From: a virus
IMG/VR virus record: IMGVR_UViG_3300018469_000007
Location: 1 to 27,153 of that record
DNA: 27,153 nucleotides
Reading direction: 5' to 3' (one strand)
The stretch's first letter is position 1. Every line of letters begins with the position of its first letter. Positions 1 to 27,153 of this stretch are shown one piece after another. The translations under genes and the position numbers were made by a program. The notes beneath the pieces were generated by a model. The model searched no databases. It was not told where the DNA came from and was given only the letters and a program-made list of their open reading frames with translations.

Positions 1-1
1 C

Positions 2-868
2 GCCCGCATCGAGGGCCGCATGGAGTCCATGATCCACCGGCTGGCCTACGGCCTGCCCATCCCGCCGGAGATCCTGCTGGGGTTGTCGGCGCAGTCACGA
101 GCCACCGCCTTCCAGGTCGAGGAGAACTCGTACCGGGCGCACATCGAGCCACCGGCGAACATCGTGGCTCAGGTGGCGACTGACGTCCTGAACACACTGT
201 TCCCGGACAACGAGATCCTGGTGAAGCCGGACCCGACTCTCCTCCTCGCCAAGAGGTCCACGGTCCAGGACGTAAAGGATGCCTACGACCGGGGCGAGGT
301 CAGCGGTGCCTACCTCCTGGAAGTGCTGGGCATCCCGCCGCACGCCGCCCCGTCGGACGAGGAGCGGGAGAGGCGGCGCAACGACGTCACAGGTGTCGAC
401 CATGAGGAGGGTGGTCACAGCCCGACCACCGAGACTCCACGGCAACGGGCTGCAAGAGCCGACCGGGAGGACCCGAGCGGTGCCCCCGCTGACCAGAAGA
501 CGCTGGATCCCACCGTCGTTGCAGAGTGGCGAGGGAAGATCGAGGTCGCCACGTTCCGTGCGCGGGACCGGCTGGGGGCCAAGGCTCGCACTCACAAGGC
601 GCTGAGAGACGTTCTCCCTCCTGACCTGCCCAACGACGAGGTGCCCGCTCACCTCGGCCTGTCTGCGCTCGAGAGCGCAGGGGTAGATGCAGCCTCCGTG
701 GTGTCCGATTCACTCCTGTTCTTGGGTCCGCGGTCCTGTGCGGGGGACAACTTCGTGGACTCGCTGACCGAGCACGTTCTTGCAACCCTGGATAGCCCCG
801 ACCCGGTGCTCTTGCAGGACAAAGAACTCGCCAAACTTCTGCAAGGGCTTGCAAACTCACCCGCGTAG
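2..868 (+). CDS. Portal protein, C-terminal part (5' end outside window)
   Basis: The reading frame is open from base 2, so the gene begins before the window; the ATG at 20 is internal. About 288 residues are visible. The first part, with RIEGRM, a leucine/proline-rich PPEILLGL segment and an EENSYRAHIEPP segment, is the pattern seen near the C-terminal third of portal proteins of actinobacterial siphoviruses, where the helical stem/crown region lies. The portal is the dodecameric ring at one capsid vertex through which DNA enters and leaves. The last ~170 residues are charged, low in complexity and less recognisable. Position directly before a capsid protease and the major capsid gene agrees with the assignment. 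The stop is TAG at 866-868. The N-terminal portal core cannot be checked here. Confidence 0.8.
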   Translation, partial: ARIEGRMESMIHRLAYGLPIPPEILLGLSAQSRATAFQVEENSYRAHIEPPANIVAQVATDVLNTLFPDNEILVKPDPTLLLAKRSTVQDVKDAYDRGEVSGAYLLEVLGIPPHAAPSDEERERRRNDVTGVDHEEGGHSPTTETPRQRAARADREDPSGAPADQKTLDPTVVAEWRGKIEVATFRARDRLGAKARTHKALRDVLPPDLPNDEVPAHLGLSALESAGVDAASVVSDSLLFLGPRSCAGDNFVDSLTEHVLATLDSPDPVLLQDKELAKLLQGLANSPA

Positions 869-878
869 GCCATACCCT
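849..878 (+). promoter_or_regulatory. Candidate promoter for the protease gene (leaderless)
   Basis: TTGCAA at 849-854 and TACCCT at 873-878 are separated by 18 bases, an acceptable -35/-10 pair for an actinobacterial housekeeping sigma factor. Only 7 bases separate the -10 box from the ATG at 886, so transcription would start at or next to the A of the start codon. No Shine-Dalgarno sequence is visible before 886, which fits a leaderless transcript. This is inferred from pattern only. Confidence 0.35.
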
Positions 879-885
879 GCGTCCT

Positions 886-3147
886 ATGGACGCCTACACG
901 CTGCTCGCCGCCCTGGAGGATGCTCGTGAGGCGCGGGGTGGCGGTATTCCGCTATCTTGGGCTGACGTTGCGGAGGAAGTCGGGATCCATCAGGCTGCTT
1001 TCAGCCGCTTGAAGCAGGGCAGGCTCCCCGGCCCGCGCTCCCTGAGGGCGCTGATGGAGTGGTTGGAGATGGACGCCTCCGAGTTCAAGGTCGGAGGGAG
1101 TGTCGAACTTCCCATCGGAGGCCGCGACGAGGAGTGGGACGGTCAGCAAGCAACGAACCGAGTGTTCGAGTGGGCCACGGACGAGAACGGGAACCTGGAC
1201 GGTGACAAACTCCGGCAAGCGTTCTTCTACATCGACACGTCCGAGGACCTGAACACCCGGCAGGCGTACAAACTCCCCTTCACAGACGTCGGCGACGGCG
1301 GACTACATATCGTCCCCCGAGGCATGTCCGCCGTCGCCGGTGGTCATGGGATCGACCGGATGACCGGCGCTTCCAAGGCCGAGAAGCAGGCGATCAAGAG
1401 CAAGATCTGCACGATCTACGAGCGGATCGTGGACAAGTACGAGGACTGGCCTGACTGCCCGTTCGACGCGGACGGCACCCGCCCCGAGCGCAAGGAGCGC
1501 CGGAACGACAAGGAGAGTGACGGCGTGAACTTCAAGGACTACTCCCCCGAACAGCGGAAGAAGATGGCGAAGGACGGGTCGGCCATGCCGGACGGGTCGT
1601 TCCCGATTGCCGACTGCGAGGACCTGAAGAACGCCATCCAGGCGATCGGTCGCGCGTCGGATCCGGGCAAGGCGAAGGCGCACATCAAGAAGCGGAAGAG
1701 TGCGCTGGGCTGCGACGACGTCGAACTGCCCGAGGGCTGGGAGACCGAGGACACGGACGAGCCTGCCGTCGGCGACGAGGAGAAGCAGACCGCAGGTATC
1801 ATCGGCACCGGGCGGCTGTCCGAGTCGGAGGATCCCCGCACTCAGGCTCTGGTGGCTCGCGTGCAGGAACTCCTCCGCGAAGGTGCGGTGGCGGTGTCCA
1901 TCAAGCACGATCTATCACCGGAGGTTTCCGAGCGGCTGGCCGCGCTGGAGAAGGAGTCCAACGAGAAGTTGGCTGCCGGCGACGAGGAGGGCGCGCTGAC
2001 TGCGATGCAGGAGGCGCAGGAGATCTACGAGGAGGCGGACATTCGTCCCCGCCACGTCGCCATCGTCGACACGGCAGCCTTCAGCAACGCCCGCCTCACC
2101 CTGGACGAGGACGGCTTCGGCGTGTCCGGCCCGGTCACCTTCGAGGGCATCTACACGGGCGACGTCCGCACATTGAGGTACGGCAGCCTCCAGTGGGACG
2201 ACGAACTGCTCCCCATCCCGATCATCTGGGACCCGGACAACAACGATCACGACGGCGTCGTCGTCGGCTGTGTCAACACCCTCGAGCGGGTCGACGGGAT
2301 GACCACCGCCGTTCGACCGGAGGCCGTCAGCGGGGAGGACGTTGAGGCTGTCACCGCCGCTGCGGGCACCTCTGCCCTCCCCGCTGCGTACTTCAGCACG
2401 GAGTGGGCGAACAAGAAGCAGATCCTGACGGTCGACGAGGAAGACCCGATGGGCCTGCGCCGGGTGTACGGATACGCGGCCCCGTTCGGTGTCTGCCACC
2501 GGAGCGACATGGGCGCGTGCTTCCAGTACCCGAAGGACGTGGACAGGCAGCACCGGGGTTTCCACACCGGCCAGGAGATCCCTCTGTCCGACGGAAGCAA
2601 GATCCGGGTCGGCGCGCTGACGATGCGCGGCCAGCACCTGAACCCGGCGCTCGCCCGACAGGGCGTGGATTTCCGCGACGCCGGTCGGCATCGGGATGAC
2701 GCGAATACCGTCTTCGCGATGGTCCGGGCTTGGGAGGGTCCGCATGGCCTCGCGATCAGCGGTGTCGTGATGCCCGGTGTCGACCGCGACACCCTGCTGC
2801 GAGCCATGACCCTCGCTCCCAGCGTGGAACTCTGGCCTGCGGGTCGGGGCCGGACGCTCGTCGGCATCCACCTCGTCCCGACCCCGGCGTGGCCGGTGGC
2901 TGCCAGCGCGGGCGAGACCTACTCGCTCACGAACCCGGAGCACATCCATGTCATCGACCCCGAGGGCGGCTACTGCACCGAGTGTGGAGAAGACCATGTC
3001 CACAGCAGCGGGTCGGGGTTCGAGGACTCGGAGGATCGCTTCACTTCCCTGGAAGCGTCCCTCAAGCGGATCGAAGGAGCACTCGCTCTGCTGGCCGAGG
3101 ACGTCCTCACCGATGTCCCGCTCCCGGCAGATTCATCTGGGGACTAG
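886..3147 (+). CDS. Multidomain capsid maturation protease with N-terminal HTH-like segment
   Basis: A 753-residue protein between portal and capsid genes, the usual place of the prohead protease. The likely S78-type protease domain lies at about residues 520-675. Candidate catalytic residues are His584 (in GQHLNPAL) and Ser646 (in APSVELWP), followed by an LVPTPAWP strand that ends such domains. Upstream, residues 24-66 resemble a helix-turn-helix (DVAEEVGIHQAAFSRLKQG). Residues ~108-190 (AYKLPFTDV, IVPRGMSAVAGG) and ~217-284 (KDYSPEQRKKMAKDGSAMP, AHIKKRKSALG) look like two substrate- or capsid-associated domains found fused to phage proteases. A CxxC with nearby histidines lies at about 703-715. 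The protein is two to three times longer than simple prohead proteases. The start lacks a Shine-Dalgarno sequence. The protease call is moderately sure; the catalytic residues are my prediction. Confidence 0.7.
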   Translation: MDAYTLLAALEDAREARGGGIPLSWADVAEEVGIHQAAFSRLKQGRLPGPRSLRALMEWLEMDASEFKVGGSVELPIGGRDEEWDGQQATNRVFEWATDENGNLDGDKLRQAFFYIDTSEDLNTRQAYKLPFTDVGDGGLHIVPRGMSAVAGGHGIDRMTGASKAEKQAIKSKICTIYERIVDKYEDWPDCPFDADGTRPERKERRNDKESDGVNFKDYSPEQRKKMAKDGSAMPDGSFPIADCEDLKNAIQAIGRASDPGKAKAHIKKRKSALGCDDVELPEGWETEDTDEPAVGDEEKQTAGIIGTGRLSESEDPRTQALVARVQELLREGAVAVSIKHDLSPEVSERLAALEKESNEKLAAGDEEGALTAMQEAQEIYEEADIRPRHVAIVDTAAFSNARLTLDEDGFGVSGPVTFEGIYTGDVRTLRYGSLQWDDELLPIPIIWDPDNNDHDGVVVGCVNTLERVDGMTTAVRPEAVSGEDVEAVTAAAGTSALPAAYFSTEWANKKQILTVDEEDPMGLRRVYGYAAPFGVCHRSDMGACFQYPKDVDRQHRGFHTGQEIPLSDGSKIRVGALTMRGQHLNPALARQGVDFRDAGRHRDDANTVFAMVRAWEGPHGLAISGVVMPGVDRDTLLRAMTLAPSVELWPAGRGRTLVGIHLVPTPAWPVAASAGETYSLTNPEHIHVIDPEGGYCTECGEDHVHSSGSGFEDSEDRFTSLEASLKRIEGALALLAEDVLTDVPLPADSSGD

Positions 3148-3254
3148 CGCACCGGGCCGAGGAGCGCTACCCTTCGTTCCATCTAGCTCTGTGTAGAGCC
3201 ATCCGGCGGTGGATACCGCGTCCCTGAACCTTCCAGACGCGAAAGAAGTCCACC
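3148..3254 (+). promoter_or_regulatory. Leader region of the major capsid gene
   Basis: A 107-base non-coding gap. It holds TACCCT at 3168-3173, matching the -10 hexamer proposed before the protease gene but without a convincing -35 box. It also holds a short perfect hairpin, GCTCT-gtgt-AGAGC, at 3186-3199 or within a base of that, and a purine-rich ribosome site (GAAAGAAG, 3240-3247) before the ATG at 3255. A promoter giving extra transcription of the capsid gene would make sense, but the support is weak. Confidence 0.3.
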
Positions 3255-4892
3255 ATGGATCTCCAGCAGGCTCTCAACATCCTGGGGCGGGTTGGCGCGG
3301 GAGAGACTCTCTCGCTGTCCGAACTCACTCAGGCCCGTGACGTCATCGCCCGTCACCTTCACTCCCTCCGTGGTTCTGCGGCGCCGGACCTCGACGCCTT
3401 GACCACCCTTCGCGAGTCCTACTTCGCTGCCGACGCCGCCGTCAAGGCGCTCACCGAGCAGCAGGAAGCGGCGATCGCAGACGTGGACGCCGCGCTGTCC
3501 GACATCCCGGACCCCGACGCCGAGGCCGAGGGCGACCCGGACGACGAGGACCCGGACGCGGAGGAGGACCCCGACGCCGAGGAGGACCCGGACAATGAGA
3601 AGGAGAAGTCCCTCTCGACCCGGAAGAAGGGCAAGATGCTCTCCGTCCAGGAGGCAGTCGCCCGTCTCGGTCTCACCCCCGCCATCCCCGGCGCTTCCAG
3701 CACGCAGACCCGGGAGCGTGACCTCGCTGCCACCGAGACCCGTGTGATCCTGAACGGGGACGTCGTCTCCGACCCGACGCTCTACACGCTGGCCGAGGCG
3801 TTCCGCGACGCTGCGAGCCGGAGCCTGAAGTCGGGCAAGGAGCGGATCGCTCGCGTCGAGACCGCCTACGACGAGGCCCGGACGCTCTCCGGCAAGATCA
3901 ACGCCGACACCCGGCTGCTCGACTCGTTCGTCAGCCCGGAGGCCGTGACCGCCGCTGGTGGCTGCTGCTCCCTGCCGCAGCCGATCTACAGCAACCCGGT
4001 CAACGGCAGCACGGACCGCCCGATCAAGTCTGCGCTGCCGACGCTGGGCGCATCGCGGGGCAAGTTCACGTTCTTCCCGGCCATCTGCCTCCCGGTGGAC
4101 GGCTTCGGGGTGTGGACCTGCGAAGACGACGAGGCCGTGGTCGAGGCTGACCCGGACACCTGGAAGGTCTGCGCCGAGGTCGACTGCGACGAGACCGACG
4201 AGGCCGAGGTCTACGCGGTCTACTCCTGCGTCACCGTGGGCAACTACACGACCCGGTTCGCCCCCGAGCAGTGGCAGGGCTACCTCGCCGCTCTGGCGAT
4301 TCAGAACGCCCGTCGGGGCGAGGTGCTCCTGTTCGAGCAGATGCGGACCGAAGTCCTGTCGACCTACACCGTCGACGCGCTCGGCTCCACCTTCGCCAAC
4401 ACGGTGAACGGTGTCGGCACCGCCGCCGCCGCGCTCCGCACCGACCAGCGCCTCGGCGATGTCCAGATGGACTTCTTCGTCAGCGAGACGCTGCTCACGG
4501 CGATCCGTCTGGAGATGCTCAACCGCCGGATCTACTCCTCGGCGGTCGACGACCCCAACTTCGCGTCGAGCATGCTCAACACGGCTCTCTCGAACGAGGG
4601 TGTCAACGCGGTCTACTCGCAGGACCTGGACCCCGTCCGGTTCGGCTCTGGTGGCACGGACCCGCAGTTCCCCACCACCCTCGGTTCGGTGCTGGCCCCC
4701 AACGGGTTCTTCACCTACCTGGACGGCGGGACGCTGGACCTCGGCACTGAGATCCGGGACCACAACCTCAACCGCCAGAACAAGGTCGCGGCGTTCTCCG
4801 AGTCCTACGAGGGCATCCTGGCCCGAGGCTGCAACGCTCTCGGCCTGGACATCCCGGTCGAGATCTGCGACGCCGTCCCCTGCCCCGCCTGA
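3255..4892 (+). CDS. Major capsid protein with fused acidic N-terminal (scaffold-like) region
   Basis: A 545-residue protein directly after the protease gene. The C-terminal ~330 residues have the composition and motifs of HK97-fold capsid proteins of actinophages: TRFAPEQWQGYLAALAIQNARRGE (split here as a long helix), FFVSETLLTAIRLEML, and an EIRDHNLNRQNKVAAFSESYEG region near the end. The first ~150 residues are helical and charged, with a strongly acidic repeated stretch (units of DPDAEE) at about 86-115 followed by a lysine-rich patch. This is typical of a scaffolding or delta domain removed by the upstream protease. The mature part is rich in cysteine, including a CC pair near residue 237, WTC, VC, VDC, YSC, RGC and a C-terminal EIC/VPC. 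Single stop at 4890-4892. Confidence 0.88.
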   Translation: MDLQQALNILGRVGAGETLSLSELTQARDVIARHLHSLRGSAAPDLDALTTLRESYFAADAAVKALTEQQEAAIADVDAALSDIPDPDAEAEGDPDDEDPDAEEDPDAEEDPDNEKEKSLSTRKKGKMLSVQEAVARLGLTPAIPGASSTQTRERDLAATETRVILNGDVVSDPTLYTLAEAFRDAASRSLKSGKERIARVETAYDEARTLSGKINADTRLLDSFVSPEAVTAAGGCCSLPQPIYSNPVNGSTDRPIKSALPTLGASRGKFTFFPAICLPVDGFGVWTCEDDEAVVEADPDTWKVCAEVDCDETDEAEVYAVYSCVTVGNYTTRFAPEQWQGYLAALAIQNARRGEVLLFEQMRTEVLSTYTVDALGSTFANTVNGVGTAAAALRTDQRLGDVQMDFFVSETLLTAIRLEMLNRRIYSSAVDDPNFASSMLNTALSNEGVNAVYSQDLDPVRFGSGGTDPQFPTTLGSVLAPNGFFTYLDGGTLDLGTEIRDHNLNRQNKVAAFSESYEGILARGCNALGLDIPVEICDAVPCPA

Positions 4893-4930
4893 TCGCCGGC
4901 GACTGACCCCCCAAGGAAGGAGAGGCCCTG

Positions 4931-5692
4931 ATGTCTCAACTCGCACAGGCCGTCGAGGCTCCTGAGGTCAAGGCTGCCTCCGGTGGCATCCTCGCTTCGG
5001 CGCTGCCTGCTCCCGGTGGGTGGGCTCAAGGCCTCTCCATTCCGTTCTACGGATGTGGAGAGCCGCTTCTCCAGGATCGGTGTGTCACCGCGAACGACAC
5101 GGCACACCGGCCCGGAGAGGGTGCGGAGTTCTTCGCATTCGGCATCTCTCAGGGTGCGACCTGTTCCACCCTGAGCCTGCTCGACCAGAAGAAGCACGCG
5201 TCGGGGCGTCTCGACGCCACGACCGAGTGGGCGGTCGCCCGCCAACTCGCCACGGACGGTCTGGGTCTTGGGACCCCGTCCCTCAACGACGGCACCGACC
5301 TCGGCACTGTCGCTGACGGCGATTTCGCCACTGCCCTCTCTGTGCTGGAGCAGGCAGCGGCAGACGCTGGGTTCGGGGCCGAGTGGTGGGTCCACGCCCC
5401 TGTCCGGGCGGCGTCCTATCTGGCCGGGAGTCACCTGCTCGTGGACGACCACACGGCGTCCGGTGCTCCGGTCGTCATCAGCGCGGGATACCCGGTCGTG
5501 GACGGCACCACCGTCCGCCTCTGGGCGACTGGTCCGGTGTGGGCCAGCGTTGACGAGCCGTTCGTCCTGAACAACGTGGACTGGACTGTCAACGAGGACT
5601 CGGCGTTCGCCAACCGTCAGGCGATCGTCGCGTTCGACCCGTGTGTCAACTTGTTCATCGACGTCACCGTCCCGGCCAGCCCGACTCCGTAG
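4931..5692 (+). CDS. Virion structural protein of unknown role
   Basis: A 253-residue protein preceded by a strong ribosome site (GGAAGGAGAGG) 38 bases after the capsid gene. I do not recognise a named family with confidence. It begins with an alanine-rich helix, then GGILASALP, a cysteine-containing segment (FYGCGEPLLQDRC) and GATCSTLSLLDQ. The second half is beta-rich (VVISAGYPVVDGTTVRLWATGPVWASV), reminiscent of the C-terminal strands of some capsid proteins. Its position between the capsid and the probable tail tube gene suggests a head component, such as a decoration, minor capsid or head completion protein. It probably shares its transcript with the capsid gene. The structural role is inferred from position; the exact function is unknown. 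Confidence 0.6.
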   Translation: MSQLAQAVEAPEVKAASGGILASALPAPGGWAQGLSIPFYGCGEPLLQDRCVTANDTAHRPGEGAEFFAFGISQGATCSTLSLLDQKKHASGRLDATTEWAVARQLATDGLGLGTPSLNDGTDLGTVADGDFATALSVLEQAAADAGFGAEWWVHAPVRAASYLAGSHLLVDDHTASGAPVVISAGYPVVDGTTVRLWATGPVWASVDEPFVLNNVDWTVNEDSAFANRQAIVAFDPCVNLFIDVTVPASPTP

Positions 5693-5706
5693 GAAGAGAG
5701 AACGCA

Positions 5707-6384
5707 ATGGGAATCTGCACGACGCCCGATCTGGGGCGTATCAAGAAGGTCGGGCTCTTCCTGGCCGACGAATGCCTGACCCCGCTCTACGGGGCCGACA
5801 TGGGCTACCTTGATGATTGCCCCGCAGCCTTCGAGACGAGCGACAACGTCGACGACGGCGAGGAGTTCACGCGCCGCTGTGCCGACGGGTCGATCAAGCG
5901 GTACATCCCGGGCGTCAAGTCGCTCCAGTCCATCGAGGTGAACGTCGACCTCCACTGGCTCGACCCCGAGTGGATCGCGAACGCGGGCGGTGCCACGGCG
6001 ATCGAGCACGACAGCGAGGTCATCGGCTGGGCCGACGGCAAGTCCGACCGCTTCAACGTCGTGGTCGTGGTCTGGCAGGAGATCCTCGGCGAGTGCGGCG
6101 GTGGCGTCACTGGCGATTTCGTCCGGATCTACCCGGTCAAGGGCGCGACGGTCACCGAGGAGGGCACCCCCGGCTCGGAGGACAACTACGTCCGCATCAC
6201 CGGCCAGACCTCCGACAGCCACAACATCGGCTTCGGCCCGGTGCCGCTGGCGCTGGACTCCACCACCGGCGACACCGAGTGGCTGTCCGACGAACTGGCG
6301 GACGGCACCCATCGCTTCCGGTTCGTCGGCGGCACCGCCCCCGACGGCTGCGGATCGGTCGCCACCATCGCACCCACCTCCTGA
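5707..6384 (+). CDS. Probable major tail (tube) protein
   Basis: 225 residues from the ATG at 5707, chosen because an AGGAAGAGAG ribosome site at 5691-5700 precedes it; the frame is open further upstream but overlaps the previous gene without a ribosome site. The sequence is beta-rich with features I associate with tail tube proteins of actinophages: DDGEEFTRRCADGSIKR, IEVNVDLHWLDPEW, GDFVRIYPVKGA, a glycine-rich ITGQTSDSHNIGFGP turn, and a C-terminal FRFVGG strand. Tube proteins polymerise around the tape measure to form the tail lumen. Finding it before the head-tail connectors rather than just upstream of the chaperones is unusual. A head-associated protein remains the alternative. Confidence 0.6.
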   Translation: MGICTTPDLGRIKKVGLFLADECLTPLYGADMGYLDDCPAAFETSDNVDDGEEFTRRCADGSIKRYIPGVKSLQSIEVNVDLHWLDPEWIANAGGATAIEHDSEVIGWADGKSDRFNVVVVVWQEILGECGGGVTGDFVRIYPVKGATVTEEGTPGSEDNYVRITGQTSDSHNIGFGPVPLALDSTTGDTEWLSDELADGTHRFRFVGGTAPDGCGSVATIAPTS

Positions 6385-6397
6385 TCGGTAGGACACG

Positions 6398-7120
6398 ATG
6401 ACTCTCCTGAGTGAGACCTCGTGTCCGTGGGAGGTGGATGCAGAGAGTTGCGGGCTGGCTGACCTGGACCCGGAAGCCCCGCTCTTCATCTCCTCCGTCG
6501 CGACAGCCTCGTCCATCATGACGAGGCTGTCGGCGTACACGATCGGAATGTGCGAGGTCGAGATCCGCCCGCTCAACCTGTGCCCGGAGTGCCGTGAGTG
6601 GTGCTGCGGAGGTTCGGACGCGATCTATCTCAAGGGTCCGTTCAGCATCCCCGTCTGGGACGTCACTCGTGTTCGGCTCGGCGCGGACGAGTACCCGGAA
6701 GCCTCGTGGCGATTCGATCGCGACTCGCGGATGCTCTACCGCGTGCCCCCAGATGTCTGGCCGCGCAAGGACGAGAAGTGGTCCAACGCGGGTGAGGGCG
6801 AGGCGTTCGTCGTGGACGCCGAGGTCGGCACCCCGCCGGACGCGTGGGCGCTGGACGTGGCCGCTCGGCTGACGAAGGAACTCTACCTGTCCTGCACGGG
6901 TGCGAAGTGCCGCCTTCCGTCCAACGTCACCACAGTCACCAGTCAGGGCATCACGGTGCGGCTCCGAGACGACGAGGTGAACACGTTCATCCCGGAACTC
7001 GGGGCTTGGACCCACGCTGTCAACCCGCACAACGCTCGTCTGCCGGGGGCCGTGTTCAGCCCCGACCTCGCAGCGGCGCGCAGGGGCTCTCTGAGGGTCG
7101 TAGGGAATTGCTGTGGGTGA
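6398..7120 (+). CDS. Head-to-tail adaptor protein
   Basis: A 240-residue protein. The N-terminus (SCPWEVD, CGLADLD, SVATASSIMTRLSAYTIGMC) followed by a cysteine cluster (CPECREWCCGG) matches the pattern of head-tail adaptor proteins of actinobacterial siphoviruses, in which an alpha-helical bundle docks under the portal ring. The C-terminal half (WALDVAARLTKELYLSC, then GITVRLRDDEVNTFIPELGAW) is also typical: helix, then a strand that contacts the next ring. The ATG at 6398 lies 14 bases after the previous stop. Nine or more cysteines is high for a cytoplasmically assembled protein. The assignment rests on motif recognition and position. Confidence 0.65.
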   Translation: MTLLSETSCPWEVDAESCGLADLDPEAPLFISSVATASSIMTRLSAYTIGMCEVEIRPLNLCPECREWCCGGSDAIYLKGPFSIPVWDVTRVRLGADEYPEASWRFDRDSRMLYRVPPDVWPRKDEKWSNAGEGEAFVVDAEVGTPPDAWALDVAARLTKELYLSCTGAKCRLPSNVTTVTSQGITVRLRDDEVNTFIPELGAWTHAVNPHNARLPGAVFSPDLAAARRGSLRVVGNCCG

Positions 7121-7155
7121 CGGCACCACCGGCACGCCGTACGGCGCTCAGAACG

Positions 7156-7190
7156 GCTCTGAGGGGCTTCTGAGGGCATCCTGGGGTGGT
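7156..7190 (+). repeat. Dispersed repeat, copy 1 (intergenic)
   Basis: Reads GGCTCTGAGGGGCTTCTGAG followed by GGCATCCTGGGG. It contains two tandem ~10-base units (TCTGAGGGGCT and TCTGAGGGCA) and a TCCTGGGG tail. The same arrangement is found at 21861-21905 and 25329-25362. This copy fills the gap between two connector genes and ends only 8 bases before the next ATG, so it may affect translation initiation there. Confidence 0.7.
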
Positions 7191-7197
7191 GGCTGGC

Positions 7198-7713
7198 ATG
7201 GTTGAGCGGCTGTATGCAACGGCTGACACGATTCTCCAGTGCGTAGCGGACGCTCTGGCTGCTGATCTGCGTCCGGTGTGCAAGGCGTATCAGACGCACG
7301 GCATACCCGTGATCTTTCTGTGCTGCGAGTGTGAAGAAGAGGCCAACGGCGAGGTCAGCATTCACTTCCGTCGTCTCATGGATGCGGACCCGTCCTCGCT
7401 TGACGAGGTGCGTCGTATCCGCCCGTGCCACGGCGGGGTGACAGCCGCTCAGTTCCGGATCGTACTGGCCCGGTGTCGCCCCGTGATCAACGAGAAGGGC
7501 GAGGTCCCGCCGCCCGAGACCTTGACTGAGCACACTGAGGACCAACTCCGTGACGTGGAGTTGCTCTGGCAGAGTCTCGCCTGTTGCGGGATGGATATTC
7601 GGATCGACGACGTATCCGCTGACCTCAGTGATCCTGGAAACTGCTCGGTGACGTTCGCCGATGTGACGGTGCAGGTGCAGATCCCCGCGTTGCCAGACTC
7701 CGGCTCCGCTTGA
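7198..7713 (+). CDS. Head-to-tail connector, probable stopper or tail terminator
   Basis: 171 residues from the ATG at 7198; a GTG at 7186 in the same frame is an alternative but overlaps the repeat just upstream. The layout resembles a family common in actinophage connector regions: an N-terminal helix with a cysteine (ADTILQCVADAL), a CCECEE cluster, a strand with HFRRLMDADP, the segment RPCHGG, a QFRIVLARCRPVINEKGEVPPP motif, then a helix with LACCGM. The VLxRCxP...G.PPP element is the most distinctive. Such proteins close the connector or cap the tail tube. It lies between the adaptor and the tail chaperones, which fits. I cannot distinguish stopper from terminator. Confidence 0.6.
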   Translation: MVERLYATADTILQCVADALAADLRPVCKAYQTHGIPVIFLCCECEEEANGEVSIHFRRLMDADPSSLDEVRRIRPCHGGVTAAQFRIVLARCRPVINEKGEVPPPETLTEHTEDQLRDVELLWQSLACCGMDIRIDDVSADLSDPGNCSVTFADVTVQVQIPALPDSGSA

Positions 7714-7734
7714 CCGCTAAAGAAAGAGAACCCC

Positions 7735-8124
7735 ATGTTCGTACGTCTCATCATTCTCCTGACAGGGCTCGCCGCCGCGCTCACCATCGGGCTGTTCGCG
7801 GCTCCTACGGTCAACGCCGACCCACCTAACCACTGCGGGTTCGGCTCTCATCCAGACTGTCCGCCGGACATCAACGTGATGGTCGGCACTCGGTTCAACG
7901 ACGTGATGCTGGGCACCTCCGGCCCGGACGCCATGTTCGGTAAGCGTGGTAACGACCGAATGCGCGGTGCCCTGGGCGACGACGCGCTGTTCGGGATGGC
8001 CGGGAACGACCGACTCCGTGGAGGTCCGGGTGCCGATGTACTGCGCGGCGGCACTGGGTTCGACATCTGCGTCGGTGACTCTCAGGACCGGTTCCGCTAC
8101 TGCGAGCGCATTGTCCGGTTATGA
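7735..8124 (+). CDS. Secreted RTX-type (calcium-binding repeat) protein
   Basis: 129 residues. Residues 1-28 form a clear Sec signal peptide: Arg4, a hydrophobic core (LIILLTGLAAALTIGLFAA) and a VNA|DP cleavage site. After a short CGFGSHPDC loop, residues ~50-110 carry successive nonapeptide-like repeats (FNDVMLG, GPDAMFG, GNDRMRG, GDDALFG, GNDRLRGG, GADVLRGG), the RTX/haemolysin-type calcium-binding motif that folds into a beta-roll. Two further cysteines follow. The gene has a good purine-rich ribosome site (AAAGAAAGAGAA) and overlaps the next small gene by ATGA. A secreted beta-roll protein inside the connector-tail region is unusual; it looks like an accessory (moron-type) gene. Its function, whether a surface factor or virion decoration, is unknown. 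Confidence 0.7.
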   Translation: MFVRLIILLTGLAAALTIGLFAAPTVNADPPNHCGFGSHPDCPPDINVMVGTRFNDVMLGTSGPDAMFGKRGNDRMRGALGDDALFGMAGNDRLRGGPGADVLRGGTGFDICVGDSQDRFRYCERIVRL

Positions 8125-8201
8125 GCACCGTCGTCTGGATCCTGATCGTGGTGCTGATCGTGGTGCTGATCGTGTACCTGCTCAGGGGGCGCAGGCTCTA
8201 G
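8121..8201 (+). CDS. 26-residue single-pass membrane peptide
   Basis: The ATG at 8121 overlaps the TGA of the RTX gene (ATGA), giving translational coupling. The product is MSTVVW, then a pure hydrophobic stretch of Ile, Leu and Val, then LLRGRRL. This is one transmembrane helix with a basic C-terminal tail, predicted N-out or reversed by the positive-inside rule with the RGRR end in the cytoplasm. The middle is encoded by a 12-base tandem repeat (CTGATCGTGGTG at 8142-8153 and 8154-8165, partial third copy to 8174). It probably acts with the RTX protein, but no function can be assigned. Confidence 0.5.
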   Translation: MSTVVWILIVVLIVVLIVYLLRGRRL

Positions 8202-8206
8202 ATGAT

Positions 8207-8215
8207 TGCTATGCT
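8207..8215 (+). promoter_or_regulatory. Candidate extended -10 promoter before the tail chaperone genes
   Basis: TGCTATGCT: a TGn extension followed by TATGCT (8210-8215). There is no convincing -35 box, as is common for extended -10 promoters. A start near 8222 would place the 11-bp inverted repeat at 8223-8264 at the very 5' end of the transcript. Nearly the same string, TGCTATGGT, is found at 19558-19566. Confidence 0.35.
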
Positions 8216-8222
8216 GCGGGCA

Positions 8223-8264
8223 CCGTGGGCCGGGGGTTCTCCTTCAGTTCTCTCCGGCCCACGG
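8223..8264 (+). promoter_or_regulatory. 11-bp perfect inverted repeat in the leader of the chaperone genes
   Basis: CCGTGGGCCGG (8223-8233) and CCGGCCCACGG (8254-8264) are exact reverse complements around a 20-base loop. The hairpin is GC-rich and is not followed by a T run, so it is either a factor-assisted terminator after the RTX/membrane pair or a 5' stabilising/regulatory structure for the chaperone mRNA. The 92-base gap between 8201 and 8294 holds nothing else except the ribosome site AAAGGAGAA. Confidence 0.6.
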
Positions 8265-8293
8265 GCTAATCGCTAGAACAAAGGAGAACAGCG

Positions 8294-8677
8294 ATGACCG
8301 AAGAAGTCCGCAGAGACGTAGTCAAGTTGGGCCTCGACTTCCGGGCCATCCCGGTCGATCTGGGCGACGGAGTTGAGTGGGAGTTCCACCCGGACCCCTC
8401 ACCCGAGCAGTGGGCCACCCTCGTGGACTCGCTGAAGCAGTTCACGAAGTTCGAGGACGACGACTTCGGGGGAGAGGCCTTCAAGTCTGCTCTCGCCGGC
8501 TTTACGAAGGCGATGTCTGAGATGCTGGTTCGCAAGGAGCAGCAGAGAGACTGGATCAAGAAGGGTTACGGGCTCGCCCCTCAGCAGGCGATCTCCGAAG
8601 CGCTCATGGGAATCTGGACGGGTTTCCCTACGACGCGGCAATCGCCGTCTGGGAAGGGATCGAAAACAACTGGATAA
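8294..8677 (+). CDS. Tail assembly chaperone, short form (G)
   Basis: 127 residues, with a strong AAAGGAGAA ribosome site at 8279-8287. The protein is acidic and helical (VEWEFHPDPSPEQWATLVDSLKQF, GEAFKSALAGFTKAMSEML, LMGIWTGF), the usual look of the first chaperone that coats the tape measure during tail assembly in long-tailed phages. Its last ~17 residues, after GF, are a low-complexity tail that is translated only when the ribosome does not shift. The -1 frameshift site near its end produces the longer G-T form. Position immediately upstream of the tape-measure block supports the assignment. Confidence 0.85.
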   Translation: MTEEVRRDVVKLGLDFRAIPVDLGDGVEWEFHPDPSPEQWATLVDSLKQFTKFEDDDFGGEAFKSALAGFTKAMSEMLVRKEQQRDWIKKGYGLAPQQAISEALMGIWTGFPTTRQSPSGKGSKTTG

Positions 8678-8883
8678 GTCTCGTCACATCGTGGAATCTC
8701 AACGGTGTGAGGTGGAGGGAGTTCTCATTCGCAGAAGTGCTCTGGATGGTCCACCTGTCCACGATCGAGCGGTTGAAGGAAGACAAGCCTCAACAAGTTC
8801 GTCTGTACCTCAATCAAACCAAGGACTACACTGCTCTTCGTGAGTGGGACAAGTCACAATTGAAGGACTCCAGAGACAAGTAG
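8294..8883 (+). CDS. Tail assembly chaperone, frameshifted long form (G-T)
   Basis: This product joins 8294-8626 to 8626-8883 by a -1 shift at the slippery heptamer, giving about 196 residues. The T part continues as GF|PYDAAIAVWEGIENNW, then FSFAEVLWMVHLSTIERLKE and ends in a charged tail. The T frame has no plausible independent start with a ribosome site close to its beginning, which is the normal situation for this gene pair. The G-T protein, made at a low ratio, links G-coated tape measure to tail tube subunits. The coordinates include the unshifted G tail (8627-8677 read in the other frame). Confidence 0.82.
8620..8626 (+). other. -1 programmed ribosomal frameshift slippery site
   Basis: The heptamer G_GGT_TTC (8620-8626) has the canonical X_XXY_YYZ form and is in the correct phase: zero-frame codons are GGT and TTC, and after slippage GGG and TTT. 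It sits at the end of the conserved part of G. The -1 frame is then open without interruption to the TAG at 8881-8883. Confidence 0.85.
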
Positions 8884-8898
8884 TCGGGAGGTGGGTTC

Positions 8899-9309
8899 AT
8901 GGCAGACAGGGTCGTAGTCATCATGGACCCGGCTCCCATCGTCTACGTGAAGGTCTTTCACTCTGGTTCCGGGCCTGACCGCTACGCACGTGGGAACGCG
9001 CAGAAGGTGGCGGCTCTGGCTCGCGTCCTCGTTCCCGTCAAGACCGGGGCGTTGAAGGCCACCATCTCGGCCAGCCAGAATCGTAACGAGAGAGGCCAGT
9101 ACGCCTTCGGTTACAACGTCTCGGCCGGGACTGGGCATGCTTACTTCGTTCATGAGGGCACCGGGCCCTCACCCCGTTGGCCGTCCAACCGAAAGGTCTT
9201 CAAGTGGCCGGGGTCGGCTGGCGACACCGTCTACCGCGACTTCGTCATGCACCCTGGAACTCCTGCGGTCCCGTTCCTCCGGGACGCACTCGTAGCGATG
9301 GCGAACTGA
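8899..9309 (+). CDS. HK97-gp10-like minor head/tail component
   Basis: 136 residues behind a GGGAGG ribosome site. The sequence holds the marks of the HK97 gp10-like family: an N-terminal helix ending in ALARVLVPVKTGALKATI, a strand with YAFGYNVSAGTGHAYFVHEGTG, and a C-terminal HPGTPAVPFLRDAL element. Family members act in head-tail joining or tail completion. The usual place is next to the connector genes, upstream of the tail tube; here it lies between the chaperones and the tape measure. It ends 1 base before the tape-measure ATG and is therefore likely coupled to it. Confidence 0.7.
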   Translation: MADRVVVIMDPAPIVYVKVFHSGSGPDRYARGNAQKVAALARVLVPVKTGALKATISASQNRNERGQYAFGYNVSAGTGHAYFVHEGTGPSPRWPSNRKVFKWPGSAGDTVYRDFVMHPGTPAVPFLRDALVAMAN

Positions 9310-9310
9310 G

Positions 9311-12300
9311 ATGGCAGGCAACGGTCCTAAGGTCGGCGACGCACACGTCGAAACCACCCTCAAGTTTGACGAGAAATCGCTTGCTAAGGTCAAGAAGGAC
9401 ATTAAGCGGCAACTGAGCGGCCTGACCAAAGATCTCGCAAAGGTCGGCGATCGGAACCGTGAGATCTACCAGTCGATCGGTCGCGACTCCGTTGTCGCGT
9501 GGCGGTCGTTCATGGGCAGCATTCTGGCGGGCGCTCCACTCGTCGGCGGTGCGATCAGCGGAGTGGCTGGTGCCGCGACCACGCTGGCCGGGGCTTTCTA
9601 CTCCGCGGGTCAGGCGGCATTCGGCTTCGCTCCGATTCTCGGGGCGATCGGCGTGGCGGCGGGCACGGCGTTCATCGGTTTGAAGTCCTTCTTCAAGGCG
9701 CTGAAGGATGGAGACCTCAGTGGCTTGACCCCCTCCGCGAAGGCGGCGGCGAAGGCGGTTCAGGGACTGGCCGGTGCGTGGAAGAAGGTGCGTGACACAG
9801 TCCAGGAGCGCATGTTCAGGGGGCTCTCGGACGACATCGCGAAGTTGGGCACCACGCTTCTTCCGGTGTTGCAGCGCGGCCTCGGCAAGATGGCCGATTC
9901 CTTGAACCATCTTGCCCAGAACATACTCGACTACGTCAACTCGTCGGCCGGGCTCAGAGTCATCAACAAGTTCCTGAACAACTCTGCCGAAATCTTCGAT
10001 CGGCTCCAGCGTGCAGCCGTGCCGTTCTTGGATGGTTTCCTCCGCCTGCTGAACGCGCTCGCCCCGGCTGGCAAGCGACTCGCTGACCGCATCACTGATA
10101 TCGTCAAGTCGTTCCAGGACTGGACGAAGGGGGAGGGCTTCGCCAAGCGGATCGACGACGCGATGAAGCGGGCCGAGAAGACGGCGGGCAAACTCTGGGA
10201 CATCCTGGGCAACATCGGCTCGGCGCTTATCAACGTCTTCAACGCCACGAACCCGGCCACGAACCGCCTCCTCGACATGATAGTGGGTCTCACCCAGCGG
10301 TTCGAGGACTGGACGGAGAGCGTCGGTGGGCAGGACGCTCTCGCGAAGTGGGCCGATCAGTCGGTCGACGTGATCGAGCAGTTCGGCCGCACTATGGAGG
10401 CGGTCTTCCCGGTCATCGCGGAACTTGCTGACCCCCGTGTCATCATCAACTTCATGAAGACGGTAGAAGGAGCGTTCGACCTTCTCGCCGAGTTGCCGCT
10501 AGACAAGATGGTCGACGCCTTCGTTTCTATCTCTGAAGCGCTTCAGCCGGTCAGCAGTTTCTTCCTTGCCATCATCCTTGCCGGTGCAGGGTTCAACATC
10601 CTGCTCGGTGGCCTGATCGGGCAACTCGGCGGGGTCGTTTCGGCGGCAGGTAGGTTTGGAGGAGGCAAACTTCTCGGAGGACTGTTCAAGCCGTTGGCGA
10701 GCGCAGGGGCTCACGGCAAGGAACTGAGTGGGTTAGCGGCTGCGTTCGGTCGGATATTCGGTCTTCTGTCCCGACTTGCGAAGTTCATCCCGTTCGTCGG
10801 GTGGGCTGTCACGTTCGGCATTGTCATCGCGAAGTCCGAGGAACTCCGGGGTAAGATGGGGGATCTCTGGGACTCGGTGAAAGATGTCGGTGCGGCCTTC
10901 GGCGATGCGTTCGCGGAGATTGCTGAGGCGCTGGAACCTCTGCAACCGGCTGCCGAAGCCGTGGGGAGCGTCATCGGTTGGCTGTTCGACCAGTTTGACG
11001 CCTTGCTGGGGCTCATCGCGAGCGCCGCTATAGGGAACCTGATTCACATGTGGGAGGGTTTCGCGAATGTTGTCAGGGGCTTCGGATCTGTAATCGCCGG
11101 AATCATCAACATCCTGGTCGGGCTCTTCACTACAGACCCCAGCCTGATGTTGAAGGGCCTCGAGCAAATCGGTGGTGGCTTGGTCAAGATCCTCACAGGT
11201 CTGGGCGAGATCCTCATGGGTCCCGCTCTCGCGATATGGGAGACCGTCGGGAAGTCGGCGGCTGAAGGACTCATCAACGGTTTGAAGTCCATCGGCTCTG
11301 AAATCGCGGAGTTCGGCATGTGGATCGTTGATCAGGTCAAGGGGGTGCTGGGCATCTCGTCCCCGTCCACCGTGTTCATGGAAATCGGCGTGTGGCTGGT
11401 CAAGGGTCTGGTCCAGGGGATTCTCTCGGTAGGCTCGTACGTGGTGGACACGTTCCGCAACATCTTCAATTCGGTCATCGGGCTCCTGGCGCGGCTGCCT
11501 TCCAGGTTGCTCGCGCTCGGTGTTCGGGCGATCCTGGTGCTGGGCCAGGCGGTCACCTCCAACGCGCCGAAGGTGCTGGCGGCGACGGGTCGCATGGTCT
11601 CCGGTATCATCAGGTGGATCGCGAAACTGCCTGGGAGGTTGCTCAGCCTCGGCGCACAGGCCGTCAGCAGGTTGAGCGGTGCTATCACCAGGGGTATCCC
11701 CAGGATCCTGGCGACGGCTAGCAGGATCTTCTCAGGTGTCGTCACTTGGATTGCGAAACTGCCCGGGAGGTTGCTCGCCCTCGGGGCTCAGGCCGTCGCC
11801 AAGTTGGGGAACGCCTTCCGATCGGGGATCAGTAATCTGAGGAACGCCGCGAGAGACGCCGTAGATGCGGTCATGGACGTTCTCACCGGCCTCCCCGGGA
11901 AGATCACCAACCTCGGTGGTCAGATGCTGAGCGCGGGCAAGACGCTTGGCAAGAAGGTGATTGACGGCATCAGGAACGGGCTCTCGGCAGCCGGAGGCGC
12001 TCTCTCCGACATCGGCACGACGGTGAAGAACGCGGTTAACTCTGCGATGGGGCTGCCGAAGACGATCAGCCTTGGTATCGGCAAGTTCAAGACCTCGGTC
12101 ACGGTGCCGGGGTTCGCCCGAGGCGGCATTGTTCCGGGCGGTCTTATCGCGGTCGGCGAGGGTGGTCCTGAACTCATGGCTCCCCCTCGTGGGTCGCGGA
12201 TCTACTCGAACAGCGAGAGCAAGAGGATGATGGCTAGTGGTCTTCCGAAGACCCTGATTCTCCGTGTAGGTTCCCGCGACTTCGTGGCGTATCTCGAAGA

Positions 12301-12355
12301 GGTCGCGGACAACCGGATCAGCGCATCGGACAACCTCGCGTGGCAGGGAGCCTGA
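9311..12355 (+). CDS. Tape measure protein
   Basis: A 1014-residue protein, the longest in the window, located after the chaperones as expected. It is dominated by long helices with several hydrophobic segments (for example around residues 65-110 and 410-440) that are thought to cross the host membrane at DNA entry. Residues ~729-900 contain four tandem 44-residue repeats built around LPGRLLxLGAQAV. The C-terminus has the characteristic FARGGIVPGGLIAVGEGGPE motif found at the end of many actinophage tape measures. At about 0.15 nm per residue, the family rule of thumb, the tail would be roughly 150 nm long. No lysozyme or peptidase domain is obvious inside it. Confidence 0.9.
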   Translation: MAGNGPKVGDAHVETTLKFDEKSLAKVKKDIKRQLSGLTKDLAKVGDRNREIYQSIGRDSVVAWRSFMGSILAGAPLVGGAISGVAGAATTLAGAFYSAGQAAFGFAPILGAIGVAAGTAFIGLKSFFKALKDGDLSGLTPSAKAAAKAVQGLAGAWKKVRDTVQERMFRGLSDDIAKLGTTLLPVLQRGLGKMADSLNHLAQNILDYVNSSAGLRVINKFLNNSAEIFDRLQRAAVPFLDGFLRLLNALAPAGKRLADRITDIVKSFQDWTKGEGFAKRIDDAMKRAEKTAGKLWDILGNIGSALINVFNATNPATNRLLDMIVGLTQRFEDWTESVGGQDALAKWADQSVDVIEQFGRTMEAVFPVIAELADPRVIINFMKTVEGAFDLLAELPLDKMVDAFVSISEALQPVSSFFLAIILAGAGFNILLGGLIGQLGGVVSAAGRFGGGKLLGGLFKPLASAGAHGKELSGLAAAFGRIFGLLSRLAKFIPFVGWAVTFGIVIAKSEELRGKMGDLWDSVKDVGAAFGDAFAEIAEALEPLQPAAEAVGSVIGWLFDQFDALLGLIASAAIGNLIHMWEGFANVVRGFGSVIAGIINILVGLFTTDPSLMLKGLEQIGGGLVKILTGLGEILMGPALAIWETVGKSAAEGLINGLKSIGSEIAEFGMWIVDQVKGVLGISSPSTVFMEIGVWLVKGLVQGILSVGSYVVDTFRNIFNSVIGLLARLPSRLLALGVRAILVLGQAVTSNAPKVLAATGRMVSGIIRWIAKLPGRLLSLGAQAVSRLSGAITRGIPRILATASRIFSGVVTWIAKLPGRLLALGAQAVAKLGNAFRSGISNLRNAARDAVDAVMDVLTGLPGKITNLGGQMLSAGKTLGKKVIDGIRNGLSAAGGALSDIGTTVKNAVNSAMGLPKTISLGIGKFKTSVTVPGFARGGIVPGGLIAVGEGGPELMAPPRGSRIYSNSESKRMMASGLPKTLILRVGSRDFVAYLEEVADNRISASDNLAWQGA
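11495..12022 (+). repeat. Four tandem 132-base repeats in the tape-measure gene
   Basis: CTGCC/CTCCC anchors for LPxR/K occur at 11495, 11627, 11759 and 11891, spaced exactly 132 bases (44 codons). Copies 2 and 3 share IAKLPGRLLSLGAQAV or a one-residue variant and much nucleotide identity; copies 1 and 4 are more diverged (LPSRLLALGVRA, LPGKITNLGGQM). Confidence 0.75.
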
Positions 12356-12356
12356 G

Positions 12357-14147
12357 ATGCCGCAGATCATCATCCCACTGACGACCTACCTGATCAAGCA
12401 GAACCGACCCGCGTCCCCTCTCGGGTCACCGGGCACCCTGACCACTCAGGCAGCGGCGAACGCTGTCCACAGGATCTTGATCCGTGTCCCGGTTGATCAG
12501 ATTCCAGTGGGGGCCGTCGTCACAGCGGCGGACGTTCAGTTCTGGACGGCTGCGGCCAAGACGGGTGTGACACCTATCCGTATCATCCCGATCAGTCAGC
12601 CTTGGAAGTCTTCGGTCACTTGGTCCAATCAACCTACACGTGGTTCTGTCATCACCACCACCTCGATCACATCCCCAGTCGTGGATCAACTCTACTCTTT
12701 CTCTGTCACGGCGTGGGCCAACACCCGGAGTCGGAACGGTCTGACAATCGACACCACCATCGGCACGCCCATCTATCTCAGGGGCTCGGCAGCGGCTCTC
12801 AACAAGCCGGTCATGGTGGTGGACTACTACACGCCGAACTCCCAGCCGGTCGGCCAGTCTCCGCAGGGCGGAGCGGTCTCGGTGCCCACTCCCATCCTGT
12901 CCTACACGGGCGACACGGATATGGACCATCAGCAGGTTCAGTACTCCTCGGACGGCACGGTCGCCGGCATCACCTTCGACAGCGGTTCGATACCGGCTGC
13001 CTCGGGTCGCTACGTGCCTTCTGGGGGCGAGCCCGCCCTGTCGCCGGGGCAGTCTACCTACTGGCGCGTCATGACGACTGGAGGCGGTGGCACGAGCCCG
13101 TGGAGTACGTGGGTGTCGTACTCGTACCAGCCCATCGTTCCTCCGGTCATCATCAATCCACCCTCGGTCACTGACGACGGCAGCCCCACCTTGAACTGGA
13201 CGGTGGCCGATCAGGTCTCGTGGAAAGCCGAACTTCATGAGGGTTCCACGATTCTTTCGCAGTCAGCGTGGGACGTGGACACGGCGACCCGCGATTGGAA
13301 TCCGCCGAAGGGTGTGAAAGTACCGAACGGCCACGGCCGGATGGTCCTGCGGACGACCGACTCTATCTCTCCGCGTGTGGCGGCAGAGGGAGCGCCCATC
13401 TGGTCAGTAGTGGAGAAGACGTTCGACACCGTTCACACCGGCACAGGTCCGGCCGTCACGAATCTCGCGGTCGAGATGGACGACCCTGTCTTCGTCATCA
13501 CCGGTACCCGTACTCTCGGCATCCCCGACGAGATCGCGCTCTGGCGCGACGGCAAGGTGGTCACGATCTGGGACGCGGACGGTGTTCCTCGTAAGTGGGC
13601 TCCTGCCGTTGACTTCTTCGACGGCACAGACTTCACCATCCGGGACTACACCGCAGATCCCCGCGTGGAGCACACGTGGTCCGTGCTGACCAAGATCGAC
13701 GGTGTGACCTCGTCAATCGGCGATGAGGTCACAGATATCCTCACCACCGCGAGCGTGTGGATCGTGGATCCGAGGACGGGCCAGCAGATCGAGATTCTCG
13801 GGAACAACGCAGTCCCCGTCGTGTCGCAGGTTACGGAGGAAGGATCGATCCTGCACACCCCGGTTCACGGTAATCTCGTGGTCGAGCCGGTGCGTCGCAG
13901 GTTGATGCGGACCACCCGCTCAGGCAGCATTGAGGGTCTTGTCCTCAACGGCGACGAGGGGAGGCTCAACTCTTGGGCGCTCAGCGATTCGGGGTTGAAG
14001 TATCGGTTGATCTTCGGGAAGGTCAACTGGCCCATCATCTTCGGTGACTACAGCCCGACTGACGTCTTCTACAACCATCCTGATCCCAAGTGCGACGACA
14101 CCCTCGTTCTCGTTGCGCTCAACTGGTGGGAAAGGCTGGACGACTAG
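12357..14147 (+). CDS. Minor tail protein with N-terminal DNRLRE-like beta domain
   Basis: 596 residues, starting 1 base after the tape-measure stop. Residues ~1-160 resemble a DNRLRE/carbohydrate-binding-like beta sandwich (GAVVTAADVQFWTAA, PWKSSVTWSNQPT, YSFSVTAWA). Residues ~175-265 and ~270-360 look like two fibronectin-III-type domains (STYWRVMTTGGGGTSPWSTW). The last ~200 residues (EEGSILHTPVHG, RRRLMRTTRSGSIEG, IFGKVNWPIIFGDYSP) resemble distal-tail modules. It probably sits at the tail tip and may bind cell-wall glycans. In many siphoviruses the gene after the tape measure is the distal tail protein; this one appears to combine that with binding domains. The exact role is inferred. 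Confidence 0.65.
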   Translation: MPQIIIPLTTYLIKQNRPASPLGSPGTLTTQAAANAVHRILIRVPVDQIPVGAVVTAADVQFWTAAAKTGVTPIRIIPISQPWKSSVTWSNQPTRGSVITTTSITSPVVDQLYSFSVTAWANTRSRNGLTIDTTIGTPIYLRGSAAALNKPVMVVDYYTPNSQPVGQSPQGGAVSVPTPILSYTGDTDMDHQQVQYSSDGTVAGITFDSGSIPAASGRYVPSGGEPALSPGQSTYWRVMTTGGGGTSPWSTWVSYSYQPIVPPVIINPPSVTDDGSPTLNWTVADQVSWKAELHEGSTILSQSAWDVDTATRDWNPPKGVKVPNGHGRMVLRTTDSISPRVAAEGAPIWSVVEKTFDTVHTGTGPAVTNLAVEMDDPVFVITGTRTLGIPDEIALWRDGKVVTIWDADGVPRKWAPAVDFFDGTDFTIRDYTADPRVEHTWSVLTKIDGVTSSIGDEVTDILTTASVWIVDPRTGQQIEILGNNAVPVVSQVTEEGSILHTPVHGNLVVEPVRRRLMRTTRSGSIEGLVLNGDEGRLNSWALSDSGLKYRLIFGKVNWPIIFGDYSPTDVFYNHPDPKCDDTLVLVALNWWERLDD

Positions 14148-14149
14148 CC

Positions 14150-15382
14150 ATGCAGCATCTCGGCCGCAGTCTGGAGGCCCGGACTGCCTATCACGAGCAT
14201 CTCCAGTCGGACCATGACTTCCGGATGTGGGCCGACGTGCTCACGATCGACCAGCAGTACGTCGGGACGTTGGAACTGCTCGATGGGCAGGGGAACTACA
14301 CGAATGGAAGCGATGGGCCGGTTCGCACGGGGTCTGTCACACTGTCCGATCCCGATAACGCGATGAACTTCTCCGCCGACTACATGCGCGACCCGAAGGG
14401 CGTTCTCTGGATCAACCGGCTGATCCAGGTCTGGCACGAGGTCACCATCCCGGACTATGGTGCCTTCACCACGTCGTGCATCGTGGGCCTACCCACGTCG
14501 GTCGCCCGCTCAGGCGCGGAGGTCTCCATCGAGATGGGGGACAAGTCTTTGCTGGCTGACCACGGTGTGAAGCCGCGCACCTACAAGAAGAACTGGCAGG
14601 TGGACGACGCCCTGCGCTCGATCTTGGAGGATTGCACGGGCGAGAAGTTCATGCACATCCCCGCGACCAAGAAGACCCTGAGTCGGATCTACACGGTCGG
14701 GATGGGCGAGAATTCGTTGACCCCGTGGCAGGCGTTCAAGCGCATGGCCTTGCAAGAGATGAACTGGCGGGTCTACTACGACGGACTGGGCTGGGCCGTG
14801 GCCGAGCCGATATCGGACGCCAAGACCCCGGTCAAGGTCCACTCGTTGCTGGCGCTCCCCTCGGCGTCGACATCCCTTACCGACTTCTCGAACTACGCGC
14901 GAGTCACCAGTCACCGCACTCCGGTCAACAAGAAAAGTACGAAGAAGGTGGACGAGTCCCGCGTCCACTACACCTACGACAGCATTGTCCAGTTACAGCG
15001 GGCGAACGAACTCTCGGAAGAGTCGCTTGCCCGGAACAAGGTCCCGCGAACGTTGCCTCTCGTAACCGTCAACGATGACCTCAAGACACTCAGGGCTACC
15101 CTGACCCAGGCGACCAACGAGTTGAAGAATCACTCGGGTTTGGACTCAAGCCAGACCTACGAGATCATCCCACTGTTCCACCTAGAGCCTTTCGACTTCG
15201 TGAACTTGCCCGAGGGTGTGGGGGACATCCGGCTCGCCGACGGTGCCTCCATCCCGTACGGAACGGGTGGCAACATGACCATCGGTTTCCACAAGTGGGT
15301 CAGCAAGGCGTCGAACGTCAGGAAGATTCGGTCGAAGACGACTGTGAAGCGCGATAAGAAGAAGGGAGGGAAGAAGCACTGA
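14150..15382 (+). CDS. Minor tail protein, probable tail hub
   Basis: 410 residues from the ATG at 14150, which directly follows the previous stop; the frame is open upstream but that part overlaps the preceding gene. Features include TIDQQYVGTLELLDGQGNYTNGSDGPVRTGSVTLSDPDNAM, an N-terminal beta domain that sets out the path, then WQVDDALRSILEDCTGEKF and TPWQAFKRMALQEMNWRVYYDGLGWAVAEP, which resemble the phage late-control/hub-like fold. The C-terminus is very basic (TTVKRDKKKGGKKH). In related actinophages this position encodes the second minor tail protein, thought to form the central baseplate hub. Its stop overlaps the next start by one base (TGATG). Confidence 0.65.
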   Translation: MQHLGRSLEARTAYHEHLQSDHDFRMWADVLTIDQQYVGTLELLDGQGNYTNGSDGPVRTGSVTLSDPDNAMNFSADYMRDPKGVLWINRLIQVWHEVTIPDYGAFTTSCIVGLPTSVARSGAEVSIEMGDKSLLADHGVKPRTYKKNWQVDDALRSILEDCTGEKFMHIPATKKTLSRIYTVGMGENSLTPWQAFKRMALQEMNWRVYYDGLGWAVAEPISDAKTPVKVHSLLALPSASTSLTDFSNYARVTSHRTPVNKKSTKKVDESRVHYTYDSIVQLQRANELSEESLARNKVPRTLPLVTVNDDLKTLRATLTQATNELKNHSGLDSSQTYEIIPLFHLEPFDFVNLPEGVGDIRLADGASIPYGTGGNMTIGFHKWVSKASNVRKIRSKTTVKRDKKKGGKKH

Positions 15383-17718
15383 TGGGCATCAACGGCCTGC
15401 TCACCGACGTCCGCTGGGAGTGGACGGGTACTGAGCTCACCGCGGACCTGCTCGCCGGTGCGACCGTCCTGCCCGTTCTTGATCCCGAGTCCATCACGGA
15501 AGAGGAGTTTGTCTGGATCGCCGGGACCGGCCCCTACGAGATTATCGGGGTGGACGTGGACGCGGCCACCTTCACCATCACACCCGGACTCAGCATTGAC
15601 GTAGACAGCGGGACCGAGGTGGCTAACGACATTGGCGGTCAGCCGGGTCGGGCGTGGGTGTGTGAGGTCATTCTCGCCGACGCTGAGCGGCCTGTCGAGG
15701 TTCCACTTACCATCCACGATCTTGCCGTCATGCCCGAGGGCACCTACGACCCACCCGCCACCATCATCCTATCGGACGATCTTGAGAAGGTAGAGAATCT
15801 ACCCGGATCAATGCCGGTAATCTCGGGCGAGTACATCCCACCTGAGTCGCTGCCGACCCCAGAGATACCCGATCTCAGCGACGGCATCCCGCCCAGCGGC
15901 TCTCCGACTCCGGACGCGACTGGCGGGGTCGGCGTGCTGCACCTCCGCTGGAACGCGATTACCAATCACGACCCGGTGACCTACGACGTTCACGTCTCGA
16001 CCGTCAATGACTTCGCACCTGACAATGCCGACGTCTCTACAACCCGAGTGGCCTCCACCGACGCAACGGCGATCACGATCAAGACGCTTCCGGATGGGTC
16101 ACCACTGGCCTACGGCCCGGAAGGTTCACCGCTGCTCTACTACGTCAAGATCGTGGCCCGAGACGTCGATCCCGGATTTGCTCCGGCCAGCGCGCAGGAC
16201 TCGGCCTCTCTGTATCGAGTGAGCAACACGGAGATCAGTGCCTCCTATGCCTACTTCGGCTCGGTCTCGGCCACCCAGATCACCACCGGCACGCTTTCGG
16301 CAGAGGTCACATTGTCGGGTGTCGTGCAGACTGCCGATGCCGGTCAGCGTGCGGTGATGGACCCGCAGGGACTTCACCTGTTCGACCCGACCGGCCAGCC
16401 GATCGTGGACCTGCCGACCGACCCCAGCAAGTACGCGGAGTTCCGGGGCAAGGCGTCGATGAGCGACCTGACCACGGCGGCGCTGTCGATCAACCAATCG
16501 GCCTCGGTGGTTTCCGGCGCGACGGTGACGCTACAGGGGAACATCACTCCGCCGAGCCAAGGACCGTCGGTGGTGCTGGATCACGAGGTGGGCAGTGTCC
16601 CGATCTACCTGCCGAATCCCTACCCTGAACCGTGGACCCCGCTTGCGACCACGATGTACATCCGGGGAGCCTGCTGCGATGCCACCAACCTCTATCTCGC
16701 TACTGAGATCGGTCCAGTCGCCACTACCAGCAACGAGTGGGGACTGCACAAGATCCCGTTGAACACCACCGACGGCAGGCCGTCGCTCTCGACGCAGCCG
16801 ATGGACTACTCCTACACACAGTTCCGGGGGATCGCCCTGGACCGAGGAGTGGCCGACCGGCTGTGGAGGATCAGTGTTGATCCGTCATCGGTGAACTTCA
16901 AGATTCGGCGCTACACCACCACGGATCTCACCGCCGAGGGCTCCTCTTCCGAGTACACGACCCCGTGGTCATCTTCGGCCTACTACTGCCTCGGGATGGC
17001 CTCTGACCCCAGCGCGATCAACAGCGTGTGGGTCGGGCTGGTCTCGAAGACTTCGCCGTATAACGCCTACATCGGTCGGTTCACCACAGACGCAACTCCC
17101 CCCGCGTTCACTCTTTCCTCGGTGCTGGCCGCGCCGTGGCCGACCAACTCCTCACCCAACCTCCAGTCGGCATCGTTCCAGTTCGGGCGATTCGACTTCA
17201 CCGAAGACGGGGCGTACCGTGCGATCTTCGCCGTCAACGGCACCGCCTACGTGTGGACTTCCACTGTCGGTGCTCTTTCCGCGACCCGGAAGTCGACTGA
17301 GGACTTCTTGATGGGCTCTGACGGCGGGGTGGGTGGGCGCGACGGGTTCTTCTGGTGTCCCAACGACAACCCACCCAGCGGTGGCTTCCGGCAGATTCTC
17401 AGCGTCATCCCGATCAATCCGGCGGGCAGCCCCGAGACCAATCCGGCCCCGTGGAAGACGTTCACCAACATTCGGGGACCGTACACGTCGAGCGGACTTA
17501 TTGCCTACGACAATACGTGGTACGCGAGTTTCACGTGGCGTGATTCGCAGGGTACGATTCACGAGACTCCGGAGGGGAAGCGCACTCAGTTCACCATGCT
17601 GGCCCGACATCGAGTCAACCTATCGGTCCCGGTCGGGTTTCCCGGTACAGGCGGTATCGACGATCCAGACTCGGTTTCGTTCTATGCTGGCCCCAACATC
17701 AATGCAGTCCAGCCGTAG
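15382..17718 (+). CDS. Large minor tail protein with fibronectin-III-like and beta-helix regions
   Basis: 778 residues. The N-terminal ~75 residues form a small beta domain (ADLLAGATVLPVLDPESI). Residues ~185-285 resemble a fibronectin-III domain (VGVLHLRWNAI, TYDVHVSTVNDF, YYVKIVARD). These are followed by ISASYAYFGSVSATQITTG and ADAGQRAVMDPQGLHLFDPTG, a segment recurrent in actinophage tail-tip proteins and consistent with a trimeric beta structure. Residues ~400-700 look like a multi-bladed beta-propeller type sequence, with repeated aromatic strands such as YLATEIG, RLWRISVD, SVWVGLVS and YRAIFAVNG. This protein is a good candidate for the tail spike or receptor-contacting fibre. Domain borders are approximate. 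Confidence 0.6.
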   Translation: MGINGLLTDVRWEWTGTELTADLLAGATVLPVLDPESITEEEFVWIAGTGPYEIIGVDVDAATFTITPGLSIDVDSGTEVANDIGGQPGRAWVCEVILADAERPVEVPLTIHDLAVMPEGTYDPPATIILSDDLEKVENLPGSMPVISGEYIPPESLPTPEIPDLSDGIPPSGSPTPDATGGVGVLHLRWNAITNHDPVTYDVHVSTVNDFAPDNADVSTTRVASTDATAITIKTLPDGSPLAYGPEGSPLLYYVKIVARDVDPGFAPASAQDSASLYRVSNTEISASYAYFGSVSATQITTGTLSAEVTLSGVVQTADAGQRAVMDPQGLHLFDPTGQPIVDLPTDPSKYAEFRGKASMSDLTTAALSINQSASVVSGATVTLQGNITPPSQGPSVVLDHEVGSVPIYLPNPYPEPWTPLATTMYIRGACCDATNLYLATEIGPVATTSNEWGLHKIPLNTTDGRPSLSTQPMDYSYTQFRGIALDRGVADRLWRISVDPSSVNFKIRRYTTTDLTAEGSSSEYTTPWSSSAYYCLGMASDPSAINSVWVGLVSKTSPYNAYIGRFTTDATPPAFTLSSVLAAPWPTNSSPNLQSASFQFGRFDFTEDGAYRAIFAVNGTAYVWTSTVGALSATRKSTEDFLMGSDGGVGGRDGFFWCPNDNPPSGGFRQILSVIPINPAGSPETNPAPWKTFTNIRGPYTSSGLIAYDNTWYASFTWRDSQGTIHETPEGKRTQFTMLARHRVNLSVPVGFPGTGGIDDPDSVSFYAGPNINAVQP

Positions 17719-17731
17719 GGGGTGAACTGAT

Positions 17732-18457
17732 ATGCCCGGAGTTGCGCCGATCCGCTCCCAGATGTACCGGCAGGGAGGTATTCTTTCACCCGGTGTGACG
17801 TCAGTCACTCTGACCTCACTAGTGCAGCAGGGGACGGGCACCTACCCGAACTGGGATAACATCCCTCCTCCGGGCGGCACGGCTCTAGACTTCCCGACGG
17901 CGATCCCGGGCAAGATCGTCTCAGCATCGAAGCGGATGGATCAGACGCCGAGGGTGAACATCGACGGCGGCGGGGTGACCGGACACAACGTAGACGGGCT
18001 GCTGCCGCCTGGCTCGATGATAATGTTCGGCGGAATCACGGCTCCGCTGGGCTGGCTGCTCTGCGACGGCACCGCTATCTCTCGGGCCCTCTATCCCGAT
18101 CTCGCGGCTGCCCTCTGGGACGGCACGAAGTACGTCTACGGGAACGGTGACGGATCCACCACCTTCAACCTGCCGCCCTTCAACGATCGAGTGCCTCGGG
18201 GCAACACCCTGGTCCCCACGGGTGGTTCTGACACGGTGACGATGCCAGACCACACGCACGGGCTGGCGGCACACATTCATGGTCTCGGGGTAGCAACCTC
18301 GGCTGCTGTCCCCACAGGCACGGGCGGAGGCCAGCGACTCACGGGCGGCAACACGGGAATAGCAAGCCCCAATGAGACCACCGCAGTTATCGGCACCAAC
18401 CCGTCGATCGGCAACGTTCCGTCATTCGTCGGTGTGAGAATCATCATCAAGGTCTAG
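17732..18457 (+). CDS. Tail-tip protein with phage tail-collar domain
   Basis: 241 residues, start at 17732 with an AGGGGG ribosome site. Residues 92-156 carry a textbook tail-collar domain: PPGSMIMFGG, PLGWLLCDG, YPDLAAALW, YGNGDGSTTFNLPPFNDRVPRG. Behind it are HTHG (174-177) and HIHG (181-184), which resemble the metal-coordinating His-x-His motifs of T4 gp12-type short fibres, followed by a glycine/threonine-rich C-terminus ending in VGVRIIIKV. Such proteins form trimeric receptor-binding or fibre-base structures. The N-terminal 90 residues are an attachment segment of unknown type. Confidence 0.82.
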   Translation: MPGVAPIRSQMYRQGGILSPGVTSVTLTSLVQQGTGTYPNWDNIPPPGGTALDFPTAIPGKIVSASKRMDQTPRVNIDGGGVTGHNVDGLLPPGSMIMFGGITAPLGWLLCDGTAISRALYPDLAAALWDGTKYVYGNGDGSTTFNLPPFNDRVPRGNTLVPTGGSDTVTMPDHTHGLAAHIHGLGVATSAAVPTGTGGGQRLTGGNTGIASPNETTAVIGTNPSIGNVPSFVGVRIIIKV

Positions 18458-18466
18458 GAGGCCACC

Positions 18467-18760
18467 ATGTCATACCAGTCGATCACCGAGATGGCCGGGA
18501 GTCAGTCGCTCAAGGCACGGATCATCGCGGCTGCCGCGCAGGAAGGACGTGAGGACCCACAGCCGTGGGTAGAGCAGCGGATCTGGATCATCGTTTCGCA
18601 TGACGACGAATGGGCGGCTCGCTGGGATGATGCCAATTTCAACTACAACCTGACGTTCAACCCGGACACCGGGATGCGTCCCGACGTGATCACCGACGCG
18701 CTGATTCTGTCCGCGGTGCAGGAGATCATGGCAGAGGAAGTGGATCCGGGGTCCACGTGA
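18467..18760 (+). CDS. Small conserved-type phage protein, unknown function
   Basis: 97 residues with a strong AGGAGG site 6 bases before the ATG. The sequence (ITEMAGSQSLKARIIAAAAQEG, WIIVSHDDEWAARWDDA, NPDTGMRPDVITDALILSAVQEIM) has a helix-loop-helix character and resembles small proteins that often follow the tail-fibre genes of actinophages. No enzymatic motif or membrane segment is present. It overlaps the next gene by 4 bases (GTGA). It could be a fibre-assembly factor or a tail-tip accessory; nothing in the sequence decides this. Confidence 0.6.
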   Translation: MSYQSITEMAGSQSLKARIIAAAAQEGREDPQPWVEQRIWIIVSHDDEWAARWDDANFNYNLTFNPDTGMRPDVITDALILSAVQEIMAEEVDPGST

Positions 18761-19056
18761 TTCAGCCGCTCCCGAAGCCGCGACTGCGAGATCGTTCCAC
18801 CGGCGACCTGCTGGTGTTGATCGTCGCGGGCACCGTCTGTGGGATCACCATCGGCGTTACGGCCAGTCTGGTTGTCGGCAATCTGATCAACCCGAACTCC
18901 GACCAGTCCGGCCCAGCGTCGGCCATTGGGGACGTGGTGAACACCCTGATCGGTCTGCTCGCGGGGTTTCTGGCGGGACGCAGCGACACGGCGTTGACGG
19001 TGAGCAAGACTGAGACACGGGTACGCGAGGAGGAGCGGAAGAAGAACGGCGGATGA
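18757..19056 (+). CDS. Small two-helix membrane protein (holin candidate)
   Basis: 99 residues starting with GTG at 18757 inside the preceding stop (GTGA). There are two hydrophobic segments, at about residues 18-44 ([24 protein letters not shown]) and 58-74 ([15 protein letters not shown]), and a highly charged C-terminal tail ([14 protein letters not shown]). Size, two membrane segments and a charged end are the general holin layout. It lies about 2 kb upstream of the more typical holin next to the endolysins, so it may instead be an antiholin or another envelope protein. It overlaps the collagen-like gene by ATGA. Confidence 0.55.
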
Positions 19057-19544
19057 TCAGGGCCATCCTCGGTCTGGTGCTGGCCGGGGCGCTGATGACA
19101 GGGGCGCTGGTGAACGCCGCCTTTGGACCGTTTCTACTAGAGCCCGCAACCGTCTCAGATGAGAATCCACCCCCCGAGATCGTGGAGACGCCGGGACCGC
19201 CCGGCCCACAGGGGCCGCAAGGAGAACAGGGTAAGACTGGCCCTCCCGGTCCTCAAGGGCTTCCTGGTGTTGACGGCAGGGACGGTGCTGATGGGAGTGA
19301 CGGTGCTCCTGGCGCTCCTGGGAGCAGTGGTCCTCCTGGTAGGACTGGTCTTCGTGGTGCTCCTGGTGATGATGGTGTAGACGGTAAGCGAGGTAAGCCC
19401 GGACCGAAGGGTCTTCCGGGCGCAGATGCGCCGACGCCGGTCCCCGGTGATCTGAACTGCCCGCCGACGTTCACCGCGCAGGAGGTCACATTCAACTCCC
19501 CTGGAGGACAACTCTCCCTGTTCGTTTGCGTGGGACCCCCATGA
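19053..19544 (+). CDS. Membrane-anchored or secreted collagen-like protein
   Basis: 163 residues. Residues ~4-24 are a hydrophobic N-terminal segment ([20 protein letters not shown]) acting as signal peptide or anchor. A proline/glutamate linker is followed by 26 uninterrupted Gly-X-Y triplets (residues 48-125, coding bases 19194-19427), rich in Pro, Asp, Lys and Gln as in bacterial collagens. A short C-terminal domain has two cysteines (NCPP and FVCV) and could serve as a trimerisation knob. Phage collagen repeats are usually in tail fibres; here the N-terminal hydrophobic segment and the lysis-region location suggest export to the host envelope instead. Start and stop overlap or abut neighbours in an operon-like way. 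Confidence 0.75.
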
Positions 19545-19557
19545 CGACTAGCACGCC

Positions 19558-19566
19558 TGCTATGGT
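19558..19566 (+). promoter_or_regulatory. Candidate extended -10 promoter
   Basis: TGCTATGGT in the 54-base gap before the small acidic gene. It differs by one base from the string at 8207-8215. A transcript starting near 19573 would reach the GGAGG ribosome site at 19587-19591. No -35 box is seen. Confidence 0.3.
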
Positions 19567-19598
19567 GAGTCACCAGGACGATATGTGGAGGTGGCGGA

Positions 19599-19691
19599 AT
19601 GAGTGAGCAGACTCCCGAGTACGATCCCGAGTTGGACGACCCGGACGACGACACCACCGGGTACGAAGAGCCGGAAGACACGTCTCCATGA
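19599..19691 (+). CDS. 30-residue acidic peptide
   Basis: The ATG at 19599 is preceded by a perfect GGAGG at 7 bases' distance. The product is MSEQTPEYDPELDDPDDDTT and a GYEEPEDTSP tail, with roughly half of its residues Asp, Glu or Pro and no basic residues. It is disordered by composition. Its TGA overlaps the ATG of the nuclease-fold gene (ATGA), so it could serve mainly to couple translation, or act as an acidic inhibitor or mimic of DNA for the nuclease encoded next. Both ideas are inference. Confidence 0.5.
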   Translation: MSEQTPEYDPELDDPDDDTTGYEEPEDTSP

Positions 19692-20401
19692 AGACGCCCT
19701 CGTTGAAGCGTCACCCCGAGGTGATCGTCTCGTTCAACGCCGAGGTAGGACGTGGCGGGAAGGCGGCGGTGCATAGCATTCGAGGCATCATCGAGGACCA
19801 CCCTCGGGTGAGCGTGATCGCGCTCCAGGAGTCCGAGGGCTACGTGGACGATCTGCGTCAGACGTTCAAGGGTTGGAAGACCTACGCCAAGGCTGGCTGG
19901 CCCGAGTCCGACAACTGCCCGATCATGGTCAAGCGATCCGAGTACACCCCACGAACGCGGTACGGCAAGACCTGGGGAACCCTCAAGTGCAACCGTACCT
20001 GGATCGGCCCAAAGGCCGGACTCAAGCATCCGGGGCGGACCTGGACCTGGGTGAAGGTGGGTAGTGTCTACGTGCTCAGCCTGCACCGGGTCTGGGGCGG
20101 TGAGCGGGACTTCAAGGGCAACGGCGCGGCGTATGCGGAGGAAGCCCGGAAACTCACAGAGTGGATCCGGGAGCATCAGCCCTGCGTGGTCTTCGGGGAC
20201 ACGAACTGCGGCTTCTACGAGAAGCATGACAACTCGATGCGCGACATTCGGGAGGCCGTGAACGGACTGTTGATCGCGGATGATAACGAGCCTGGTATCG
20301 ACTACGCGCTGACCAAGCGGGTCACCGGGGTAGTCCGGCGCACCAAGACCTACGGCTCGGACCACAAGGCGGCGGTACTGAACGGGATTGAGGTTCGCTG
20401 A
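19688..20401 (+). CDS. Endonuclease/exonuclease/phosphatase-fold enzyme
   Basis: 237 residues with the full signature of the EEP (DNase I-like) superfamily: SFNAEV with Asn17, VIALQESEGY with the metal-binding Glu48, FGDTN with Asp170 and Asn172, IDYAL with Asp204, and the terminal SDH (Asp224, His225). All main catalytic positions are kept, so an active metal-dependent phosphodiesterase or phosphatase is expected. There is no signal peptide, so it acts in the host cytoplasm. Substrate is not shown by the sequence: host DNA, RNA or a phospholipid/nucleotide are possible. It is embedded in the lysis cassette, overlapping genes on both sides. Confidence 0.82.
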   Translation: MKTPSLKRHPEVIVSFNAEVGRGGKAAVHSIRGIIEDHPRVSVIALQESEGYVDDLRQTFKGWKTYAKAGWPESDNCPIMVKRSEYTPRTRYGKTWGTLKCNRTWIGPKAGLKHPGRTWTWVKVGSVYVLSLHRVWGGERDFKGNGAAYAEEARKLTEWIREHQPCVVFGDTNCGFYEKHDNSMRDIREAVNGLLIADDNEPGIDYALTKRVTGVVRRTKTYGSDHKAAVLNGIEVR

Positions 20402-20640
20402 TGAGGACGTTTCGGCTGGTTCGTGACGTGGATGTCACCGGCATCTCGGGCACCGGCTTCGTCGCGGAGGGTGTGGAGTTCGACGACGGCACGGTCGCGA
20501 TGCGGTGGGAAGGCCCGATCCAACAGCCGTGGGGCCTGATCGAGCCCACTACTGTCCTCCACCCCAACATCGCCAACGTCGAGCATCTTCACGGCCACAA
20601 CGGACAGACACACATCGAATGGGAGAACCCCGATGAGTAA
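20401..20640 (+). CDS. Small beta-rich protein, unknown function
   Basis: 79 residues; the ATG shares one base with the stop of the nuclease-fold gene. The sequence (RLVRDVDVTGISGTGFVAEGVEFDDGTVAMRW and VEHLHGHNG) resembles small conserved proteins of actinobacterial phages with a compact beta fold and a His-rich LHGHNG turn. No catalytic motif is clear. It overlaps the M23 peptidase gene by 8 bases, so the two are probably co-translated. Confidence 0.6.
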   Translation: MRTFRLVRDVDVTGISGTGFVAEGVEFDDGTVAMRWEGPIQQPWGLIEPTTVLHPNIANVEHLHGHNGQTHIEWENPDE

Positions 20641-21031
20641 CCCGATCCCGCCGTATCGGATCACCACACCCTTCGGGAAGCGTGGCTCCTGGGCGGCGGG
20701 TTATCACACCGGCGACGACTACTCCACGAACGGCAAGATCGGTGTCCCGGTCAAGGCGTCTCGTGGCGGCACGGTGTCCAGCACGGGCAATCAGTGGGGC
20801 GCGTCCTACGGCCTCCATGTGGTGATCAGCCACCCGAGGGCTGGTATCCGGGTCGGCTACTGTCATCTGTCTCGAATCAAGGTCAAGGCCGGTCAGCGGG
20901 TGAAGAAGGGCCAGATCATCGGCTACTCGGGCAACACCGGGAACTCCACCGGCCCGCACCTGCACTACGAAGAGCGCCGGTCGCCGTTCGGCTACTGGAA
21001 CCACCGTAAGCCTGTCTTCAACAGGGAGTGA
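20633..21031 (+). CDS. M23-family (LytM-type) peptidase, cell-wall lysin
   Basis: 132 residues, essentially a bare M23 catalytic domain. The zinc ligands are visible: His25 and Asp29 (GYHTGDDY), and His111 in PHLHYE, with His78 (YCHLS) and His109 as the catalytic pair. A glycine-rich lead (TPFGKRGSW) and VKASRGGTV and VKKGQIIGYSGNTG strands complete the fold. It has no signal peptide or cell-wall binding domain, so release would rely on the neighbouring holin. M23 enzymes cut peptide cross-bridges of peptidoglycan. A role in virion entry is possible but its place next to a holin argues for lysis. Confidence 0.88.
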   Translation: MSNPIPPYRITTPFGKRGSWAAGYHTGDDYSTNGKIGVPVKASRGGTVSSTGNQWGASYGLHVVISHPRAGIRVGYCHLSRIKVKAGQRVKKGQIIGYSGNTGNSTGPHLHYEERRSPFGYWNHRKPVFNRE

Positions 21032-21033
21032 TC

Positions 21034-21246
21034 ATGGCAAATCCGTTCCAGGGCAACGTGTTGCGAAACGAGCCCGTCCTGATCCAGAGTCTCGTACAGG
21101 TCATCCTCGGCCTGTTCCTCGCCTTCGGTGTGAACATCAGCAACGAGGCAGTCGGCGCGATCATGGCGGCCACCGCCGTAGTCTTGGCGATTCTGACCCG
21201 GATGTTCGTCACCCCGGTCGCTCCGACCCAACCGACGAGCGACTAG
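21034..21246 (+). CDS. Holin
   Basis: 70 residues from the ATG at 21034, chosen because AGGGAG lies 5 bases upstream; a GTG at 21028 would add two residues and overlap the previous stop. There are two membrane segments, about residues 17-33 (IQSLVQVILGLFLAFGV) and 38-58 (AVGAIMAATAVVLAILTRMFV), with a short polar N-terminus and a TQPTSD tail. This is the usual small actinophage holin layout. It sits between the two peptidoglycan peptidases and ends directly before the next ATG, so it most likely forms the inner-membrane hole that releases them. Confidence 0.75.
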   Translation: MANPFQGNVLRNEPVLIQSLVQVILGLFLAFGVNISNEAVGAIMAATAVVLAILTRMFVTPVAPTQPTSD

Positions 21247-21786
21247 ATGGCTACCTCTCAGAACGGCTACGTGGTTCTGGACGGTGACACCGATGGCCGA
21301 CAGCCTCGGTGCCGGTCCTGGAAGATCCCCACCGTGGACCGGAGACTAAAGCTCCGAGACGGATCGGCAGGCTTCCTGCTCGTTCACATGGCGATGTGGT
21401 TCGACCAGACCATCGAGCGGCTGGATGCGAAGGAGCAGTACGACGACTGGGCCTGGGCAGCCCGGCCGATTCGGGGCAGTACCTTGATCAGCAACCATGC
21501 CTCGGGCACCGCGATGGACCTGAACGCCACCAAACACCCGATGGGTGTGAAGACCAGCGCCACCTTCACCCAGAAGGAGATCACCGCGATCCATCGGCGG
21601 TTGGAGTTCTACAACCACTGCATCCGCTGGGGTGGGGACTACCAGAATCGGCCCGACGCCATGCACTTCGAGATCAACAAGCCACTGGCTGCGGTAGAGC
21701 GACGCGCCAAGGCGCTCGCCTCGGCCGGTCGCGGAAAGGCGATCTGCGAGGCTAATCCTGGCGCACGGGCGTTCATCTTTGCCTAG
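21247..21786 (+). CDS. M15-family peptidase, endolysin
   Basis: 179 residues beginning immediately after the holin stop. The M15 (VanY/L-Ala-D-Glu peptidase-like) zinc motif is intact: His84 and Asp91 in SNHASGTAMDLN and His140 in DAMHFEI, with WGGDY preceding it. The N-terminal 40 residues may be a short substrate-contacting arm, and the C-terminal 30 are basic and alanine-rich. There is no signal peptide. It is the second cell-wall peptidase of the cassette and would cut stem peptides at a site different from the M23 enzyme. It is the last gene of the plus-strand block. Confidence 0.88.
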   Translation: MATSQNGYVVLDGDTDGRQPRCRSWKIPTVDRRLKLRDGSAGFLLVHMAMWFDQTIERLDAKEQYDDWAWAARPIRGSTLISNHASGTAMDLNATKHPMGVKTSATFTQKEITAIHRRLEFYNHCIRWGGDYQNRPDAMHFEINKPLAAVERRAKALASAGRGKAICEANPGARAFIFA

Positions 21787-21928
21787 AATGCTGTCAGAGG
21801 CCCCTCTGACGGTCGCGGGGCTGGCGGGTGGGTAGTTGGCCCACTTACCAGCCCCGCGAGCGTCTGAGAGGCCTCTGAGGGCTTCTGACAGCATCCTGCG
21901 GGGTTGTGCCACCCGGCAGGCGCAGCCG
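21787..21928. terminator. Large bidirectional hairpin between convergent gene blocks
   Basis: A 142-base gap between the tail-to-tail genes. ATGCTGTCAGA (21788-21798) pairs with TCTGACAGCAT (21884-21894). CGCGGGGCTGG (21814-21824) pairs exactly with CCAGCCCCGCG (21848-21858). GTGGG (21828-21832) pairs with CCCAC (21840-21844). The right arm carries an additional ~10 bases made of the dispersed repeat. There is no T run, but strength and location suit a factor-assisted or RNase-protective bidirectional terminator. Confidence 0.7.
21861..21905 (+). repeat. Dispersed repeat, copy 2 (in the right arm of the convergent hairpin)
   Basis: Three tandem units, TCTGAGAGGCC, TCTGAGGGCT and TCTGACAGCA, then TCCTGCGGGG. 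The segment CTGAGGGCTTCTGA..GCATCCTG is nearly identical to copy 1. This copy is the reason why the two arms of the hairpin differ in length. Confidence 0.7.
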
Positions 21929-22198
21929 CTACGCCGTGAGGGGCACTTCCTGGTTCTCCACCTTGACGTAGGTGTCGAGGTAGGCGACACCCTTCTCTCG
22001 GTTGAAAGTCACCTCGTAGTACCGCCCGTCGGGCAGGTCGGTAGAGCAGAGCGCCTTCCAGTTGCCGAGCACGTACACGAACCAGACGACGTAGACCGTC
22101 CCCTCCGTGACCTTGGACACGATGTCCTTCGCCAACTCGGGGTACGTCTGTCCCTCGTCGTCGGTGGAGAACGGGATGCCCTTCAGGTTGTCCGCCAT
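21929..22198 (-). CDS. Small protein of unknown function
   Basis: 89 residues from the ATG at 22198 (reverse strand), chosen because AAGGAG precedes it; the open frame extends upstream into the neighbouring gene without a ribosome site. The sequence has an N-terminal acidic helix (YPELAKDIVSKV), an aromatic strand (TVYVVWFVYVLGNWKALCS), and GRYYEVTFNREKGVAYLDTYVK strands, suggesting a small alpha/beta domain. No family recognised. It is the last gene of the minus-strand block, 2 bases after the Stealth-like glycosyltransferase, and so likely co-expressed with it. Confidence 0.6.
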   Translation of the reverse strand: MADNLKGIPFSTDDEGQTYPELAKDIVSKVTEGTVYVVWFVYVLGNWKALCSTDLPDGRYYEVTFNREKGVAYLDTYVKVENQEVPLTA

Positions 22199-22200
22199 GA

Positions 22201-22890
22201 TTACTCCTTCTCGTAGATGGATGCGTCGGGGAACAGGTAGCGCAGCACCGGCTCGACACTGCGCCGGAACGAGTCGGGTGACGAGGACAGCCACGGGCCA
22301 CGCGGGAATGGATCCATCCGGCGCAGCATCTTCGGGTCGACCCACTCTTCGCCACCGAGGTCGGTCATGACGCCGTACAGGGTTCTCAGGTGGAAGTGCT
22401 GCGCGGACTCCTTGTTCGCCAGTTCGATCGCTTCCAGCATCTCAGCCTTGTGGACGATCAGTGGCATGTGGATGGAGTACGACAGCGCCCCCTCCAGCAT
22501 CCCCAGCCTATCGAGCAGGGCGGCGGTCTGTTTGAGTCCCTTCGCCCACGGGGTACGGTGCGCCTTCATCTTCTCCACGTGATCGACCAGTAGTCCGCGG
22601 TGGTATGTCCCTACGGTGCCGATCTCCCGCATCGCGTAGAAGTCGTCGTTCCAGAGCATGAAGGGGTCGCTCACCTCCGGCGTCTTGCACGCTGCCGTGA
22701 TGTGACCTCGGGAGGAGCGGGCCGGGGTGTTGTCCTGCCTCCGTTTGTGATGCGTGACCGTACCCGTGTTCAGCCACGTCGGCGCGCCACCGAACACCCA
22801 GACGCGGGCGTGGTCGACGTTGGGCAACGTACGGAGGGAGTACCGCAGTTCGGGGTTCTCCCCGTCTCGGCATACGTAGACAGCGTCCAT
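22201..22890 (-). CDS. Stealth-like glycosyltransferase/sugar-phosphate transferase
   Basis: 229 residues from the ATG at 22890, which overlaps the preceding stop (TGATG); a GTG one codon earlier is the alternative. The N-terminus DAVYVCRDGENPELRYSLRT followed by ARVWVFGG resembles the first conserved block of Stealth-type proteins. FMLWNDDFYAM with an Asn-Asp-Asp at 81-83 resembles the metal/nucleotide-sugar binding block. A downstream histidine (SIHMPLIVHK) fits the third block. Such enzymes transfer hexose or hexose-1-phosphate groups. In this phage the acceptor may be modified DNA, a virion protein or the host surface. The fold class is moderately certain; the substrate is unknown. Confidence 0.6.
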   Translation of the reverse strand: MDAVYVCRDGENPELRYSLRTLPNVDHARVWVFGGAPTWLNTGTVTHHKRRQDNTPARSSRGHITAACKTPEVSDPFMLWNDDFYAMREIGTVGTYHRGLLVDHVEKMKAHRTPWAKGLKQTAALLDRLGMLEGALSYSIHMPLIVHKAEMLEAIELANKESAQHFHLRTLYGVMTDLGGEEWVDPKMLRRMDPFPRGPWLSSSPDSFRRSVEPVLRYLFPDASIYEKE

Positions 22891-23099
22891 CACAGGAGAT
22901 CAGCCCCGTAGCCCTTGGGGTAGACGACCTGACCCGTGTCGACGATCACGGCGCGGGCAATCATCTTCCCCTTGTCCGTGACACCTGTGACGTACTTCTC
23001 GGGGTTCATGAGGTTGAGCCCCGCGTGGCCCACCCACCATTCAGCCCGCGTTGGAGACCAGTACTCCACCCGTACGAACTCCGGAACATCGAACGTCAC
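22890..23099 (-). CDS. Small protein of unknown function
   Basis: 69 residues from a GTG at 23099 that overlaps the stop of the upstream membrane peptide, with GAGG about 7 bases before it. The open frame reaches 23207, but the added part covers the whole membrane-peptide gene in another frame. The product has a VRVEYWSPTRAEWWVGH segment and an ARAVIVDTGQVVYP strand, suggesting a small SH3-like beta barrel. No function recognised. It shares one base with the glycosyltransferase start and is thus probably co-translated with it. Confidence 0.5.
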   Translation of the reverse strand: MTFDVPEFVRVEYWSPTRAEWWVGHAGLNLMNPEKYVTGVTDKGKMIARAVIVDTGQVVYPKGYGADLL

Positions 23100-23212
23100 T
23101 TGTAGCCTCTTCTCTCGTCTTCGTCCCCGGCTGCCTTGAGTAGCGCCCAGACAAAAAGCAGAATCACGGCGTAGATGATGGCCCCAATGATCACCCAGAG
23201 CCACCACGGCAT
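23096..23212 (-). CDS. 38-residue single-pass membrane peptide
   Basis: ATG at 23212, TGA at 23096-23098. The product begins MPWWLWVIIGAIIYAVILLF and continues VWALLKAAG, then a charged tail DEDERRGYK: a single transmembrane helix of about 25 residues with a polar C-terminal end. The start lies 1 base after the stop of the upstream gene, whose last codons (GAGGAGGAGG) supply a distant ribosome site, so coupling is likely. Its TGA overlaps the next GTG. It fills what would otherwise be an unexplained 115-base gap, with phase-perfect junctions on both sides. Function unknown. Confidence 0.55.
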   Translation of the reverse strand: MPWWLWVIIGAIIYAVILLFVWALLKAAGDEDERRGYK

Positions 23213-23213
23213 G

Positions 23214-23468
23214 TTAGAGGATATCCTCCTCCTCTAATGCGTCGGCCACGAATTGCTCCACGATCCGCTCGTACTCGTCGCGGTACTTGTCCCGCAGCGC
23301 AGCCATCGCTCGACGTCGGATGGTCTCGAGTTTCCGGCTGCGTTCAGGTCCCTTGCGAGCACGGTACTCCTTCACGTACTCGTTGATCGCAGCACGACAT
23401 TCATCACACGGGGTGTCCTTCAGGCGGCGGTGTGCGTAGTACCCTCCGCGGGTCCCGTGGTTGATCAT
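23214..23468 (-). CDS. Small CxxC protein of actinophage type
   Basis: 84 residues from the ATG at 23468, preceded by GAGGGG; a longer frame overlaps the upstream gene. The N-terminal part INHGTRGGYYAHRRLKDTPCDECRAAINEYVKEYRA matches a pattern often seen in small actinobacterial and actinophage proteins: a His, GxY, H, then CxxC followed by a Tyr/Arg-rich helix. This may bind zinc and nucleic acid. The C-terminal half is a charged helix ending in an acidic EEED run. No function established; probably DNA- or RNA-associated by composition. Confidence 0.6.
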   Translation of the reverse strand: MINHGTRGGYYAHRRLKDTPCDECRAAINEYVKEYRARKGPERSRKLETIRRRAMAALRDKYRDEYERIVEQFVADALEEEDIL

Positions 23469-23469
23469 G

Positions 23470-23781
23470 TCAGATCCCCTCGCTGTGGATAACGACACGG
23501 CCACACGTCACGATCAGAGGCGCAGTCTCGAACCCCTTGAGGCTGCCCTCATCATACCCGTCGGGCATGAGCATGTCGCGAGGCTGGCTCGCGTGGTAAC
23601 GAATTGTGGACGTGAGCATGGCTGCTTGGTCGTCACTGTCTACTTGCAGCCCGAACGAGAGCCATGTCCCGTTCCCACTCCGCAAGGTCGCGCATACCAC
23701 GTTCTCCATCTCCAGCACGATGCCATGCAGCACCGCCCCGATCGCTGCGTCCGGCACTTGAACATGCGCGGTGTAATCCAT
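23470..23781 (-). CDS. Protein of unknown function
   Basis: 103 residues; the ATG overlaps the TAA of the glycosyltransferase gene by one base (TAATG). The sequence is beta-rich with DAAIGAVLHGIVLEMENVVCATL and TWLSFGLQVDSDDQAAMLTSTI, a DGYDEG turn and a C-terminal LIVTCGRVVIH strand. There is no signal peptide, membrane segment or recognisable catalytic motif. It lies immediately downstream of the putative base glycosyltransferase and could belong to the same functional unit, but this is only inferred from the operon. Confidence 0.5.
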   Translation of the reverse strand: MDYTAHVQVPDAAIGAVLHGIVLEMENVVCATLRSGNGTWLSFGLQVDSDDQAAMLTSTIRYHASQPRDMLMPDGYDEGSLKGFETAPLIVTCGRVVIHSEGI

Positions 23782-24803
23782 TAGACGAGTTCCTCCATTT
23801 CAGTGATTCTCTCTTGGTCTGCGTCCCACGCAACTCGTTTCTGCTGGGTGCCCCGAAACTTATGGAGAGCCCGCCAGTCCACCTCACCCCATTCGTACTC
23901 GTCGCCGCCCTTCGGACAGACGCGCAGGTAGTTGTCCCCCATCTCGTACTGGCGGAGCATGGCGTACTCGTGTTCGGAGAGTAGGGCCGCGATCCCCGGT
24001 CTCCGGATGGTGGTCTGTGTGTCCCCCTCCTGGTTCCGGTTCTTGCCCTCGTTCTGGTTCCAGTACTCGAACGCGAACGACGGCATGGTGAACGCGTCCA
24101 TCCCGGCCTGGAACAGTGTGGCAAGAAAGCCGACGTCCTCGCCCACGATACCGAACTGGTCGAGGTTGAGTCGAATGCCATGCTGTTCCAGACGTTCTAG
24201 GTCCCACGCCGTCCACTGGCGCGGGGTACTGCCACCGTTCAGCAGGTAGCGAGTCTGCTGGTTCCGGTTGTCGAACGACCGCAGCCGCTTGATCGCGGTG
24301 CCGATTACCGCCTTCGGCTCTTCGTCGAAGACGTTGTCCGCGATCTTACCCATCATGGTGACGGTGGCTTCTTCCAACGCGATCAGCCCACCGTACTCGG
24401 CGATGTCGTCCTTGTCGAAGACCCGGCTGCACGGCATTCCCGCGTTCGGCCCGCGCACGAAGTGGTGCTGATACAGCGGGCGGAACTGGAGTAGGTCGTC
24501 GTCCATCATCACGGCTCGTTGGTAGCCGTACTCACGGGCGAGATCGTACGCGCCCCAACGGGCCGCTCCGCACGAGCCGATCTGGTCGTCGGGCAGTGGC
24601 TCGAACCGCAGGGAAGGGAACGCCTTGCGGTACTCGGCTACCTGCGACTGCCGCACCACGACATGAACGTCGTCCAGCCGTTCCCAGTCTTGCATCCGGG
24701 TCAGGGTGGGTGCGTCGAATCGGTTGTACGAGATCACCCACACCGGGAGGCGGTCCTCCTTCTCCGCCCGGTACAGGTAGTGGAACATCTCCTCCCGCAG
24801 CAT
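23781..24803 (-). CDS. TET-associated-type glycosyltransferase (GT-A fold)
   Basis: 340 residues, start overlapping the stop of the TS-like gene (TGATG). The N-terminus PVWVISYNRFD, then a DDVHVVVRQSQVAEYRKAF strand-helix, GAARWGAYDLAREYG, and AVMMDDDLLQF with Asp101-103 as the DxD metal/nucleotide-sugar site reproduce the order of motifs in GT-A enzymes of the TET/JBP-associated group. Further on, NGGSTPRQWTAWD and GIVGEDVGFLATLFQAGM are acceptor/catalytic-side motifs (the ED pair is typical). In established cases such enzymes glycosylate hydroxymethylated pyrimidines in phage DNA. Directly following a TS-fold enzyme, that role is a reasonable inference here. A protein or surface-sugar substrate is the alternative. 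Confidence 0.7.
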   Translation of the reverse strand: MLREEMFHYLYRAEKEDRLPVWVISYNRFDAPTLTRMQDWERLDDVHVVVRQSQVAEYRKAFPSLRFEPLPDDQIGSCGAARWGAYDLAREYGYQRAVMMDDDLLQFRPLYQHHFVRGPNAGMPCSRVFDKDDIAEYGGLIALEEATVTMMGKIADNVFDEEPKAVIGTAIKRLRSFDNRNQQTRYLLNGGSTPRQWTAWDLERLEQHGIRLNLDQFGIVGEDVGFLATLFQAGMDAFTMPSFAFEYWNQNEGKNRNQEGDTQTTIRRPGIAALLSEHEYAMLRQYEMGDNYLRVCPKGGDEYEWGEVDWRALHKFRGTQQKRVAWDADQERITEMEELV

Positions 24804-26329
24804 CAGTCTACGTCAGCTCCTCGGTAGACGTCCTGCTCGTTGTACCAGACATCGCGCGCGATGGGCGTCAAGCGCCGTGCGAAGTCCAGCATGAGTTCGC
24901 GCTTCTGCTCTTCGGGGATGTCGTCGATGTTGTCGGCGTAGCGGTTGAAGTCGTTCACGATGTCGACAATGGCGATGTCCGCCGCCTGCCCCACGGTCTC
25001 TTCCTCTTCCGCCAGGAACCAGGAGAGCCAGTAGTTCACGTTGTCCGGGCCTTCGTCCTCATGGACAAGCCAGAGCCGGTACTTGATTGTGTAGACCAGG
25101 AGGTCGAGCAAGGTGTCGGCCGCGCTGTCGTACTCGTCGCTCACTCCCAGCCGGTCCACCTTGCGGGCCATGTTCGCCAGGATCGACATCTTCTCCCCGC
25201 GCTTCTTCCACGAGTCACCGTACGACGCGTGCTTGGTCGCATGCAGGTCCTTGACGAATTCGTAGAAGGCCCGTGTGCGCTCGTGCGCCGCTAGGTTGTG
25301 CCCCGGTGCCCCCGCACCGCTGCGCGACGCTCTGAGAGGCTCTGAGAGCACGCTGGCGGGGGTTCTAGCCACGGCCACGGCCAGCGCCGTACCCTGGATG
25401 CCGGAGAGCCACGCATCGTCTCGGGTCCAGTAGTACGCAATCGCATGAGCCCACGACGTGAACAGCGGCTCCTCGATCGCTTCCAGGCCCTCTAGCGTGG
25501 CCTTGCCTTCCCGGCACCACTCCTCCCAATCGAACCACTTCTCGAGCAGGTTGTTCAAGTCGCGAATGGACCTGATGGTTCGATGCGGGTCGAACGGGGT
25601 GATCGGGTAGTGGAAGTCCTCGTGCTCGATACGGCTGGCCTTGCTCCAGTGTCGGTCGTAGAGATGCAGGCTGCCGATGTTGAATGTGAGCGTGCCCACG
25701 GCAACGCCGAGCAGGCGGGCCACGATCTCCTGGAGCGTGCTCCACTCGAAAGCATTGATCCCCGACCAGCCCCACATCACATCGTTGGACCGCACGGTCA
25801 CGGTGAGGTGCAGGGCACCGAGGCGGCTCTGGAACTGCAAGAAGTCGTTGCAGGGGATGTCCTTGCCGGGGGCCGTGTCCACGACGGGGTCGTAGATCGC
25901 GATCACCGCACGCCGGGACAACGGGTCTTCCCGGAGCAGGTCAACGACGTGGGTGAGTTGGTCGACGTAGCGTTCACCATAGACATCGTCTCCAGCGTGC
26001 CAGTGACGGATGCGAGGGCCGTAGCCGCCTCTCCACGTCTCCCCGTCATCGCTGTAGTCCTTGGCTCGCGGCAGGTATGCGCTCAGCCACTCGATGTCGT
26101 TGCGCCCCGCTAGCACCCACATCGTCTCAGCGATCTGTGCGAAGACATTGGCCTTGCGGTTGAGGCTGGGGATCTCCCGCCGCTGCGGATCTGTCAGGAC
26201 GATCTGGGTGTTCAGCAGTTCCTTCACCCGCCCGTTCCTGCTGCCCACTTCGTCGCTGTGATCCAGCAGGTCGTTCAGGATGTGAGGTAGCGCCTCACTC
26301 GCCGTTGGAAACGAGTACTTCTCGTTCAC
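24803..26329 (-). CDS. Thymidylate-synthase-like pyrimidine (hydroxy)methylase fused to Nmad1/DUF1599-like domain
   Basis: 508 residues starting with GTG at 26329, inside the preceding stop (GTGA). Residues ~1-300 have the TS fold: LSRRAVIAIYDP with the phosphate-binding Arg pair 139-140, DIPCND with nucleophile Cys160, RSND 180-183, and HLYDRH (222-227) for the sugar/phosphate. The loop that reads LGxPFNxA in standard TS is WGWSGINAFEWS here, so base recognition may differ (dUMP or dCMP, methylation or hydroxymethylation). Residues ~350-430 (KHASYGDSWKKRGEKMSILANMARKVDRL..ADTLLDLLVYTIKYRLW) match the nucleotide-modification-associated domain 1 pattern. The linker (~318-347) holds a copy of the dispersed repeat. 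It probably supplies modified dNMPs for phage DNA. Confidence 0.75.
   Translation of the reverse strand: MNEKYSFPTASEALPHILNDLLDHSDEVGSRNGRVKELLNTQIVLTDPQRREIPSLNRKANVFAQIAETMWVLAGRNDIEWLSAYLPRAKDYSDDGETWRGGYGPRIRHWHAGDDVYGERYVDQLTHVVDLLREDPLSRRAVIAIYDPVVDTAPGKDIPCNDFLQFQSRLGALHLTVTVRSNDVMWGWSGINAFEWSTLQEIVARLLGVAVGTLTFNIGSLHLYDRHWSKASRIEHEDFHYPITPFDPHRTIRSIRDLNNLLEKWFDWEEWCREGKATLEGLEAIEEPLFTSWAHAIAYYWTRDDAWLSGIQGTALAVAVARTPASVLSEPLRASRSGAGAPGHNLAAHERTRAFYEFVKDLHATKHASYGDSWKKRGEKMSILANMARKVDRLGVSDEYDSAADTLLDLLVYTIKYRLWLVHEDEGPDNVNYWLSWFLAEEEETVGQAADIAIVDIVNDFNRYADNIDDIPEEQKRELMLDFARRLTPIARDVWYNEQDVYRGADVD
25329..25362 (+). repeat. Dispersed repeat, copy 3 (inside the TS-fusion gene)
   Basis: Two tandem units, TCTGAGAGGC (25331-25340) and TCTGAGAGCA (25341-25350), then CGCTGGCGGGGG. 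Read on the coding (minus) strand it encodes TPASVLSEPLRA (residues 323-334), in phase and without a stop, in the linker between two domains. The flanking GGGGTTCT.GCC resembles the flank of copy 2 (GGGGTTGTGCC). Confidence 0.7.
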
Positions 26330-26862
26330 GGCAACTCCATCCCATCGATCGCATCCTGGAGGGACTCACGGGTGTCCGTGAGCCACTGCTCGTGTGCGTT
26401 CTCGAACGAGACGTAGTTGGAGTAGGCGTCCTTCCAGTTGTCCGGGGTGGGCTCCTCCTGCTCCGGCTCCCAACCCTCCAACTCGTCGGCTGCGCTGTTC
26501 AGCATCTCCGCCCGCTCCTGGAGGTCGTAGTTCTTGTCGTACATCTCACTGTCCTCGTACTGCCCGGCGACCTCCTGGATCGCGGACACCACGTCGTCGC
26601 GGGCCGTCTCCAGGTCCTCGAGACCACCAGCGGTGGACAGGTCGACCTCCTCCTGCGCGGCGTACACATCAGCCACCAGCGATGACTCGCGCTCGCTGGG
26701 CTTGGGGAAGCACTCGGACTTCGTGCAGCGGGTCCGCGGACGAGCGCGGAACCCCACGGCGAAGCGGATGGCGGGATCCCCGACCTTGATCTCCAGCCCG
26801 CACTTCCCGCACTTACCGGGCTTCCGCACCCGGCCAATCTGGTTGACTTTGGCCAGACTCAT
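26326..26862 (-). CDS. Zinc-ribbon protein with acidic helical tail
   Basis: 178 residues, ATG at 26862 behind GGAGAAAGG. Residues 18-51 hold CGKCGLEIKVGDPAIRF..RTRCTKSECFP, a CxxC...C...C arrangement in the style of a treble-clef or PARP-type zinc finger with a basic patch (FRARPRTR) suited to nucleic acid contact. The remainder is strongly acidic and helical, with coiled-coil-like stretches (YAAQEEVDLSTAGGLEDLETARDDVV, NYDLQERAEMLNSAADELEG). Similar zinc-finger proteins of unknown function occur in actinophage early regions. It overlaps the TS-fusion gene (GTGA), so it may assist the modification enzymes or act separately as a DNA-binding protein. Confidence 0.6.
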   Translation of the reverse strand: MSLAKVNQIGRVRKPGKCGKCGLEIKVGDPAIRFAVGFRARPRTRCTKSECFPKPSERESSLVADVYAAQEEVDLSTAGGLEDLETARDDVVSAIQEVAGQYEDSEMYDKNYDLQERAEMLNSAADELEGWEPEQEEPTPDNWKDAYSNYVSFENAHEQWLTDTRESLQDAIDGMELP

Positions 26863-26900
26863 CTATTCTGCCTTTCTCCGTTGTGTGTTGCCTGCCCCTA

Positions 26901-26922
26901 AGCCTAGCAGGGTGGCTAGGCT
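26901..26922. promoter_or_regulatory. 8-bp perfect inverted repeat between minus-strand genes
   Basis: AGCCTAGC (26901-26908), 6-base loop, GCTAGGCT (26915-26922). It lies in the 79-base gap between the partial edge gene and the zinc-ribbon gene. On the minus strand it reads TGCTAGGCT at its downstream arm, similar to the extended -10 strings at 8207 and 19558, so it may be a promoter covered by an operator-like palindrome. A terminator of the edge gene is equally possible; no T run follows. Confidence 0.5.
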
Positions 26923-26941
26923 GATGAATAGTCAGGTTTGT

Positions 26942-27153
26942 CTACCACCATGCAGGGACAATGGGGACCGGCTGAGCGCCCGGATGGGCGGGTCGGTACG
27001 CGGTCTTCTTCCGCGGGTTCTTGATCTCGCGAGCGTACTTGCCGAACTCGCAGAGGGTGTTCTGCACGTCCATCAACGTGAGGGAGCGGCCCCTCAGCCA
27101 GACGATCGAGTGGTCCATCCAGTCGAAGGCAAGATCGTAGATCGCGTCCTCCG
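26942..27153 (-). CDS. Unknown protein, C-terminal part (5' end outside window)
   Basis: An open minus-strand frame (codons in phase with 27149-27151) runs from the right edge to TAG at 26942-26944, giving 69 residues: EDAIYDLAFDWMDHSIVWLR, then SLTLMDVQNTLCEFGKYARE and a basic, proline-rich tail RPAHPGAQPVPIVPAWW. It is helical, with no membrane segment. The sequence style is that of small conserved actinophage proteins of unknown function. The start and any N-terminal domain lie outside the window. Confidence 0.5.
   Translation of the reverse strand, partial: EDAIYDLAFDWMDHSIVWLRGRSLTLMDVQNTLCEFGKYAREIKNPRKKTAYRPAHPGAQPVPIVPAWW

Follow-up and report, generated by a model that had tools for sequence, protein, structure and literature searches.

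The window, the 27,153-nt stretch of viral DNA analysed here, carries a run of minus-strand genes at its right end. Open reading frames lie at 24803-26329(-), 23781-24803(-) and 22201-22893(-), with three small genes between the latter two, and the run as a whole comprises the following features:

26942..27151, minus strand: C-terminal 69 aa of a protein of the PF18723 (HMUDK_hel) family, truncated where the window stops; proposed 5-hmdU-DNA handling subunit
26326..26862, minus strand: conserved protein with a CxxC-type N-terminus, 178 aa; overlaps the synthase gene by 4 nt; conserved in the relatives G001 and G002 and scattered elsewhere
24803..26329, minus strand: predicted dUMP 5-hydroxymethylase (residues ~1-300) with a DUF1599/Nmad1-like helical domain (~346-497), 508 aa; assigned from PF00303, residue signature and AlphaFold/Foldseek
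23781..24803, minus strand: TAGT-family GT-A glycosyltransferase (PF20691), 340 aa, with the DDD motif at 101-103; its proposed substrate is 5-hmdU in DNA
23470..23781, minus strand: conserved protein, 103 aa; homologues at the matching site in G001, G004 and G005
23214..23468, minus strand: small CxxC protein, start (MINHGTRG) set by homologues, which occur in the G001-G006 cassettes; weak phrog WhiB-like match
22890..23099, minus strand: small conserved protein; probable start set by homologues
22201..22893, minus strand: Stealth-like (GNPTAB-like) candidate hexose-1-phosphate transferase, 230 aa; 4-nt overlap with 22890..23099
21929..22198, minus strand: DUF6275 protein (PF19791, 4.9e-23), which closes the run downstream; start set by homologues

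The PF18723 gene was missed in an earlier, sequence-only reading of this DNA, and the cassette reaches further right than that reading had it, to 26942-27151. The window also contains a collagen-like gene. The host of the virus is probably to be sought among soil actinobacteria; a scan of genome contigs returned one Pantoea contig only and indicated no host. The cultured Brevibacterium phage LuckyBarnes has the same core genes as the cassette of the window: its gp41 corresponds to the synthase, gp40 and gp39 (TAGT) follow, and gp38 is the PF18723 protein.

The thymidylate synthase (TS) fold proposed earlier for the 24803-26329(-) product was borne out. The protein matches PF00303 at 3e-26 in Pfam, and the CMP hydroxymethylase MilA is both its top PDB match (1.4e-31) and the top Foldseek match of its AlphaFold model (TM 0.80 by target). 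Residues C160, R180-S181-N182-D183 and N192, which represent the catalytic Cys, the Arg-Ser-x-Asp motif and the Asn at E. coli TS N177, are invariant across the fused-synthase family. Elsewhere in the E. coli TS numbering, Cys-Asn replaces Cys-His at 146-147 and Ala replaces W80. SPO1 gp29, M6 gp58 and a ViI-like enzyme all have Asn at the N177 position and Cys-Asn, and all three are without W80, whereas T4 gp42, MilA and Juanyo gp49 carry a Cys-Thr motif. The hallmarks of T4 gp42-type dCMP 5-hydroxymethylases, namely Asp for the dUMP-binding Asn together with Cys-Thr, were absent from the fused synthase in this residue comparison. With all diagnostic residues present, the fused synthase is predicted to be a dUMP hydroxymethylase of the SPO1/M6 type, and neither a thymidylate synthase nor a T4-type dCMP hydroxymethylase.

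The fusion of this synthase to an Nmad1/DUF1599-like domain is real, but it is a family trait found in ~25 phage records, and the domain's identity is reached only at a distance. No direct match to PF07659 (DUF1599/Nmad1) was found in the fused domain, even at E<=1, nor in any of the 13 records searched. The sole route to DUF1599 leads through Goe26_01480, which a profile of the C-terminal domain finds at 1.5e-11 (domain E-value, small database) and which itself matches DUF1599 at E=0.02. Stand-alone homologues of the fused domain adjoin dUMP hydroxymethylase genes; SPO1 gp29.3 and gp30.2, considered as further homologues of this kind, were rejected (E>1). The domain probably aids in making or clearing nucleotide precursors, or docks the synthase. 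Nothing points to the fusion itself altering the final base, which it had been supposed to make new.

PF18723 is the family named "5-hmdU DNA kinase helical", which belongs to phages that hypermodify thymine. The piece in the window matches the family at 3.1e-5 over model positions 253-276 (23.9 bits against a cut-off of 25) and at 7.9e-7 in a second search, and it retains the invariant C-E-x-x-K-Y motif. Relatives have a full-length gene at the matching site (for example L019:3082-3939, 5e-46), and full-length proteins are present in G001, G003-G006, LuckyBarnes, Montesquieu, M6 and phiW-14, with E ~1e-48 in the close relatives. Microbacterium phage Juanyo pairs PF18723 and TAGT with a dCMP-type (T4-type) synthase, and PF18723 is therefore no strict marker of thymine modification.

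That a GT-A enzyme with a DDD motif directly overlaps the synthase gene was confirmed: the 23781-24803(-) product matches PF20691 at 1.8e-9 (38.3 bits against a curated cut-off of 27.5), its triad D101-D103 is invariant in seven homologues, and the two reading frames overlap by 1 nt. PF18723, hydroxymethylase and TAGT genes are neighbours in L058, L061 and L122, and likewise in other lineages. Three close relatives (G002, G003 and G006) are without a recognised TAGT, and G003 and G006 have a different GT-A-like gene.

The distribution of TAGT relative to the hmdU kinase suggests that the two are alternatives. Among 53 de-replicated loci with hydroxymethylase and PF18723, 17 carry an hmdU kinase, 15 a TAGT, 21 neither and none both (p=0.001, superseding an earlier p=2.8e-10 that included near-duplicate loci), and the hydroxymethylase tree implies at least eight switches between kinase and TAGT. 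Within the fusion family, a hand tally from whole-record searches gave 13 with kinase, seven with TAGT, five with neither and none with both. The invariant PF18723 residues are identical in the kinase and TAGT groups. In marine loci, genes of a GTB2 type between PF18723 and the synthase resemble GT-B enzymes on visual inspection, yet neither Pfam nor PHROGs supports this, so the statistic was recomputed with TAGT as the only glycosyltransferase class. Searches for PF18748, PF18751, phrog_800 and PF18724, which were positive for M6 and others, found none in G000-G006, several of which are fragments; no hmdU kinase was detected in the 27-kb window, itself a fragment, or in longer relatives of up to 55.7 kb. 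No dTTP/dUTP-depleting gene or hmdUMP-kinase gene was identified.

We consider it likely, from the gene content and residue evidence, that the window holds a thymine-hypermodification cassette of glycosyl type, in which post-replicative, base-J-like O-glycosylation of 5-hmdU would replace the kinase/amino-acid route. The fused synthase would convert dUMP to 5-hydroxymethyl-dUMP, as its residue signature alone predicts; kinases, probably the host's, would raise this to hmdUTP, which the phage family-A polymerase would insert in place of part of the thymine in DNA. The PF18723 protein, to judge by its family and linkage, would recognise hmdU in DNA, and the TAGT, on the same grounds, would move a sugar from a nucleotide-sugar to the hydroxymethyl group, giving O-glycosyl-5-hmdU, chemically base-J-like. 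In sister phages, hydroxymethylase and PF18723 are coupled instead to an hmdU kinase and amino-acid-type tailoring genes. In favour of the TAGT step, the T2/T6 enzyme reportedly glucosylates DNA of phages (PMC13216743). Against it, the known T6 TAGT puts a second glucose on an already glucosylated base, not the first. Resistance to host restriction would be the likely gain. The sequence-only claim of a glycosylated hydroxymethyl pyrimidine thus stands as the best reading, with the base narrowed from "thymine or cytosine" to, most plausibly, thymine by the synthase residues and PF18723. A TET/JBP dioxygenase, which had been suggested, would be superfluous because the synthase itself supplies the hydroxymethyl group.

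Alternatively, the glycosyltransferases might decorate virion or host-surface glycans, with the cassette yielding plain 5-hmdU or ordinary nucleotides. In phage TurkishDelight, which is without PF18723, Stealth-like and GT17-like relatives lie inside a structural block, and this reading could also draw on the collagen-like gene. We nevertheless regard it as unlikely for the cassette, since TAGT, which alternates with the kinase, adjoins hydroxymethylase and PF18723 across diverse lineages. Taken by itself, the Stealth-like gene is better explained in this way than by a DNA-tailoring role. The product of that gene matches phrog_7999 at 5e-52, Stealth_CR2 at 3.7e-4 and PDB 7s6n (GNPTAB) at 0.0063; from the Stealth CR1-CR4 set just CR2 was matched, below the Pfam cut-off, and one relative has a weak CR4 (E=0.096). 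Its AlphaFold model, built from five sequences, has a pLDDT of 39.7. A Stealth-type function is possible in view of the similarity to GNPTAB.

A glycosylated 5-hydroxymethylcytosine as in T4/T6, made by a synthase acting on dCMP and a TAGT acting on hmC DNA, is quite improbable. In its favour, the characterised TAGT works on modified cytosine (PMC13216743), the nearest solved structure to the synthase is a CMP hydroxymethylase, and in Juanyo the partner of TAGT and PF18723 is a synthase of T4 type. Against this, the N177 position is Asn, not Asp/Tyr, the motif is Cys-Asn and not the Cys-Thr of T4 gp42, MilA and Juanyo gp49, and the fusion family also includes Glutamicibacter phage Montesquieu with its kinase-type thymine set.

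Still harder to sustain is a sugar-phosphate thymine, in which TAGT would add the first sugar and the Stealth-like enzyme a hexose-1-phosphate, comparable to Bacillus phage SP-15, whose modified thymine reportedly bears a sugar-phosphate decoration (PMC5977210). The Stealth-like gene does lie, as noted earlier, three small genes downstream in the same overlapping run; in G001, G002 and G004-G006 it is likewise a neighbour of the cassette, with a DUF6275 homologue adjoining it in G004/G005. However, its homologues occur in phages without PF18723, once among structural genes, and none was found within the stretch scanned in LuckyBarnes; its proposed second role in DNA tailoring is not supported. 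Finally, a plain thymidylate synthase making dTMP beside an unrelated neighbour is barely credible: PF00303 and the "thymidylate synthase" annotation of phage homologues would fit, but the synthase, like known hydroxymethylases, has other residues in place of the TS-specific W80 and H147, and a PF18723 gene lies beside it.

It would be tempting to see PF18723 as a partner-neutral reader that presents hmdU in DNA to either a kinase or a glycosyltransferase. The kinase route is reported to have a TG/TC preference, as in M6, and glycosyltransferase phages without kinase might then hold base-J-like O-glycosyl-5-hmdU with the same preference; this idea is tentative, and we would not bet on it. If glycosyl-type hypermodification is correct, PF18723 would be recast from a kinase accessory to a general hmdU-DNA handler. 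Sugar-decorated thymine, a form of DNA armour, is predicted here for many phage lineages. We know of no phage in which sugar-decorated hydroxymethylated thymine has yet been chemically shown. Trypanosomatid base J is a known glycosylated thymine; if the reading is correct, such a base would also be a modification of actinobacterial and marine phages, reached by a different route, and the phage enzymes a source for sugar-tagging hmdU in DNA. It would also account for some TAGT genes without alpha-/beta-GT partners; solitary TAGT homologues occur in 288 of 753 phage genomes (PMC13216743).

The accessible part of a 2022 account places the same three gene types (hydroxymethylase, PF18723 and TAGT) in one region and sees the glycosyltransferase set as an add-on possibly broadening the M6 system; that part mentions neither an alternation of kinase and glycosyltransferase nor the fused synthase, nor does it mention the family from actinophages. 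The window shares with the kinase-type thymidine hypermodification of M6/ViI a dUMP hydroxymethylase of the same type and, with M6, PF18723, but it and its close relatives have TAGT in place of a detected hmdU kinase (PF18748, PF18751, phrog_800) or ADDT. SPO1-type phages with plain 5-hmdU have a related dUMP hydroxymethylase, and the SPO1 relative Goe26 a stand-alone Nmad1-like gene right after it; unlike the window, they have no TAGT neighbour and the domains are unfused. T-even glucosylation (T4 alpha-/beta-GT; T2/T6 TAGT) resembles the proposed route in TS-fold hydroxymethylation of a mononucleotide, a post-replicative sugar and, for T6 TAGT, the family PF20691; the window differs in its signature for dUMP rather than dCMP, in the presence of PF18723 and in that T4-type alpha-GT/beta-GT were not seen in the cassette. 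Base J (beta-D-glucosyl-hydroxymethyluracil) of kinetoplastids is like the predicted end product, O-glycosyl-5-hmdU, but kinetoplastids hydroxylate thymine in DNA via JBP dioxygenases, followed by JGT, whereas the virus would hydroxymethylate the nucleotide before replication.

The 27,153-base virus record is probably a fragment. All of the genes named by the sequence-only reading were found where it had placed them, on the minus strand, together with the end of a PF18723 protein (HMUDK_hel, '5-hmdU DNA kinase helical') that it had overlooked.

26942-27151, minus: final 69 residues of a PF18723 protein
24803-26329, minus: synthase (predicted dUMP 5-hydroxymethylase) fused to a DUF1599/Nmad1-like domain
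23781-24803, minus: PF20691 glycosyltransferase (TAGT)
22201-22893, minus: Stealth-like gene
19688-20401, plus: ORF near lysis genes, with a likeness, judged by eye, to the endonuclease/exonuclease/phosphatase fold
19053-19544, plus: collagen-like Gly-X-X repeat protein, with tail genes on one side and lysis genes on the other

Start and stop overlap at several gene junctions, including synthase to TAGT at 24803 and the entry into the Stealth-like gene at 22890-22893.

The synthase matches thymidylate synthase in Pfam (3e-26), and its top solved structure by sequence is MilA, a CMP hydroxymethylase, which is also the top match of its AlphaFold model (TM 0.80 by target length; mean pLDDT 69). 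We aligned it with E. coli ThyA and with SPO1 gp29, M6 gp58, a ViI-like enzyme, T4 gp42 and MilA. Where ThyA reads the base with N177, the window protein also carries Asn; its catalytic motif is Cys-Asn, and Ala stands in place of W80. The Asn, the Cys-Asn and the lack of Trp are common to it and the dUMP hydroxymethylases. ThyA, in contrast, has W80 and Cys-His, whereas T4 gp42 and MilA have Cys-Thr and no Asn. This residue set suggests that the synthase belongs with the dUMP hydroxymethylases. A 43%-identical synthase lies on a bacterial genome contig (Pantoea anthophila, NZ_VHIZ01000008.1, 1897-2754).

The fusion is common to about 25 records, the nearest at 68-75% identity and all the others at about 38-47%. 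The fused domain (residues about 346-497) is a helical region in the AlphaFold model and has no direct match to any Pfam model, DUF1599 ('nucleotide modification associated domain 1') included. Its profile picks up stand-alone proteins in SPO1-like Goe26, Lysinibacillus LysYB1 and marine loci, encoded immediately after a dUMP hydroxymethylase or a few genes away. The proposed Nmad1 identity is thus plausible yet distant, because the link runs through the Goe26 protein, which touches DUF1599 at E=0.02.

Within the fusion family, counted by hand from family searches of whole records, 13 members have an hmdU-type P-loop kinase without TAGT, seven, including the window, have TAGT without kinase, five have neither and none has both. 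The same alternation is seen in 53 loci de-replicated at 85% identity, all drawn with a single query and with flanks of up to 10 kb within which absence applies (kinase 17, TAGT 15, both 0; Fisher p=0.001), and a quickly built hydroxymethylase tree with long reference branches has at least eight switches. Kinase-type members usually have the synthase, then genes like MONT_42 and the 'ACC deaminase' of Glutamicibacter phage Montesquieu, then the kinase; TAGT occupies the place of the MONT_42/'ACC deaminase' genes in two loci (L058, L061), and a third (L122) has the order PF18723, TAGT, synthase. A further 13 de-replicated loci have other genes next to the synthase: a GT4-like family in ten, with one member supported by Pfam (6.6e-9) and another at E=0.046 only, and in three a second family for which profiles gave no support.

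Several loci have other arrangements. L053 (4493-8124, record G011) has the fusion synthase and PF18723 followed by small, unassigned genes, with neither kinase nor recognised glycosyltransferase. In two close relatives of the window, G006 (L030, 15853-16785) and G003, a GT-A-like protein with a DDD stretch takes the position of the second TAGT of G004 and G005; it has no Pfam match and a weak PHROGs glycosyltransferase match (0.046). Two marine loci (L116, 8811-9845; L109, 4871-5890) have Radical-SAM-like ORFs, with CxxxCxxC seen by eye, near TAGT and hydroxymethylase, possibly for an extra tailoring step on sugar or base.

PF18723 accompanies both types. It is full-length in G001, G003-G006, LuckyBarnes, Montesquieu, M6, phiW-14 and Juanyo, adjoins the hmdU DNA kinase in M6, and was found in 19 of 20 additional records bearing the synthase. 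The kinase-type (16 sequences) and GT-type (26 sequences) sets each show little or no variation at Arg12, Arg43, Asp46, Arg71, Tyr121, Phe175, Asp183, Gly-Pro-Gly 200-202 and Cys-Glu-x-x-Lys-Tyr 250-255, a pattern that fits a kinase-independent role in handling hmdU-DNA. Resistant sites in M6-type DNA prefer TG/TC, and the kinase was suggested as the cause (PMC6449724). In Microbacterium phage Juanyo (L042, 2342-8250), TAGT and PF18723 accompany a synthase that resembles dCMP hydroxymethylases, with Cys-Thr and without Asn at N177; PF18723 is therefore not confined to thymine-type synthases.

We treat the Stealth-like gene as a module apart from the cassette. Its profile evidence is weak (CR2 under the cut-off, GNPTAB 0.006). 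It adjoins the cassette in G001, G002 and G004-G006 with glycosyltransferase-like GT16 and GT17, neither of which profiles found in the window. In Streptomyces phage TurkishDelight, Stealth-like and GT17-like genes lie inside the structural block, and PF18723 is absent from TurkishDelight, OneUp and Fionnbharth. The role of the Stealth-like gene is possibly virion glycosylation.

Given the observed gene content, residue signatures, linkage and kinase/TAGT alternation, we propose that hmdU would enter the phage DNA, that a sugar would pass onto it within the DNA and that the modified DNA would be shielded from restriction. Among known systems, TS, aG/PT-PPlase1 and a putative TAGT are recorded together in a pelagiphage study (PMC9599517, 2022). 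Many solitary TAGTs of unknown role have been counted, and the TAGT of T6 is a second glucosyltransferase acting on cytosine (PMC13216743, 2026).
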